Assembly: GCA_002067095.1 (NCBI GenBank)
Contig: MVQD01000097.1
Coordinates: 1 to 64,000, forward strand
Length of the DNA: 64,000 bases
Source of the DNA: Methanoregulaceae archaeon PtaB.Bin056
Lineage (GTDB): Archaea; Halobacteriota; Methanomicrobia; Methanomicrobiales; Methanospirillaceae
Direction of reading: 5' to 3'
The notes beneath the pieces were generated by a model. That model was not told the origin of the DNA. It ran no database searches and saw only the letters and a list, made by a program, of their open reading frames with translations. A program made the position numbers and the translations under genes. Of the stretch, positions 1 to 64,000 are shown one piece after another (position 1 is the stretch's first letter; the number at the start of each line of letters is the position of its first letter).

Positions 1-5
1 GGGGT

Positions 6-1103
6 ATGACATCCAGGAGTGTGCGCCCCGTGATGCCAGTTGACCCCGCAGATATCAGGATAAGGGTTCTCCAATCCGCCATCCTCGCCCCGAGCCCCCA
101 CAACACCCAGCCCTGGAGAGTGGCATTCAAGGGAGAAGAGAGGATCCTCCTGTCAATAGACCGAACCCGGCTGATACCAGGGTGCGACCCGATCGGAAGG
201 CAGGCCTATATATCAGCCGGGGCTTTCCTCGAGAACCTCGACCTTGCCGCGAAATCGGAGGGCTTCCGTGCAGATATCGACCTGTTCCCAGGGGGATGGC
301 CCGATGCGCGGACGGTCGCAGAAGATCCGGTCGCCCACGTCGATCTCGTCGAGGACAGGCGGGTCGGGTGTGACCCTCTCTTCCGCCAGGTCCCACTTCG
401 CCATACCAACCGGCGCCGTTTCGAAAAGATGAAAGTCCCGCTGAAAGCCGCTGGTGAACTCACCGCCTCCTACGACTTTTCCCTGGTACCTCTCGGGTTC
501 TCATCCGATGACGACCTCATCCGCAGCGTCGCAGACCTTGCCAGTGATGCGATGGAGATCGAGCTTGCAGACAGAGAGAGAATGCGCGAGACACTGCAGT
601 ACTTCAGGTTCACAGACAGGGAGGCGCGCAGTTCGCCCGAAGGGTTCGGGCACGCCCAGTCAGGATACGGGTACCTGGCGCGGTTCTTCATCGGGAGGTT
701 CGTCCTCACCAGGGAGCGGGCCTCCACCTCCCCCGAGTCCTTCTCGCGCATGGCAAAAAAGAGTGTCCGGGAGCAGCTTGCGGGCGCAGGCGGGATCGGA
801 TGGCTCTCAACCAAGGGGGATCACCGGGTCGACCAGGTACGTGCAGGCAGGGCCTACCAGAGAGTTCACCTCAAGGCATGCGCGCTCGGCCTTGCGCTCC
901 AGCCAGTGAGCCAGATCATCGCAGATTATCCTGGTATGGCCAAACTCCGTTCAGAAATACACGAGTTGCTCGGTGTCCCCGGTACTCATACCATACAGAT
1001 GCTCTTCCGTCTGGGGTATGCCGCCCCTGTCCCTGCCACGCCGCGAAGAGCTCTCGGCGAATTTTTTTTGAAAAGAACTGACTCCCCGGCCCCCTCAACC
1101 TGA
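6..1103 (+). CDS. Acg-like nitroreductase-family FMN-binding protein
   Basis: A 365-residue protein of the nitroreductase fold, Acg-like subgroup. The N-terminal APSPHNTQPW motif (about residues 28-37) is the usual FMN-contacting segment, and the body (RRVGCDPLF, RHTNRR) fits this family. No signal peptide or membrane segment is visible, so it should be cytosolic. The substrate is unknown; relatives reduce nitro compounds or sequester flavin. The start lies only 5 bases into the window, so the promoter is outside. A second Met at residue 10 (base 33) is equally possible. It converges on the GntP-type permease gene with 3 bases between the stops. Family call is reasonably firm; function is inference. 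Confidence 0.75.
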   Translation: MTSRSVRPVMPVDPADIRIRVLQSAILAPSPHNTQPWRVAFKGEERILLSIDRTRLIPGCDPIGRQAYISAGAFLENLDLAAKSEGFRADIDLFPGGWPDARTVAEDPVAHVDLVEDRRVGCDPLFRQVPLRHTNRRRFEKMKVPLKAAGELTASYDFSLVPLGFSSDDDLIRSVADLASDAMEIELADRERMRETLQYFRFTDREARSSPEGFGHAQSGYGYLARFFIGRFVLTRERASTSPESFSRMAKKSVREQLAGAGGIGWLSTKGDHRVDQVRAGRAYQRVHLKACALGLALQPVSQIIADYPGMAKLRSEIHELLGVPGTHTIQMLFRLGYAAPVPATPRRALGEFFLKRTDSPAPST

Positions 1104-1106
1104 AAG

Positions 1107-2378
1107 TCACCCCCCCGCCAGCACTGCCTGGAGTCCCAGCGCAGTGGCAAGCACCACCACCCCGCATATAAAGAGGGGCAGAGTGTAATTTCTCACGACC
1201 TCCCATATACTCCCCCCGGTGGTCCGCTGCAGCAGCCAGAAGTAGGGGTCCGAGAGGTAGGAGACCACGCAGGTCCCGGCGGCAACCGAGAGGATGAGGG
1301 GGATCGGGTGCATGGAAGCTGATACTGCGGACCCGGCAAGTACCTGCGACGAGATCACGGCACTGACGACCCTGGACCCCTGGGCGGCCTGGATGACAGC
1401 AGTGAATGCAAAAGGGATCACCACAAGAGGCAGGGCCGCCACCATCCCGGGGAAGACAGTCTCCGGAAAACCGCTGGCCACGATTACGCTGCCGAATGCC
1501 CCTGCCCCGCAGATATCAAACATGATGATCCCCGCATGACGCGTCCCACTTAAAAGCCCCGCGGTCCTCGCCTCCGGCGTGGCAAGCACCATGCAGGCCA
1601 GCAGGCCGGCCAGCATGATGCACTGGATCATGCTCTCGTGGGAGAGGGGAAAGACGATCGAGAAGAGGGGGATTGCCGCAAGAATTGCAAGGAACGGTGC
1701 CCAGGCCCGCCAGTGGATGCCCCCTGCGGCCACACCGTCACCCCTCTTTTCCTCCAGATGAGGCTGGTCCTCCCTTCCCCGGCTGGCCCGGGCCTTGAAG
1801 GCGAAGACCACGCCGCAGAGAAGGAGCAGCGAGAGGGGGACTGCAACCAGGTCAAAGAATATTGGAGATGCGCCACTCCCAAGCCCGCTGAAGAGCGGGA
1901 TGACCACCGGAGTGGGGTAGATGAGGGTGTAGGAGAGTACGCTTCCCACCGCCGTAAGGTACAGGAGGCCCTTCCCTGACTGCTCCCCTCCCATCCGCTC
2001 GAGCAGGGGAGTGAGCATGACAAACGCAGTGATGCAGCAGGTGGCAGGAAGTGCGAAGAGATACCCTGCAAGGCCCGAGAGGGAATGCGCATCGCGGGTC
2101 ATTCGCCGCAGGTCGGATACCAGGCCTTCGATCAGGCCCTGCGCATGGAGGGTCTTTGCGATGACGGCCCCGCAGAGGATGATGACCACAAAGATGGCAA
2201 ATATCTTCCCGAGCCCATTGATTGCGGCCAGGATCACCTGGTCAGGACCCATGCCCGAGAGCAGGCCAAAGAAGAGGGCTCCGGCAAGCAGGGTGAAGAA
2301 AGGGGGAGCCCGCACCCGGATGCTCATCACGGTGAGCAGGAGCAGTGCGAGGAGAAAGGTCAGAAGTCCGTGCAGCAT
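1107..2378 (-). CDS. GntP-type membrane permease
   Basis: A 423-residue, almost entirely hydrophobic protein with about ten to twelve predicted membrane spans. The order of segments (GALFFGLLSGMGPDQV, then a long glycine-rich span, LPATCCITAFVMLTPL, and a central loop rich in charged residues around position 200) resembles the GntP/DcuC-like carboxylate permeases. The substrate cannot be read from sequence; gluconate and related sugar acids or dicarboxylates are typical of the family. It is the last gene of a minus-strand run that starts with the YkgJ-type protein and acylphosphatase; the 36-base gap to acyP suggests co-transcription. Confidence 0.6.
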   Translation of the reverse strand: MLHGLLTFLLALLLLTVMSIRVRAPPFFTLLAGALFFGLLSGMGPDQVILAAINGLGKIFAIFVVIILCGAVIAKTLHAQGLIEGLVSDLRRMTRDAHSLSGLAGYLFALPATCCITAFVMLTPLLERMGGEQSGKGLLYLTAVGSVLSYTLIYPTPVVIPLFSGLGSGASPIFFDLVAVPLSLLLLCGVVFAFKARASRGREDQPHLEEKRGDGVAAGGIHWRAWAPFLAILAAIPLFSIVFPLSHESMIQCIMLAGLLACMVLATPEARTAGLLSGTRHAGIIMFDICGAGAFGSVIVASGFPETVFPGMVAALPLVVIPFAFTAVIQAAQGSRVVSAVISSQVLAGSAVSASMHPIPLILSVAAGTCVVSYLSDPYFWLLQRTTGGSIWEVVRNYTLPLFICGVVVLATALGLQAVLAGG

Positions 2379-2414
2379 GGTCCCCCGGAGAGCCCGGTTG
2401 AATCGGATACTCGG

Positions 2415-2690
2415 TTATCTCCGTATCTCAAATCCATCACCCGGATTGGACGCCTCGTGCCATTCCACCGTGATCCCGCGGACACTGATAAAGGGATCAC
2501 CTTCCGCCCTGATCGCGTCCAGGAACTTCATAAGGAGGGCCTCTTCTCCCACCGCGGACACGCTCACTGTCCCGTCCGGGTTGTTCCGCACCCACCCTGC
2601 CACTCCGAGGCAGGCGGCCTGGTCTCTCACGAAGTATCGGTAGCCGACCCCCTGCACTCGTCCCGACACCACTGCACGCACCTCTCTCAT
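2415..2690 (-). CDS. acyP: acylphosphatase
   Basis: A 91-residue protein with both signature motifs of acylphosphatase: VSGRVQGVGYRYFVR near residues 8-22, holding the catalytic Arg, and GWVRNNPDGTV near 31-41, holding the catalytic Asn. It hydrolyses the carboxyl-phosphate bond of acyl phosphates such as carbamoyl phosphate or 1,3-bisphosphoglycerate in the cytosol. The length matches the family (about 90-100). It sits between a Cys-cluster protein (106 bases upstream) and the permease (36 bases downstream), with no obvious functional link. Confidence 0.93.
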   Translation of the reverse strand: MREVRAVVSGRVQGVGYRYFVRDQAACLGVAGWVRNNPDGTVSVSAVGEEALLMKFLDAIRAEGDPFISVRGITVEWHEASNPGDGFEIRR

Positions 2691-2796
2691 TGGACCACTC
2701 CCGGCACCAACACTCTTTCCCGGAGAAACCGTCGGTCGAAGACTCCCCCGTCCCTGCAGGAGCCGTAACAGTGAAGAATCCGGCTCTCTTCTCCCC

Positions 2797-3261
2797 TCAT
2801 TCCAGGGACCTCCTCCACCGTGATTCCTCCTTCCTCTTCAGGGCAGGGCAGCGGTTGAAGTGCGTCTCGCCCCACACCCAGGGCTGGTAATTCCTGCACA
2901 TCTCCGGCTTTTGTGCATGGACACCGCAGATGTACCTGTTTTTTGCGATCCTTCGAAGAAAAGGGCAGACCGGCAAATACCCTCCCGTCGAGGGGTCCCG
3001 CATCTCCACTGCGCGGATTTCGGAGATGTCCTGCGGGGAGAGTTCAGTGCACCAGACCCACCTGCCGTCATCAAGGCAGGCCATGAAGAACCGGAGGATA
3101 TCGCCCCTTCCGTTCTCCATCCAGGAGAAGAGGTTTTCGGGAGCAGGGGTGATCCTGTCCCCGAATATCTTGCAGCAGAGCCCGCACTTGAGGCAGTCAT
3201 TGGCCTCATCGAATTCCGACCCTGGATCACTCTCCGTATCTTCCCCTTTCCCGGTCCCCAT
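2797..3261 (-). CDS. YkgJ-family cysteine-cluster protein
   Basis: A 154-residue protein of the YkgJ/UPF0153 family of putative zinc- or iron-chelating proteins. The cluster CLKCGLCC is at residues 23-30. Further conserved cysteines occur at VCPFL, ICGVHAQKPEMCRNY and RCPALKR, the usual order in this family. No membrane segment is visible. The biochemical role is unknown. A second, shorter member of the same family is divergently encoded 137 bases away (3399), so the pair probably arose by duplication. The start is the first Met; the N-terminal 20 residues are acidic and weakly constrained. Confidence 0.8.
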   Translation of the reverse strand: MGTGKGEDTESDPGSEFDEANDCLKCGLCCKIFGDRITPAPENLFSWMENGRGDILRFFMACLDDGRWVWCTELSPQDISEIRAVEMRDPSTGGYLPVCPFLRRIAKNRYICGVHAQKPEMCRNYQPWVWGETHFNRCPALKRKEESRWRRSLE

Positions 3262-3398
3262 TGCAGGAATAGTTACGCATTCCCCCTTATCTCTCTTTCA
3301 TTTTCCGCCTGCAGGACTCCTTCGTTTCGCGGCATCTCCCTCGAAATATCACGCATCCCTGCATTTATTGGGTATTCGTGCGAGAATGGTACGTCACA

Positions 3399-3869
3399 AT
3401 GGCATTCGAATGCAGGCAGTGCGGCAGGTGCTGCATGTACATGGGGGACTATATCGTGATCGAACGCCAGATCGGACCACTTACATTTCTCGGGTGTTCG
3501 GTATCCACGGGCACCACGTTTCTTGCGAGGGTCGATGCCGACAAGCAGGACCTCTTCTCTGACCGCACGTGGTCGGTTCGGCACCCCTCCGCCTGCCCGT
3601 TCCTCCGCCCGTCGGGAGAGCGGATCGTCTGCACCATCCACGAGACGAGCCCGGCGCAGTGCAAGGCCTATCGCTGCGTGATCGCCAGGATCCGCACATC
3701 CGACGGAGTTGAGAGAGGCTATGTGACGGGGACATATGCACTCCACAGCGAGGACCCTCTCCTCCGCGAGGCATGGAGAGAGGTGGAGGGAGAGATTGCG
3801 GTGGATCCGGAGGGCGCAGAAGAGCGGATCCCCTCCATTCTCGCCCGCCGGGGCTATTGTTGTCAATGA
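3399..3869 (+). CDS. YkgJ-family cysteine-cluster protein (second copy)
   Basis: A 156-residue protein that opens with the cluster CRQCGRCC at residues 5-12, followed by ACPFL, VCTIHETSPAQCKAYRC and a C-terminal CC pair. This is the same plan as the divergent gene at 2797-3261. I chose the ATG at 3399 rather than the GTG at 3378 because the cluster normally begins within a few residues of the start. A TATA-like element (gcatttatt, about 3360-3368) lies about 33 bases upstream, which would give a very short leader. Metal binding is inferred from the family; the partner and role are unknown. Confidence 0.78.
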   Translation: MAFECRQCGRCCMYMGDYIVIERQIGPLTFLGCSVSTGTTFLARVDADKQDLFSDRTWSVRHPSACPFLRPSGERIVCTIHETSPAQCKAYRCVIARIRTSDGVERGYVTGTYALHSEDPLLREAWREVEGEIAVDPEGAEERIPSILARRGYCCQ

Positions 3870-3947
3870 GGCGGGCAGGGCCCCATGTCCGCCCCGGGTC
3901 CTGTCCTCCTTCAGAATCTTGATATCACTTCCACGAGATTCCATAGC

Positions 3948-4424
3948 ATGGAGATCCTGAAGATACCCAAGATGGAGAAGAAGGAGTACGACCAAGTCAT
4001 TCACGAAGGCCATCTCAGTCGTATTGCCTTCAGGGGTGTGGATTTTCCCTACATCGCCCCGTTCCTGTACGTGTTCGACGGTAAGTACCTCTACTTTCTC
4101 TCCACCAGGTATGGGAGGAAGATAGAGTTCTACAGGACCAACCCCTCCGTGTCCGTCGAGATAGAGCAGTACTCACCGGACCTCTCCACCTTCCGTTTCG
4201 TGAGTCTCCAGGGCAGGCTCGAGGAGGTCCGGGACCCGGATTATTCGGTCCAGGTCAGGACACGGTTCGTGGACATGATAAAGGACCGGGGGCTCTCTCC
4301 CACCGTCATGTCCGCGCTCGGCCACTCCCCGGGTGACCCGCCCGAGAAGATACTCGAGGAGGAGCGAAACCTCGTGTGGAAACTTGTCGGCGTGAAGGAT
4401 ATCGTCGCGCTCAAGAACGCGTGA
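3948..4424 (+). CDS. PNPOx-like FMN-binding split-barrel protein
   Basis: A 158-residue protein that looks like the pyridoxamine 5'-phosphate oxidase-like split barrel: KKEYDQVIHEGHLSRIAFRG, then PYIAPFLYVFDGKYLYFLS, KIEFYRTNPSVSVEIE and FVSLQGRLEEV. These are typical of small archaeal and bacterial family members that bind FMN, heme or F420. Start chosen at 3948 because the fold begins at the MEKKEYD segment just after it; a longer ORF start at 3885 adds unrelated residues. It follows the second YkgJ-type gene on the same strand by 78 bases. The actual cofactor and substrate cannot be read from sequence. Confidence 0.7.
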   Translation: MEILKIPKMEKKEYDQVIHEGHLSRIAFRGVDFPYIAPFLYVFDGKYLYFLSTRYGRKIEFYRTNPSVSVEIEQYSPDLSTFRFVSLQGRLEEVRDPDYSVQVRTRFVDMIKDRGLSPTVMSALGHSPGDPPEKILEEERNLVWKLVGVKDIVALKNA

Positions 4425-4691
4425 CCCCCCACATTTTTATTCTGTCTCTCGACTCCGGCGATCGGGGAGCGCCGTGTTATCTCGAGGAGGACCAGCACAC
4501 CACCCTGTGCATGCATTACTGATCTTCACCTCGCACAGTCGTTTCCCGCCAGGCTGACCGGAACCATGACCCTCCCCAACACTACCGGGGAAAAGAACGG
4601 GTTCAAGGTGGTGATCGAACGCATCCCCCGCCACCGGCATGACGGGGGATACAGGAGCAATTTTAACCCTGTGAATGGCATACTCCCAACC

Positions 4692-5084
4692 ATGGAAGAC
4701 ACCGAGGCCTTTTTTGAGCAGGACACGTTCGCCCGACATGCGGGAATCGAACTGCTGGAGGCAGGGGCCGGCCGGGCCCGCGTCAGGATGGAGATCCAGA
4801 GGATGCATGCCAACAGCCATGGCACGGTGCACGGAGGGGCCATCTACACCCTTGCGGACGCTGCATTTGCTCTCGCCTCAAATTCACACGGCATCCCGGC
4901 AGCCGCCATCAACGCGACGATCGCGTACATGAAGTCGGCCCGGAGCGGGACGCTGTATGCCGAGGCGACGGAGTTTTCAAGGAACCCGAAGCTTGCAACC
5001 TACACCGTCGAGGTGACGGACGAGTCCGGAGAGAAGATCGCGCTCTTCCAGGGCATGGTATACCGCAGGACCCCCCGGCAGTGA
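4692..5084 (+). CDS. PaaI-family hotdog thioesterase
   Basis: A 130-residue hotdog-fold protein. The segment NSHGTVHGGAIYTLADAAFA (about residues 38-57) is the conserved helix and active-site region of PaaI/4HBT thioesterases, including the HGG turn and the acidic residue in LADAA. It probably hydrolyses an acyl- or aryl-CoA. I place the start at 4692, because the 42 extra residues in the longer ORF (from 4566) do not belong to the fold. An AT-rich element (caattttaac, about 4659-4668) lies upstream. The gene converges on a glutamine amidotransferase. Confidence 0.82.
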   Translation: MEDTEAFFEQDTFARHAGIELLEAGAGRARVRMEIQRMHANSHGTVHGGAIYTLADAAFALASNSHGIPAAAINATIAYMKSARSGTLYAEATEFSRNPKLATYTVEVTDESGEKIALFQGMVYRRTPRQ

Positions 5085-5168
5085 CGGTCCCGCCATGGTG
5101 CGGGAGGGGCACCCCTTGTCCTGCCACCCGACCCTCCGCTACCCCAGTGATGCCCCAGGACGACCCGC

Positions 5169-5858
5169 TCAACGCGGCCGCCAGTTGAATCCCTCGGGGC
5201 ACGCGGAAAAGAACCTGTCACAGAGGCGGCGGCAACGATCGTGCAATCCCTGTATATTCCGGCCGGTCTCATCCATCACACGCGCCTGCTCCCCTGAAGG
5301 AAGGTCAGATATCCACTGCCTGATCATACCAGGAGTTGGTTCCAGGTGGAACTGCAGCCCGAGTGCGCTTCCGACCGCCAGGGCCTGGTGAGGGACCTGC
5401 GCTCCCCGGCAGACAAGGTCCGCGCCTGCAGGAAGTGAAAATGTCTCTCCGTGAAACTGGAATGCCATGAACAGGCGGGGAAGACCCGGAAGAATTCCCG
5501 TGTCGCACGCTTCCACCTGGAACCAGCCGATCTCCCTCGTGCAGGAGGTTATCTCCCCCCCGCAGGCTGCAGCGATCATCTGGGCTCCAAGGCAGATTCC
5601 GAGGAGAGGCCTTCCCTTTGCAATCCAGGACCGGATGAGCCTCTTCTCCTGCTCTATGAAAGGGTAGGATGCACCATCGTTCACACTCATCGGTCCTCCC
5701 AGGAGGAGGAGGTGGGTCGAAGAGAGGGACGGCACTTCGTTTGTCTCGTAGACGGGGACTGTCTCACACGAAATCCCTGCTCCACGCGCGTACTCGGAGA
5801 TCACCCCTGCGGGCTCTTCTTCCACGTGCTGGAGTACCGAAAGACTCACGTTTCTCAT
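5169..5858 (-). CDS. class I glutamine amidotransferase-like protein
   Basis: A 229-residue stand-alone class I amidotransferase. The nucleophile elbow GICLGAQM contains the catalytic Cys (about residue 81), LLLLGGPMSVND supplies the oxyanion segment, and LQFHLEPTPGM the catalytic His and Glu. This matches GMP-synthase-glutaminase-like proteins such as those acting in gamma-glutamyl hydrolysis. The acceptor is unknown. An upstream in-frame extension (to 6170) has no homology-like content, so I use the ATG at 5858, which is preceded by an AT-rich stretch. It lies downstream of the secreted repeat protein but separated by a 304-base gap. Confidence 0.8.
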   Translation of the reverse strand: MRNVSLSVLQHVEEEPAGVISEYARGAGISCETVPVYETNEVPSLSSTHLLLLGGPMSVNDGASYPFIEQEKRLIRSWIAKGRPLLGICLGAQMIAAACGGEITSCTREIGWFQVEACDTGILPGLPRLFMAFQFHGETFSLPAGADLVCRGAQVPHQALAVGSALGLQFHLEPTPGMIRQWISDLPSGEQARVMDETGRNIQGLHDRCRRLCDRFFSACPEGFNWRPR

Positions 5859-6162
5859 TTTTATAAACAGGTTGCGCCCGGAAAGGTAGTGACTCTTGTG
5901 CTTGCTGCAGGAAAGAGGGGATCTCGCACATGTCCCAGGAAACTGGCTTCTGCGGGGACCATTTGCGAAAGCCATATGAAACGGAAGGAGAAGGGAGTCG
6001 GGGTTCACAGGAGAGGATCCAGTGAATGCCCTCCAGGGATTTTTCCATATTTCCTGCGTTTCCCATGGCACTGTGGAGGTTTTTGGATCGGGCGGGTATT
6101 CGTCCCGATTCAAAATAGTGGGGGTGGAGAGAAGATACGCTGAATCAAGGGGGTCCTGTTGT

Positions 6163-6693
6163 TCATACACGCCCGGTTGGTATCTCTCTCATCCCTCCCC
6201 TCACTGGTCGCCCCCCTGCCGGCGGGTTGGGAGATGCATTCTTCTGCTCCTCCATGAACGCCCGCATGAGTGTTCGCGCTGTCTCTGTGTCGCCGCTCTC
6301 CACTGCGGTACGAATGGCGCTCACGTCATATCCGGCTGCTTCCAGCCGGTCAAGATGTTCCATCCTGTTCCCAGCATCGCCTGACTGTTTCTCTTTCCGG
6401 CCGTATTTTTCCGAAAGAGAGATGAACTCTTCCTTGTGCTCCTCCATGAATTCCTGCAGGAGTGTCCGGGCAGTTTCCATCTCGCCGCCCTCTACTGCGG
6501 CACGAATGGCGCTCACGTCATATCCGGCTGCTTCCAGCCGGTCAAGATGTTCCAGCATCCGGTCACCTTTTCCGCATGAGTGTTTCAGCAGGGATGGGGG
6601 ATCTCCTGCACTGTTGGCCTGTACAGGCACCGCTCCGATGAGCAGGACGCCAAGGACTGCGGCAATTGCGACGGTTTTTACGACTGTCTTCAT
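6163..6693 (-). CDS. secreted protein with two near-identical ~58-residue repeats
   Basis: A 176-residue protein with an N-terminal signal peptide (MKTVVKTVAIAAVLGVLLIG, cleavage near VQA). It has two tandem units beginning HLDRLEAAGYDVSAIR and ending in an ETARTL..FMEE helix, at about residues 48-88 and 113-153. The DNA of the two units is almost identical (around 6304-6366 and 6495-6556), so the duplication is recent or kept by gene conversion. The charged helical repeats suggest a coiled or helical-bundle extracytoplasmic protein. Function is unknown. A strong ribosome-binding site (ggaggga) precedes the ATG, and an AT-rich promoter lies at about 6737-6775. Confidence 0.7.
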   Translation of the reverse strand: MKTVVKTVAIAAVLGVLLIGAVPVQANSAGDPPSLLKHSCGKGDRMLEHLDRLEAAGYDVSAIRAAVEGGEMETARTLLQEFMEEHKEEFISLSEKYGRKEKQSGDAGNRMEHLDRLEAAGYDVSAIRTAVESGDTETARTLMRAFMEEQKNASPNPPAGGRPVRGGMREIPTGRV

Positions 6694-6736
6694 CTATCCC
6701 TCCATGGGTTGGTCTCAGTGCCGGTTTTCTACCGAC

Positions 6737-6752
6737 GTAAAGTATATTTTAC
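6737..6752. promoter_or_regulatory. 16-bp near-palindrome overlapping a TATA-like promoter
   Basis: The site reads GTAAAGTATATTTTAC, a 16-base palindrome with one mismatched pair. It sits in an AT-only island 44-59 bases upstream of the secreted repeat protein start at 6693, overlapping its probable TATA element. This placement suits a repressor operator. The XRE-type regulator encoded at 6874-7065 is the obvious local candidate to bind it, but that is inference. Confidence 0.4.
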
Positions 6753-6873
6753 TATATGTTATATTAATTTTACCCTTACCGCCCATGCATGGTGAGTGAG
6801 GAGATGATTTCCATATGCCCAGGAATTACCAGTGAAAAGGGTGAGAACAACTTTTTGAAGATAAGGGCCCGGT

Positions 6874-7065
6874 TCAGTCGTAGATGAAGACTTCTTCGAC
6901 GGATACGCCAAAGAACCGGGCGATCTTGAAGGCAAGTTCGAGCGATGGATCGTACTTCCCCTTCTCTATGGCGAGAATGGTCTGGCGGGTCACCTTGAGC
7001 TCCTGCGCAAGCGCCTCCTGCGTCAGGTCATGCATGGCCCGGAATACCTTGATCCTATTCTTCAT
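6874..7065 (-). CDS. XRE-family helix-turn-helix regulator
   Basis: A 63-residue protein that is a single Cro/C1-type helix-turn-helix domain: RIKVFRAMHDLTQEALAQELKVTRQTILAIEKGKYDPSLELAFKIARFFGVSVEEVF. It is the minimal length for this family, with no sensor domain. Start taken at 7065. The gene overlaps the 3' end of the DUF2178-type membrane protein gene by 11 bases, so the two are translated together. Such pairs (short XRE regulator plus small membrane protein) are common in archaea, where the membrane protein may modulate the regulator. Targets are unknown. Confidence 0.88.
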   Translation of the reverse strand: MKNRIKVFRAMHDLTQEALAQELKVTRQTILAIEKGKYDPSLELAFKIARFFGVSVEEVFIYD

Positions 7066-7510
7066 CGGTGTCCCATTCCCCGTACTTTCGCGCATAATAT
7101 ACACGGAACCCGATATACAGGAACGCGATACAGCAGAGCATGATCATCTGGAATATGCCGAAGTAGCCGAGGTGCGGCTCGTCCCTCGGAAAATCGCGGG
7201 GCAGTTCTCGTGGGCGAGGAAGGCCGAGGGGAGTGCCAAAGCCGATAACCGCGCTCCCGAGGCTGACTGCAAAGAAGAGGACCCAGAACACCTCGAGTGT
7301 CCTTGACCCTGCCTTCTGGCTGATCAGCACCGCCCGCTCGTCCTCACGTATATCGGTGATGGTCATCCTGGCCACATAGAGCAGGCCCACACCCATGATG
7401 AATCCGGCCGTGATGATGAGGGGGTTATGCAAAACGACGGAGAGCCAGAACAGCCCTACCTCGATCAGGCCCACAATTCCCAGCATGAGGTAAAAGGTAT
7501 TCTGTTTCAT
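7055..7510 (-). CDS. DUF2178-like integral membrane protein
   Basis: A 151-residue membrane protein with four likely spans: residues about 6-24, 30-48, 75-95 and 120-140. A conserved cytosolic segment, ITDIREDERAVLISQKAGSRTL, lies between spans 2 and 3. That DERxxxIxxKA pattern and the fusion-like overlap with a short XRE regulator fit the DUF2178 family of archaeal membrane proteins. No enzymatic residues are visible. It is the first gene of the two-gene unit and is divergent from the small-export-like gene at 7674. Confidence 0.65.
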   Translation of the reverse strand: MKQNTFYLMLGIVGLIEVGLFWLSVVLHNPLIITAGFIMGVGLLYVARMTITDIREDERAVLISQKAGSRTLEVFWVLFFAVSLGSAVIGFGTPLGLPRPRELPRDFPRDEPHLGYFGIFQMIMLCCIAFLYIGFRVYYARKYGEWDTDEE

Positions 7511-7673
7511 GCGACTCGGATGTCAGTGGTATTTGACATTTTTGCACATAATGGTAACCTTGTCGCAATTCCCGTCTCACCACTCGTCTCCTGGCTTCCC
7601 GGCCGTGATGCCCCCTCACGGGTACGGAAGGCCGAGGGGTATATGTGCCTGTCCTGACCTTACTCTTACAGGA

Positions 7674-8363
7674 ATGCCGTTCATGGATGGTTCCTCTCTG
7701 TTCCGGCCCACAGAAGCGAAAACCCTTCCGCTCACCCTAGTCCGGTTGTTTCTTCCCGTCCTCCTGGCATTTGCGTATTTCTTTGGCAGCTTCCTCATCC
7801 TCCCCCCCGACAAGTCCCTGATCCTCGGCGGGCTGATGATGGTCTACTACATCCCTCCTGCGGGCAAGGAGTCAATCATCCCGCTCGGGATAGGGCTTGG
7901 CATCCCATGGTGGGTGATGGTAATCTCCCTTGCGCTGCTTGATGTCATCACGAGCCTCTTTATGATCCTCAATTTCGGCCTTGCACTCCGCATCCCTGTG
8001 CTCGGCCCATGGATCTCCCGGTTCCTCTCCTCAGGCGACGCGTTCATGCAGAACCATCCATGGCTCTCGCGGTGGTCTGTCCTCGGTGTCGCATTCTTCG
8101 TGTTGCTTCCCCTCCAGGGGACTGGGGGTGTAGGGGCGACGATCGTCGGGATGATTGCAGGGCTCTCTCCGGCCAAGATACTCCTTGCCATAGGGATCGG
8201 TGCAACAGCCGAGTGCCTCGTCTTTGCCCTGGGATCGGAACTGATATGGAGGCTGATACTGGAGAACCTGTACCTCGGCCTCGGGGTTGCATCTGCCGTC
8301 ATCTCCGCCGGCGTTGTCCTCTATCTGGTGCTGCGGCGCCGGTTCAGCGAACTGCACCAATAA
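7674..8363 (+). CDS. small multidrug export-like membrane protein
   Basis: A 229-residue protein with about six membrane spans that resembles the Sm_multidrug_ex (COG2426-like) family. It has the diagnostic PPAGKESIIPLGIGLGIPWW segment after the first spans, an internal amphipathic WISRFLSSGDAFMQ segment, and the glycine-rich PLQGTGGVGATIVGMIAGLSP hairpin. Transport of drugs is a family label, not a demonstrated role. Start at 7674 (ATG; the ATG at 7683 is also possible); the longer ORF from 7509 adds non-hydrophobic sequence. The gene ends right before an eight-T run. Confidence 0.65.
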   Translation: MPFMDGSSLFRPTEAKTLPLTLVRLFLPVLLAFAYFFGSFLILPPDKSLILGGLMMVYYIPPAGKESIIPLGIGLGIPWWVMVISLALLDVITSLFMILNFGLALRIPVLGPWISRFLSSGDAFMQNHPWLSRWSVLGVAFFVLLPLQGTGGVGATIVGMIAGLSPAKILLAIGIGATAECLVFALGSELIWRLILENLYLGLGVASAVISAGVVLYLVLRRRFSELHQ

Positions 8364-8367
8364 AGGC

Positions 8368-8375
8368 TTTTTTTT
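8368..8375 (+). terminator. oligo-T terminator
   Basis: Eight consecutive T on the plus strand begin 5 bases after the stop of the export-like gene, followed by GTCTCCCG. The same T-run plus GTCTCCCG occurs after the antiporter gene ending at 20536. Oligo-T tracts act as intrinsic terminators for archaeal RNA polymerase. Confidence 0.6.
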
Positions 8376-8402
8376 GTCTCCCGTGCGCCGGTCAAATCGT
8401 TG

Positions 8403-8473
8403 CGTATCCGCCGCTTTGGAGGGATTCTCATGAGAATACCTGTCACGGATACGACAGCACATCCCCCGCGGGG
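8403..8473. promoter_or_regulatory. cluster of nested inverted repeats upstream of the P-type ATPase
   Basis: Three perfect dyads lie close together. Outer arms CGTATCCG (8403-8410) and CGGATACG (8446-8453) enclose a 14-base perfect palindrome ATTCTCATGAGAAT (8424-8437); CCCCGCGGGG (8464-8473) follows. They lie 98-168 bases upstream of the ATPase TATA box, outside any coding region I can support. They could be operators or an upstream structured transcript. Confidence 0.45.
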
Positions 8474-8528
8474 TCTGATGAAAAGCCTGCCTGTCACCTT
8501 GGCGGGGCCGTTTGCAAGGCATTTCGCC

Positions 8529-8544
8529 AGGGGAAGTATCCCCT
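8529..8544. promoter_or_regulatory. inverted repeat AGGGGA-N4-TCCCCT
   Basis: A perfect six-base inverted repeat with a four-base spacer, ending 26 bases before the TATA-like element at 8571. This is a typical position for an archaeal activator or repressor site. The binding protein is unknown. Confidence 0.4.
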
Positions 8545-8570
8545 CTTATCCATACCTGCCACCGTATCCC

Positions 8571-8581
8571 AGGTATTTATA
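8571..8581 (+). promoter_or_regulatory. TATA-box promoter for the small ORF and P-type ATPase
   Basis: AGGTATTTATA matches the archaeal BRE/TATA pattern and is repeated almost exactly before other genes here (47678 and 54406). A start of transcription near 8603 would place the ATG at 8608 only a few bases inside the message, with GGAG at 8599-8602 upstream. Confidence 0.55.
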
Positions 8582-8607
8582 GGTTCAACAGAAACCTTGG
8601 AGAAATC

Positions 8608-8739
8608 ATGAGATGGCAGATCGCGCCGCTCTTTCCCGTCGGTATTGAATCCTGGCAACGGCCACGACCATACGTACTGTCTCTTCAGGCCGCAAAGAGG
8701 GCGAGAGTTGTTTCGCGGGTTCCACGGGGGGTCCTCTGA
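8608..8739 (+). CDS. possible 43-residue leader ORF coupled to the P-type ATPase
   Basis: An ATG with a good ribosome-binding site (ttggag, spacing about 5) opens a 43-codon frame whose TGA overlaps the ATG of the ATPase by one base (TGATG). The peptide is basic (many Arg) with no recognisable family, membrane span or metal-ligand cluster. The arrangement suggests translational coupling. It may be a regulatory upstream ORF, a genuine small protein, or an unused frame; sequence alone does not decide. If the ATPase is translated independently, its own ribosome-binding site would be the ggggggtcc stretch just before 8739. Confidence 0.35.
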   Translation: MRWQIAPLFPVGIESWQRPRPYVLSLQAAKRARVVSRVPRGVL

Positions 8740-11318
8740 TGCAGGTCTACGCCATCGACTCGGTCACCGGCCTCTCGGCTGCAGAAGTGGCCCGGCAGCT
8801 CGAGGAGGAGGGGTTCAACGAACTCCCGCAATCAGGGAGGCGGAATATCCCCGAAGTGATCTCAGGGGTCGTCCGCGAACCGATCTTCCTCCTCCTGGTT
8901 GCGGCCGGCGCGGTCTACTTCCTTCTCGGCGATCTCCAGGAAGGCCTCATGATGATGAGTTTCGTGGCCATCATCATCGGGATCACGGCCTACCAGGAAC
9001 AGAAGACAGAACGCGCCCTTGAGGCCCTGCGGAACCTCTCAAGTCCCCGGGCTCTTGTGATCCGTGACGGAGAGCAGTTCAGGATACCGGGAAGAGAGGT
9101 GGTCCGCGGGGACATGCTCATCCTCTCTGAAGGCGATCGCGTTGCTGCGGACGGAGTACTCATCTATGCACATACCCTGATGGTCGATGAGTCCCTTCTC
9201 ACCGGTGAATCAGTGCCTGTGAGGAAGTCGGCATGGAAGGAGGGAACAGATGCCGGACGCCCTGGAGGCGACGATCTCCCCTTCGTCTATTCGGGGAGCC
9301 TGGTAGTCAGGGGACAGGGGCTTGCCCGGGTCACCGCGACGGGACCCCGGACAGAGATGGGCAGGATTGGACTGGTCCTGGGGGAGGTCGGGCGGGACAG
9401 GACTCCGCTCTCAAAGGAGATTGCCCGCATCGTGCGCGACATCGCCATCATCGGCATCACTCTCTGCGCGGTCATCGTGGTCGTATACGGCCTCACCCGT
9501 TCGAACTGGACCGAGGGCTTCCTTTCAGGCATCACCCTCGCGATGGCCATCCTGCCCGAAGAGTTCCCGGTTGTCCTGACCGTGTTTCTTGCACTCGGTG
9601 CCTGGAGGATATCCAGGAACAACGTGCTCACGCGGCACATTCCTGCGGTCGAGACCCTGGGATCGGCGACGGTGCTCTGCACGGACAAGACGGGGACCCT
9701 GACCGAGAACCGGATGTCTGTCCGGAAATTCTTCTCCAGAGGGGAGATGTGCGACTTCGATGAATCGAATAAGACCCCTGTCCCCGAGTCTTGCCATGAG
9801 CTCGCAGAGTATGCCATCCTCGCCTGCAAGAAGGACCCGTTCGACCCCATGGAGAGGTCGCTTTTGCGGCTTGGTGAAGGCGAGTTTGGCCAGACAGAAC
9901 ATGTGCACGCCAACTGGGAGCTGCTCCTCGAGTATCCCCTCTCCTCTGACCTCCTTGCAATGTCAAATGTCTGGCGGTCTCCTGATGGTGCTGACTACAT
10001 CATTGCGGCGAAGGGGGCCCCGGAAGCAATTGTTGATCTCTGCCACCTGGGTGCCGACCGCGCCGGGGCGATCTCTGAGAAGGTCGAGGCAATGGCCGCA
10101 GACGGGTTGCGGGTGCTGGGCGTTGCGAGAGCCTCCTTTCGCCGTCCCACGCTCCCTGAAAACCAGCATGCGTTTTCCTTCGAATTCATGGGTCTTATTG
10201 GTTTTTCGGATCCTGTCCGGCGGGATGTACCCCCCGCGGTATCCGAGTGCTACACAGCGGGGATGAGAGTGGTCATGATCACGGGAGACTACCCATCGAC
10301 CGCCCTGCACATCGGGCGGGAGGTCGGGATCCGGGATGAGGGGAAGGTCATTACCGGCACAGACCTGGACCGTATGAGCGCTGCCGACCTCGCGCGGGAT
10401 ATCGGGTCGGCCGCCATCTTTGCCAGGGTCGCTCCCGAACAGAAACTCCGCATTGTCGATGCCCTGAAGGAAAACGGCGAGGTGGTGGCGATGACCGGCG
10501 ACGGGGTGAACGACGCCCCGGCCCTCAAATCCGCAGATATCGGGATCGCGATGGGCAGGAGGGGCACCGACGTGGCAAGGGAATCGGCCTCCCTCGTCCT
10601 CCTTGACGATAACTTTGCCTCGATCGTTTCCGCGGTGCGCCTGGGGAGGAGGATCTTTGACAACCTCAGGAAGGCGATGGCATATATCATCTCGGTCCAC
10701 ATTCCCATCGTGGGGATGTCGCTGATCCCGGTCCTCCTCGGATTCCCGCTTCTCCTCCTCCCGGCCCACATCATGTTCCTCGAGCTGATCATCGATCCTG
10801 CCTGCTCCATCGTCTTTGAGTCGGAACCGGAAGAGCCGGACATAATGAAGCGTCCACCCAGGCGCAGAGATGAATGGTTGTTCTCCAGGGCGACCATCGC
10901 GATCAGCCTTCTCCAGGGATGCGTGGTGCTTGCTGCCGTACTCCTGGTCTACACCTGGGCACTCTTTTCAGGGACGGGTGCTGCGGCAGCCCGGACGCTC
11001 ACCTTCACCACCATCGTCTTTTCAAACCTTGGGCTGATCATGATCAACAGGTCATGGAAAGAATCCGTCATTGCGACGCTCAGATACCCAAACAGAGCGC
11101 TCTTGTGGGTTTTTGCGGGCACCATCCTCGCACTCTTCCTGGTGCTTCTTATCCCCTCGCTCCGCGACCTCTTCCGGTTCGCCCCCGTCCCGCCTGAATC
11201 CATTGTTGCTTCTGCGGCAATTGCCGGGGTCAGCGTGATTTGGTTCGAGGTCTACAAGTTTTGGACCAGGAGATCGGGACGCTTCACCAACCCTGCAGGG
11301 AGACCTTCCCGGGATTGA
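8739..11318 (+). CDS. P-type cation-transporting ATPase (PEEFP type)
   Basis: An 859-residue P-type ATPase that pumps a cation across the cell membrane using ATP. Visible parts: actuator loop LLTGESVPV (about residues 151-159), phosphorylation motif CTDKTGTLTEN near residues 314-324 with the Asp that is phosphorylated, the hinge TGDGVNDAPAL near 585-595, and membrane spans before and after. The span-4 motif is PEEFP rather than PEGLP (Ca2+-type) or CPC/CPH (heavy-metal-type). There is no N-terminal metal-binding domain, so the ion is uncertain. The upstream DNA is rich in inverted repeats. It is not closely related to the second ATPase at 13604. Confidence 0.85.
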   Translation: MQVYAIDSVTGLSAAEVARQLEEEGFNELPQSGRRNIPEVISGVVREPIFLLLVAAGAVYFLLGDLQEGLMMMSFVAIIIGITAYQEQKTERALEALRNLSSPRALVIRDGEQFRIPGREVVRGDMLILSEGDRVAADGVLIYAHTLMVDESLLTGESVPVRKSAWKEGTDAGRPGGDDLPFVYSGSLVVRGQGLARVTATGPRTEMGRIGLVLGEVGRDRTPLSKEIARIVRDIAIIGITLCAVIVVVYGLTRSNWTEGFLSGITLAMAILPEEFPVVLTVFLALGAWRISRNNVLTRHIPAVETLGSATVLCTDKTGTLTENRMSVRKFFSRGEMCDFDESNKTPVPESCHELAEYAILACKKDPFDPMERSLLRLGEGEFGQTEHVHANWELLLEYPLSSDLLAMSNVWRSPDGADYIIAAKGAPEAIVDLCHLGADRAGAISEKVEAMAADGLRVLGVARASFRRPTLPENQHAFSFEFMGLIGFSDPVRRDVPPAVSECYTAGMRVVMITGDYPSTALHIGREVGIRDEGKVITGTDLDRMSAADLARDIGSAAIFARVAPEQKLRIVDALKENGEVVAMTGDGVNDAPALKSADIGIAMGRRGTDVARESASLVLLDDNFASIVSAVRLGRRIFDNLRKAMAYIISVHIPIVGMSLIPVLLGFPLLLLPAHIMFLELIIDPACSIVFESEPEEPDIMKRPPRRRDEWLFSRATIAISLLQGCVVLAAVLLVYTWALFSGTGAAAARTLTFTTIVFSNLGLIMINRSWKESVIATLRYPNRALLWVFAGTILALFLVLLIPSLRDLFRFAPVPPESIVASAAIAGVSVIWFEVYKFWTRRSGRFTNPAGRPSRD

Positions 11319-11319
11319 A

Positions 11320-11953
11320 TTACCTATTCTTGTATCTCCTGAAGAGAAAGACTCCTGCAGCAGCCAGGGCCAGTCCATTGAAGACCACCATGATGACGGG
11401 GAAAGAGAAATCGGTCCCGATGAGGTTTCCGTGGACTACCGCGAAAAAGAGGGCCAGGTACATGAGCAGGTGGAGGAGACGCCAGTGGCCTGGAATGGCC
11501 CTTCTGAAGAGGACCGCACCGGCTGCCACATAGAGAATGGGAAGGGCAACCCTCCCCCCCGTCGAGAAGAAGATCTGGAAACGACCCATGGAGCGGGAGA
11601 AACACCGCCGCACTTGCAACGGTCCATGCGTACAGCAGGGGGTGGAGGGTGGCACCAAGGAGCCCAACACCTGCACACGCGTGGTGTATCAAAAGAAACG
11701 GCACGCCCAGCCATTGCGTCATCACAGGGATGAACGGGACCGTGATCACTGCGATCGAGAGGGAGAGGAGTCCAAGGAGTGCTGTCAGCCTGATTGCCGT
11801 TTCCGGGAGTGCCGGCGAGGGGGAAAGGAGCACCGGTACGGCGACCAGGATATAGAGCGCAATGACGACCCCTGAAAATACATATCCCTCCCTCGTGACC
11901 CCCATGTACCGGAGGGTGTGACCGGGACTCTGATAGCATTTGCTCTTCCCCAC
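11320..11953 (-). pseudogene. ferric-reductase-like membrane protein, frameshifted
   Basis: Two overlapping reading frames make one protein. The 5' frame (11953 down to about 11590; Met at 11905 is the likely start) encodes spans with LLIHHACAGVGLLGATLHPLLYA. The 3' frame (about 11600 down to 11320) continues with RFQIFFSTGGRVALPILY and HWRLLHLLMYLALFFAVVHG, then ends KNR. The regularly placed histidines fit the heme-binding ferric-reductase-like transmembrane domain. A single-base slip near 11585-11602 is needed to join them. It may be a real lesion or a sequence error. It converges on the P-type ATPase with 1 base between stops. Confidence 0.6.
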
Positions 11954-12039
11954 TGCTTTTAACCAGGCAGGGGGAGGGGGGTGAGCCCGTCCCGGTGCCG
12001 GGGCGTTAACCCGGTGGAATGCCCTGGATTGTATGTTGT

Positions 12040-12047
12040 AAAAAAAA
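12040..12047 (-). terminator. oligo-T terminator after the NSS transporter
   Basis: On the minus strand eight T follow the TAG stop of the transporter gene immediately, an arrangement typical of archaeal termination. Confidence 0.55.
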
Positions 12048-13508
12048 CTATTCTTCTTTCTTTTTCAGCATCCGCCGCCCGATCGGGCAGCGCCCGAACC
12101 GGCAGAGCAGGAGGATCACCAGGAGGGCGATGATGAGCGTTGCCGCCATCCCTTCTACCTGCAGGAGCGTGCCGATCCACCTGCTGCCTGGCAGGAGACG
12201 GAGATCCGCGAGATCGATCCCCGCAACCAGTCGCGCACCAGTGGTTACCAGGAGCACCAGGGGGATGACATACCGGCACAGGGGATACACGAGCCGGGAG
12301 AGCGAAGGCCCGATCTCCTTCGAGAGAACCTCCCGGGGGAGGAACCAGGTGAATGCGACCGCGAGCAGGACGCCGGCGATAGGGAGGCCAAGCGTCCCAA
12401 CGGTCTCGTCCATGAAATCGAGCACCTTGACCCCGTTGAAGGAAAGACCCACAGAGCTGTAGCTCAGCGCCGATGGCAGGCCCACGGCGGCCATGACCAG
12501 TCCAAGGAGGAGGGTGGTCTTCATGCGGGTCCACCCGGTGGACACCCGGAGCGAGGATACGCTCACTTCGAGCATTGAGACCGAGGAGGTGAGGGCCGCA
12601 AAGAAGAGGACGGCGAAGAATGCCACGGCAAAGAACACGCCCCCGGGCATCGCGGCAAACGCCATGGGAAGGGTGGAGAAGGCCAGTTCTGCTCCTGCCG
12701 CAGGGGTCAGGCCAAACGTGAAGACAAGCGGAAAGATGACTATCCCTGCCAGTACCGCAACACTGAGGTCTGCAATGGTGATGATCAGGGCAGACCGGGG
12801 GATATGCATCTTTCTCTCCATGTACGAGCCGTAGGTGAGCAGGATGCCGGTTCCGACCGAGAGGGAGAAGAACGCCTGCCCGAACGCCGCACCCCACAGG
12901 AGCGGGTCTGAGAGGACAGAGAAGTCAGGGGTGAAGAGAAAGGAGACCCCCGCCGAGAACCCCGGGAGCGTGGCGCTGTAGACGGCCAGGATAAGAAGGA
13001 CCCCGACCGAGACAGGGATGAGGATGGTGGAGAGCCGCTCGATGCCCTTCTGTATCCCCTTCGAGATGACCGCAGCAGTGATCGCTGCGGTGATGAGGAA
13101 GAAGACGACTGGGAGCATCCCTCCCGTAAAATCCGAGAACGGCACGGTATCCCCTGTGAGCGAGAAGAGGGCATATGCTGCCGTCCATCCGGCGATCACC
13201 AGGTAGTAGCAGAGCACGAGGAATATGATCGCACAGAGGAGCCAGCCCACCGGGGCAAACCTGCTCCTGACGGACCGGAACGCACTCACGACCGTCCCCT
13301 GGAAGTGCCGCCCCATCGCAAGCTCGAGGATCATGAGCGGGAGGGCAAAGGCACACACCGCAATAAGATACGGGATGAGATAGGCGCCACCCCCGTTCTG
13401 GCCCACTACCGCCGAGAACCGCCAGATATTCCCGATCCCGACCGCAGAACCAATGGCGGCAAGGACAAATCCGGCATCCGAAGACCAGTGTTCCTGTTCA
13501 GCGTTCAT
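12048..13508 (-). CDS. NSS-family sodium-dependent symporter
   Basis: A 486-residue transporter of the neurotransmitter:sodium symporter (SNF) family. The unwound first span has the signature GSAVGIGNIWRF (about residues 20-31), followed by GGGAYLIPYLI; about eleven to twelve spans are visible, as is usual for prokaryotic members. Substrates of relatives are amino acids driven by Na+; this one is unassigned. The 95-base gap to the upstream P-type ATPase on the same strand allows, but does not prove, co-transcription. It ends in an eight-T run. Confidence 0.9.
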   Translation of the reverse strand: MNAEQEHWSSDAGFVLAAIGSAVGIGNIWRFSAVVGQNGGGAYLIPYLIAVCAFALPLMILELAMGRHFQGTVVSAFRSVRSRFAPVGWLLCAIIFLVLCYYLVIAGWTAAYALFSLTGDTVPFSDFTGGMLPVVFFLITAAITAAVISKGIQKGIERLSTILIPVSVGVLLILAVYSATLPGFSAGVSFLFTPDFSVLSDPLLWGAAFGQAFFSLSVGTGILLTYGSYMERKMHIPRSALIITIADLSVAVLAGIVIFPLVFTFGLTPAAGAELAFSTLPMAFAAMPGGVFFAVAFFAVLFFAALTSSVSMLEVSVSSLRVSTGWTRMKTTLLLGLVMAAVGLPSALSYSSVGLSFNGVKVLDFMDETVGTLGLPIAGVLLAVAFTWFLPREVLSKEIGPSLSRLVYPLCRYVIPLVLLVTTGARLVAGIDLADLRLLPGSRWIGTLLQVEGMAATLIIALLVILLLCRFGRCPIGRRMLKKKEE

Positions 13509-13603
13509 TTACGCATGAATCCTCCCAACACGGTGTCCGGCAAAGTGGCGATACACTCTGCCCGCATCCCAGGAGGTACAAACGAAGAGGGGATATTCTC
13601 CTC

Positions 13604-16366
13604 TCACCCCGCAACCCCTCCGCGGGATGCCACTTCAGGTGTACTCCGAAGGCCGATGAACTTGAAGAGTTCCATCACCAGGACGACACTCCCCGCGATG
13701 ACGAGGCAGAGCACCCACTGGTCGGGCGTCACGGGTGAAAGGCTGAGCAGGTCCTGCATGAAGGGGAGGTTCAGGGAGAGGATGTGCAGGCCCTGCATGA
13801 GGACAACCCCTATCACGAGGAGTGCGTTGTTCCGGAGCGGCACGCGGAAGAGCGAGCGGTACTCCGACCGGCAGTTGAAGACATGGAAGTTCTCAAAGAG
13901 CACCATCAGCAGCAGCAGGAGGTTTCGCGCTAATGACTCCTCGACGCCGCTCCCGACCAGCCATCCAAAGAAGAGGAATGCGACCACTCCTATCGTCATC
14001 CCCGAGAGCACCGTCTCCTTTACCATCAGGCCATTGAATATCCCTTCTTTTGGGTCCCGGGGCTTCCTCCGCATGGTCCCCTCCTCCCCTGCCTCGAATG
14101 CGAGCGCGACTCCCTGGATGCCGTTCGTAACGAGGTTCAGCCAGAGGAGCTGTACGGCGAGGAGCGGGAGGGGCAGCCCTGCAATGAGGGCAAGGATGAA
14201 GAGCACCACCTCCGAGAGGCCTGTCGAGATGAGGAGGTAGGTCACCTTGCGGATGTTGTCGTAGGCAAACCGCCCCTCCTCGACTCCGGCAACGATCGAG
14301 GTGAAGTTGTCGTCGGTCACGATCATCGAAGAAGTGTCCTTTGCCACGTCGGTCCCGGACCCCATGGCCACGCCGATGTTGGCCCTCCGGAGTGCAGGGG
14401 CATCGTTCACTCCATCCCCCGTCACGGCGACGAAATGCCCCAGCCTCACGAGGGTGTCGACGATCTCCATCTTCTGCACAGGGGTTACGCGTGCGAATAC
14501 CCGGACTTTATCGATCGCTTCCGCGAATGCCGGCAGGGTTGGATCTCCCATCGCGGCAAGCTGCTGCCCGGTCATCACCTCTTCAAACGACTGGGCGATC
14601 CCGAGCTCACGGGAGATGGCAAACGCAGTCCTCGGGTGGTCACCGGTGATCATGACCACGTCGATCCCTGCCTGGTGGGCAAGCCAAACGGACTCCTTGA
14701 CGTCCGGCCGCAGGGGATCGATGAATCCCGCGAGGCCGAGGAAGGTGAGTCTTGGCATGACCTCGGAGAGTTCCGCGTTCTGGCCGGGTGGCCCTGATAA
14801 CTCCCCTTCTGCCACCGCGAGCACCCGGTAGCCGTCCTCCATCATCCTGACCATCTGCTCCTCGACTAATGCCGAATCGAGGGGAACTGCACCCGTGGGA
14901 GTGACCATGTGGGTGCAGTAAGGCAGGACCGCTTCCATTGCCCCTTTCACCGCGATCCTTACCTGCCCTTCCTGGGAGCCATCGTCATCCCTGTAGTAGA
15001 CTGCCGCATACATCCGTTCAGACTCGAACGGGACAGTCGCCACCGTCCGGATCGTGTTCCTGACCACGTCTGGCTCAAGGCCCGCCTTGTATCCCAGAGT
15101 GAGGAACGCCACGTCCATCGCGTCCCCGTGGTGGACCCAGGCGCCGTCCTCGCGGTAGAGCGCCCCCTCGTTGCAGATGACCGCGGTCCTTGCAAGCTGG
15201 CGCACCCTGTCCGAGAGCGGCCCCTGCAGCGGGACTCCCTCCGAGGTGATGCGGCCTTCTCCGGGGTCGTACCCGACACCGTCTGCCTCGGCATATGAGC
15301 CCTGGGGAATGAAGATAACCCGGGCGGTCTGCTGGTTTACTGTCAGCGTCCCGGTCTTGTCAGTGGCAATTGTCGTGCAGCTCCCGAGACTCTCGACGGC
15401 GGCAAGTTTCCTGACGATGACGTTTCTTCGCGCCATCCTCGAGGCCGCAATGGAGAGGGCAACGGTGATGGCGACCGGCAAGCCCTCGGGGATTGCCGAA
15501 ACCACGAGGGCAACCGCGAGGAAGAAGACCTCAATCGGTGGAGTTCCCCGGGACAGGGCTACGGCCGCCATGACGATGCTTGCGGAAACGATGAGAATGC
15601 CCACCTTCTGGGAGAAGGCCTCCATGCGGATGATCAGCGGAGGTTTTGCAGACTCTGTCCCCGCAACCGCCTCTGCGATCATGCCCACCTCGGTCCTGGT
15701 CGCCGTGCCGGTGACGATCCCGCACCCCCTGCCGGTGACCACGGTACTGCCGGCATACCCCATGTTGGACCGGTCGCTCAACGGGACGTTCTCGTCGCGG
15801 ACCCCCACGGTCTTCTGCACCGCCACCGACTCTCCGGTAAGGAGTGACTCGTCGATCGCAAGGTTCGCTGCATGGATGAGGCGGAGATCTGCCGGGACCC
15901 GCATCCCTGATTCGAGCTGCACGACGTCACCAATCACAAGGTCCTCAGCAGGAAGCATCTGCCAGGTCCCTCCTCTCATGACGCGTGACATCACCTGGAG
16001 CAGGCTCTGGAGTTTCATTGCACTCTGCTCCGCCTTCCACTCCTGTGCAGTGCCGATGGCGGCATTGATGATCACCACCAGGAAAATGAACCCTGCATCC
16101 TTGACATCCCCGATCACGATCGAGATTATCCCTGCCGCAAGGAGGATGTAGATGAGCGGGCTCTTGAACTGGTGGAGCACGATCTCAGCGATTCCCGGAG
16201 CCTTGCGGGAAGGAAGAGAATTCTTCCCATACTGCACGAGCCGCCTGGCGGCTTCCTCCCGGGAGAGCCCGCTTTCGCCGGACCTGAGCGTCTCGTATAC
16301 CTGCTCGATGGGGAGGGCATGCCAGGGGGGGGCGGGGTGGTCGGCGAGATCTCGTTCCTTCTTCAT
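13604..16366 (-). CDS. P-type cation ATPase, Ca2+-pump-like (PEGLP type)
   Basis: A 920-residue P2-type ATPase. The N-terminal cytosolic domain (ALPIEQVYETLRSGESGLSREEAARRL) is of the SERCA/PMCA kind. Actuator motif LLTGESVAV lies near residues 176-184, span 4 holds PEGLPVAITVALS, the phosphorylation site is ATDKTGTLT near residue 340, and the hinge is TGDGVNDAPALRRANIG. In span 6 the usual NLVTD of Ca2+ pumps reads NLVTNG, so a cation-liganding Asp is Asn. Ca2+ transport is therefore plausible but not safe. It lies downstream of a small unknown gene at 16477 and upstream of the NSS symporter, all on the minus strand. Confidence 0.85.
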   Translation of the reverse strand: MKKERDLADHPAPPWHALPIEQVYETLRSGESGLSREEAARRLVQYGKNSLPSRKAPGIAEIVLHQFKSPLIYILLAAGIISIVIGDVKDAGFIFLVVIINAAIGTAQEWKAEQSAMKLQSLLQVMSRVMRGGTWQMLPAEDLVIGDVVQLESGMRVPADLRLIHAANLAIDESLLTGESVAVQKTVGVRDENVPLSDRSNMGYAGSTVVTGRGCGIVTGTATRTEVGMIAEAVAGTESAKPPLIIRMEAFSQKVGILIVSASIVMAAVALSRGTPPIEVFFLAVALVVSAIPEGLPVAITVALSIAASRMARRNVIVRKLAAVESLGSCTTIATDKTGTLTVNQQTARVIFIPQGSYAEADGVGYDPGEGRITSEGVPLQGPLSDRVRQLARTAVICNEGALYREDGAWVHHGDAMDVAFLTLGYKAGLEPDVVRNTIRTVATVPFESERMYAAVYYRDDDGSQEGQVRIAVKGAMEAVLPYCTHMVTPTGAVPLDSALVEEQMVRMMEDGYRVLAVAEGELSGPPGQNAELSEVMPRLTFLGLAGFIDPLRPDVKESVWLAHQAGIDVVMITGDHPRTAFAISRELGIAQSFEEVMTGQQLAAMGDPTLPAFAEAIDKVRVFARVTPVQKMEIVDTLVRLGHFVAVTGDGVNDAPALRRANIGVAMGSGTDVAKDTSSMIVTDDNFTSIVAGVEEGRFAYDNIRKVTYLLISTGLSEVVLFILALIAGLPLPLLAVQLLWLNLVTNGIQGVALAFEAGEEGTMRRKPRDPKEGIFNGLMVKETVLSGMTIGVVAFLFFGWLVGSGVEESLARNLLLLLMVLFENFHVFNCRSEYRSLFRVPLRNNALLVIGVVLMQGLHILSLNLPFMQDLLSLSPVTPDQWVLCLVIAGSVVLVMELFKFIGLRSTPEVASRGGVAG

Positions 16367-16476
16367 GGTTCGTCACTTCTGTACAGGGGTCTTCTGTTCT
16401 ATTGAGCAATCTCCATCAGGAGGCGTAGCCGCTCTGGAAATGGGGGATCGCTGCCCTCGGCCGGCAGGCCGCTTCA

Positions 16477-16950
16477 TCATCTCTTCTTCTCGATGATCAT
16501 CTCGCAGAACGAGTCTCCCCTGCACCGGGCACGCGAGACTCGGATGGTATATTCGGGATTCAGGGCAGATATTGCGCTCTTCACGTAGGTTGTACACACC
16601 CTGTTCACGTGGGACGGGTCCCTCTTCTTCTCCTGTTCCGGACGAAACATCGCGCATTCTGAGAGCCGGATCACCGACTCTTCGTGGAATCCCTCGATGA
16701 ACGGGGTCTCGAAGGTGGGCCCAAAGAGGATCACAGAGATCGCCCCGAGTGTCTGGACGAGGGCCCCTGCATCATCCCTGGGCATCTGGTACCGGTCGGC
16801 GATCCCCCGTATCTCTTCCCCCAGTTCCTCCATCAGGTACGCCTGGTTGTCAGTACACTTTTCTGGATCCGCGGCCATCACCAGGTGGGTGAGCGCCTGG
16901 GTGGCGATCGCCCACCTGGTGGGCATGGGGATGTCCTTGACACGAACCAT
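16477..16950 (-). CDS. conserved protein of unknown function, Cys-rich C-terminus
   Basis: A 157-residue soluble protein: an N-terminal helical part (RWAIATQALTHLVMAADPEKC) and a C-terminal part ending SRARCRGDSFCEMIIEKK, with two Cys five residues apart. This closing motif is reminiscent of V4R-like or L-2-amino-thiazoline-4-carboxylate-hydrolase-like small-molecule-binding folds; I cannot choose between them. Start at 16950 is supported by a strong ribosome-binding site (gaggtgga) directly upstream; the longer frame to 17103 lacks one. It precedes the P-type ATPase on the same strand by 110 bases. Confidence 0.55.
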   Translation of the reverse strand: MVRVKDIPMPTRWAIATQALTHLVMAADPEKCTDNQAYLMEELGEEIRGIADRYQMPRDDAGALVQTLGAISVILFGPTFETPFIEGFHEESVIRLSECAMFRPEQEKKRDPSHVNRVCTTYVKSAISALNPEYTIRVSRARCRGDSFCEMIIEKKR

Positions 16951-17271
16951 CGTCTCTTCCTCTCCACCTCTTTTGCAATAATCCGGTATTCTGCTCGCAT
17001 CAGGGATATGATCCGGCGAATATAAAGCACTTTTCCGGCGGTGTCTCCATATTCGAGTGCAACCCGCTCCAGCGCAACACCACACCAGAATCATGTTCCA
17101 CACGCAGGGTTATGGGACCGGGTCCGGCCACTCTTGCGCATTCGCGGATGGTATATTGCAAGGGGGGTGCATGCTTTTTGTGGGATCCACACGGTAAGTA
17201 CATAATCAGCGGGGGATGCATCCATGGAACCAATCCATTTCTCGAGAATACCATTGCATTGAGGCCTGGAC

Positions 17272-19251
17272 ATGGAACTTTCGATACTCTATGATATCCT
17301 GATCATCTTCGGCCTCTCCCTTCTCGTAGGCCTCCTCTTCAGCCGTATCCGCATCCCCCCCATGATCGGGTACATCGTCGCGGGGGCCATTGCCGGTCCC
17401 TCGGTCCTCTCCCTGATCCACAGTCCCGCCCAGGTGGATGTCCTCGCGGAGATCGGCATCATCCTCCTCCTCTTCTCGATAGGCCTCGAGTTCTCCTTCC
17501 GCCAGCTCTGGGACATAAAGGGTCTCGTCCTGAAGGGAGGCGCAATACAGGTCATACTCGCCTCTGCCGCCACGATCGCGGTGGCGTTTTTCTTCGGGCG
17601 ACCCTGGAACGAGGCAGTGCTGCTCGGGTTTGTCGTCTCCCTCTCGAGCACCGCAGTCGTGCTCAAGGTCCTCCACGACCGGGGAGAACTGGACAGTCCG
17701 CACGGGAAGCTCTCGCTCGGCATCCTGATCTTCCAGGACCTTGTCGCCATCCCGATGATGATGGCCGTACCCTTCCTCGCGGAGGTGGAACACAGCCTGG
17801 CCGAACCGCTGTATCTCGTGCTCCTCAAGGATATCCTCCTTGTCATCATCCTTGTCGCGGCAGCCAAATGGGTCATGCCCTGGCTCCTCTTCCAGATCGC
17901 ACGTACCCGGAGCAGCGAACTCTTCCTCCTCTTCGTCGTATCGGTCTGCTTCGGCGTGGCGTGGCTCGCCTCCTTTGCCGGTCTTTCTCTTGCAATGGGC
18001 GCGCTCCTCGCCGGGCTCCTCATCTCTGAATCCGAGTTCAGCCACCAGGCCATCGGAAGGATCGTGCCTTTCCGGGACATATTCACGGCGTTCTTCTTTG
18101 TCTCGATAGGGATGCTGCTCGACGTGGGTTTCTTCTTCGACCATGTGGGTCTCGTCCTCGTCTTCCTTGCAGCCGCCCTCCTCCTCAAGTTCCTGACCGC
18201 AGCCGCGGCACCGGTCGTACTCGGGTACCAGATGAGGACCATCATCCTCGCAGGGATCGCCCTCGCCCAGATCGGAGAGTTCTCCTTCATCATCACAAAG
18301 AGCGCTCTCGACTTCGGGATCCTCTCCCATGAGGTATACCAGGTCTTTTTGATCGTCGCACTCGCCACCATGGCCCTCACGCCCTTTCTCATCGCGAGCG
18401 GCCCCACCTTTGCAGGCTATATATGCTCGCACTCACTCTTCACGAGGCTCTTTCCCGCCCGATGCCAGTGGGTCGCACGGGAGGAACGGGTGGTCCGCTC
18501 AGGGCATCTGGTGATCATCGGGTACGGGGTAAACGGCAAGAACCTCGCGCGGGCAGCAAAGATTGGCGGGATCGAGTATGCGATCATCGACATGAACCCT
18601 GACTCCGTCCGCCAGGCAAGGGATGGGGGGGAGCCGATCATCTACGGCGACGCGACAACCGAGGGGGTGCTCGATCATGCAGGGATAGAGACCGCCCGGA
18701 TCGCGGTGGTCGCGATCAACGACCCGGTTGCGACCCGGAGGATCGTCGGCCTCTGCCGGCAGAAGAACCCCGGGATCTTCCTCGTTGTCCGAACCCGCTA
18801 CCTCATTGAGGTCCCCGTGCTCCGGGAGATCGGTGCCGACGAGGTCATCCCCGAGGAGTTCGAGACCTCGATCGAGATCTTTACCCGGGTAATGCGGGCA
18901 TACGGAATCCCTGCGGATTCGATCGAGCACCTGGTCAACGATATCCGTGCTGACAGTTACCAGGCGCTCCGCAGCATTGCCGCCCCTCCATTCGAAGGGT
19001 CGCTGGATATCCCCGGCATGGATGTGAGGGAAGTGACCGTTGCCGAGGGGGCACCGATAGCGGGAAAGACACTCGGTGAGATCCTCCTGAAGAAGCAGTA
19101 TGGCGTTACGGTGCTTGCGGTGCGGCGAAACGGCGCCCTCATCCCCCATCCCGACGGAACCTGCGCCATCAGGGCAGGGGATATCACGATCCTCACCGGT
19201 ACTGTTGAGAAGATCGAAGGATCCCTTCACCTCTTTGCTGCTCCTCCATAA
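17272..19251 (+). CDS. CPA2 cation/proton antiporter with RCK domains (KefB-like)
   Basis: A 659-residue protein with three parts: a CPA2 (Na+/H+ or K+/H+ exchanger) membrane domain at about residues 1-380, beginning LYDILIIFGLSLLVGLLFSRIRIPPMIGYIVAG; an RCK_N (TrkA_N) Rossmann domain at about 410-530 with the nucleotide loop GYGVNGKNLARAAK; and an RCK_C (TrkA_C) domain at about 580-655. Such proteins efflux K+ or exchange it for protons under control of bound nucleotide. It is followed after 91 bases by a second antiporter without RCK domains. A close paralogue is encoded at 20573-22582. Confidence 0.88.
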   Translation: MELSILYDILIIFGLSLLVGLLFSRIRIPPMIGYIVAGAIAGPSVLSLIHSPAQVDVLAEIGIILLLFSIGLEFSFRQLWDIKGLVLKGGAIQVILASAATIAVAFFFGRPWNEAVLLGFVVSLSSTAVVLKVLHDRGELDSPHGKLSLGILIFQDLVAIPMMMAVPFLAEVEHSLAEPLYLVLLKDILLVIILVAAAKWVMPWLLFQIARTRSSELFLLFVVSVCFGVAWLASFAGLSLAMGALLAGLLISESEFSHQAIGRIVPFRDIFTAFFFVSIGMLLDVGFFFDHVGLVLVFLAAALLLKFLTAAAAPVVLGYQMRTIILAGIALAQIGEFSFIITKSALDFGILSHEVYQVFLIVALATMALTPFLIASGPTFAGYICSHSLFTRLFPARCQWVAREERVVRSGHLVIIGYGVNGKNLARAAKIGGIEYAIIDMNPDSVRQARDGGEPIIYGDATTEGVLDHAGIETARIAVVAINDPVATRRIVGLCRQKNPGIFLVVRTRYLIEVPVLREIGADEVIPEEFETSIEIFTRVMRAYGIPADSIEHLVNDIRADSYQALRSIAAPPFEGSLDIPGMDVREVTVAEGAPIAGKTLGEILLKKQYGVTVLAVRRNGALIPHPDGTCAIRAGDITILTGTVEKIEGSLHLFAAPP

Positions 19252-19342
19252 GGACAGGTGTGAAAGCCTCTCCTCTATCCTTTCTGCGGCCTGACGTATG
19301 GCTCACACAACTGTTTTTTGACTGCCACACCAACATATCAGC

Positions 19343-20536
19343 ATGGAAGGCATCATTGCCACCCCCGAGTTCCAGGTAAGCCTCCTCCTCTTCGCCGCAC
19401 TCGGGGGATACCTGCTTGCGTCCCGTATCAACCAGTCAGCCGTGGTGGGGATCATCCTGGTCGGGCTCCTGATCGGCCCCAGCGTGCTCGGGCTGGTCTC
19501 CTACAACGAATTTGTCAGGGGCCTCGCACATCTCGGGGCAGTCGTCCTTCTCTTCGTCATCGGGTTTGAGTTCAAGCTCAAGGACATCGTCAGGCCTGCC
19601 TATGCCTTCATCGCACTGATAGGTGTCATTGTCCCGTGGGTTGGAGGGTATGCAACCGCAGTATGGGCGGGGATGGACTTCTCGACCGGTCTCTTCGTAG
19701 GGACTGCACTGACCGCCACGAGTATCGCGATCACCGCAAACGTCCTCCAGGAGATGAACAAGCTCCAGACCGATGCCGCAAAGGCAATCATCGGCGCAGC
19801 AGTAATCGATGACGTCCTCAGCCTTATCGCCCTTGCGATTACTGGCGACGTGGTGGCAGGTGCATTTCACCCGTCCGTTATCTTCTTTATCCTCCTCAAG
19901 GTCATCATCTTCATCCTCGTGGCCGGGGCCGTAGGGATATTCATCGTGAGCAGGTTCCTTGTAAAACTTGATAACACGCCGTTTGTAGCCAAGTACCCTG
20001 AATTCATCTTCATTTTTGCGATGACGTTTGCGTTCCTCTACGCGATGATCGCCGAAATCGTGGGACTTTCTGCCATTGTCGGTGCGTTTATCGCCGGGAT
20101 CTCGTTCGAACGATTGGAGCTGCGAAAAAGCCTCGATGTCAAGGAGGGTGCCGAATTCCTCAAGATCATCTTTGCCGCGATATTTTTCGTCTCACTCGGC
20201 GTGGTCGCTGACTTCAAGGCACTGACCCTCGATATTCTGCCGTTCCTCGTCGTCCTGACAATTGTGGCAATCGTGACAAAGGTCGTGGGGTGTGCAATCC
20301 CTGCCCGCATGGCGGGGATATGCAGGAAGGATTCCCTTATTATCGGTTTTGGCATGGCTCCCCGGGGAGAGGTGGCGATGATCGTCGCACTAATCGGGCT
20401 TGAACAGGAATATATCGGGCAGGCAGTCTTTGTCGCAATCATCGTGATGAGCCTGCTGACAACGTTGATTACCCCGATAATTTACCGGAACTGGTTCTTC
20501 AAAGACGAGTACTGCGAACCTTCTCCTGAAATATAA
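19343..20536 (+). CDS. CPA2-family cation/proton antiporter
   Basis: A 397-residue antiporter of the CPA2 superfamily, with about twelve membrane spans and no regulatory domain. The segment GAAVIDDVLSLIALAI (about residues 152-167) carries the paired acidic residues that bind the cation in Na+/H+ antiporters of the NapA kind. The preceding TALTATSIAITANVL matches the unwound helix. It exchanges Na+ or K+ for protons. The gene follows the RCK-linked antiporter on the same strand, with a T6 run (near 19313-19318) in between that could be a weak terminator. It ends with a seven-T terminator. Confidence 0.87.
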   Translation: MEGIIATPEFQVSLLLFAALGGYLLASRINQSAVVGIILVGLLIGPSVLGLVSYNEFVRGLAHLGAVVLLFVIGFEFKLKDIVRPAYAFIALIGVIVPWVGGYATAVWAGMDFSTGLFVGTALTATSIAITANVLQEMNKLQTDAAKAIIGAAVIDDVLSLIALAITGDVVAGAFHPSVIFFILLKVIIFILVAGAVGIFIVSRFLVKLDNTPFVAKYPEFIFIFAMTFAFLYAMIAEIVGLSAIVGAFIAGISFERLELRKSLDVKEGAEFLKIIFAAIFFVSLGVVADFKALTLDILPFLVVLTIVAIVTKVVGCAIPARMAGICRKDSLIIGFGMAPRGEVAMIVALIGLEQEYIGQAVFVAIIVMSLLTTLITPIIYRNWFFKDEYCEPSPEI

Positions 20537-20542
20537 CAATCC

Positions 20543-20549
20543 TTTTTTT
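20543..20549 (+). terminator. oligo-T terminator
   Basis: Seven T, then GTCTCCCG, start 7 bases after the antiporter stop. The same T-run plus octamer occurs after the gene ending at 8363. It lies between two convergent antiporter genes. Confidence 0.55.
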
Positions 20550-20572
20550 GTCTCCCGCAGGCCTGCCTGTGG

Positions 20573-22582
20573 TCAGGCGCCGGTTCCCCCTGCCCCCTCC
20601 CCCTCGACCGCTTCCGCAAATGACGCCAGTTGTTCGGGTTTTCCAATCACCACCAGGCGATCTCCTGCGTGTACTTTGAACTCCCCGCCCGGGTTGGTGA
20701 TGATCTCATCGCCCCTCTCGACCGCAAGAATCGAGACCCCATACTCGTTTCGGACTTTGAGTTCCTTCAGATCCTTTCCGTTCACCCTTGACGCCGGGAC
20801 CACCTCCAGCGTCTGGACTTCCACTTGGGGAATACGGATCGCAATCTCAGAGAGCACCCCCTGGACAGGGGGGGGCTGCCGGAATAATCTGTACATGTCC
20901 CTCCGGATACGTGACGTGACCCGGTCGATCGCCATGCGGGGGGCGAGGTACTTCCTCATCACCCTGGCGATGATCTCGATGGACGTCTCAAACTCGTCCA
21001 CGATCACTTCGTCTGCGCCAATTTTGCGCAGCTGTTCGATATCACGGAGGAACCGGGTCCTGATCAGGATGTGAATCGATGGGTTCATCTTCCTTGCCAT
21101 GGCGGTGATGGTCCTGCTCGAGAAGGGATCGTTCGTGACGATGGCAAGGATCCTCGCGTGCTCAACCCCCGCATGGTGCAGTATGGAAGGGTTTGCCGCG
21201 TCGCCAAAGAAGATTGGCTGACCTTTTTTCTTCTCTTCGGCCACCGTGTCGGGATTCATGTCGATGATGATGTAGGGGATCCCCTCCATCTCCGCGACCT
21301 GTGCCAGGTTCCTCCCGTTGGGTCCGTACCCCACGATGACGAGGTGGTCGCGAAGGGAGAATGACGTGGCGCCGGGTTGGGGTTCGGAGCCGACCCTTAT
21401 GCCCTCCGGAAGAGGGAGCGCACATATCCTGTCGGATATGCGGGGCCCCGCGGAGATGAGGAACGGCGAGATGGCCATGGTCCACACCGCAACCGTGAGG
21501 AAGACCTGGATCGAGGACTCGGAGAGGAACGAGAACTCCATCCCTGCGAGGATGAGGACAAAGGAGAACTCCCCGATATTTGCGAGTGCGAGCCCTGCGA
21601 GCACTGAAGTCCGGAGTGACTGGCGCAACGCAAGCGATGAGAGTGCGGCGATTGCGGCCTTGAGCACGATTGCGCCTGCGATCAGGGCAAGGATCAGGAT
21701 CGGGGTGGAGAGAAGGATGTGCGCATTCAGGAGCATGCCGATCGAGATGAAGAAGAAGCTGGTGAAGATGTCCCGGAACGGCATGATGCTTGCAAACGCC
21801 TGGTGGAAATAGGGCGTCTCCGCGAGCAGCAGCCCGGCCAGGAACGCCCCAAGGGCAAGCGAGAGCCCGATGCTCGAGGTGATCCAGGTGATGGCGATGC
21901 ATACGAAGAGGATGGTAAGCAGGAAGAGCTCCTGGCTCCGGGTCCTCGTGATGGTATCCATCAGGCGCGGAAGGAGGTAGAAGAGGAGGACGAGCACGAG
22001 GACAAGGGCTGCCACCAGTGCGACCTCAAGGCTGAAGGCATACTTTCCGGGGTGGATCTCCTGCCCAGAGAGGACCGGCAGAACGAGGATCATCGGGACG
22101 CTCATCAGGTCCTGGAAGAGGGAGATGCCAAGAGTCGTCCTGCTGTGGGGGCTGTCAAGCTCGCCCCGGTCCTGGAAGACCCGGAGGGTGATGGTGGTGC
22201 TGGTGTGGCAGATCAGAAAACCCAGGAACACCGCAGAGGGGAGGGGAAAGCCCAGCCCGTGTGCCAGTGCCGCGGCGGCGATCACGGTCAGCCCCACCTG
22301 GAGGGCGCCCCCAAGCAGCACGGTCTTCTTCATCTGGTAGAGCGTCCGGAACGAGAACTGCATCCCGATCGAGAAGAGGAGGAAGATCACCCCGATCTCG
22401 GAGAGAAACCTGATGATCTCCTGGTCCGCGATAAGTCCAAGGCCGTACGGCCCTGCAAGCATGCCTGCAAGGATGAAGCCCACGATCCCGGGTACCCTGA
22501 ACTTATTACCAAGGAAGAGGACCAGGGTGGAAAGGCCAAGGACGATGAGGATATCGAACAGGAAGGCATCGACCCCTATCAT
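20573..22582 (-). CDS. CPA2 cation/proton antiporter with RCK domains (second KefB-like)
   Basis: A 669-residue paralogue of the protein at 17272 with the same plan. The membrane domain begins FLFDILIVLGLSTLVLFLGNKFRVPGIVGFILAGMLAGP and includes SICHTSTTITLRVFQDRGELDSPH-like exchanger features. The RCK_N domain has GYGPNGRNLAQVAEMEG near residue 420, and the RCK_C domain lies near residues 580-655 (VQTLEVVPASRVNGKDLKEL). The cation is probably K+ or Na+. It is convergent with the antiporter at 19343. The 239-base region upstream (22583-22821) holds its promoter; I see no gene there. Confidence 0.88.
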   Translation of the reverse strand: MIGVDAFLFDILIVLGLSTLVLFLGNKFRVPGIVGFILAGMLAGPYGLGLIADQEIIRFLSEIGVIFLLFSIGMQFSFRTLYQMKKTVLLGGALQVGLTVIAAAALAHGLGFPLPSAVFLGFLICHTSTTITLRVFQDRGELDSPHSRTTLGISLFQDLMSVPMILVLPVLSGQEIHPGKYAFSLEVALVAALVLVLVLLFYLLPRLMDTITRTRSQELFLLTILFVCIAITWITSSIGLSLALGAFLAGLLLAETPYFHQAFASIMPFRDIFTSFFFISIGMLLNAHILLSTPILILALIAGAIVLKAAIAALSSLALRQSLRTSVLAGLALANIGEFSFVLILAGMEFSFLSESSIQVFLTVAVWTMAISPFLISAGPRISDRICALPLPEGIRVGSEPQPGATSFSLRDHLVIVGYGPNGRNLAQVAEMEGIPYIIIDMNPDTVAEEKKKGQPIFFGDAANPSILHHAGVEHARILAIVTNDPFSSRTITAMARKMNPSIHILIRTRFLRDIEQLRKIGADEVIVDEFETSIEIIARVMRKYLAPRMAIDRVTSRIRRDMYRLFRQPPPVQGVLSEIAIRIPQVEVQTLEVVPASRVNGKDLKELKVRNEYGVSILAVERGDEIITNPGGEFKVHAGDRLVVIGKPEQLASFAEAVEGEGAGGTGA

Positions 22583-22821
22583 GGTATCAGCACACGCTCT
22601 CCCATTCTATTGAGACGATGGGGTTCATCAGCCTGCCTGTGATGAAAAATTCTGGAATGAAGAACCCACTGTAATTTTTTAAGCGGAGCTCTTACACCAG
22701 AGGCGGTGTTGCCGGTTTCCGCTGCCAGCAACCTGTCGCTACAGATCGTTTTCCGGTGAAACATTTCAGGAGTGTGATGAATTTTTCCAGTCCCTGAACA
22801 AGGCTACCGACAGGAAAAAGT

Positions 22822-23160
22822 TCACAGCAACTTCGTCTCTTCTGTGGGCCGGGGGACCTTCACCACCAGGACGCGGAAGACTGCGTCGCTCTCGTTGATC
22901 CAGCGGTGGGGAATCCGGGCCGGGCTCTCCACGAGCGTGTCCTTTCCGACGACCTCCCTCTCCTGCCCTATCTCTACGATGCCGGTCCCCTCCAGCACGT
23001 AAAAGAATACGTCCACCGGGGTTGCGTGCTTCTTCAGGGACTCGCCGGGCTGGAGGGTGATCACCACCGCCACGGCGTGCGGAGAGTCGTAGATCTTCCG
23101 TGCATCCACGTGGTGGGGGTTAGGCTGGGAAGAGGTCTCGCCGACCTTCGTGCATTTCAT
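22822..23160 (-). CDS. cupin-domain protein
   Basis: A 112-residue single-domain cupin: LQPGESLKKHATPVDVFFYVLEGTGIVEIG is the first cupin motif region and SPARIPHRWINESDAVFRVLVVK the second. Only part of the usual metal-binding His set is visible (KKH, PHR), so metal binding is uncertain. Start at 23160 is preceded by gtgagg; five extra codons are possible up to 23175. It stands alone, divergent from the ferredoxin gene at 23273. The ligand is unknown. Confidence 0.78.
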   Translation of the reverse strand: MKCTKVGETSSQPNPHHVDARKIYDSPHAVAVVITLQPGESLKKHATPVDVFFYVLEGTGIVEIGQEREVVGKDTLVESPARIPHRWINESDAVFRVLVVKVPRPTEETKLL

Positions 23161-23272
23161 GATGAGGTTCCTCACTCAACCTGGTGCGTCGCGGGATTTA
23201 TCGGTTCCGCAGGAGTGGGTGACAACATGTTAATACCATCCCGTGTGCTATCGTCACTATATAGGTGAATCC

Positions 23273-24082
23273 ATGCCCGGGCCAGGTCCAAATACGACGC
23301 AGTTGATCGGAATTGCATATGCACTCGTCTTTTTTTTCGTCGGAACATACCTCTGGCGCACAGGGAGGTTTAGAAAGACCACAAAGTACCTCCTGCTGCT
23401 GGTGACCGTTCTCGTGGGCTTCGCCTTCTTCTCCCCAATGATACCCCACAACTTCCAGCAGCTTGTGCTCAGGTCGGGAGATGTTGTGGGATTTGCCCTT
23501 GTGGGGGCCGCGATCGGGATGGCCGTCTTCTTTCTCCTTGCCTTCCTCTTCGGGCGGCACTTTTGCGGGTACCTCTGCCCGATAGGGGCGGTCCAGGAGC
23601 TCGCGTATGCAGCCCCCACGCCGAAGTTCAGGCTCCCCTGGAAGAGAGGGCTCTCATTGGTCCGGGGGCTTGTATTCGTCCTCATCCTCGCTGCGGGCCT
23701 CGGTTTTTCAATATCAGTTCTTGGTTTCTTTGGGATCCAGGACTTCTTCAGGCTCGTCTTCTCCGCGGGCTTTGTCGTCTTCCTGGCCGCAATCGCGCTC
23801 TCCCTCTTCATCTACAGGCCATTTTGCCGGCTCATCTGCCCGGTCGGAGCTATCTTTCAGATCTTCGCCAGCCAGGCACGGTGGAAGATACGGCGGACGG
23901 AGGCCTGCATCGAGTGCAAAAAGTGCGAGATGGTGTGCCCGACGAACGAGGCGGGGCGTGATGATGCAAAGGGCGAATGTTACCTCTGCGGGAGGTGCAT
24001 AGAAAAATGCCCGGTAGAGGGGGCGCTGATATACGGCGGAAAGATTCAAAACAACACACGTGACAGGGAGAAAACACCATGA
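23273..24082 (+). CDS. NapH-like membrane-bound 4Fe-4S protein
   Basis: A 269-residue membrane protein with several spans plus two cysteine motifs of the NapH/MauN/polyferredoxin type, FCGYLCPIGAVQEL and FCRLICPVGAIFQI. It has a C-terminal two-cluster ferredoxin region, CIECKKCEMVCP and CYLCGRCIEKCP. Such proteins pass electrons between a membrane quinone or other donor and soluble partners. Start at 23273 has ataggtga upstream. The last four bases overlap the next gene (ATGA), and a cupin, a small CxxC protein and a siroheme-type reductase follow. It may feed electrons to that reductase; this is inference from position. Confidence 0.82.
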   Translation: MPGPGPNTTQLIGIAYALVFFFVGTYLWRTGRFRKTTKYLLLLVTVLVGFAFFSPMIPHNFQQLVLRSGDVVGFALVGAAIGMAVFFLLAFLFGRHFCGYLCPIGAVQELAYAAPTPKFRLPWKRGLSLVRGLVFVLILAAGLGFSISVLGFFGIQDFFRLVFSAGFVVFLAAIALSLFIYRPFCRLICPVGAIFQIFASQARWKIRRTEACIECKKCEMVCPTNEAGRDDAKGECYLCGRCIEKCPVEGALIYGGKIQNNTRDREKTP

Positions 24083-24429
24083 CACGAGAGAGTAAACAGG
24101 ACCTTGCCGGAAAGGTCTTCGAGATGAAGGACCTGGTGGAGTACCAGACGGGAACCGTCGCAAGCAGGATGATCATCAACAACAAGGCAGGGAGCATCAC
24201 CATATTCTCATTCGACAAGGACGAGGGGCTCTCGGAGCATACCGCACCGTACGACGCCGTGGTGATGATCCTTGACGGCGAGTGCGAGGTGTGGGTCGCC
24301 GGGGTGACCCACGCGATGAAGGCGGGCGAGACCATCATATTCCCCGCACACGCACCCCACGCGCTCTCGGCCACCTCGCGGTTCAAGATGGCGCTCATCA
24401 TGATCCGGGGAAGTGAAGATGCTCCATGA
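24079..24429 (+). CDS. cupin-domain protein in the redox cluster
   Basis: A 116-residue single-domain cupin. The first motif is SEHTAPYDAVVMILDGECEVWV and the second FPAHAPHALSA, which carry the usual His and Glu positions of a metal-binding cupin. The start overlaps the stop of the ferredoxin gene (ATGA) and its stop overlaps the next start, so it belongs to a translationally coupled unit. The ligand is unknown; such cupins next to redox genes may be sensors or stabilise metal cofactors. Confidence 0.8.
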   Translation: MTRESKQDLAGKVFEMKDLVEYQTGTVASRMIINNKAGSITIFSFDKDEGLSEHTAPYDAVVMILDGECEVWVAGVTHAMKAGETIIFPAHAPHALSATSRFKMALIMIRGSEDAP

Positions 24430-24722
24430 GCACTGATAAAGAGGGGAAATACTGCTCGGTATGCGGGGGCATCCCCCCCGACGAGATCAGGATCCGGAAA
24501 ATACTCGTTGACGGGAAGGAGACCGGGATCGACAAACTGGACTTCATCCTCGAAGAAGTGGCCGAACTGGGACTCGACCAGGATGCCGATATCATCCCTG
24601 AGCTCCTGAAGCGGGTGCAGGTGTTCAACTATGTGCCGACAAAGAAGGCCGACTCATACGGCCAGGCGCTCCTGAAGGAGTTCCGGGCACACCTGGTGAC
24701 CAGGGCTGCACCGGGAAAATGA
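24426..24722 (+). CDS. small conserved CxxC protein
   Basis: A 98-residue protein opening with KYCSVCGGIPPDEIRIRKILVDGKETGIDKLDFILEEV; the single CSVC pair could bind half of a zinc ribbon or be redox-active. The rest is helical and charged, ending with NYVPTKKADSYGQALLKEF. I recognise the type from other methanogens but not a function; a transcription-factor label sometimes attached to homologues is not supported by any visible DNA-binding motif. It is the third gene of the coupled unit. A 193-base gap with a TATA-like element (near 24891) separates it from the siroheme-type gene. Confidence 0.65.
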   Translation: MSTDKEGKYCSVCGGIPPDEIRIRKILVDGKETGIDKLDFILEEVAELGLDQDADIIPELLKRVQVFNYVPTKKADSYGQALLKEFRAHLVTRAAPGK

Positions 24723-24915
24723 GTGATCTCCTGCATTACCCCGCAGTCGATCCCTGCGTAACTCCTTATGAGGGATGCCGGAAGGGGGTTTCCTGAAGGG
24801 AGACCTCATCTCGAAAATCCTCTGCACCCCCTCCGCACTTCCCGATCGCGGGGGAATTCCTGCAATGCGAACAGGTCCCACATTTTTATTCCCACCTGTT
24901 GCTAAATCATCACTT

Positions 24916-25611
24916 ATGACCGAGGATGTGCAAGGTGCGATTCTCCAGCGTGACGGGACCTCGTACGCGATCGTCCCCCGTACTCCTTCAGGAGTGGTTT
25001 CGCCCGGAGAGCTCGAGCGGATCGCAAAGGTTGCGAGAAAATACAGGATCCCGGTGATCAAGATGACCTCAGGCCAGAGGATGGCCCTCGTCGGGGTCAG
25101 GAAAGAGGATATCCCTGCGATTTGGAAGGACCTTGGGATGTCAGTCGGCCAGGCGACTGCCCCCTGCGTCCATTACGTCCAGGCCTGCCCGGGCACCGAG
25201 ACCTGTAAATACGGTGTGCAGGACTCGCTCGGACTCGGACTCGAGATCGAGAAGATGTACCAGGAACTTGACCTCCCGGCCAAGGTGAAGATCGGGGTCT
25301 CTGGCTGCCCCCGCTGCTGCGGCGAGAGCTACGTGCGGGACATCGGGATATTCGGGAGCAGGAAGGGCTGGACGGTCGTCTTTGGGGGCAACAGCGCCGG
25401 AAGGCCGAGGATCGGGGACGTGGTGGCAAAGGACCTCACGAGGGAGGAGGCGATAGACCTCACGCGGAGGCTGCTCGCCTACTACCGGGACCATGGAAAA
25501 CCAAGGGAGCGGACTGCCCGGTTCATAGAACGGGTGGGCCTGGACGCGATCAGGTCAGACGTGCTGCGGTTTGCTCCCTATATCAGGCTGGAGAGTCTCC
25601 ACCCGGAATGA
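24916..25611 (+). CDS. small siroheme/4Fe-4S sulfite-nitrite reductase-like protein
   Basis: A 231-residue protein with the complete ligand set of the siroheme-4Fe-4S site: C91-PGTET-C97 and C131-P-R-C-C135, within the CVHYVQACPGTETC and GVSGCPRCCGES motifs. The ferredoxin-like half-domain is at about residues 1-75. It is about half the size of normal sulfite reductases, matching the small dissimilatory sulfite reductase-like proteins known in methanogens, whose substrate is unsettled. C134 is an extra cysteine inside the second motif. Start at 24916 (ATG) is preferred over 24775, because the upstream part is not conserved-looking and holds an AT-rich promoter element. It is convergent with ahbC. 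Confidence 0.82.
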   Translation: MTEDVQGAILQRDGTSYAIVPRTPSGVVSPGELERIAKVARKYRIPVIKMTSGQRMALVGVRKEDIPAIWKDLGMSVGQATAPCVHYVQACPGTETCKYGVQDSLGLGLEIEKMYQELDLPAKVKIGVSGCPRCCGESYVRDIGIFGSRKGWTVVFGGNSAGRPRIGDVVAKDLTREEAIDLTRRLLAYYRDHGKPRERTARFIERVGLDAIRSDVLRFAPYIRLESLHPE

Positions 25612-25628
25612 CCACGATATTTTCGTGG
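25612..25628 (+). terminator. hairpin directly after the siroheme-protein stop
   Basis: CCACGA (25612-25617), five-base loop, TCGTGG (25623-25628): a perfect six-base stem beginning on the base after the stop codon. There is no T-run, so it may stabilise the 3' end rather than terminate. The convergent gap (25612-25875) holds further GC-rich dyads but no gene. Confidence 0.35.
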
Positions 25629-25875
25629 CGGAGCCCACGCCTCCCTGATCACTTGCGGTTTTTCGATCGCCCGGGCCGGCAGGCCCCAAGGGATCCCGGC
25701 CATGCCAAACCCCAGCAGCATATCACCCCCTGGATCCCCGTTGGGGCGACGCAGACTCCGTGGGGCCCACCCCTGAAGCAAGGATTCATGATGGACCCCG
25801 CACGTCCTTTGCATAAAGCGAGTCGTCGCGAAGGGGGGAGAGACGAGAGTCCGGAGGGCATCCCCGGCATCCCTG

Positions 25876-27057
25876 TTACTGATCCACGAAGCAGAAGGGG
25901 TCAGGGGCCCTGAAGTCCCCGCTCTCAGCGTGCGCCCGCACGCGGCACCCTCCGCCGCAGAGGGGGAAATATTCACAGCTCCTGCATACCCCGGAGATCA
26001 GGCCATTCTTTCCGCGGAAGAGCAGGAGCGCGGGGTTACGGTCGTCTCCCCAGAGTTCCGAAAATCGCCGGTCCCGGATGTTTCCGACCAAAAACGCCGG
26101 AGACCGTGCGAACTGGCAGGGGTAGACATTTCCCCATGGATCGATGTTTGCGACCCGCTCACCTGCACTGCACCCTCCCTTCAGCGCGGAGAGGAGTGTC
26201 TTTGCGTCGGAAAGGTCAGGCGAGTCGTCCCGCTCCATTGACCGGACCAGGTGGATGCAGTCCTGCGGCGCATCGACGGTCAGGAACTCCATCCTGGCCG
26301 GATCGGTCTCCTGCGCTCTTTTATACAGCAGGGTGAGCGCCGCGGTCACCTCTTCGCGGCCAAGCTGCAGCCGGTAATACGAATCCATGCCTCGCCCGGA
26401 CGGCACGAGCCAGTACAGGCAGAAACGTGAGGCCCCGAGTGCCAGCGAGAGGTCAATTATCTCTTCAAGCTCGGAGAAATTCTCCCTCGTGAGGGTCACC
26501 CTGGCCCCGCATCGGACATTTGCCTCCCTGCAGTGGGAGAACGCGGCGACCGTCCGCTCGAACGCACCGGGAGAGTTCCGGAACCGGTCGTGGGTCGCGG
26601 CGCGGGCGCCGTCGAGTGAGATCCCCGCGTACTCGATCCCGCACTCCCTGATCCGCCGGGCGATGTCCCCGGTGATGAGAGTGCCGTTCGTACTGAGTGC
26701 GGTCTTTATCCCGTTCTCCCGCGCATGCAATGCAAGGGCCCAGAGGTCTTCACGCATCAGGGGTTCTCCCCCCGAGAAGAGGATGAGGGGGACTCCCATC
26801 TCAGAAAGGTCATCAATCAGCCCAATCGCCTCCGCGGTCGTGAGTTCTTCCCCGGGATGCGAGTGCGGGCCCGACCTGCTGTAGCAGTGCTCGCATTGCA
26901 GGTTGCACCGGTTCGTCAGGTTCCAGAAGACAACAGGCCTCTTCATGCCCGAGAACGCGAGGTATTGACTTGGCACCTCTCCGGGGGGTCCCTTCCGGTG
27001 CTTTATCACGGCACTCACTGTCCCCCTGCCATGGAGGCACTGGGTGATACGGTTCAT
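25876..27057 (-). CDS. ahbC: AhbC, 12,18-didecarboxysiroheme deacetylase (radical SAM)
   Basis: A 393-residue radical SAM enzyme. The 4Fe-4S motif CNLQCEHC is near residues 45-52, the SAM-binding GGEP follows, and a C-terminal SPASM-type region has CSAG, CRSCEYFPLCGGGC and PFC. The N-terminal stretch leading to KRPVVFWNLTNRC and the C-terminal PCQFARSPAFLVGNIRDRRFSELW resemble AhbC, which removes acetate side chains from 12,18-didecarboxysiroheme to give iron-coproporphyrin III. The start overlaps the ahbB stop by four bases. It is last in the katG-ahbD-ahbA-ahbB-ahbC run. Confidence 0.87.
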   Translation of the reverse strand: MNRITQCLHGRGTVSAVIKHRKGPPGEVPSQYLAFSGMKRPVVFWNLTNRCNLQCEHCYSRSGPHSHPGEELTTAEAIGLIDDLSEMGVPLILFSGGEPLMREDLWALALHARENGIKTALSTNGTLITGDIARRIRECGIEYAGISLDGARAATHDRFRNSPGAFERTVAAFSHCREANVRCGARVTLTRENFSELEEIIDLSLALGASRFCLYWLVPSGRGMDSYYRLQLGREEVTAALTLLYKRAQETDPARMEFLTVDAPQDCIHLVRSMERDDSPDLSDAKTLLSALKGGCSAGERVANIDPWGNVYPCQFARSPAFLVGNIRDRRFSELWGDDRNPALLLFRGKNGLISGVCRSCEYFPLCGGGCRVRAHAESGDFRAPDPFCFVDQ

Positions 27058-27542
27058 GGGCTGGTCTCTCCCATCTCCCGTATCCTCACGTTCGGGACAC
27101 GCTTGAACTCCTCGGTGCTGAACATCACGACATAGTCGCGTATGCCGGTCAGAGCGGCAAGTGTCTCCACGTCTCTTCGCACCTCCTCGCGGCTGTACCC
27201 GTGGTGCACCGTATACAGCGTGTACTCCCACCTCCCCGGGACGGGGCGGCGTTGATAGCAGTGGGTGACGCAGGGAAACGATGCGAGCAGCGCTCCCGCA
27301 TCGCCGTTGGGGGACTCTCCCGGCCTCCATGCCACGAGGGCGTTTGCCGTGATGCCGACCCTCCTCTGGTTGATGCGGGCACGAAACCTCCTTATGGTCC
27401 CTTCATCGCATAGCGCCCGGATTCGCACGATGACCTCGCTTCCCGTCATACCAAGCTGCGCTCCAATCTCCTCAAACGGCTCCCGCACGAGGGGAAGTCC
27501 CTCTTCAAGTACCGCAAGGAGCCTCACGTCACGCAGGTCCAT
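27054..27542 (-). CDS. ahbB: AhbB, siroheme decarboxylase subunit
   Basis: A 162-residue protein of the Lrp/AsnC-like siroheme decarboxylase family. An N-terminal helix-turn-helix (DVRLLAVLEEGLPLVREPFEEIGAQLGMTGSEVIVRI) is followed by a RAM-like ligand fold with SFPCVTHCYQRRPVPGRWEYTLYTVHHG and a C-terminal IRDYVVMFSTEEFKR, which is the AhbB pattern. With AhbA it decarboxylates the two acetate groups of siroheme. Start placed at 27542 within the end of ahbA (14-base overlap); Met codons at 27551 and 27557 are alternatives. Confidence 0.85.
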   Translation of the reverse strand: MDLRDVRLLAVLEEGLPLVREPFEEIGAQLGMTGSEVIVRIRALCDEGTIRRFRARINQRRVGITANALVAWRPGESPNGDAGALLASFPCVTHCYQRRPVPGRWEYTLYTVHHGYSREEVRRDVETLAALTGIRDYVVMFSTEEFKRVPNVRIREMGETSP

Positions 27543-28044
27543 CGGCACCATCCCCATGCATCCTGCCCCTGAACCCAAACCGGACGTCAACTTTGATCTT
27601 CTTTTCTGTCGGGAGGTTGAGCGCATCCTCTTCTGACAACCCGGCCCGCTGCAGGATATCGGCGAGGAGAGCCCGCACATGGTCCTCGTCCCTCCCCGAC
27701 AGGGTGAACCAGAGCGGGTAAGGGTGGTCGCGCCTGAAATTATGCGAGACTTCAGGGTAGCTGCTGACAAGTGCGGCAACATCCTCCACTCTCCCGGGGG
27801 GTACCTTCAAAGCGACGAGCGTGGCCGACGAAAGCCCCCATCTCCGGGATTCCAGGATGGGTGAGATTCCCCTGAGAATACCGGCATCCCTGAGTTGTTC
27901 CAGCCGGAAGAGGAGTTCCTCGGGGGAGATGCCGACTTTTTCGGCAACCACGTCCCAGGGCCGGGGGACGAGTGGGACTTCGTCCTGGAGTGCGTCGAGT
28001 ATTGCGATATCGGTCTCATCCGGAAGATACGCTGTTTTCATCAT
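27529..28044 (-). CDS. ahbA: AhbA, siroheme decarboxylase subunit
   Basis: A 171-residue partner of AhbB: an N-terminal helix-turn-helix (DIAILDALQDEVPLVPRPWDVVAEKVGISPEELLFRLEQL), then EVSHNFRRDHPYPLWFTLSG and ALNLPTEKKIKVDVRF near the end, the pattern I associate with AhbA. It catalyses decarboxylation of siroheme to 12,18-didecarboxysiroheme together with AhbB. The start overlaps the ahbD stop by four bases (two adjacent Met codons, 28044 and 28041). Assignment of A versus B rests on these C-terminal patterns. Confidence 0.83.
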   Translation of the reverse strand: MMKTAYLPDETDIAILDALQDEVPLVPRPWDVVAEKVGISPEELLFRLEQLRDAGILRGISPILESRRWGLSSATLVALKVPPGRVEDVAALVSSYPEVSHNFRRDHPYPLWFTLSGRDEDHVRALLADILQRAGLSEEDALNLPTEKKIKVDVRFGFRGRMHGDGADGPA

Positions 28045-29141
28045 GCGCCCTCCCCGGCTTCGTAGGGGCACACCGGGTCCTCCCCGCAGATCTCACCGCA
28101 CAGTGACTCCGGCCTGGCGAGCCCGTCGCACCATCCGTTGGAGAGGGCACCGATTCCCCGGTACGCCCTGGCCCTGCACCCCCCGCATACCGCCTGGTAT
28201 TCGCAGGACCCGCATTTCCCCGACAGCCTCGCCGGGTCGCGAAGTGCCGCAAATACCTCCGATCTGTGCCATATCTCGACAAAGGGAGTGTCACGCACGT
28301 TCCCCGCACTCACCGGCAGATAGGGACATGGGGTCACGTCACCGTTTGCATACACGCGGCAGTAGCTGATACCCGCAATGCACCCCCTGCCCCAAGAGGG
28401 GTTCTGTATCCCGAGGGTGTCAGCGATGCGCCGGAACTGCGGGGCACATGTCGGGCGGACATTGATGTCATGGTCCCGGTAGCGGACGAGGACCTCGCGG
28501 ATCAGGTTCTCGTAGTCCCCGGGGCTCCCTGCCCCGATACCCTTCCCCCTCCCCAAACGAACAGGAAAGAAGACCTGGTAATCGCGGACCCCAAGGGACC
28601 TCCCCAGGGCAACCACCCTGTCAACCGAACCGATATCCCACTGTATCACCGAGGTGTTGATCTGAACACCCATCCCCTCGTCTCGGCAGGAGCGGATAGC
28701 CTCCACGGCCTTCTCCCAGACGCCGGGCATACCGCGGAACGAATCGTGCACGGCGGGATCCGCAGAATCAAGGCTTATCGCAACGGCCCTGATACCGGCC
28801 TCACACAGGCGTGCTGAGGCTTTCCGGTCGATCAGGACGCCGCTTGTCCCCATCACCATCCTGAGTCCCTGGTCTGTCCCATACCGCGCGATCTCGTAGA
28901 TATCCTCGCGGAGGAGGGGTTCTCCCCCGCTGAGCACTACAATCGGCCTTCCCGCATCGCAGATCTGGTCGATGACGCCGAATGCCTCCCTGGTGGAGAG
29001 CACCCCATCTGCCTCGCGTTCGCCGGCGTCCACGTAGCAGTGGGCGCATGAGAGCGGGCACCGGAGCGTGATATTCCAGGAGATGATTCGTGGCGCACCG
29101 CGGTATATACCCGTCACCACCTCGGCCCTTTTACCATGCAA
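28041..29141 (-). CDS. ahbD: AhbD, heme synthase (radical SAM)
   Basis: A 366-residue radical SAM enzyme with CPLSCAHC near residues 28-35, a GGEP motif, and a C-terminal auxiliary-cluster region CIAGISYCR...CPYLPVSAGNVR...CGSCEYQAVCGGCRARAY. That pattern is diagnostic for AhbD, which oxidatively decarboxylates the propionates of iron-coproporphyrin III to make heme b. Four more Cys occur in the last 30 residues (ESLCGEICGEDPVCPY). The first codon is TTG; internal GTG codons are alternatives. It lies 54 bases downstream of katG on the same strand. Confidence 0.87.
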   Translation of the reverse strand: MHGKRAEVVTGIYRGAPRIISWNITLRCPLSCAHCYVDAGEREADGVLSTREAFGVIDQICDAGRPIVVLSGGEPLLREDIYEIARYGTDQGLRMVMGTSGVLIDRKASARLCEAGIRAVAISLDSADPAVHDSFRGMPGVWEKAVEAIRSCRDEGMGVQINTSVIQWDIGSVDRVVALGRSLGVRDYQVFFPVRLGRGKGIGAGSPGDYENLIREVLVRYRDHDINVRPTCAPQFRRIADTLGIQNPSWGRGCIAGISYCRVYANGDVTPCPYLPVSAGNVRDTPFVEIWHRSEVFAALRDPARLSGKCGSCEYQAVCGGCRARAYRGIGALSNGWCDGLARPESLCGEICGEDPVCPYEAGEGA

Positions 29142-29195
29142 TGTCCTCGTTTTCTGTCGGCTTTTTGAGGTTCTCCATCTGGGAAGACTGGCACG

Positions 29196-31748
<2,553 letters not shown>

Positions 31749-32582
31749 ATGCAGGAGACACGAGAGGAGACAGGCGAGGAGCAGCACCCCGAGGGGGAGA
31801 CTACGTGGAGATGCACGGTCTGCGGGTTTCTCTTCAAAGGTGAGCGCCCGCCGAGGGGATGCCCGAGGTGCGGGAGCCCTTCAGCAGAATTTCTGCCTGA
31901 TGAGAAGAGGGGGTGGCTCACCTACGAGGGCGACCTCTTTGACGTCCTCCTGATCAACGGGAGCACTCACCGGGCCCATAATACCTCCTACATGGTGGAT
32001 CTCGCGGAGAGGGAGCTTGAGTCGAGGGGCATAAGCTACCGGAGGTTCAACCTGAGCGAGTACTCGATCGATCACTGCTGGTGCTGCTACAGCGTGAAGG
32101 CCGAGTATTGCACCTACCCCTGCAGGAATTCCCAGGACGACATGCCCGGGTTTCACCAGATGCTTGCGTCAGCAAAGGCGGTCATCGTTGCTTCCCCCAT
32201 CAACTGGAACAACATGTCCGCACGCCTCAAGGACTTCCTCGACCGGACCACCTGCATGCAGAACCTCTTCCATCTCGACAGGCCGGGCCTGACCGACGGG
32301 AAAGTGGTCGGCATCCTCATCTCGGGGCACGAAGACGGTGCGATCAAGACCGCACTCGACATCTACCTCTTCTTTGAACAGATGGGGTATATCCTCGCAC
32401 CGTTCGGCATTGCGTTCAGGACCCATGGATCGGCATACAACAGCAGCACCGACGCTGAATTTTTCAGGAACGACGAGAAGATCCGGGACGATGTCCGGGG
32501 GGTCGTCTCAAACGTGGTCGAACTGATGCAGCTCGACCTCGAATCGCGCCTGAAAGGGAGGCTTCTGCCGGTGTCGGAGTGA
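31749..32582 (+). CDS. rubredoxin-like/flavodoxin fusion oxidoreductase
   Basis: A 277-residue protein of two parts. Residues about 19-47 are a rubrerythrin-type rubredoxin domain (WRCTVCGFLFKGERPPRGCPRCGSP) that binds Fe or Zn through two CxxC pairs. Residues about 62-277 are a flavodoxin-like NAD(P)H-dependent FMN reductase domain (VLLINGSTHRAHNTSYMVD; SPINWNNMSARLKDFLDRT). A Cys-rich loop CWCCYSVKAEYCTYPC lies in the flavodoxin domain, as in iron-sulfur flavoproteins, so it may carry a cluster. Divergent from katG, it likely acts in oxygen or peroxide defence as an electron carrier or reductase. Confidence 0.78.
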   Translation: MQETREETGEEQHPEGETTWRCTVCGFLFKGERPPRGCPRCGSPSAEFLPDEKRGWLTYEGDLFDVLLINGSTHRAHNTSYMVDLAERELESRGISYRRFNLSEYSIDHCWCCYSVKAEYCTYPCRNSQDDMPGFHQMLASAKAVIVASPINWNNMSARLKDFLDRTTCMQNLFHLDRPGLTDGKVVGILISGHEDGAIKTALDIYLFFEQMGYILAPFGIAFRTHGSAYNSSTDAEFFRNDEKIRDDVRGVVSNVVELMQLDLESRLKGRLLPVSE

Positions 32583-32644
32583 TCCGGGGAGAGAATGCGT
32601 ATAGAAAAATTCGTGAAAATTTCAAGTGGCTGTGAGATTTCGAA

Positions 32645-35600
32645 TTACTCGACTCGATCTCCATTGAACTCCTGTCCGTCGGGGAGAGAGCAGGAGACAT
32701 TCCGAAACGCGCCTGCCGGCACATGCAACTCGAACCTGGCACCCCTGCCATGGACACCCGTCTCAGATATCGAGATCCCGGTTATCCCGAGGATCTCCCG
32801 TGAGAGAAAGAGCCCGAGCCCGGTATGGTCCCCAAAACCGCGCTCGAATATTTTTCCCTTCCTGTCCTCGGGGATGCCAATTCCATCGTCCTCGTAAATG
32901 ATGGCGAGATGATCCGAATTCTGCTCGCACCTGACCGAGACCGCAGTCACGTGACCTCCATGCCGCATGGAGTTATCGAAGAGATTCAAGAAGACTTTCT
33001 CGATCATGGGATCTGCATAAATTTCCACGTCCGTGCATGTGCTGATGAGAGAGATACCAATAGGCTGCATTTTATCAAGGATGGCGGCAAGGGAAAACCA
33101 TGCGGGTTCATGCACCCCGATCTCCTGATAAGTCCGGGTAAATTCGATTTGCCGTGCGATCGTTGCCCCCGCCTGGTCAATTTTCGCAAGGAGACCTGCG
33201 ATATCCCCATCTTTTTCGTTCTCCATCGCGATCTGTACAAGTCCCCGAAGGACGGTCACCTGGTTTGCAACGTCATGCCGCGTGATGCTCGACAGAAGTG
33301 CAATCTTCTTGTTGATCTCCTTCATCGACATCTCCGCCCGCTTGCGCTCGGTGATATCAAAGAAACTGACAAGGCTTGCGGCGACATTGCCGTGCCGGTC
33401 AACGATGGGAGTGCCGAACACTTCCAGGTGCGCACGGGTATTGTCAGGTCGAACGACTATCATATCGTCCACGTGGCTCACCTCTCCCCTCATCCCCCTT
33501 ACGATGGGCATCTCGTCGGTAGGGTATTTTTTGCACGTGCCTGCCTTGAAGGCCTCGTACACTTCCGCGAGGTTCTCTTCGGTCGCGTCCGGCAGGACCC
33601 CCCTGCCGAGGAGTCGGGTTGCCTCCCGGTTGGCAACGATCGGCCTCCCACTCGGCGCTTCAACCATGAATATGCCGATCGGGACGGTCTCAAGGAGTGT
33701 CGTGAGGATCCGGTTGCGGCTGTCAAGCTCATCGCTCTTTCTGCGTAATTCCTCCTCGGTCATCTTCTGTTCGGTGATATCGCGTGAAATGCCGAATGCC
33801 CACAGAACGTCTCCCTTCCTGTCCCTTACAGGGTAGAGCAGATGGTCAAACCAGCGCGGGGACCCTCCGACATGCATCTGCCCCTCACTCCTGAACCGCT
33901 CCCCGGTGCTGAGTACCTGTGAAATGGCATATTCCTGCTTTTCAGCTATTTCCTGGGGAAAGAGGCTTTTTCTCCCATGTCCGATGATCTCGCCGGGTTC
34001 TTTCCCGAACATTGCGGCAGCCGCGGAATTGACGTACACGACCCTGTCTTCGCGGTCGACCATGAAGATGAGATCAGGGGATACCTGCGACAGTCCCAGA
34101 TACCAGTCCTCTTTCTCGTGCAATAACTCCAGGGTACCCCTAAAATCAGTGATATCCCGGCCTACTGACTGGTATTCGATGAGTGTCCCCTTCTCGTCGA
34201 AGATCGCGCGGTCACTCCACCTTTGCCACCGGATGCTGCCATCAGGCATGACGATGCGGTGTTCAATGGTTCCCACAGGGTTTTCCTCTGTCAGGGATTC
34301 GAAGAACTGCCGGACACGTTCCCGGTCCTCTTCAGCAATCACGGGCTTGAACCTGTGCCCGAATATCTCTTCCCGCGTGAACCCGAAATACCTGCAATAG
34401 GCGTCATTGACAAAGACATGCGTGCCGTCCGGTAAGAAGCGTGAGATAAACTCGGTCTGGTCTTCGACCACGTTCCGGTAACGCTCCTCACTCTCCGCAA
34501 GGGTCTCCTCAATCATGATCCGCTCGACTGCTGCTCCTATCTGCGTTGCAATCGTCTCGAGTGCAACACGCCTGTTCTCCGGGATGTCCATATTCTTGTG
34601 GGAGGAGACATTCAGGCAGGCGATACTTTTTCCACCCGAAGTGATCGGGATTACTGCAATGGACAGGATGCCTTCCTCATCAGCCTCAGGCGTCCGGAAT
34701 GAACCCTCCAGGTCTCCGCAGGGGATGAAAAGGGGAATTCCCTCCCTGATAATCCGTGCAGTGTCAGATGTCGGAGGGTAATGAGAGACACTCTTTGCGA
34801 ACGCGTCTCCGAGGTTGATTGAAGTAATAAGATTCACTGCCCCCGTCTCTCTGTCTACGAGATAAATCCCTCCTGAATCCATCCCGGATACTTCTATTGC
34901 CGCCTTAAGACTGGTCTCCAGCGTATCGTGCAATCCCCGCACCTTCTGGAGTGCAAGGCCGAGATTGAGCTCGGTTTGTAGGATTGATTCCTGTTCCTTC
35001 CTCTCCGTGATATCGCGAAATGTTCCCTCGACCCCGAGGATGTTTCCCTCATCATCGTAATAGAGGTGGCTGCTTGTCTCGACAACCACGGGGGTCCCAT
35101 CCTTCTTTTTGAGGATGACCTCGTATTCCGTCACTTTTCCATTCAGGGATAGCTCCTCAAGGAGAGACTTCCGGTCCGAAGGATTGAAATAAAAATCGTC
35201 AGCAATATTCCGCCCGATGCATTCCGTGAGATCGTCATATCCAAGGAGGCTTGCCCATGACTTGCTGGCCTTGATAAGACGGCCCTGGACATCACTCCTG
35301 TAATAAATGTCCTGGATCTGGTTGAGCAGGTGTGTATACTCACGGGTGGCGGAGATCAGCTCCTGTTCGGCCTTCTTCTGCTCGGTAACATCAGTGAGGA
35401 AAGAGAGAGACGCCGGGCTTTCTGACCACTGAATCTGGGTCGAGTTGATCCAGACCCATCTCTCCTCGCCGTCTCCACTGATTACCCGGAACGTGTATCC
35501 GGTGGGGGGAATTTCTCCCCTCATCCTCCGGAGATGGCGGCTCATTACCTTCTCGCGATCCTCAGGATGAATGAAATCTGTGAACGGCTTCGAAGTAAGG

Positions 35601-35968
35601 ATATCTTCAGGATAGCCAAGAATCTTGATGAGCGCAGGGTTAACATGCACCAGGCGGTCTCCCTGTGCGATAAGGATTCCTTCGGTCGCATTCTCGAAGA
35701 GTATCCGATAATTCTGTTCGCTCTCGCGGATCTTCGCCTCGGCCTGTACCCTATCAGTGATGTCGACGATAATTCCGCGCACCCCGACAATCCTGCCATC
35801 ACGTACAACAGGAGATGAATAGATGGAGACCGGAAACGTACTGCCGTCTCTCCGAAGTGCCAGGTACTCCCTCGTTTTCTGTTCAGGAGAGCCAATTTCC
35901 AGTACATTCCGAAACGCGAGGGCCGCCCGATTCCGGTCACCGGGCGCGATCATGTCCATGGCATTCAC
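32645..35968 (-). CDS. multi-PAS/GAF sensor histidine kinase (3' part of a frameshifted gene)
   Basis: 1107 residues, in order: end of a PAS domain; PAS (NYRILFENATEGIL); PAS (LLNQIQDIYYRS); GAF (about 345-505); PAS (YRNVVEDQTEFISRF); PAS (YLGLSQVSPDLIFMV); PAS (TTLLETVPIGIFMV). The kinase core has H box SSITRHDVANQV, N box FLNLFDNSMRHG and G boxes YEDDGIGIP and HTGLGLFLSREI. No membrane span is visible, so it is cytosolic. The GTG start at 35968 lies inside a PAS domain and is not a true start. The gene really begins at 36928 and is interrupted by two one-base slips (near 36127-36134 and near 35980-35990). A TATA-like site (about 36959-36970) precedes the full gene. Confidence 0.75.
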   Translation of the reverse strand: MNAMDMIAPGDRNRAALAFRNVLEIGSPEQKTREYLALRRDGSTFPVSIYSSPVVRDGRIVGVRGIIVDITDRVQAEAKIRESEQNYRILFENATEGILIAQGDRLVHVNPALIKILGYPEDILTSKPFTDFIHPEDREKVMSRHLRRMRGEIPPTGYTFRVISGDGEERWVWINSTQIQWSESPASLSFLTDVTEQKKAEQELISATREYTHLLNQIQDIYYRSDVQGRLIKASKSWASLLGYDDLTECIGRNIADDFYFNPSDRKSLLEELSLNGKVTEYEVILKKKDGTPVVVETSSHLYYDDEGNILGVEGTFRDITERKEQESILQTELNLGLALQKVRGLHDTLETSLKAAIEVSGMDSGGIYLVDRETGAVNLITSINLGDAFAKSVSHYPPTSDTARIIREGIPLFIPCGDLEGSFRTPEADEEGILSIAVIPITSGGKSIACLNVSSHKNMDIPENRRVALETIATQIGAAVERIMIEETLAESEERYRNVVEDQTEFISRFLPDGTHVFVNDAYCRYFGFTREEIFGHRFKPVIAEEDRERVRQFFESLTEENPVGTIEHRIVMPDGSIRWQRWSDRAIFDEKGTLIEYQSVGRDITDFRGTLELLHEKEDWYLGLSQVSPDLIFMVDREDRVVYVNSAAAAMFGKEPGEIIGHGRKSLFPQEIAEKQEYAISQVLSTGERFRSEGQMHVGGSPRWFDHLLYPVRDRKGDVLWAFGISRDITEQKMTEEELRRKSDELDSRNRILTTLLETVPIGIFMVEAPSGRPIVANREATRLLGRGVLPDATEENLAEVYEAFKAGTCKKYPTDEMPIVRGMRGEVSHVDDMIVVRPDNTRAHLEVFGTPIVDRHGNVAASLVSFFDITERKRAEMSMKEINKKIALLSSITRHDVANQVTVLRGLVQIAMENEKDGDIAGLLAKIDQAGATIARQIEFTRTYQEIGVHEPAWFSLAAILDKMQPIGISLISTCTDVEIYADPMIEKVFLNLFDNSMRHGGHVTAVSVRCEQNSDHLAIIYEDDGIGIPEDRKGKIFERGFGDHTGLGLFLSREILGITGISISETGVHGRGARFELHVPAGAFRNVSCSLPDGQEFNGDRVE

Positions 35969-36004
35969 TCCCTTCCGGAGATCTCCTCGGTATATCCAAA
36001 CATC

Positions 36005-36928
36005 TCAAACGCGATGCGGTTCGCATACGTCACCTTCCCATTCGCGTCCGCTTCGTAGATTACCTGGGGTAACATCTCCGCAAGTTCGCGGAAGCGGCGT
36101 TCGCTCTCGTTTAACGCTTCCACTACTTTTTTTTCTATCGGTTATCTCGCGGATCGACTCAATGGCGCCGACGACATCTCCCTGGGTATTGTAGAGGGGC
36201 GAGGCAGTAAACCAGAGGACGGCTCCAAGGCCGTTGTTGAAATGGGGAATCGTGATCTCGGAGAACAGTTTCTTTCCTTCGCGCTGTATGAACGGGTATT
36301 TCGCCGCGGTCGCAGGGTCGTCTCTCAGCACGAGGTCAATGAGAATCGGTCGTCTCTCGTGATAAAAAGGAACTGCATATTCATAGTTGCCCTTCCCGAC
36401 GATCTCTTCGGCTTTCATGCCGGTCATCCTCTCGATAGCCCTGTTCCATGCGATAACCACACCGCTCGTGTCGATGGCAAACGTCGCGTCAGGCAGGAAG
36501 TTGAGGATATCTGCCTCCCGTCGCTCGTGGTCCCTGATGCTCCTCTCCGCCCTCCTCTGGTGGACAGCAAGCCTGACCTTGTGGACCAGCTCTGCAAACT
36601 GGGAGGCGGGTTCTCCACCCTTCTGGAGGTAGAAATCGGCTCCTTCATTCAGAGCCTGGATGACGACCTCTTCACGGCCACGCCCGGTAAAGATGATGAA
36701 GGGAATAGGATTTCCCGATGCCCGGACCGCCTTTAAGAACTCTATCCCATTCATCCCCGGCATCTGGTAATCGGAGATGATTGCATCATAATTTCCCCTT
36801 CTGATAACCTTGAGAGCATCCTGCGCAGATGTCACTGTCTCGACATGGAATTCGCCATGCCTTTCAAGGTACAGCTTGCCTACCTCGAGGAGCCCGGGTT
36901 CGTCATCGACGTAGAGAACGGTTATCAT
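36005..36928 (-). CDS. response-regulator receiver plus PAS (5' part of the frameshifted kinase)
   Basis: Residues 1-120 are a receiver domain (ITVLYVDDEP, phosphoacceptor Asp in IISDYQMPG, conserved Lys in FYLQKGGE). About 140-265 is a PAS domain (ILNFLPDATFAIDTSGVVIAWN to REITDRK). After TDRKK the frame reads through unrelated residues to a stop at 36005. Removing one base of the eight-A run (minus strand, 36127-36134) restores VVEALNESERRFRELAEMLPQVIY, the start of the next PAS domain, and a second slip returns to the frame of the downstream segment. So it and the 32645-35968 piece are one hybrid response-regulator kinase of about 1,430 residues. Confidence 0.75.
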   Translation of the reverse strand: MITVLYVDDEPGLLEVGKLYLERHGEFHVETVTSAQDALKVIRRGNYDAIISDYQMPGMNGIEFLKAVRASGNPIPFIIFTGRGREEVVIQALNEGADFYLQKGGEPASQFAELVHKVRLAVHQRRAERSIRDHERREADILNFLPDATFAIDTSGVVIAWNRAIERMTGMKAEEIVGKGNYEYAVPFYHERRPILIDLVLRDDPATAAKYPFIQREGKKLFSEITIPHFNNGLGAVLWFTASPLYNTQGDVVGAIESIREITDRKKSSGSVKRERTPLPRTCGDVTPGNLRSGREWEGDVCEPHRV

Positions 36929-37268
36929 GGGTGGTGTTACAGTGTTTCATTATTTCAGGGTGTATTTATTGTTCCCATTCTTGCGAGGAAAAGGCCGGTG
37001 ACCCGCATTCATACACCCGACAGGGAGATTCGTGGATTCCCCGGTTTAATCACGCCGCACAATCAGAGGAGAGATTACAGGGGCGATTACCGATCTTTAT
37101 CCAAAATTTCAACCAGACACCCCGTATTTTCGCGGTTGCCCCCACCCACAGGCAGATATATGGCGATTCCCTCCCCGGTGACCCGGCCCTCCTCGCGATC
37201 TATCCGTGCGGGAAAGAACCAAAACCACTATTGGGTGAGAGATTTCAAGGTGATCAAAGTGGTTCTGA

Positions 37269-37886
37269 ATGAGACCTGTGTGGTACGTACTCCTGGCAGC
37301 GGTGCTGGCAGGCATCCTCTTCTCCTGCGGGTGCACCTCGCAGCCGACATCATCAACCCGGGCGGGGACGCCGACAATGAGTGCGATCTCTGCAGTGGGG
37401 ACCTCACCCGACATGCTTCCTGCAATTGCCCTGGACCTGTCAGACTTCCCCGAAGGCTTCGAGCTTATATACGCGGGGGAGACCGAGCCCCCTGCGGAGA
37501 GCGTGCTGCTTTCCGACCCGGCCTACCGTGGGGGCTACTCGGTGACGGTGAGCAACGAGAGTTCTGACTTTCCCACGGGAGAACTTGTGGACCAGATCGT
37601 CCTCATTTACTCCCGGCCCGTCACGAGGGAGCGCCTCGCCGAAGTCTTTACGGAGAACTACCCCGAGCTCTCCACCTGGCCCCTCTCACCTCTTCCAGAG
37701 CCGGGGATAGGGGAGGCAAGTATCGCGTACCATTTCGCCTACCCTGAGACCACGCTCTCGGGGTATACCATCGTATTCGGGAAAGGGGACGTCTACCAGA
37801 TCGTCACCACCATGACCGGTGACGGGACTGCCGACTATGGGTTTTTGCAGGGGATCGCACAGAAGGCCGCCGCAAAGGTCTCCTGA
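37269..37886 (+). CDS. secreted lipoprotein of unknown function
   Basis: A 205-residue protein with a lipoprotein signal (MRPVWYVLLAAVLAGILFSCGC) and a Thr/Ser-rich linker at about 25-45, then an extracytoplasmic domain of about 150 residues (DLSDFPEGFELIYAGE, ELVDQIVLIYSRPVTRERLAEVF, YTIVFGKGDVYQIVTTMTG). It resembles the small lipoproteins common in Methanomicrobiales and has no recognised active site. It is followed closely by the marker 8 gene (48 bases). The preceding 340 bases (36929-37268) are gene-free and hold the promoter of the divergent kinase. Confidence 0.6.
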   Translation: MRPVWYVLLAAVLAGILFSCGCTSQPTSSTRAGTPTMSAISAVGTSPDMLPAIALDLSDFPEGFELIYAGETEPPAESVLLSDPAYRGGYSVTVSNESSDFPTGELVDQIVLIYSRPVTRERLAEVFTENYPELSTWPLSPLPEPGIGEASIAYHFAYPETTLSGYTIVFGKGDVYQIVTTMTGDGTADYGFLQGIAQKAAAKVS

Positions 37887-37934
37887 TCCTCCCATGATAT
37901 TTTCCGGGCGGGCAAAAGAACCGGGAGGGATGGC

Positions 37935-38801
37935 ATGACGAGAGCGGGGAGAACTGACGAGCATATCATCGAGGCGATTGGGAAGTGCCGGATCATCGTG
38001 CGGAATGGAAGGGTCGTCGAGGTCGGCGAGCCCGCGATCAGGGACTGCCCCCTCGCGAAGCGGTTTGCCTGCCCCATCCCCTCGATCGACCGGGAATCGG
38101 TGAAGGCGAACATCGAGCACCGGATCGCCTCCTTCGGCATGTGCACTCCGGAGCGGGTCGTGCAGGAGACCAGGGAGTTCGTAGGTTTCGGCGCATCCGA
38201 GATCCTCGCGTTCGGCCTTGACGCCGGCCTCATCGACGCAGTCGTCCTTGCCTGCGACGGCGCGGGGACCGTGGTCGTGACCACCCCCGCCCTCGTCCAG
38301 GGGATAGGCGGGAGGATGTCGGGGCTCGTCTCGACCACCCCGTACCCAGCAGTCATCCGGCGGATCGAAGAGTGCGGGGGTATTGTAGTCGACAGGCGGC
38401 ACGCCGGGATCGACCAGGCAGCCGGCACCGAACGTGCATACAGTGAAGGGCATTGCAGGGTCGCGGTGACGGTGGCCCTTCCAGAAGAGGCAGAGAGGAT
38501 ACGCACGTCTTACCCGGATGCGGTCATATTCGCGGTCCACACCACCGGCCTCTCGAGGGAGGAGGCAGAGGGAATTGTCGCTTCATCGGACCTTGTCACG
38601 GCGTGCGCATCCGGACCGATCCGGGAGATCGCCGGGAAAAAAGCGCTCCTTCAGGCCGGTATCTCCATCCCTGTATTTGCCGTTACCGCGAAGGGAAAGG
38701 ATCTCATCATCGAGAAGATCCGGCAGGGACGCGAGCAGGTCCTCGTCAAGACCACGCGGCTCCCCTCGCTTGGGGACCAGCAGCCCGACCCGCTGGTCTG
38801 A
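37935..38801 (+). CDS. methanogenesis marker protein 8
   Basis: A 288-residue protein whose opening DEHIIEAIGKCRIIVRNGRVVEVGEP, followed by CPLAKRFACPIPSI and HRIASFGMCTPERVV, matches the methanogenesis marker 8 (DUF2099) family found only in methanogens and relatives. Its biochemical role is not known; marker proteins correlate with methyl-coenzyme M reductase. Cys residues at CPLAKRFAC and MC may bind a metal. Start has a good site (gggagg). This gene is the clearest sign that the host is a methanogen. Confidence 0.88.
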   Translation: MTRAGRTDEHIIEAIGKCRIIVRNGRVVEVGEPAIRDCPLAKRFACPIPSIDRESVKANIEHRIASFGMCTPERVVQETREFVGFGASEILAFGLDAGLIDAVVLACDGAGTVVVTTPALVQGIGGRMSGLVSTTPYPAVIRRIEECGGIVVDRRHAGIDQAAGTERAYSEGHCRVAVTVALPEEAERIRTSYPDAVIFAVHTTGLSREEAEGIVASSDLVTACASGPIREIAGKKALLQAGISIPVFAVTAKGKDLIIEKIRQGREQVLVKTTRLPSLGDQQPDPLV

Positions 38802-38911
38802 CCCCGGGAACGGGAGGGTGCCGGTATTCCATTTAAAAGCCCATTTATCCTCCAAACCGCTGTGAAATGCCGCGTGCCCGGCGTCACTCCCACGTATCAC
38901 CTCTCTTCTGC

Positions 38912-39520
38912 TCACACGACGATGTAGCTGTCCGGAAACACCTGGGTCTTCTCGAGGGACGTCGCCCGGGCCTTCAAAACCAGGGTGTGTCCGATGCACT
39001 TGCCTGCAAGAAAGCCACAGTCTGCATTGATCGCGATCGTCTCGCCTCTCGATTCCCCGCCCCCGATGTCTCCGAGGCACCGCTCAATGTACGGGGCGGA
39101 GTTGATGAAGATCCGCTCTCCATTCTCATTGAACACCTCGAGTACCACGCACACAGAATGCGCAACCTCGTCCCCTGTGTTCGTGATCGTCGCCGTTGTC
39201 TCGCGGCATGTGAGCCCGCAGTTGACGGGGGTTCCCGAGTCAAGGATGAACGCAACAGGCCTCTCCCGGGGGGATGGGCCCATGGTAGCGGAGGCAGTGG
39301 ACGGGGTTATCGGAGCAGGACTTGGAATCGTGGTCCCGGTGAACGTGGGATCTGTCAATGGGATCTGCCGGGGTGTCGGTAAAACGGTCTCCTCCACTCC
39401 CTCAGGGGAGCGGGGATCTCTTCCTGTAACGGGCATCTCCCCTGAAAAGACATACACCCCGATGACAATAAGCACTGCCACCGCAAAAATCGTGAACACG
39501 GTAATACGAGAGAGGTTCAT
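38912..39520 (-). CDS. membrane-anchored secreted protein of unknown function
   Basis: A 202-residue protein with an N-terminal anchor (residues about 8-26), a Pro/Thr-rich linker up to about residue 90, and a C-terminal extracytoplasmic domain that looks like a small Ig-like or CARDB-type fold: FILDSGTPVNCGLTCRETTATITNTGDEVAHSVCVVLEVFNENGERI. Five Cys in this domain could form disulfides. It lies convergently after the marker 8 gene. No function is suggested by the sequence. Confidence 0.6.
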   Translation of the reverse strand: MNLSRITVFTIFAVAVLIVIGVYVFSGEMPVTGRDPRSPEGVEETVLPTPRQIPLTDPTFTGTTIPSPAPITPSTASATMGPSPRERPVAFILDSGTPVNCGLTCRETTATITNTGDEVAHSVCVVLEVFNENGERIFINSAPYIERCLGDIGGGESRGETIAINADCGFLAGKCIGHTLVLKARATSLEKTQVFPDSYIVV

Positions 39521-39703
39521 TCACGCCATGTGGGAGAGAGACTGTCATGAAGGTTCGCATCTTCCCGCCATCTGACCGGGCACTCGGACGTGCATTTTTT
39601 TGCTTCCGGATGAGGGAGACCCAGGTTTATTGGGATGGAGAGAGAACCCCTCTCACGTTAGGTCCCCTGCGGCGGGCCCCGCAGGAGGACATGGAGGTAA
39701 AGA

Positions 39704-40429
39704 ATGTCTGCAGTGCTGGAAGTCTCGGGTCTCTCAAAGGTGTATGGCGATGTCACCGCGCTCGATCGCGTCTCCCTCTCGGTCGAAGGGGGGTCGCTCT
39801 TTGGCCTCCTCGGCCCGAACGGGTCCGGGAAGACCACCATGATAAAGGTGCTGACAGGGCAGATCCGGCCGACCGGCGGGTCTGCACGGGTCCTCGGGCT
39901 CGATGCGGAACGTGAAGGGCTCCGCGTCCGGGAACGGGTCGGGATCATCCCCGAGCAGGAGTCTCCCCCGAGTTTTCTTACCTCGATGGAGTACCTCGAG
40001 TTTGTGGGGGCAGTCAGGCAGATCCCGGACATCAGGGAACGGGCAGACGAATGGTTCCATCTCCTCGAATTCGGCGACAAGAGAGATGTGCTCTGCAAGG
40101 ACCTCTCCCGCGGCACCCGGCAGAAGCTGATGTTCGCCCAGGCCTTCATCCACGAACCTGCCCTTGCCCTGATCGACGAGCCCCTCATCAACCTCGACCC
40201 ACTCATGCAGGACGTGGTCAAGGAGTTCCTGGCAGACTACGTGAAATCGGGCAAGACTGTCTTTCTCTCCACCCACATCCTCGAAGTGGCCGAGGAGATA
40301 TGCTCCTCGTTTGCAGTCCTGCACAATGGAAAGCTCCTTTATTCCGGCCCCATTGCAGACCTGGCCGCCACGGGAGCACACCTCCCCGGGTTCTTCCTCT
40401 CTCTCGTCAGGAAAGGTTCCCATGCCTGA
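39704..40429 (+). CDS. ABC transporter ATP-binding protein
   Basis: A 241-residue ATPase subunit: Walker A LLGPNGSGKTT near residue 38, Q loop in IIPEQESPP, signature LSRGTRQK (a divergent LSGGQ), Walker B ALALIDEPLINLDP, and the switch His in STHIL. It pairs with the permease that follows, whose start overlaps its stop by 8 bases. The type fits exporters of the CcmA/antibiotic or lipid class; the cargo is unknown. A ggagg site precedes the ATG. Confidence 0.9.
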   Translation: MSAVLEVSGLSKVYGDVTALDRVSLSVEGGSLFGLLGPNGSGKTTMIKVLTGQIRPTGGSARVLGLDAEREGLRVRERVGIIPEQESPPSFLTSMEYLEFVGAVRQIPDIRERADEWFHLLEFGDKRDVLCKDLSRGTRQKLMFAQAFIHEPALALIDEPLINLDPLMQDVVKEFLADYVKSGKTVFLSTHILEVAEEICSSFAVLHNGKLLYSGPIADLAATGAHLPGFFLSLVRKGSHA

Positions 40430-41828
40430 ACTCTTCATGCGTATGATGAAGGAGGAGTGGCGGATGCATTCCACGATCTTCGGGCAGGTCTCGTTCGCAC
40501 TCTTCCCTTTCATGATCTTCGGGATCTCCTTCATGGGTTCATTCCTCCTGCCCTATCTCCGGCCGGCTTTGCCCATCGGGGACCTGGCGCTCGCCGTCCA
40601 CGCGATGTTCCTTGTCCTCGGGGCGATGGTCGGCGAGTTCGGCCTAATGGGAAACGAGATGATGAACCGGCGGTTCGGCCAGGCGAGCCTGCTCGCCTAC
40701 TCAGCCCGGAGCCTGCCGCTCTCCGGCAGGTTCATCTTCGTAAATTTCGTTCTCAAGGATACCGTCTACTACTTCTTCCTCTGGGTCCTCCCCTTTGGTG
40801 CGGGATATGTCGCGGCCACGCCGTTTTCCGGGGCATCCTTCTCATCGGCTCTCCTCCTGCTGCTCACCCTGGCGCTTGCGTTCATGTGGGGGCTCTGCAC
40901 CGTCTTTCTCCTCTCCTCCGTCTACGTCAGGTCAAGAGCGGCCTGCGGGGTTCTGGTCACTGTTGGCGGATTGCTCTTCCTTGCATCCTTCCTCTTGAAG
41001 GGTCCCGCCCTCGCACTCCTTTTCCCCCCTTACATGCTCTATTGCGGGTTCTCGTGGAAAATGCTCCTCTCCACATGTGCGCAACTTGCAGCAATCTATG
41101 CACTCTCTCTCCTGCTCTTCAGCGCGGAGGAGACCGGGACCACGAAAGTGCACGGGGACCTTTTTGCGCCATTCCTGGCGAGATTTGGGTTTCTGCAGCA
41201 ATCTCCCCTGGTTGCAAAGGACCTCGTAGACATGTACCGGAGCGGGATCGGCATCGGTCAGGCCATCTTCTCGTTTGCCATACCGCTTGTCCTGATCTGG
41301 GTATTCCTCTCGCTCGCGGGACCGTTTCTCCCCCTCCACGGCCCAATCATGCTTTTTTCCATGATCACGGGGGTGGTTGGCTCGACCATATACACCTGGG
41401 TGACGGAATTTGACTCGTTCGGGCCCTATGCCTGCCTTCCCATATCGGTCAGCACACTGATACAAAGCAAGATGACGACGTGTGCGCTCCTCCAGGTCCT
41501 TCCCGGAGCCTTTATTGCCATCATGGCAGTCCTGTCCGGAGAGGCGGAAAATCTCCTCCCGGCGGTTGTGCTCTGCGTCTCGTTCTCCTTCTATGCCGCG
41601 GGCGTGATGGCATACCTCTGCGGCCTCTCTCCGAGCGTGCTCGTCTATGATGTGAAGGTGCTCTTCACCTACCTCGTCCTCGACGGCGTGGTGTTTGCAA
41701 TATTCTCCGCGGTGTCGTTAGCCAATCCCCTGTACGCCATCTCTTCTCTTCTGCTCCTCCTCCCCGGCTGGGGGTTTGTAAAGGCCGCGATGAGGCGATG
41801 GGACGCGGTGGACCCGGGCGGGTATTAG
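40422..41828 (+). CDS. ABC transporter permease
   Basis: A 468-residue membrane protein with about ten to twelve spans in the order expected for an ABC-2-like exporter permease encoded after its ATPase; no extracellular substrate-binding domain is present. The true start is the ATG at 40422 (MPELFMRMMKEEWRMHSTIFG), 8 bases inside the ATPase gene. The longer ORF start at 40311 is out of frame with the ATPase product. Substrate unknown. Confidence 0.78.
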   Translation: MPELFMRMMKEEWRMHSTIFGQVSFALFPFMIFGISFMGSFLLPYLRPALPIGDLALAVHAMFLVLGAMVGEFGLMGNEMMNRRFGQASLLAYSARSLPLSGRFIFVNFVLKDTVYYFFLWVLPFGAGYVAATPFSGASFSSALLLLLTLALAFMWGLCTVFLLSSVYVRSRAACGVLVTVGGLLFLASFLLKGPALALLFPPYMLYCGFSWKMLLSTCAQLAAIYALSLLLFSAEETGTTKVHGDLFAPFLARFGFLQQSPLVAKDLVDMYRSGIGIGQAIFSFAIPLVLIWVFLSLAGPFLPLHGPIMLFSMITGVVGSTIYTWVTEFDSFGPYACLPISVSTLIQSKMTTCALLQVLPGAFIAIMAVLSGEAENLLPAVVLCVSFSFYAAGVMAYLCGLSPSVLVYDVKVLFTYLVLDGVVFAIFSAVSLANPLYAISSLLLLLPGWGFVKAAMRRWDAVDPGGY

Positions 41829-41920
41829 GCGAAGGGCACTCTCCGCATTTTCCCCTCGTACCCGGCACCTGCCGGTGAAAATCAAAACCCCTATAGTCTA
41901 ATACCTCCGAGTAACCTTCC

Positions 41921-42496
41921 ATGACTGCTTATTCACAAATAAAAATTGGAGCCCTGGTCCTCGTGCTTGCCGCACTCCTCCTCTTCGCGGGGTGCACCCA
42001 GCCTTCTCCCATTGTCCAGACCACTCCTGCGCCCACTGCCACAACTGCTGCACCCACTGTCGCCCCGGCTGCTCCTTCAAACGAGACCCTGAAAGCTGAA
42101 ATCGCCGCACTCGCAGGAACCTTCGCTTCTGAAACCGACGGGAACGCGCTCGCAACAGTTCTCAGGGAGGGGCCGAACTCGACGGCTTTTGCCGAAATGC
42201 TCGGGCATCTGAAAGCCTTCAAGGAAAGCGATCCCAAAATCAAGTATGTCTATACCCTCGAGCAGCGGAACGGGACGGTCAGGTTCATCGTTGACGCAAA
42301 CTACGGCATGCCTGATGGTTCGGGTTACCTCGACGTATATGATGATGCCCCTGCGGAACTGAAGACCCCCGTTACCGTTCCGATTGGAGTAGGGCCTTAC
42401 ACTGACAAGTGGGGAACATTCTATTCTGGATATGCACCCGTTGATTCCGGGTCGAACGAATCCGTATTCGTCATCGGGGTCGATATAACTGCCTGA
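41921..42496 (+). CDS. Cache-like lipoprotein
   Basis: A 191-residue protein with a lipobox (LLLFAGC at about residues 19-25), a Thr/Pro/Ala-rich linker to about residue 55, and a PAS-like Cache sensor fold: IKYVYTLEQRNGTVRFIVDANYGMPDGSGYL, then GVGPYTDKWGTFYSGYAPV. This is the same plan as extracytoplasmic sensory domains of kinases, but no transmembrane or kinase part is attached. It ends before an eight-T tract (42543-42550) and sits just upstream of the CheY-CheC-kinase cassette. Confidence 0.65.
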   Translation: MTAYSQIKIGALVLVLAALLLFAGCTQPSPIVQTTPAPTATTAAPTVAPAAPSNETLKAEIAALAGTFASETDGNALATVLREGPNSTAFAEMLGHLKAFKESDPKIKYVYTLEQRNGTVRFIVDANYGMPDGSGYLDVYDDAPAELKTPVTVPIGVGPYTDKWGTFYSGYAPVDSGSNESVFVIGVDITA

Positions 42497-42542
42497 TCCG
42501 GCATTTCCTCCTTTTTCCCTTTCACGCTGTCTTCGCAGCCCC

Positions 42543-42550
42543 TTTTTTTT
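42543..42550 (+). terminator. oligo-T terminator
   Basis: An eight-T run 47 bases after the lipoprotein stop, in a pyrimidine-rich stretch, likely ends that transcript before the CheY-like gene. Confidence 0.45.
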
Positions 42551-42626
42551 CTTCATAAGAGGTGGAATTCGATAAAGAAATAAACAGGTACCCGTGATAC
42601 AATCCAGGAGAAGAGGAGACAATCCG

Positions 42627-42998
42627 ATGCAAAAGATTCTGGTTATCGATGACTCGGGCTTCCAGCGAAAGATCATCACCTCTGTCCTGGAAGCAGAAGG
42701 CTATTTCGTCATGTCAGCTGTAAATGGAAGATCTGGCTTTGATATAGCCGTAAAGGAGTCACCAGACCTCATCATCTGCGATCTCCTGATGCCCGAACTG
42801 GATGGGTATGGCCTGCTCAGGCTCGTCCGCGAGCACCGCCTTCCGATTCCCGTCCTGGTCCTCACCTCCGATATCCAGAAGACGACACGGGCAGAGTGTC
42901 TCGCACTTGGTGCAGTCGATGTCCTGAACAAACCGGTGAAGAAAGAAGAACTCCTCCCCGCTCTGGAGAAGGCGCTCGGGGGCAAGAAACGATCATGA
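42627..42998 (+). CDS. CheY-like receiver protein
   Basis: A 123-residue single receiver domain: acidic pair in KILVIDDSG, phosphoacceptor Asp in LIICDLLMPELDG, Thr in VLVLTSDIQ and Lys in VLNKPVKKEELL. No output domain, so it acts as a diffusible phosphorelay or chemotaxis-type switch. Start at 42627 follows aagagga. Its stop overlaps the start of the CheC-type gene (ATGA), and a kinase follows with the same overlap, forming a three-gene phosphorylation unit. Confidence 0.88.
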   Translation: MQKILVIDDSGFQRKIITSVLEAEGYFVMSAVNGRSGFDIAVKESPDLIICDLLMPELDGYGLLRLVREHRLPIPVLVLTSDIQKTTRAECLALGAVDVLNKPVKKEELLPALEKALGGKKRS

Positions 42999-43603
42999 TC
43001 ATCGATGAAGGCTCGGTTGATGCCATCCGGGAGCTGATCAACATCGGTGTCGGCAGGGCGGCGGGGCTGCTCAACGAGATGACGGGTACGCACATTCACC
43101 TGATGGTCCCGGAGGTGAGAATACTCCGGTATGCGGACCTCGTAAGAGAGAACCGGGTGCTTGAGCATGACAGGCTCTCTGCCGTTACCCTCAAATTCGA
43201 GGGATCCTTCTCCGGGATCAGCATGCTGGTGTTCCCTCCTGAGAGTGCTGCGATCCTGATCACAGCGCTCACCGGGGAGAGGATTGCAGCCCCCGATCTC
43301 GATGCGCTCCGGATCGAGACGCTCAACGAGGTGGGTAACATCGTGAACAACGCGGTCATGGGATCTATCACAAATGTCCTCAACGAGCATCTCACCTACA
43401 GCATGCCCACCTACCTCGAGGGCAGTATTGCAGAGATCATCGAGACCGGGAGAACGGTGGACTATGACTGGGTAATTCTTGCGATATCGCAGTTCTCTCT
43501 CGCAGATCTGCAGGTCGTGGGAACCATCATGATGATATTCGAGATCGGCTCCCTTGATACCCTCCTTAAAAAGCTCCAGGATGCGGAAGGCCACAGGATA
43601 TGA
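42995..43603 (+). CDS. cheC: CheC-like CheY-P phosphatase
   Basis: A 202-residue protein with two CheC-type phosphatase helices: DAIRELINIGVG (D-x3-E-x2-N) near residue 8 and ETLNEVGNIVNNAV (E-x3-E-x2-N) near residue 110. These Glu/Asn residues remove phosphate from CheY in the CheC/CheX/FliY family. The remainder (LVFPPESAAILITALTGE, VILAISQFSLADLQVVGTIMMIFEIGSLDTLL) fits the fold. It overlaps the CheY-like gene by 4 bases and the kinase by 4, so its natural substrate is probably that receiver. Confidence 0.85.
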   Translation: MIIDEGSVDAIRELINIGVGRAAGLLNEMTGTHIHLMVPEVRILRYADLVRENRVLEHDRLSAVTLKFEGSFSGISMLVFPPESAAILITALTGERIAAPDLDALRIETLNEVGNIVNNAVMGSITNVLNEHLTYSMPTYLEGSIAEIIETGRTVDYDWVILAISQFSLADLQVVGTIMMIFEIGSLDTLLKKLQDAEGHRI

Positions 43604-44718
43604 GACACACACCCCCTCTTCCCCAGGGAGAGTATTATGATGCTCTTCCCCTGGGGGTCGTGATCATTGCACAGGACTATACAGTGGTGTACTGGAACCG
43701 GACCATCGCGGAATGGACAGGGATCCCATCTAAAGAGATACTGGGCAGCGATTTGAGGGAACGGTTCCCCAACCTGAAAGACCGGCGATATACCCTCCGT
43801 ATCCAGCAGGTATTCGAGGGGGGACCGGCAGCATTCTTCTCGACGCAGTTTCACCCCCATTTCATACGCGCGCCCCTGCCGGGAGGAGGGGTCCGTTTCG
43901 AGCGTACCTCGGTCCACTCTCTCCGGGAGCGTGGTGAGGCGCACGCGGTCATTTTCATAGACGACGTGACAGAACTCGTCACGCAGGTGCATGCCTTCAG
44001 GGAGATGAAAGACAGGGCACTTGCCGAATTGGAGGAACGCAGGCGGAAAGAGGCGGCACTGGCGCTCGCAAACAGAAAACTCGGCCTGCTCTCGAGCATC
44101 ACGCGCCACGACATCCAGAACCAGGTCATGGCCCTGAAGTATTACATCGAACTCATGCGCGAAGAGAAAGACCCGGAAACTGTCGCCGAACTCCTGAAAA
44201 AAGAGGAGATCATCGCGAATGCCATTGAGATGCAGATCCTTTTTGCACGCGACTACCAGGATATGGGCATCCATGCCCCGCTATGGCACCGGGTGACCGC
44301 GATCATCGGTATTGTGAAAGAGGCCCTTCCCCTGGGTAATATCAGCGTTGTTGCGGATGTCGGTTCCCTTGAGGTACAGGCAGACCCGCTCTTTGAGAAG
44401 GTCTTCTACAACCTGATTGACAATGCACTCAGGTACGGCGGCCCTGGCATGACCACTATCCTTGTCTCGGGGGAAGAGACCCCTGGCGGCCTGGTTCTTT
44501 GTGTCGAGGACGATGGCGCAGGAATTGCCGCAAAGGACAGGGAACACCTCTTCACCCGCGGCTATGGGAAGCACACGGGATTCGGGCTGTTTCTGTGCCG
44601 CGAGATCCTCTCAATCACGGGTATTTCAATAGAGGAGCGGGGAGAACCGGGAAAGGGGGCACGGTTCGAGATGCGGATACCGGAGGGGAAGTACCGGTAT
44701 CCGGAAGATGCGCCGTAA
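43600..44718 (+). CDS. PAS sensor histidine kinase
   Basis: A 372-residue cytosolic kinase: a PAS domain at residues about 10-125 (YYDALPLGVVIIAQDYTVVYWN), a coiled linker (about 135-160), and a kinase core with H box SSITRHDIQNQVMALK, N box YNLIDNALRYGG and G boxes VEDDGAGIAAKD and HTGFGLFLCREIL. The H box is the archaeal T-R-H-D type seen also in the 32645 kinase. It starts by overlapping cheC (ATGA), so it probably phosphorylates the CheY-like protein encoded first. No membrane span. Confidence 0.88.
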   Translation: MRHTPPLPQGEYYDALPLGVVIIAQDYTVVYWNRTIAEWTGIPSKEILGSDLRERFPNLKDRRYTLRIQQVFEGGPAAFFSTQFHPHFIRAPLPGGGVRFERTSVHSLRERGEAHAVIFIDDVTELVTQVHAFREMKDRALAELEERRRKEAALALANRKLGLLSSITRHDIQNQVMALKYYIELMREEKDPETVAELLKKEEIIANAIEMQILFARDYQDMGIHAPLWHRVTAIIGIVKEALPLGNISVVADVGSLEVQADPLFEKVFYNLIDNALRYGGPGMTTILVSGEETPGGLVLCVEDDGAGIAAKDREHLFTRGYGKHTGFGLFLCREILSITGISIEERGEPGKGARFEMRIPEGKYRYPEDAP

Positions 44719-44965
44719 ACTTCCTCCCCGGCCGGTGCGTCGCGGGGCATTACCTTTATCCGTAACAAAGCGAGTACACAACACCTGGGGATGGACAGGT
44801 AGGGGAGTATCGGGGGGACACGGTTTGCCGCACCATCCTGTGCCTTGCAGGATATGTATCTCAGGCCCCGGATGACAGCCCGGTGGCACACTATCCGAAC
44901 CAAAATCTTGCCGATGCATCCCCGATTACGCCCAGAGAGCGTGCCTGTCCTGTAAGGAGTGCACA

Positions 44966-47626
44966 ATGGCCGGATCAGGAGACGAGGGAAGGAAAGGGAG
45001 GGGATATCTCTTCTCATTCTCCCATTTACTCTTCCTCTCCATGATCTTCCTCATCTGTTTTCTCGCTGCGGGGATCACGTACTTCGATTTACGCCATGCC
45101 GAAGAGACCTACCAGAAGAGTGCCCGTGCAATGCAGGAACAGACAGAGTACGACATTGCAGAGACGATCAGGATTGTCGACTCTGCATATGCAATGTATG
45201 ACAATACCCTTAACATCCATATGAAGAATGCCTTTTCCCTTTTCCTCCGCGAGTACGAGGATGCGGGGAGAGATCCATCCCTCATGGACTTGTTCAGGCT
45301 GAAGGAGGAGATAGGAGGCACCATGGACCTCTATATCATCAATGAGTCGATGATGATCGAGAAGACTACCTACGAACCCGATATGGGCCTCGATTTCAGC
45401 CGGTGGCCGCATTCCTACAAATTTTTAAAGGACCTCATTCAAAAGGAGGGGTTTTTTCCTGACCGGGTGGTATACGAGGTCTCATCCGGGAAACTGAGGA
45501 AATATGCCTACATGCCGACGCCCGATCACCGCTACATCCTTGAGCTTGGGCTGACTGAGAAGGGGATTGGCGACCGGCCTGCCCTCCATTACCAGGAAAA
45601 CCTGCGTGGCATGGCGTTCAGCAACCCAAACGTCATCAGTTACAGGGCATTTGACACCGTCGGCCGGTTGATAGGGAAGGGAAGCGATGACCAGGTCAAA
45701 GCGCCGGACGTGCTCAGCCGGGTGGTCGCAGAGAGGAGGTCTATAGAAATCGAGGACCCTGCCAACCACACTCTCACCCGGTATCTCCTGGTCGACCTGG
45801 CAGAGCAGAGCTATGCATCAGACACCAGCTGGATAATCGAGCTTGTATACGACCAGTCCGAGATACAGGCACAGTTGTCCACGCTGATGCTGAATCATCT
45901 TATTGTTGCGCTGGTCGCGGTGTTCACGAGTGCGGGAATTGCCATTGTCATCTCGCGGCACCTTGGGAAACCCGTGAAGAAGATGGTCGATGACATCGAT
46001 ACGATCGCAAAAGGCGACCTGGATCACAGGATATCACATAACAATCTCGTGGAGTTTGCCCGGGTCGAAGAGAGCGTCTCGTTGCTTGTTGAGACCCTGA
46101 AAGGGATGATCGAACGGCTCAAGGCGAGCGAGTCGGCGTTGAAGAAGAGCGAGGAGAATTACCGCACCGTGGTCGAGAGCCAGACCGAGCTGATCGCCCG
46201 CTTCCTCCCCGACGGGACCCACGTGTTTGCGAACGACGCATACTGCGCCTACTTCGACATTTCCTGCAACGAGCTGCTCGGGAAAAAGATATGGCCGCAT
46301 ATCCCAGGTGAGGACAGGGATCTCGTCAGGAAACATTATGCTTCCCTGACGCCTGATCATCCGGCTGCAACCATCGAGCACCGGATCCTCTCTCCCTCAG
46401 GCGGGGTTCGCTGGCTCCAGTGGAATGACCGCGCGATATTTGGTCCCGATGGAAACATCGTCGAATACCAGTCGGTGGGGAGGGACATTACAGAGAAGAA
46501 GCAAATCGAACAGGATCTCATCGAGAGCGAGAAAAAATTCCGTGACCTTGCAGGTCTTCTCCCCCAGGTCATCTTCGAGCTGGACCTTGAGGGACGGATC
46601 ACCTATGTCAACCAGTCCGCGTACCAGGCATTTGGTTACACGCCGGAGGAAGTCCAAAGGGGTATCATTTTCACGCAGGTGATCCTGCCCGAAGACCGCA
46701 TGCATGCGATACGGCATTTCCAGGACTCAATCGAAGGCCGGAAGAATGAGAGTGCGATGTACCGCATGGTGAGGCGGGATGGAACCGAACTTGTCGGCAT
46801 GGTCTATTCATCGCCGATCGTCAGAGACGGACGAACCGTTGGCATACGCGGGATCCTCGTCGACATCACAGAGCTCAAGCAGGTCGAGAGCGACCTCCGC
46901 AGGTTGAACGAAGAACTGGAATCCCGGGTGGCAGAGCGTACCAGAGATCTTGAGGATGCAAACCGTGAACTGGAGGCGTTTTCATACTCGGTCTCCCATG
47001 ATCTCCGTGCGCCTCTGCGTGCGATCGACGGGTTCTCCTCGATCCTCCTGACCGAGCACGCAGCCTCCCTCGATCCTGCACAAAGAGGGCTCCTGGAGAG
47101 GATCCGATCGAATGCGCAGAAGATGGGGCAACTGATAGACTCTATCCTGAACTTCTCGCGGATGTCCCGGCAGCCGCTCTCCAAGCAGAAGATCTTCCCC
47201 GGCCAGATCGTCCGCGACGTCCTGGAAGAACTAAAGCCCCTCCAGGCCGGGCGTACCCTGGATGTCCATGTCGGCACCCTGCCTCCGTGTGAAGGAGACC
47301 CGGCGCTCATCTCCCGGGTCTTCTCAAACCTCATCTCCAATGCGCTCAAGTTTACAAGGACACGGGACCTCCCCCGCATCGATATCGATTCCTTTTCAAA
47401 GGATGGAAAGACGGTATACTTCGTGAGGGACAACGGTGTCGGGTTCGACATGAAATACGCCGACAAGCTCTTCTCGGTCTTCCAGCGCCTCCACGATGAC
47501 AAGGTGTACGAGGGCACCGGTATCGGGCTTGCGATCGTCTACCGGATCATCCAGCGGCATGGTGGCAAGATCTGGGTCGAGAGCCAGGTAGAGAAGGGTG
47601 CAACATTCTTCTTCACCCTGGAATAG
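44966..47626 (+). CDS. membrane sensor histidine kinase (extracytoplasmic sensor, HAMP, PAS, PAS)
   Basis: An 886-residue kinase. A first membrane span at about 20-40, an extracytoplasmic Cache-like sensor at about 45-290 (RIVDSAYAMYDNTLNIHMKNAFSLF), a second span near 305-325 (LIVALVAVFTSAGIAIVISR), HAMP (HLGKPVKKMVDDIDTIAKGDLDHRI), then two PAS domains. The first PAS (YRTVVESQTELIARFLPDGTHVFANDAY) is almost the same as one in the 32645 kinase. The core has HisKA H box FSYSVSHDLRAPLRAID and HATPase RDNGVGFDMKYADKLF. Ribosome-binding site aaggag. The signal is unknown. Confidence 0.88.
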   Translation: MAGSGDEGRKGRGYLFSFSHLLFLSMIFLICFLAAGITYFDLRHAEETYQKSARAMQEQTEYDIAETIRIVDSAYAMYDNTLNIHMKNAFSLFLREYEDAGRDPSLMDLFRLKEEIGGTMDLYIINESMMIEKTTYEPDMGLDFSRWPHSYKFLKDLIQKEGFFPDRVVYEVSSGKLRKYAYMPTPDHRYILELGLTEKGIGDRPALHYQENLRGMAFSNPNVISYRAFDTVGRLIGKGSDDQVKAPDVLSRVVAERRSIEIEDPANHTLTRYLLVDLAEQSYASDTSWIIELVYDQSEIQAQLSTLMLNHLIVALVAVFTSAGIAIVISRHLGKPVKKMVDDIDTIAKGDLDHRISHNNLVEFARVEESVSLLVETLKGMIERLKASESALKKSEENYRTVVESQTELIARFLPDGTHVFANDAYCAYFDISCNELLGKKIWPHIPGEDRDLVRKHYASLTPDHPAATIEHRILSPSGGVRWLQWNDRAIFGPDGNIVEYQSVGRDITEKKQIEQDLIESEKKFRDLAGLLPQVIFELDLEGRITYVNQSAYQAFGYTPEEVQRGIIFTQVILPEDRMHAIRHFQDSIEGRKNESAMYRMVRRDGTELVGMVYSSPIVRDGRTVGIRGILVDITELKQVESDLRRLNEELESRVAERTRDLEDANRELEAFSYSVSHDLRAPLRAIDGFSSILLTEHAASLDPAQRGLLERIRSNAQKMGQLIDSILNFSRMSRQPLSKQKIFPGQIVRDVLEELKPLQAGRTLDVHVGTLPPCEGDPALISRVFSNLISNALKFTRTRDLPRIDIDSFSKDGKTVYFVRDNGVGFDMKYADKLFSVFQRLHDDKVYEGTGIGLAIVYRIIQRHGGKIWVESQVEKGATFFFTLE

Positions 47627-47677
47627 CGCGTGAGTATATCAGAAGTCTCCGGCGCCCCTCCCCAGGGGGGAGTATGA

Positions 47678-47688
47678 GGTATTTATAG
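47678..47688 (+). promoter_or_regulatory. TATA box for the membrane-anchored protein gene
   Basis: GGTATTTATAG is centred about 28 bases before the ATG at 47711, so transcription would start at about the start codon, giving a leaderless message. The same core precedes genes at 8608 and 54381. Confidence 0.5.
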
Positions 47689-47710
47689 CACGCAGATCCC
47701 ACATTTCTGC

Positions 47711-48133
47711 ATGAGACGGGAACTCCTCATTTTCGCCGTGGTAATCTCACTCATTGCAGCCTCCGGCGCGGTTGCATACGCGCTCTTATCCGGGCCGGCA
47801 AGCGCCCGCATCGTATCGGTCAGCACCGACAAAGACCTCTATCATTCAAGGGATACCATGAAAATTTCCGTATCAATCGAGTCGGAGGGAGACCTCGGCA
47901 ACGCGACGCTGCAGCTGCGGGGCATCGAGGACCGTCATGGTGACTGCCAGCTTCACAAAGAGATACCGGTCACTGTCTCAAAAGGTTCGCACATTCAGGT
48001 CTATGACCACAAACTGCCGGCATGCTCTTCCTGCTCGGGGCTCAACGCCGGGAACTATACGATCAATGCGACCCTGGTCCAGAACGGCGTTCCGGTCTCT
48101 TACATGACCCATTCGTTCCGGCTGGAGCAGTAA
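47711..48133 (+). CDS. membrane-anchored extracytoplasmic protein of unknown function
   Basis: A 140-residue protein with an N-terminal signal/anchor (about residues 5-25) and a single beta-rich extracytoplasmic domain, apparently Ig-like: ASARIVSVSTDKDLYHSRDTMKISVSIESEGDLGNATLQLRGIEDRHG, with a Cys pair in CSSCSGLNAGNYTINATL. The DLYHSRDTM pattern resembles macroglobulin-like N-terminal Ig folds. Function unknown. A leaderless promoter is likely. It converges on the PKD protein gene. Confidence 0.6.
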   Translation: MRRELLIFAVVISLIAASGAVAYALLSGPASARIVSVSTDKDLYHSRDTMKISVSIESEGDLGNATLQLRGIEDRHGDCQLHKEIPVTVSKGSHIQVYDHKLPACSSCSGLNAGNYTINATLVQNGVPVSYMTHSFRLEQ

Positions 48134-48274
48134 TCTTCAACGTGGAGAACCTCCCCCCTCATCCTTCTCGGTCCATTGATATCTTTCCTGTCCAATTGAA
48201 CAGTGCCCAATATGGAACAGGGAGTGATACACATGTTAAAAAAAATTGGAACCGGTCCCAGCCAGGTTCATCCC

Positions 48275-50116
48275 TTACCTGTCAACGACGACCAAGTCCT
48301 TCCGGGTGGTGCTGTTGCTTGCGATCTTCCCGGTATTCCTGTCGATACCAAAGGCCGTAAGGCTGACCGAGTACCTTCCGGGACTGCGGTAGGTGTGCAC
48401 CGGGTCTGCGCTCATTGACCGGAACCCGTCCCCGAACTCGTAGACGAAGTATTTCGGGTCACCGGTGGACTTGTCGGTGAACCGCACCGTCAGGGGGGCC
48501 TTGCCGGTCGTCGGTGATGCAGAAAAGTCTGCAACGAGCGGGACAGGGGTGTCCTTCGTGACCAGGATGTGATGAGACTTTGTGAGAGTGTCTCTCTCCA
48601 CTCTCTTCGTTTCGGGGTTGAACTTCACGACCGTTTGGCTCACGTCGTAAGTTCCGGTGTTCCGGTAGGTGTGCACGGGGTTTTTATTCATTGACCGGAA
48701 CCCGTCCCCGAAATTGTAAATATACCATGTGGGTTTTCCTCTTGACCTGTCGGTGAACCGGACTGTCAGCGGGGCAGTGCCTGTCACAGGTTCGGCGTAA
48801 AAGTCAGCGAAGAGACCATCCTGAGCGCCGAGCTTCACCACCCAGTAGTCCAATCCCCCGTGATTCCCGGTGACGTCCCCGTCATTTGATGATGAGTCGC
48901 CGACCAGGAGGAATTGGCCTTCCATGGACGGGTCGGGCTTGATGGTCTGGCCCCGGTCAGATCCTGATCCGCCGAAGCATCGCTCCCACAGGATCGCACC
49001 CCTCCTGTCGAACTCCACGGCCCAGTAGTCCCCGTTCCCGGCATTTCCACTGACGTCACCATCGTTTGAATAGGAGACTCCGAGTGCCATAAAATTGCCT
49101 TCATCTGTCATCTCAAGGTCGTATGCATGATCGTAGCCGGACCCGCCGAAGCAATTCTGCGCCAGGAGGGTTCCGTCTCGACCAACCAATGCCCACCAGT
49201 AATCGAACGAGCCGTGGTTCCCGCTGACATCCCCGTCGTTTGAGTTCGAAAATCCCATCACGGCAAAGTTTTCGTCCGGGGTGACAAAGATCTCCCGTCC
49301 TTCGTCGTAGAGGCTCCCGCCGAGGCATTTCTCCCAGAGCAGGTTTCCGGCATCATCAAGCCGGAACAACCAGGCATCGTAGGAGCCGTTGTTTCCCGAG
49401 ACATCTCCGTCGTTTGAGTTCGTATACCCGATGGCGATGTACCCACCGCGGGGGTGCGGGAGTATGTTTTCTCCGAAATCATCACCGGATCCGCCGAGTA
49501 ACCGCTCCCAGGTAATGTTTGCGTTCGAATCGGTTTTTACAACCAGCACATCGTAGCCGCCGTGATACTCCGGGTTGCCGGGAACAGAGTACGACTGCCC
49601 CGTCATGATCATCCCCCCGTCAGGAGTTTCCTTGCCGTCATTGGCAAAACTGGCACTATTACCCCCGTAACACCTCTTCCAGAGGATGACTCCTTCCTCG
49701 TCGATTACCATGTTCCATATCCCGTAGTCGTACGGGTTGTCGGAGAAATCTCCGTCGTGCGACCAGGTGAACCCCGAGAGCAGCAGAGTCCCGTTACTCA
49801 GCCGCTCGATGCAGGTCACACGGTCGTCCATCGAACCTCCGATCGTCTTTGCCCATTCCTTCTCACCAGAGGCATCGAACTTGACGATCCAGACATCGAT
49901 CATCCCGTAGGAGTGCGTGATATCCCCGTCAATCGAGGTGGTCTCGCCGACCGTAATATAGCCCCCATCGGTTGCAGGCTGAAGAGAGACTGCGACATCG
50001 TCCCTGGAACCGCCGAACGATTTCTGCCATGCGATTCCAGGGCTGGCTTCAAGTGCCGGGACTGCAGCCATGCAGAACATGACAAGGAGGAAGACCCCTG
50101 CCAGAACATGTCTCAT
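48275..50116 (-). CDS. secreted beta-propeller-like protein with two PKD domains
   Basis: A 613-residue secreted protein: signal peptide (MRHVLAGVFLLVMFCMAAVPA), then seven tandem units, each containing a GGS.xD motif and an N-D-G-D-[VI] motif (FGGSRDD, IGGSMDD, YGGNSAS, LGGSGDD, LGGSLYD, FGGSGYD, FGGSGSD). Seven such units fit a seven-bladed beta propeller. Two PKD domains follow (ADFYAEPVTGTAPLTVRFTDRS and ADFSASPTTGKAPLTVRFTDKS), with repeated DNA around 48413-48435 and 48689-48711. It is a surface or secreted adhesion or binding protein. Its start overlaps the stop of the GH81-like gene by 4 bases, so they are one operon. Confidence 0.78.
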   Translation of the reverse strand: MRHVLAGVFLLVMFCMAAVPALEASPGIAWQKSFGGSRDDVAVSLQPATDGGYITVGETTSIDGDITHSYGMIDVWIVKFDASGEKEWAKTIGGSMDDRVTCIERLSNGTLLLSGFTWSHDGDFSDNPYDYGIWNMVIDEEGVILWKRCYGGNSASFANDGKETPDGGMIMTGQSYSVPGNPEYHGGYDVLVVKTDSNANITWERLLGGSGDDFGENILPHPRGGYIAIGYTNSNDGDVSGNNGSYDAWLFRLDDAGNLLWEKCLGGSLYDEGREIFVTPDENFAVMGFSNSNDGDVSGNHGSFDYWWALVGRDGTLLAQNCFGGSGYDHAYDLEMTDEGNFMALGVSYSNDGDVSGNAGNGDYWAVEFDRRGAILWERCFGGSGSDRGQTIKPDPSMEGQFLLVGDSSSNDGDVTGNHGGLDYWVVKLGAQDGLFADFYAEPVTGTAPLTVRFTDRSRGKPTWYIYNFGDGFRSMNKNPVHTYRNTGTYDVSQTVVKFNPETKRVERDTLTKSHHILVTKDTPVPLVADFSASPTTGKAPLTVRFTDKSTGDPKYFVYEFGDGFRSMSADPVHTYRSPGRYSVSLTAFGIDRNTGKIASNSTTRKDLVVVDR

Positions 50117-53100
50117 CTCGTCACCTCCACAAAGAGGGTCGCTTCACCCGTTGTCCTGTTCCCGGGGTATGCCCCGCCGCCCCCGGCCGTGGTCTTGATC
50201 GTCCCTGACGCGCTGCTGCTCACCTGGATGGTCATGTTGATAGTGATCGTGCTTCCGAGCGGGAGGTTTCCGCCGGATGGCAGCTTGTCGGGGCTCCAGA
50301 CAATCCGGGATGGCGCAATATTCTGGGGTGGATAGTTCGATGAAATGAACGTCGAGCCCGCAGGAGGCATGTCGTAGGCATCCACACCGACAAGATCCTG
50401 GGTCCCGTTGTTGTTGAGGAGGATGCTGTACGTGAGGAAACCCCCGGGCGCAACACTCGTCGCATTTGCGATGACGGAGACGTTGATCGAAGGCCCGCCC
50501 GATACCGATATCGGGATGATCCGGTTGCCTTTCACCGGGATGTTCCCTGCAGCATGGCCGGACGCTTCGGCGACCGCAGTGTACTGTCCGTTTGCGGTGT
50601 CCGGGAACCTGCCCGTAACCTGGAAGGTCCTGGTCTGCCCTGGGGAGAGAGACCCGACATTCCACCTGACTTCGTTCGCCGATACTGTCCCGGAGGGGCT
50701 GCTCGACACGTATGTCATCGTGTACGGGAGGTAGTCCGATACCGTGACCCCTGAAACAGGTCCTGAACCAGTCGCCAGGACCGTGATATTGAAGGTGACC
50801 GTGCTGCCCGGCTTCACAAGTGCCGGGGCATCGAGGGTCACGGCGAGCCCTGCGTCCGCGGGCGGCGCAGTTCCTGCGTGTGCGAACCACCCCGGCGGCA
50901 CGACAAGGTCCTGCGCGAGGGCCGCGCTTCCAGATCCCGCCTTCTGCCCTACCTTCCACCAGTTCACGTGCACGGGTTCGGGGTGCGGGTTCCATGCAAC
51001 GAATGTCACCTGGTTGTAAGGCGAGATGAACGCCGCACAGAGCGGCTGCGAGAGGCCCTTCGAGGCGGCATCAGAGGAGTACCCGAAGTACGAGGAGTCC
51101 GGGGTCCCGTACGTGTCGATCGCCCAGAACCAGTTCAGGACTTCCGATGGGCTCGTGGAATCATCGATCCGGTCTTTTACGTTATTCCACCATGTCCCGA
51201 GGTCGTAGGGGTAGTGTCCCGGGGTGGTGTTCCGCGAGGACTGGATGGTGTTCCAGTACCACTGGTATGGTGAGATGGCGATCCCTGTCGCCGAACTGTC
51301 CGTGATTCCCACAAGGGCACGCTGCTGGTTCACCACCGCGAGGTATGGCACGCCTGAGGGATCGGTCTTGTCGCAGAACCCGCCGTTCGGGGCATGGTCG
51401 AGGGCCCTTTCCATGAGTTCCACGTAATGCGGGTCCCTCCCGAACGAGAGCGTGTAGCCCGCCATCGGGAGCCACATGTTGTACATGGATGAGGTGGGTG
51501 AGATCCCGAACTGCGAGGCGGTCTGGACCACCGACTGGGGCATCTTCGGGGCAAACGAGGTGGCGTTTGGGTATCCGTCCGGCATCACCGGCCAGGAGGA
51601 CGTGACTTTCGGGTTCCCCCAGTTGTACCAGCGGTCCCACATCGTCTCATTTGGATTGTATTTCCTCGGGTCATCAGGAATGCTCACGGATGCGATATAA
51701 TCTCCGTTCCTCGACCACTTCGCAGCGGTGGGACTCGCGATCCCTGTCGTGTCAGGGACATAGGCGAGTTTTTTGTCAAACCAGTAAGCATCCGCGTTAT
51801 AGAGGTTCGTTGTGTACAGGTAGATCCCTGTATCGGCAATCTCCTCCCGGTTTGTTACCGTCCCCCACAAGACGATCCCTGCCCAGGCCTGCATTGACTC
51901 GCCAAGAGAGTTGTCGTCTTTCCCATCCTCAAGCAGGGAGCCCACGCCGACTCCGCCGCCCGGCCCGGTCTGCGGGAGCCCCTGTGTCCAGGCCTGCCCG
52001 GCCCACTGGTCAAAGAAGTTCATCTTCGAGTATTTCAGGTCTGGGTGGGAGTAATAGGAGGACGCCCGGTCCGGGTCGTAGGCGATCGACATCACGAGCT
52101 GGTCGATGAATGCACCGTACTGGTCCCTGCCCGCCCATGCCTGATCGAACCACGCGGCCTGTGCCGCCGCGGTGATCAGGTACCCGTTCTGGTAGTGGAT
52201 GTCGTTCCACTCCGTCACCGTGCCAAAGCCGTCCTCGCCCCATGGCCTCGGGTAGGTGATGTCCCCGGGCATCGGCCAGTAGCCGTATGCCGGATGGGAA
52301 TCGTCGGTATCCGGGCCCTGTGCAGGAAACATGTGGATGGTCCCGATCCTCGGGTCTGAGAGGAAGTAGTAAGGCGAGTACTGGTTCCTGGACCCGGCAG
52401 TTACCTTTTCTGTCCGGAAAGGTGTCTGATTCGTGTAGAGGGCGAAGAAGTCTTTTATCCCCGCGAGGTTCCTGGAGAGCGCGAGTTTCGGGTCGTACGG
52501 GCTCCTGAAATACTTCGCGTACCACTCGGTCCCATTCCACTTGCCAGAGGGGTTCCACGGTGTGACATTGAACTCCGTGATCCCGGTGATCTCGGGGTTC
52601 GTGGACGCGACGTCAGAGAGGCCCTTCTCGATGGCAAGCTTTGCTGACATGTACCGGACCTTCTTTGCCAGGTTGTAGGCAGCGTCCTGGTCGCCCCCGT
52701 CGATCATGGTGAAGAGCGGCGGGTCAGCGCCGAGGCTCTTCTTGGTATACCCCTCCTCGTCGTTGTTGACGATGTGCCAGAGCGGGACGCCTTCCATGGT
52801 GGCGTTCGCATCCATCACCGGCATGAAGGGGAGCAGGTTGTTGTAGACGTAGGTGGTCGAGAAGGATGAGACGGCGACCGGGAGGAGCTTTCCCTTCGCA
52901 ACCCAGTACTGGTAGTGGCCGTTGTTTATCGCCGGCATTGACGCGGTCCACTGTCCGGGTGCGGCGGGCCCGAGGGTGTCGGCCGCGAGGTTGCCGTCGT
53001 ACACCGGCAGGTTCCTTCCGTCGTTGAAGGTCTCGTACTGGTGCCGCTGGAGGAGCATCACGGTCTTTCCGGCCGTGCCGCTCCCGGCCGGTCCGCGGGT

Positions 53101-54381
53101 TGCAGTCGTCGCGGCATACGTCGTGTGGAGGAGCCCGGTCGTCCTGTCGACATGGTACGTGACCTTCGTATCCGTCACGTAGTTGAATGCGTAGGGAGCA
53201 AGAGCATGCACCCATGCCTCTGCCTCGGCGAGTGCCTGATCACGGGTCGGCACGGATGCGTCGGGGTTCGCCGACCCCCTCGGGTACGCGACCACCGGCA
53301 GCCCGGCGATCACGAAGTGGCGGGACCCTCCGGGCGAGACCGGGGTGAGCCAGACCCCGTGATCCGGGTATTCCGACAGATTGAAGACGGCGGTGTCGTA
53401 GAAGACCGCGAAGTAGTTCCAGTTCGTGGTCGTCTTGTCCGGTACCCCTCCAAGGAACGACTTGTCCTGGTTTGTCCCGACGAGGATGCACCCGAGCCCG
53501 GGGATCCCGGTATCAACCGGCGAGAGATTGACGTGCCCCCGCTCGAGGCTGAGCGTGTTGAAGGGGTTGCCGGTGTAGAACTGGAACGCCATCGATTCGC
53601 CGGCCGAAACATCCTTCCAGGTGAACCACGCAAACGGCGAGCCCTTCGCCATCGTCAGCTTCAGCTGCTCCGTCGAACCTTTCCGGTCAAGCAGGAAGTC
53701 GATATCCCAGTCACCCATCCTGTCTGCCACCAGGTTGTCGGGGAAGGCCTCCCCCCACCCCGGCTCGGTCGCATTCAGGTCGTCGGCCGGGAACACCCGG
53801 AGGCCGGAGACCCACTGCCCCTTCTGGCTGATCTCCCGGGTCTTTCCGTCCGGGGAGAACGTCGTCGCCCCCGATGTGCAGGAGTTCGGCCCGTATTCCG
53901 CGCCGTCCGCGGCCGCAGGGATCGGCATTGAGAAGACGAGCCCCTTCACCCGGCCCTGCCCGTCCACGTTCGCGTACCGGTTCCTGAATGTCAGGGAGAG
54001 AGGGTCGGCGTACAGGGTCGACTGGACAAACGGCGTTTCGACCTTCACGAATGGCTCGGAGTCGGACTTCCTGTACGCCCCTGTATAGTTCAGCGTATTG
54101 TTCGGCCAGATCGTGTAGCCTGCCCAGGAGTGGAGGCCGTACACAAGCTGCCCGTCCCTCATGTGTTCCGAGACAGGGGCCATCTCGGCGTAGATGGGGG
54201 TCGGGTTCAGACACCAGTTGCATTCGAAGAGATCGCTCCCCCGCCACCGGCAATTGTCAGCCCGCTCGGTCTGCACGTACGCGTTCCCGAGCTTGATCGG
54301 GGCTGCAGTGACGAGACTTGAGAAGGTGAAACAAAAGATGAAGAAGAGGGAGAGTATTCTGAGAAGAGGTACTCTCGACAT
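50113..54381 (-). CDS. secreted GH81-like endo-1,3-beta-glucanase with DUF11-type C-terminus
   Basis: A 1422-residue secreted enzyme: signal peptide (residues about 1-27), an N-terminal beta domain, then a helical catalytic region resembling glycoside hydrolase family 81 (FFDQWAGQAWTQG; SLGESMQAWAGIVLWGTVT; TNLYNADAYWFD). Two C-terminal DUF11-like beta domains start near residues 1170 and 1310. Family enzymes cleave beta-1,3-glucans such as laminarin. In the normally NQESxSE segment (about residue 820 here) the sequence is DDNSLGES, so one of the two Glu positions is Asn. That may mean altered activity. It is transcribed from a leaderless-type TATA promoter and followed by the propeller-PKD gene. 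Confidence 0.68.
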   Translation of the reverse strand: MSRVPLLRILSLFFIFCFTFSSLVTAAPIKLGNAYVQTERADNCRWRGSDLFECNWCLNPTPIYAEMAPVSEHMRDGQLVYGLHSWAGYTIWPNNTLNYTGAYRKSDSEPFVKVETPFVQSTLYADPLSLTFRNRYANVDGQGRVKGLVFSMPIPAAADGAEYGPNSCTSGATTFSPDGKTREISQKGQWVSGLRVFPADDLNATEPGWGEAFPDNLVADRMGDWDIDFLLDRKGSTEQLKLTMAKGSPFAWFTWKDVSAGESMAFQFYTGNPFNTLSLERGHVNLSPVDTGIPGLGCILVGTNQDKSFLGGVPDKTTTNWNYFAVFYDTAVFNLSEYPDHGVWLTPVSPGGSRHFVIAGLPVVAYPRGSANPDASVPTRDQALAEAEAWVHALAPYAFNYVTDTKVTYHVDRTTGLLHTTYAATTATRGPAGSGTAGKTVMLLQRHQYETFNDGRNLPVYDGNLAADTLGPAAPGQWTASMPAINNGHYQYWVAKGKLLPVAVSSFSTTYVYNNLLPFMPVMDANATMEGVPLWHIVNNDEEGYTKKSLGADPPLFTMIDGGDQDAAYNLAKKVRYMSAKLAIEKGLSDVASTNPEITGITEFNVTPWNPSGKWNGTEWYAKYFRSPYDPKLALSRNLAGIKDFFALYTNQTPFRTEKVTAGSRNQYSPYYFLSDPRIGTIHMFPAQGPDTDDSHPAYGYWPMPGDITYPRPWGEDGFGTVTEWNDIHYQNGYLITAAAQAAWFDQAWAGRDQYGAFIDQLVMSIAYDPDRASSYYSHPDLKYSKMNFFDQWAGQAWTQGLPQTGPGGGVGVGSLLEDGKDDNSLGESMQAWAGIVLWGTVTNREEIADTGIYLYTTNLYNADAYWFDKKLAYVPDTTGIASPTAAKWSRNGDYIASVSIPDDPRKYNPNETMWDRWYNWGNPKVTSSWPVMPDGYPNATSFAPKMPQSVVQTASQFGISPTSSMYNMWLPMAGYTLSFGRDPHYVELMERALDHAPNGGFCDKTDPSGVPYLAVVNQQRALVGITDSSATGIAISPYQWYWNTIQSSRNTTPGHYPYDLGTWWNNVKDRIDDSTSPSEVLNWFWAIDTYGTPDSSYFGYSSDAASKGLSQPLCAAFISPYNQVTFVAWNPHPEPVHVNWWKVGQKAGSGSAALAQDLVVPPGWFAHAGTAPPADAGLAVTLDAPALVKPGSTVTFNITVLATGSGPVSGVTVSDYLPYTMTYVSSSPSGTVSANEVRWNVGSLSPGQTRTFQVTGRFPDTANGQYTAVAEASGHAAGNIPVKGNRIIPISVSGGPSINVSVIANATSVAPGGFLTYSILLNNNGTQDLVGVDAYDMPPAGSTFISSNYPPQNIAPSRIVWSPDKLPSGGNLPLGSTITINMTIQVSSSASGTIKTTAGGGGAYPGNRTTGEATLFVEVTR

Positions 54382-54405
54382 GGTACGGTGAACATCGGGG
54401 AGAAT

Positions 54406-54417
54406 GGTATTTATAGG
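54406..54417 (-). promoter_or_regulatory. TATA box for the GH81-like gene
   Basis: CCTATAAATACC on the minus strand, centred 30 bases before the ATG at 54381, which would place the transcript start only a few bases upstream of the start codon. Confidence 0.5.
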
Positions 54418-54554
54418 TTGGTGGCATGATGGCAGGCAATACGTATGCAAGGCACGCTCGTTCCCGTATCTCCTCCCGTGCCACCGTCCATTCTGTACTC
54501 ATTTTTATCATATCGCAAACCACAAACCTCCATACCTCCCATTCCTACTCACAT

Positions 54555-55382
54555 ATGCGCACCGCCCGTTTTCTCCTCCTCTCCGCCATCCTGCTCATTT
54601 CCATCCTTGGAGCCGGCTGCCTGCACGAGCAGAAGACAGAGGCCGCCAATCACGAGGTCATGCTCGCAATCCTTGAAAATGCGGCCGCCGCTATCCAGGG
54701 CGCCCTTGACGGGCTGGACAAGGCAGCACTGGAAACGGCCACATCCCTTGAGAAGACCGGGATCTCCGGGGAGGATGCGGAGTCGGTGCTGAAGGTTGGA
54801 ACCTCGTCCCACCCCCTCATCCTCACCATGATCACCTTCGATGCGAACGGCACAGTCCTCGCCGCGGAGCCGGAGAGCGTGAAGGGCCTCGTCGGGCAGG
54901 ACCTCTCCGGCCAGGAGGTCGTGCAGCGGGCGCTCGCGGAAAAGCTCCCGGTGATGAGCGGCATGTTCCCGCTGGCCGAGGGGGGATCAGGGGTGGTGGT
55001 CGAGCACCCGGTCATGTCGGCGGACGGAAAGTTCCTCGGCGTGATCAGCACGATGTTCTCACCGTACGACCTGATCAGACCGGTCGCGGAGGATGCGGCG
55101 AACGGGACACCCTACACCCTGATGGTGATCGAGACCGGGGGCCACATCCTCTACGACCCGGACCCCTTCGAGGTGGGGAAGGAGACCTTCGGGGATGCGC
55201 TCTATGCACAGTTCCCGGAGATAGACCGGGTCGCACGCCACGCCGCCGCAAACCGCTCGGGATACGATACCTACTCGTTCTACGGCACAGGGTCGGGTGC
55301 GGTCGTCCGAAAAGAGACCTTCTGGTCGACTGTCGGTCTCCACGGGACAGAGTGGAGGGTGATGGTGATCGGGGAGGAGTGA
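54555..55382 (+). CDS. Cache-domain lipoprotein
   Basis: A 275-residue lipoprotein: lipobox in LLISILGAGC, then a helix and a double PAS-like (dCache) sensor fold: PLILTMITFDANGTVLAAEPESVKGLVGQDLSGQEVVQRALA, then SGVVVEHPVMSADGKFLGVISTMFSPYDLI and GGHILYDPDPFEVGKETF. The fold usually forms the ligand-binding part of receptor kinases and chemoreceptors, but here it has no transmembrane exit or cytosolic partner. It may bind small molecules outside the cell or present them to a partner receptor. Start at 54555, not the longer 54426 frame. It lies upstream of the second such lipoprotein at 55546. Confidence 0.75.
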   Translation: MRTARFLLLSAILLISILGAGCLHEQKTEAANHEVMLAILENAAAAIQGALDGLDKAALETATSLEKTGISGEDAESVLKVGTSSHPLILTMITFDANGTVLAAEPESVKGLVGQDLSGQEVVQRALAEKLPVMSGMFPLAEGGSGVVVEHPVMSADGKFLGVISTMFSPYDLIRPVAEDAANGTPYTLMVIETGGHILYDPDPFEVGKETFGDALYAQFPEIDRVARHAAANRSGYDTYSFYGTGSGAVVRKETFWSTVGLHGTEWRVMVIGEE

Positions 55383-55545
55383 GCACCCTGGCATGCCTCG
55401 GGGAATGGGTATCCGTCCCGAGAGTTCCGTGCACTTCGAGGTACCCAGGTGATGTGGACGGCATGAACGATGAATGGCTTCAGGCCTCCTCCATCTCTCC
55501 GCCCGTTCCACAACCCTTTTGCCCCGCTGCACGAACCGGTAGTCC

Positions 55546-56985
55546 ATGACTGGCAGGTACATGGCCCTTGTTGCCTTCCTCATCGCCGTGGCGATTCTCT
55601 TCGCAGGCTGTGCCGATACCACACAAATCAAAAGCGGCACCCCGGTTGGAACACCGGTTCCCTCACCGACAACCACGGTCGCGGCCTATACGCCGCCTGA
55701 CAAGATTACCACCACTCCCGAACTTGCCGAATTCGTCGCACACGCAGCGGCATTCGCACGAGAGAACGGAAGGGATGCGGCAATTGCCGCGTTCAACGAT
55801 CCGGGCGGGCCGTTCGTCATCGGTACCATCCATGTATTTGCCCTCGATTATGACGGAAATCTCCTCGCGGATGCAGGGGAGCCTGAAGTTGTCGGGACGA
55901 ACATCCTGGACATGGCCGACTCCTTCGGGATACCGCTCGTGCGAAAGCTTGCAGAGACCGCACGGTTTGGAACGGGATACGTGAGTTACACCTACCCGAA
56001 CCCTGCGAAGAACGACACGTATGAGCCGCGGATCGCCGTCGTCGAGGACGTGGACGGCACCTATTACGTGGCTTCGGCGATGTTTGCGTCCGAAGGGGAG
56101 GTCTTCCCATCTGCGAAACTGAACACGTCTGCAACGCATCCCGCTGTCCCTGACCTCGTCGCCTATGTGGAGAGCGCCGTTGCGTACGCGAAGGAACTGG
56201 GTAAAGAGAACGCCCTTCTGGCATTCAACGACCCGGAGGGGCAGTTTGTGCAGGGCGAGCTTGTCATGATGGCGTTCGACTACAATGGCACGAACCTTGC
56301 GGCACCGCCATATTCCCCCGAGCTTGTGAAATACCGAATCAACCTGATCAACTACCAGGACCCCGACGGTGTAGAGACCATCCGAGGGCTTCGGGACGTC
56401 GCAAGGGGGGGCGGGGGCTTCATCTACACGGTCGCACGGGTGGACGCAGGCGGCAGGATCATGTATATCCCGAAGATCGACTATGCCTTGCCCGTCGACA
56501 GCGAGTGGTGGGTCTTCTCCGGTATCATCGCCCCCGAATACGCCGGGGCCGCCACCGGTGACCTGGAGGGCGTCCAGCTCCGTTCCCATACACGGGAGGA
56601 GCTCTTTGACCGCGTGAACGAGGCGGTTGCCTTCGCAAAGGAGAACGGAAAGGAGAGGGCCCTTGCAGAGATCAACAACCCCGAGGGCAGGTTCGTCACC
56701 GGCGATCTCTTCGTATGGGCATCGTCGCGGGACGGCGTCCTCCTCGCCGACCCCTTCTGGAAATCAGGGATCGGGCAGAACCATTGGGAGTATACCGACC
56801 TGCACGGCATGAAGTTGACGCAGGTCGGCATCCAGGCGATGGAGGACGGTTCTGGATTCTCACACGCGCTCTTTCCGAACACCGCATTGAACGGGACTGC
56901 GGACGTGCACAAGCTCATCTACATGAAGGCGGTGGACGAGACCTGGTGGATCGGAAGCGGCATTTACGGCCTCAGGGTGGAGTGA
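55546..56985 (+). CDS. lipoprotein with three tandem Cache_2-like domains
   Basis: A 479-residue lipoprotein (lipobox in LFAGC near residues 18-22; Thr/Pro-rich linker). Three tandem single-Cache units follow, each opening with V.[AE]A.AFA.ENG...A..[AE][FI]N[DN]P.G.F at about residues 65, 210 and 360, followed by a W/F-xx-DYxGxxLAxP core. No membrane span or signalling domain is attached. The three units are diverged in sequence, so the triplication is old. It follows the Cache lipoprotein at 54555 by 163 bases. Ligand-scavenging or sensing roles are possible. Confidence 0.75.
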   Translation: MTGRYMALVAFLIAVAILFAGCADTTQIKSGTPVGTPVPSPTTTVAAYTPPDKITTTPELAEFVAHAAAFARENGRDAAIAAFNDPGGPFVIGTIHVFALDYDGNLLADAGEPEVVGTNILDMADSFGIPLVRKLAETARFGTGYVSYTYPNPAKNDTYEPRIAVVEDVDGTYYVASAMFASEGEVFPSAKLNTSATHPAVPDLVAYVESAVAYAKELGKENALLAFNDPEGQFVQGELVMMAFDYNGTNLAAPPYSPELVKYRINLINYQDPDGVETIRGLRDVARGGGGFIYTVARVDAGGRIMYIPKIDYALPVDSEWWVFSGIIAPEYAGAATGDLEGVQLRSHTREELFDRVNEAVAFAKENGKERALAEINNPEGRFVTGDLFVWASSRDGVLLADPFWKSGIGQNHWEYTDLHGMKLTQVGIQAMEDGSGFSHALFPNTALNGTADVHKLIYMKAVDETWWIGSGIYGLRVE

Positions 56986-57322
56986 GGCGCTCCCTTTATT
57001 TCTGGGGAAAAGAGAGGCTCTTTTTCATATCCTTTTTGATACGCACGGGAAGGAGGACGTTTTCTCCATCCCGCGCCTCATGGGATGCCATAGGTCTCAC
57101 GGAAGTCGGCCCATGAACTCTCCGCACTGCGGGTCAATTGGGTTAAAGCGAGAGGGCCTGAACGGCGGGCAAGAGTTGGCATGCCTTTCGGCCTGCACCC
57201 GATCCCCCAGGCAGCACAACGGGTACATCTGGTATGTAACCACTGTCCCTTAAGAAGGATTTTTTTAGCCATCCCAACTCGCAATGCATCTTTATTTCCT
57301 CCCCTGCACCAGTATTGCCAGT
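56986..57322. other. gene-free interval
   Basis: 337 bases without a supportable gene. It has T-rich stretches (ctctttttcat and cctttttgat at 57015-57041) that probably end the Cache lipoprotein transcript, and an AT-rich element (ctttattt, about 57289) that probably promotes the next gene. Confidence 0.5.
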
Positions 57323-57784
57323 ATGAAAATTCCACTGATCCTCCTCATCGTAGTCCTCGCGATTGTTGCCTCGGGGTGCACTGACCAGGCGCCTGATGAA
57401 TCCCCGTCCCCAGTTGCGGGGTCATTCCAGGCACACGCCGAAAATGCCTCAGTCCCCCACATCATCGGCACGTGGGCCGGAACGGGTATCGGCCATATCC
57501 AGAACGGGGGATTCCATGAACTCAAGGCGGTTGCCTATCACATCACGGAGCAGAATGGCTATGCCTTTGCCGGGAAGAAGGAGTATACACGGCCTGATGG
57601 AGAGACCCTTTCAGAGGCCTTTTCAGGGGTCTTTTCTCCAGGAGGAGAGATCCTGATCTGCGACAGCGGCTCTGGCTATTCGCTCGGCTCATTCACCGGG
57701 CCTGATCGGATGGATTTGAGCTATGCCGAAGACGGAGACGAGGCGCGAGCCTATTTCGTACAGCTTATCAGGCAGAAGGCCTGA
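57323..57784 (+). CDS. small secreted lipoprotein
   Basis: A 153-residue lipoprotein (lipobox VASGC at about residues 15-19, then a short Asp/Pro/Ser linker). The body, IIGTWAGTGIGHIQNGGFHE, KKEYTRPDGETLSEAFSGVFSPGGEILICDSG and SLGSFTGPDRMDLSYAEDGDEARAYFVQLI, looks like a small beta-barrel (lipocalin- or heme-protein-like) with no recognised active site. Function unknown. Start at 57323; the longer frame from 57284 lacks a signal-sequence context. Confidence 0.6.
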   Translation: MKIPLILLIVVLAIVASGCTDQAPDESPSPVAGSFQAHAENASVPHIIGTWAGTGIGHIQNGGFHELKAVAYHITEQNGYAFAGKKEYTRPDGETLSEAFSGVFSPGGEILICDSGSGYSLGSFTGPDRMDLSYAEDGDEARAYFVQLIRQKA

Positions 57785-58442
57785 TCATTCCCTGCATTTT
57801 TCACAGACTCGATATCGGCCGGAGGGCCAAAGCCCCCTCAACCCCTCTCCGGGCAGCACTCCTTCCAGGCTCCTGCACTCCCGATCGTCAGGGCCTTCAT
57901 ACCAGGGCACGCGAATTTCCGGAATTCAATTCTCCAACACCCCAACACAGCCGAATGGCTGACCTTCCCAGAGAGATAGCGGGGTCTTTGGCACTTGAGC
58001 CCACGCCAACGCCCGTCATGGCATGGGAAAAGGATCTCTATAGAGAGGGGAGCGCGGCGCACTTCTATTCCCCCCTCGATTTCTCTTGAGGATGGAAGAT
58101 GAAACGTGAGTGCGATTTCCGTCTGCCCCTTGTATCCCGAGGTGATCAATACAGGGGTGCAAGGTTCCCAAGCAGCCATGAGGGGTTACCAAGCCCGGGG
58201 GTCTCTTGTATCCACTCCTTCATTGTGGGTGTCTTTGCAGTCTCCCCCGTTATTGATTCCGTACCAATGGTGCCGCGGGACCAGGCGGACAGGAGTGCGG
58301 TCATTTTTTCATGGTTGTGCCCAGGAAGATTTCGTGCGCGGTCTTCAATTGCATCATGGGAGGGGGCACAGGAAAGATGTGGGATGGCTTGGGGATCAGA
58401 AGAAGAAAACAGGCGAGATGAGAGGAATTGGGGGGGAGAGGG
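57785..58442. other. 658-base gene-free interval with dyads
   Basis: Between the small lipoprotein and the histone gene. ORFs here (57838-58179 minus, 58099-58545 plus) show no family features and one runs antisense through the histone, so I leave them out. It includes a perfect 12-base palindrome TCTCTATAGAGA (58035-58046) and an 8-base core TTCCGGAA near 57915. I see no tRNA-like cloverleaf. Confidence 0.4.
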
Positions 58443-58649
58443 TCACAATGACTTTACCGCGAGGGCGACATCCTCTTCCTTGATGGTCTTTCGTCCTGCA
58501 TGCACCGCAAACTTGTTTGCCTCTTTGACGAGGTGTGCAATGTAGTCTTCTGCCTTTGCCACGAGCGCAGCCGCGCCGTCACTGCCGACACGCTCCGCTC
58601 CACTCTGCTTGGCAATCCTTACGACTGCCGCAATAGGTAAATCTGCCAC
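58443..58649 (-). CDS. archaeal histone
   Basis: A 68-residue HMf-type histone fold: ADLPIAAVVRIAKQSGAERVGSDG, a central helix, and the conserved HAGRKTIKEEDVALAVKSL at the end. It wraps DNA as dimers and extended stacks. The start is the GTG at 58649, which has gaggg five to ten bases upstream; the ORF extension to 58742 is not histone-like. A tandem TATA region lies at 58675-58693. Surface Lys/Arg positions are ordinary, so it should be functional. Confidence 0.94.
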   Translation of the reverse strand: MADLPIAAVVRIAKQSGAERVGSDGAAALVAKAEDYIAHLVKEANKFAVHAGRKTIKEEDVALAVKSL

Positions 58650-58674
58650 CTTGATTCCCTCAAACCAATAGAGA

Positions 58675-58693
58675 CTTATAAAGTATTTATAAA
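58675..58693 (-). promoter_or_regulatory. tandem TATA boxes of the histone gene
   Basis: The minus strand reads TTTATAAATACTTTATAAG, two overlapping TATA matches. The upstream one is centred about 40 bases before the GTG, leaving a short leader that contains the ribosome-binding site. Confidence 0.6.
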
Positions 58694-58873
58694 TTCCTCC
58701 GGGCACGTCTCCGAACAAGTCATAGACCAATGATGAGCCCATTCATCTGGAATCCCGCCGGGGTCCACCGGTTGTCCCGTAGCATCCCCCCGCGCCCTGG
58801 TCTGAAACAGTCCCACAGGTCGGGAATTTGCCGCCGGATCAGAGCCCGGCAGAGAGAAAAATGGAGAGATTTT

Positions 58874-59089
58874 TCAGGCGTTTTTCATCTTGGCCTTTCC
58901 AACAAACCCATCCTTGCCAAGATAATAGAAATAGCCTTTCTCTTTTGCGATCTTTTCAGTACCGACCTTCTTCTTCTTTCCGGTTTTATTGTTCTTCATC
59001 GGTGCTGCCCATACGTAGCCGTCCTTTCCAAGGTAATAGAGGTAGCCGGCTTCACGCTTGATCTTCTCTTTTCCAATTTTTGTACCCAT
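58874..59089 (-). CDS. small basic protein with two GY-YYLGKDG repeats
   Basis: A 71-residue, Lys-rich protein built of two similar halves: AGYLYYLGKDGYVWAAPMKNN (about residues 14-34) and KGYFYYLGKDGFVGKAKMKN (about 50-70), joined by KTGKKKKVGTEKIAKE. Similar small proteins occur in other methanogens; none has a known function that I can name. The basic charge suggests nucleic-acid or polyanion binding, but this is inference. TATA at 59111-59120 gives a leaderless-type spacing. Confidence 0.7.
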   Translation of the reverse strand: MGTKIGKEKIKREAGYLYYLGKDGYVWAAPMKNNKTGKKKKVGTEKIAKEKGYFYYLGKDGFVGKAKMKNA

Positions 59090-59110
59090 ACATTAAGTTT
59101 CCCATATCTT

Positions 59111-59120
59111 TATTTATAAG
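59111..59120 (-). promoter_or_regulatory. TATA box of the small repeat protein gene
   Basis: CTTATAAATA on the minus strand, centred about 26 bases before the ATG at 59089, so the transcript would start at about the start codon. Confidence 0.5.
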
Positions 59121-59187
59121 TGTTTCGGGTCTTTTGCCAGTTTCTCCTCCTTGGCACCTCACTCACCGGGTGTATTACGCAATCGAT

Positions 59188-59273
59188 CTGCCAGGTGAGT
59201 ATCAATGGAGTCCCGGAAACCCACCCATCCCTTTACCTGGCAGGGAACGTGAGGGGTAGAGACTTGATGGGTG
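59188..59273 (+). other. possible pseudoknotted structure in a 585-base gene-free interval
   Basis: The interval 59090-59674 has no supportable gene. Inside it, CTGCCAGGT (59188-59196) pairs perfectly with ACCTGGCAG (59235-59243), and CACCCATC (59222-59229) pairs with GATGGGTG (59266-59273). The two stems interlock as in an H-type pseudoknot. ACTCACC (59161-59167) could instead pair with GGTGAGT (59194-59200), giving a competing hairpin. A further stem GTGGGAG/CTCCCAC lies at 59449-59455 and 59483-59489. It could be a structured RNA, but matches of this size can also arise by chance in GC-rich DNA. Confidence 0.3.
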
Positions 59274-59674
59274 CCTGGGGATACAACAACAGGCGGCATC
59301 CCTTTGGCTGGAGCAGAGAACATGTCAGTTATCCGAAGGAATGAACGGTGTTTCACCCGGCATGCTCTTTTCCGGCCAAAAATTTTTCATCCGGCTGAAA
59401 TGGGTGACGGGCCCTGGGTGGGCGTGACCATAGTGGATATTCTGATGAGTGGGAGTCCGGGATTGAATGCACCGGGCCAAGGCTCCCACAACCCGATGGT
59501 TCCCCTCCTGCATGGAGAGGGTCACCAGACCGGGAGTCCTCCCTTTCACCATTTACACCGCTCTCCCGTTCGGATAAGCCGGTTGCCGGGATTATTATTC
59601 CCCATTCGGTCTCCGCGGCTGGCATCGGGAACTGCGGAGATGGGCCTACCGTAAACTCTATTCCCGGGGGGCTT

Positions 59675-60778
59675 GTGGAAATGATCTCTCACACAAGAAT
59701 TCATATTCAACCTGCCGCAATGAAAAGATCGAGCGATCAGGACATGGCCCGACATTTTCCCCGCCCGCGAATCGTTGTCAGCAGGTGCATCGAGTTTGAC
59801 CCCTGCCGGTATGACGGCACAATAATCCCTTCCCCTGCCGTCGATCGCCTGAAGAATTTTGCCGAGTGCATCCCGGTCTGCCCCGAGGTCGAGATTGGCC
59901 TCGGCATCCCACGGGCAACGGTGAGAATCGTGAGGATCGACAGTGTCGACCACCTCATCCAGCCTGCCACCGGCCGGGACGTGACCGGTGAAATGACCGG
60001 TTTTGCGACCCGTTTCCTGGACAGCCTCCCACCTGTTGACGGGTTCATCCTGAAGGGTGGATCACCCACGTCCGGGACGAGTAACGTCAGGGTGTACCCG
60101 TCCGCGGAAAAATCGATGGCAATTGACAGGTCCCCCGGGTTTTTTGCCCGGGAGGTACTGAAGCGGTTTGGGGATCTCCCCATCGAGGATGAACTGCGCC
60201 TCAAGCACCCGCGTATCCGGGATCATTTCCTCTCCGGGATCTTCACCCTTGCAGGTTTCCGCGAGGTCGAGGCGACCGGGGACCCCGAAGCACTGGTCAG
60301 GTTCCATGCAGAAAACAAGCTCCTGCTGATGGCCTCCCACCAGCAGCTGATGCGGGAGATGGGGAGATTCGTTGCCGAAAGAAGAGGAAAGGAGCCGGAA
60401 GAACTGTGGAGCCAGTACCGCCGCATGCTCTTACTGGCGCTCGCCCGGGTTCCGCGCTTCACGAGCCACATCAACGTCCTCCAGCATGCACTGGGGCATT
60501 TCAAGAACCGCGTCACCAGGGAGGAGAGAGAATACTGCCTCCAGCTGATCAGCCGGTACAGGGAAGGCCATGCCACACTTTCCGAGCCCCGCGACCTGCT
60601 CCGATCCTGGGTGATCCGTTTCCGGGACGAAAGCCTCATGGACCAGACGTTCTTTTCCCCCTATCCAATCGAACTTTCGGACCTGCCCGAAGAGATCACA
60701 GAGCGCGGGAGGGATGTCTGGAGGAACAAAAAGAGCACGGTCACGAGAGAGGGGCCTCGCGACGCGGGGAGAGGATGA
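59675..60778 (+). CDS. DUF523-DUF1722 fusion protein
   Basis: A 367-residue protein of two domains. DUF523 is at about residues 28-170 (RPRIVVSRCIEFDPCRYDG, CPEVEIGLGIPR, PPVDGFILKGGSPTSG, with a Cys motif typical of the family). DUF1722 (YbgA-like) is at about 215-330 (FHAENKLLLMASHQ, YLQLISRYREG-like segment). In bacteria such fusions sit next to photolyase genes; here the next gene is a photolyase-related protein starting within its stop codon (ATGA). Function unknown; linked to photoreactivation by position. The start is uncertain: ATG at 59675, 59720 or 59744. Confidence 0.8.
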   Translation: MEMISHTRIHIQPAAMKRSSDQDMARHFPRPRIVVSRCIEFDPCRYDGTIIPSPAVDRLKNFAECIPVCPEVEIGLGIPRATVRIVRIDSVDHLIQPATGRDVTGEMTGFATRFLDSLPPVDGFILKGGSPTSGTSNVRVYPSAEKSMAIDRSPGFFAREVLKRFGDLPIEDELRLKHPRIRDHFLSGIFTLAGFREVEATGDPEALVRFHAENKLLLMASHQQLMREMGRFVAERRGKEPEELWSQYRRMLLLALARVPRFTSHINVLQHALGHFKNRVTREEREYCLQLISRYREGHATLSEPRDLLRSWVIRFRDESLMDQTFFSPYPIELSDLPEEITERGRDVWRNKKSTVTREGPRDAGRG

Positions 60779-62322
60779 CGCCTGCGACCTCCGGAAAAAG
60801 AACGGGTATTTTGAAAAGCCCCGGAGCCACGCTTGTCTATCCCCACCAGCTCTTCCGGGAGAGCCCGGCACTCTCGAAAACCCGGCCGGTCGTGCTTGTG
60901 GAGGACCCGTGGTTCTTCCGGAGGCACCGGTTCCACGTCCAGAAGCTCATGCTCCACCGTGCGGGTATGCAGGCATACCGCGACTACCTTGAGCAAGAGG
61001 GGTACGAGGTAGTATATATCGAATCGGCAGAGATTCCCACGACTGCGGACATCTTCGTGCGCCTCTCAAAAGAAGGGAAAAGAGAAGTCCACTTCTGCGA
61101 TCCCCTCGAACACGGCCTCGGAAAGGAGATACACGCCGCATGCACAACGCACGGGATACGCCCCGTCGCCTACGAAAGCCCCATGTTCCTCTGCGACCGG
61201 GAATACCTCTACAGGTTCTACGAGGATAGCAGGAGGTTCCACCTGACCGAGTTCTACGTTGCGCAGAGAAAGCGCCTCAACATCCTGCTTGATGGGAACG
61301 GAAAACCGGTGGGAAAGCGCTGGACATTCGACACGCTCAACCGGGAACCCTTACCGGGGGATATCCCTATCCCCAAGGTCTGGCGCCCGGAATGGAACGA
61401 ATACGTTAAAAATGCGGCCGTTTACGTGAGGGAACAATATCCGGGTGCCCCCGGAGATCCTGACGATTTCTCCTGGCCCGTCACGTTCGATGACTCACAT
61501 CGCTGGTTTCTGGATTTCCTCGCATACCGCCTGGCACTGTTCGGGCGGTACGAGGATGCCATTCACCGCAGCGAGGCTTTCCTCTTCCACTCGGCGATCA
61601 GTCCCCTGCTCAACTGCGGGTTGCTCACCCCGGCAGGGGTGGTGGACGCCACCCTTGAGTATGCCGAAAGCCACGAGATCCCAATCGAGTCTCTCGAGGG
61701 GTTCATCCGCCAGGTCATCGGCTGGAGGGAGTTTGTCAGGGCAGTCTACCTGATCGCCGGGGAGAGGGAGCAGGCCTCAAACGTGCTCGGGCTTTCCCAC
61801 AGGGTGCCTCCCTGCTTCTGGACAGCCGCGACCGGGATCGAGCCAGTGGATGCCGTCATCCGTCGCGTGCATGATCATGCCTACTGTCACCATATCGAAC
61901 GCCTGATGGTGCTCGGCAATATCATGCTCCTCGCTGAGTTCCATCCCGACCAGGTCTATACCTGGTTCTCGGAGTTCTTCATCGATGCCTATGACTGGGT
62001 GATGGTCCCAAACGTCTATGGCATGAGCCAGTTTGCAGATGGCGGAATGATGAGTTCAAAGCCCTACGTATCCGGGTCCCGGTACATCCTTCGGATGAGC
62101 AATTTCAAGAAGGGCCCCTGGTGCGATCTCTGGGACGCCCTCTACTGGAGGTTCCTGTACGTCCACCGCGATATTTTTGCACACAACCCGCGGATGGCCC
62201 CCTTTATCGCCTATATCACCCGGATGCCCGAGGAGAGGCGATCGGCTTTGATCGACAGGGCCGGAGTTTACCTGGCCTCTATTGGGGCGTGTGCAGTCAC
62301 CCCGCAACTCTCTTCCCAATAA
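60775..62322 (+). CDS. photolyase-related protein (DPRP family), reduced Fe-S ligand set
   Basis: A 515-residue FAD-protein of the deoxyribodipyrimidine photolyase-related family (iron-sulfur bacterial cryptochrome and (6-4) photolyase group). Typical motifs are GATLVYPHQLF at the start, SHRWFLDFLAYRLALFGRYEDA, CHHIERLMVLGN, and NVYGMSQFADGG. The four Cys that hold the 4Fe-4S cluster in (6-4) photolyases of this group are only partly present: Cys near residue 281 (LNCGLL) and near 450 (PWCDLW) remain, while the CxxC that should follow MSNF (near 442) is deleted. Start overlaps the DUF1722 stop. Probably repairs or senses UV damage; its activity is uncertain. Confidence 0.85.
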   Translation: MTPATSGKRTGILKSPGATLVYPHQLFRESPALSKTRPVVLVEDPWFFRRHRFHVQKLMLHRAGMQAYRDYLEQEGYEVVYIESAEIPTTADIFVRLSKEGKREVHFCDPLEHGLGKEIHAACTTHGIRPVAYESPMFLCDREYLYRFYEDSRRFHLTEFYVAQRKRLNILLDGNGKPVGKRWTFDTLNREPLPGDIPIPKVWRPEWNEYVKNAAVYVREQYPGAPGDPDDFSWPVTFDDSHRWFLDFLAYRLALFGRYEDAIHRSEAFLFHSAISPLLNCGLLTPAGVVDATLEYAESHEIPIESLEGFIRQVIGWREFVRAVYLIAGEREQASNVLGLSHRVPPCFWTAATGIEPVDAVIRRVHDHAYCHHIERLMVLGNIMLLAEFHPDQVYTWFSEFFIDAYDWVMVPNVYGMSQFADGGMMSSKPYVSGSRYILRMSNFKKGPWCDLWDALYWRFLYVHRDIFAHNPRMAPFIAYITRMPEERRSALIDRAGVYLASIGACAVTPQLSSQ

Positions 62323-62386
62323 AAAAAGCCCGAGGAGAAGCCGGTAACCCACATAGCAGCGACCCTTCGCCCGACTTTCCTCCCGC

Positions 62387-63094
62387 TCACGACGTGGGGG
62401 CGATTTCCCCGTCCTCACTCCTTCTCTCTTCCTTCTCGATGACCCCGTCCTTCATGGAGATGATTCGGTCGAAGTACTTCTTGTGCCATTCCTCGTGGGA
62501 GACCATGACGATCGTCTGGTGGAGGTCCCTGTTCAGCCTCTGGAAGAGGTCGAGGATGATCCTGGAGTTCTGCGAGTCCAGGTTCGCACAGGGCTCGTCT
62601 GCGAGGAGGAGCGTGGGCCTGTTCACCAGGGCCCGTGCGATGGCGACCCGCTGCTGTTCGCCTCCGGACATCTCCCCCGGGAGGTGATGGATGCGGTTTC
62701 CGAGCCCGACAAGGGTGAGGATCTCGCTGCAGGCAAGCGTGCACTCCCGGGGAGTCATGCCCCTTGCCATGGAAGGGAGGTACACGTTCTCCTTGGCGGT
62801 CAGTTCGGGAACAAGGGCGTAGTCCTGGAAGACGTACCCAAGGCGCCTCAACCGGAACTGGGTCCGGGAACGCTCGTCGAGACTGCCGACATCGACGCCG
62901 TCGATGAGGATGGTACCGCTCGTGGGACGGTCGAGGAGCCCGAACATGTGGAGCAGGGTCGACTTCCCGCTCCCGCTCGGGCCCATGATCCCCACGAACT
63001 CGCCTTTCTGGATCCTTACCGATACACCATCGAGAGCCCTGACCTTGACCGCACCCATGCCGTACACCCTCGTGAGATCGCGTCCGATGATCAT
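62387..63094 (-). CDS. ABC transporter ATP-binding protein, MacB/LolD type
   Basis: A 235-residue ATPase: Walker A GPSGSGKST near residue 39, Q loop YVFQDYALVPELTAKENV, signature MSGGEQQRVAIARAL, Walker B LLLADEPCANLD and switch MVSHE. Its closest type is the exporter subunits of the MacB/LolD family. The permease gene at 63096 ends one base upstream of its start on the same strand, so they form one transcript. The cargo is unknown. Confidence 0.92.
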   Translation of the reverse strand: MIIGRDLTRVYGMGAVKVRALDGVSVRIQKGEFVGIMGPSGSGKSTLLHMFGLLDRPTSGTILIDGVDVGSLDERSRTQFRLRRLGYVFQDYALVPELTAKENVYLPSMARGMTPRECTLACSEILTLVGLGNRIHHLPGEMSGGEQQRVAIARALVNRPTLLLADEPCANLDSQNSRIILDLFQRLNRDLHQTIVMVSHEEWHKKYFDRIISMKDGVIEKEERRSEDGEIAPTS

Positions 63095-63095
63095 G

Positions 63096-64000
63096 TCAGC
63101 CCCGTATTGCAGAGAGAATGTCTTCCCGTGTGGTGATCCACGCAGGTACGTACCCCGCGATCAACGAAACCAGAAAGAGACTCATCGTGGACCGGGCGAT
63201 CAGGACCACGTCCACCACGGGGGCGACCGGGCCCCCCGGGAATACAATGGGATTTGCCGCGAGCAGCTGGAGGATGAGCAGGAGAAAGACGCCCCCCACA
63301 AGCGTCCCGATTGCAAAGATGAAGAGCGCCTGGAAGAGGTATGACTTGATGATGATGGAGCGGTCGATCCCGATCGCTTTCAGGATGCCGATCTGCTTGC
63401 GCCGGTATACCGTGTTGATGAAGATCACGATGAATATGACGACGATTGCAATCACAAGGCTCACCGCCGTCCCGATGAAGTTGATGATATTGAAGCTGCC
63501 GATGATCTGGTTTAAGAAATTGGCGGATTTCTCCTGCCAGGTCCATATCTTCTCCTGGACACCGTAGGAGAGGAGGGTGTTTCGCATCTCGTTCTCTTTT
63601 CCGGTCTCTATCGTCCGTACAAGGACCTGGTTTGCCAGGTCTTCGAGCCCGAACACCTCCTCGTACTCTTCTTTCGTGATGAATGCATTCGAATCGACAC
63701 TGAAGGAGTTCGAGGTCACGATCCCCTTGACCCGGTACTGCCGGGTCACGCCGTTGTTGAAGGTGACATCAACCACCCTTCCCACCTGCACGCCTCCAAG
63801 CGAGGGGACCACGTCGAGTTTCTCATCCTCGTTGCCCGCGAGCCGGAATCCGAGCACTATCTGCCCGGTATCCCCGTCAGCAAGGTATGAGCCGCTGGAG
63901 ACCTTCGTTCCAATTTTAAGCACTCCCTGTTCGTCACGGGGGTTGATCGCATAGAGGACAGGGTTGACCACGTTTCCCTTGTATGCAACTGTGGCACTGG
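63096..64000 (-). CDS. FtsX/MacB-like ABC permease (5' end outside window)
   Basis: The 3' 301 codons of a permease. The extracytoplasmic MacB_PCD-like region (FVVDVTFNNGVTRQYRVKGIV type; GKENEMRNTLLSYGV) is followed by the C-terminal FtsX domain with spans and the conserved RRKQIGILKAIGIDRSIIIKSYLFQALF loop. The reading frame stays open to the window edge; residues upstream of the Met at 63971 (ATVAYKGN) continue the domain, so that Met is not the start. Probably exports a peptide, lipid or macrolide-like molecule with the ATPase encoded next. Confidence 0.85.
   Translation of the reverse strand, partial: SATVAYKGNVVNPVLYAINPRDEQGVLKIGTKVSSGSYLADGDTGQIVLGFRLAGNEDEKLDVVPSLGGVQVGRVVDVTFNNGVTRQYRVKGIVTSNSFSVDSNAFITKEEYEEVFGLEDLANQVLVRTIETGKENEMRNTLLSYGVQEKIWTWQEKSANFLNQIIGSFNIINFIGTAVSLVIAIVVIFIVIFINTVYRRKQIGILKAIGIDRSIIIKSYLFQALFIFAIGTLVGGVFLLLILQLLAANPIVFPGGPVAPVVDVVLIARSTMSLFLVSLIAGYVPAWITTREDILSAIRG

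Follow-up and report, generated by a model that had tools for sequence, protein, structure and literature searches.

The window analysed here, a 64,000-nucleotide stretch from a methanogen assigned to the Methanoregulaceae, encodes a 515-residue protein, P0001, related to the prokaryotic (6-4) photolyases (60775..62322, + strand). Members of this family such as PhrB carry a [4Fe-4S] cluster; in prokaryotic 6-4 photolyases the cluster has been described as having no known role (PMC12082625). A first-pass annotation of the window, exact in its coordinates and in the peptide it quoted, described a photolyase-related protein that had lost a CxxC pair of the iron-sulphur site. Is P0001 free of the cluster, and if so, is it still a (6-4) photolyase? 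Judging from its sequence and a structural model, P0001 is very probably a PhrB/CryB-family photolyase that uses light to repair (6-4) lesions in DNA and would work without a [4Fe-4S] cluster.

P0001 is a full-length PhrB-type protein

The gene was identified from its open reading frame, Pfam, phmmer and the model. The reading frame is intact, encodes a full-length PhrB-type protein and is present as a single copy in the host genome. In Pfam the DPRP antenna domain PF04244 was the sole match (E 2.8e-49; 168.4 bits, cut-off 22.1), with no match to PF00875. NCBIfam returned no match, including none to TIGR00591, the model for class II CPD photolyases. By phmmer, P0001 matched the solved FeS (6-4) photolyases 9hnk (E 4.8e-79), 3zxs (9.5e-75) and 4dja (7.8e-69) as well as 8ijy and 7ykn, the set of five spanning E 5e-79 to 8e-69. 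An Rfam scan and a tRNA scan were both empty.

An AlphaFold2 model of P0001 (pLDDT 89.9, pTM 0.90; 47 sequences) was used for a structure search, in which 4dja, the structure of PhrB, was the top match (E 1.4e-32). The two aligned over 488 residues (Z 48.9, rmsd 2.0), indicating a PhrB fold along the whole length. Comparisons with the PhrB group gave Z values of 41-49. The next class, the class II photolyases, reached about 29, and the M. mazei class II CPD photolyase (2xry) has the superfamily fold in common with P0001 at this level. P0001 has the same fold, catalytic residues, and FAD and DNA site as PhrB of Agrobacterium fabrum (FeS-BCP; 4dja), CryB (3zxs) and the Caulobacter (9hnk), Vibrio (7ykn) and Synechococcus (8ijy) enzymes. 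By contrast, the four cysteines and the 10-11 residue cluster loop of these FeS photolyases are absent from P0001.

All four cluster ligands are absent

The cluster ligands were mapped using Agrobacterium PhrB as reference (507 aa; L164), with its cysteines at 350, 438, 441 and 454. P0001 has none of the four, which places it outside the FeS-BCP subtype: C350 corresponds to Pro357 (61843..61845, +), C438 to Lys445, C441 to a gap and C454 to Asp451. In the phmmer alignment with 9hnk, a 28-residue stretch of that protein is set against MSNFKKGPWCDL----------WDALYW, and the CxxC and ten residues are absent from P0001. In both alignment and model, a short turn of six residues, S442-G447 (62098..62115, +), stands where the FeS members have their CxxC and spacer loop. 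It connects helices 435-441 and 448-463 and lies in a confidently modelled region, with pLDDT block means of 94 and 96 over 441-460.

We then compared 87 cluster-less and 36 FeS rows. The cluster-less rows include seven representatives of the 20 genomes of the host's order that carry a P0001 relative, the others being checked for the turn separately. Five loci were excluded from these counts and from the trees: L061, L117 and L118 (odd length), L144 (partial) and L148 (truncated). The three of odd length all have the deletion. All four ligand positions are without Cys in 87/87 cluster-less rows and are all Cys in 36/36 FeS rows; the C350 position is Pro in every one of the 87 and Cys in every one of the 36. 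Within W449-C450-D451-L452-W453 (62119..62133, +), Trp449 and Trp453 are invariant across the cluster-less rows. Pro357, Gly354, Trp449, Trp453, Asp454 and Ser435, among others, are near-fixed in cluster-less rows and absent from FeS rows, and Trp449, Trp453 and Asp454 flank the C454 position. At PhrB Tyr460 the cluster-less rows have Phe (63/87) or Tyr (24/87); an earlier survey found 7% of 464 members to be without the cluster cysteines and also without Tyr460 (PMC4619345).

The first-pass observation was thus partly confirmed. Aligning P0001 with PhrB-type photolyases, as the annotation had proposed, bore out the missing CxxC and spacer. The pair it reported as lost is indeed absent, but the extent was understated, as all four ligands are gone, C350 included. 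It had also held that cysteines near 281 and 450 stay, but neither is a retained ligand. Cys281 (61615..61617, +) aligns with PhrB Ile274, which is no ligand, and Cys450 with PhrB Ala453, one residue before C454, where Gln is the commoner residue (46/87).

Could a cluster still be held by another ligand set, with Cys450 and others, as the annotation allowed? In P0001 Cys450 is near the old site, and Cys371 is beside the active-site His pair. However, no three or four cysteines are conserved near the site: Cys450 is Cys in 30/87 cluster-less rows, Cys371 in 56/87, Cys281 in 3/87 and Cys347 in 6/87. The commonest other Cys columns (P0001 numbering) are 387 (73/87, with Ala in P0001 itself), 371 and 123 (39/87), and across the 87 rows none of them lies at the vacated site. 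A replacement ligand set is therefore extremely improbable, and the alternative named in the annotation, a variant with no cluster, agrees with the count of no ligands out of four. That P0001 would have no [4Fe-4S] cluster is well supported by the alignment. Neither Cys371 nor the Cys at column 387 occurs in any of the 36 FeS rows.

Cys-to-Ser mutants of PhrB are insoluble or not expressed (PMC4619345), so folding without a cluster must come from other changes. The invariant columns suggest candidate replacements for the cluster. We infer that Pro357, Trp449 and Trp453 occupy the vacated space and assume the cluster's structural role; the shortened helix-turn-helix, with its invariant Pro and two invariant Trp, would hold the fold where PhrB needs the cluster.

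The (6-4) repair site is conserved

At the residues required for (6-4) repair, no variation was seen in either the cluster-less or the FeS kind. PhrB H366, L370, M410, W390, Y424, Y430, D179 and D254 are identical in 87/87 cluster-less rows, and P0001 has all five of the repair residues by which membership was judged (H366, Y424, Y430, D179 and D254, PhrB numbers). In PhrB, H366 is essential for repair, Y424 binds the lesion and Y430 acts in repair; roles of W342 and W390 come from the same study (PMC4619345). The alignment places PhrB H365-H366 at His372-His373 (61888..61893, +) and Y424 and Y430 at Tyr431 and Tyr437 (62065..62085, +). D179 and D254 are both Mg-binding Asp, as described for this family (PMC12082625). 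Less strictly kept are H365, present in 84/87 rows, and W342, where Trp (48/87) and Tyr (39/87) occur. A Met near FAD N5 is found in all 87.

This conservation points to repair activity and to a (6-4) substrate, and P0001 most likely repairs UV damage normally. Reduced FAD would be excited directly or via an antenna pigment and would give an electron to the (6-4) photoproduct in the conserved site of His, Tyr and Mg-binding Asp. The cluster would take no part in this repair chemistry.

Alternatively, P0001 could sense light in the manner of a cryptochrome and have no repair activity. One member of the family, CryB of Rhodobacter sphaeroides, has regulatory functions (PMC9178010). However, the Tyr that binds the lesion, His366 and the two Mg-binding Asp do not vary, and the neighbouring genes belong to repair and tRNA thiolation, making a pure sensor very unlikely.

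Differences from PhrB were seen at the antenna site. In P0001, Phe47 takes the place of PhrB Glu37 and a Gly that of Arg108, and Lys57 matches PhrB Lys47. Gly9 is replaced by Pro, Asp10 by His and Ile51 by His, so the antenna pocket of P0001 differs from that of PhrB. Methanogens make 8-HDF as an F420 precursor. The Glu37-Arg108 salt bridge of PhrB is thought to favour DMRL, and by a published argument (PMC9178010) the loss of both partners with Lys47 kept would allow 8-HDF. The antenna of P0001 is thus perhaps 8-HDF.

Distribution and phylogeny of the cluster-less kind

Relatives of P0001 were found in 20 of 232 genomes of the host's order, to which Methanolinea and Methanoregula also belong. 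The shortened turn is present in 20/20 order loci, one for each genome with a match (L019 and L020 are fragments). We also scanned named genomes with an alignment of 14 order proteins as query. Of at least 591 matching stretches the 80 best were taken; all 80 have the short turn, as does one Persicobacter plasmid locus. Because the same turn recurs in all these loci, the deletion is not due to chance or sequencing error.

The best 80 of at least 591 were ranked by likeness to P0001, so this set is biased to the cluster-less kind. It is made up mostly of Bacteroidota, with Planctomycetota and Ignavibacteriota, and holds single loci from Acidobacteriota, Verrucomicrobiota, Fidelibacterota and a Lokiarchaeota MAG. 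Two of its loci, L053 and L054, are methanogens, from the same genomes as G144 and G226 of the order set. The cluster-less photolyase on the contig filed as Lokiarchaeota (L106; SDNW01000022.1) falls with bacterial sequences, and a binning error is possible. Among 30 archaeal PF04244 loci from the host's phylum, two are cluster-less (L145 and L159) and 26 have all four cysteines, the partial L144 and truncated L148 being too incomplete for use.

In a 43-row tree with the trait columns removed, the cluster-less and FeS kinds were split by one branch with support of 100/100. The same split was recovered in a second tree, of 67 rows, which had E. coli phr for its outgroup and was built without the near-copies L135, L147, L151 and L160; in this tree the outgroup branch is very long and support is 36 for the cluster-less side and 98 for the FeS side. 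The outgroup does not place the root at the split. When the annotation spoke of a loss, it was right as to absence; the direction it implied is unproven, the two groups being deep sisters. A possible though doubtful reading is that the cluster-less lineage is an old sister branch and not the product of loss, with the Pro and two Trp doing the cluster's structural work and the [4Fe-4S] cluster perhaps gained on the other branch. If true, the sister branches would form a natural swap experiment for the role of the cluster in a DNA-repair enzyme.

Six of the 22 order matches to P0001 contain stops, and the copy of G098 is in two pieces. Stops or splits were noted in L008, L009, L010, L011, L019, L020 and L018/L022. 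With so patchy a distribution, stops in six matches and one split copy, the P0001-type gene appears dispensable, and it seems either to have been lost repeatedly in the order or to have suffered from errors in draft assemblies. These broken relatives, coming from several order genomes, could mean that the P0001 gene too is decaying and on its way out. However, no stop interrupts the match in the window's copy or in at least ten others. The gene is also under purifying selection, with dN/dS of 0.10-0.26 (NG86; six pairwise comparisons among congeners and family members), and decay is thus most improbable.

Relation to known cluster-less photolyases

Cluster-less prokaryotic 6-4 photolyases are already known as a large kind, and P0001 is a further member. 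In a published set of 110 sequences, 20 from multiple lineages were without the four cysteines and were named subgroup M, and PromaPL was cited as a 6-4 photolyase with no cluster (PMC9178010). Several orthologs without the cysteines are reported elsewhere (PMC12082625). P0001 is of the same family as subgroup M and Prochlorococcus marinus PromaPL and likewise has none of the four cluster cysteines, so it probably falls inside subgroup M. The account of that subgroup in PMC9178010, in the passages available, describes neither methanogen members nor the Pro/Trp/Trp signature, and a search of the open-licence literature found no report of a cluster-less photolyase in methanogens. Our analysis adds the association with UV-repair genes and, where the cluster is missing, an invariant Pro/Trp/Trp signature. 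A large natural clade with the PhrB fold and repair residues and no ligands is direct material for testing the role of the cluster. The presence of cluster-less proteins in strictly anaerobic methanogens would also speak against oxygen avoidance as the reason for their lack of a cluster.

A separate class II photolyase and the gene neighbours

A class II CPD photolyase is encoded elsewhere in the host genome, on contig C55 (2xry, E 3.3e-107; 497 bits against TIGR00591, below the cut-off of 550). The idea that P0001 is the genome's sole photolyase, and hence repairs CPDs, was dropped when TIGR00591 and PF00875 found this gene; a search with PF03441 missed the class II genes of the host's order. 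With a separate class II enzyme in the genome, (6-4) photoproducts would be left as the natural substrate of P0001.

Across the order, 20 genomes have a P0001 relative, and 18 of these also have a class II match (E < 1e-60), the gene of G098 being in two pieces, compared to 56 of the 212 genomes without a relative (E < 1e-20; Fisher 2.6e-8, not corrected for kinship). This count is of 74 strong matches in 232 genomes, leaving out six weak ones. None was found in G007 and G009 (77% and 56% complete), two of the 20 P0001-bearing genomes. In bacteria, a second strong FAD_binding_7 photolyase was found in 13/14 genomes with a cluster-less member, the exception being G544.

These counts bear on the main alternative, that cluster-less members have switched substrate and act on CPDs. 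This was proposed for picocyanobacterial Phr2 from its missing cysteines and from UV-B/UV-C phenotypes (PMC9426592). Against such a shift, the (6-4) repair residues are invariant in all 87 rows, most P0001-bearing order genomes already have a class II CPD photolyase, and nearly all the bacterial genomes have a second photolyase. We therefore consider a move to CPD repair unlikely and favour (6-4) repair.

Another locus of the host's order, L231 (G098:C84, 536-3908), holds a UvdE gene, then a frame-broken cluster-less photolyase and then a class II photolyase. The interpretation offered in the annotation was partly supported overall, but its suggestion of a possibly different role sits poorly with the conserved (6-4) residues, the purifying selection, the separate class II CPD photolyase and this relative in a UV-repair cluster. 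In several order genomes (G213:C20, G128:C149, G190:C146 and G160:C18) class II genes likewise have RudS-type genes as neighbours or lie close to a cluster-less photolyase gene or its remnant.

Immediately upstream of P0001 in the window is a RudS-type gene (59675..60778, +; the start is that of the ORF list and could in fact lie further in). Pfam places DUF523 (2-thiouracil desulfurase, TudS) and DUF1722 in one chain, both above cut-off (PF04463, 105.8 bits; PF08349, 126.6 bits), in the same domain order as in RudS (TudS-DUF1722). The two genes share 4 bp, ATGA at 60775-60778, where the stop of the RudS-type gene overlaps the photolyase start, and E. coli ybgA-phr has a 4-bp overlap likewise. 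RudS acts on tRNA, from which it removes 4-thiouridine, and its genes frequently share light-responsive operons with photolyase genes (PMC11417400). A RudS-type gene adjoins the photolyase in the window, in L002-L006 and in L008-L010, and a partial one in L011; no RudS match was found in the flank (up to 1.5 kb) of L007 and L012-L018. In the flanks of the named-genome loci (best 80 of at least 591) and the plasmid locus, it was found only in L053 and L054, both methanogens, and in L106.

The upstream protein keeps two of the TudS-domain cluster cysteines, Cys38 and Cys69. The third, in the SPSCG motif of RudS, is Ser133 (60071-60073), so the three-cysteine set is incomplete. The change from SPSCG to SPTSG occurs in L001-L006, L008-L010 and L023-L052. 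Over 72 aligned locus rows, duplicate loci included, the third position is Ser in 51 and Cys in 21, and three of the 51 Ser rows are also without the extra Cys44. Joint loss of the cluster in both genes of the operon was considered and rejected: the RudS Cys-to-Ser change is also found in order genomes without a P0001 relative, and the cluster-less L106 has in its flank a RudS-type gene with SPSCG.
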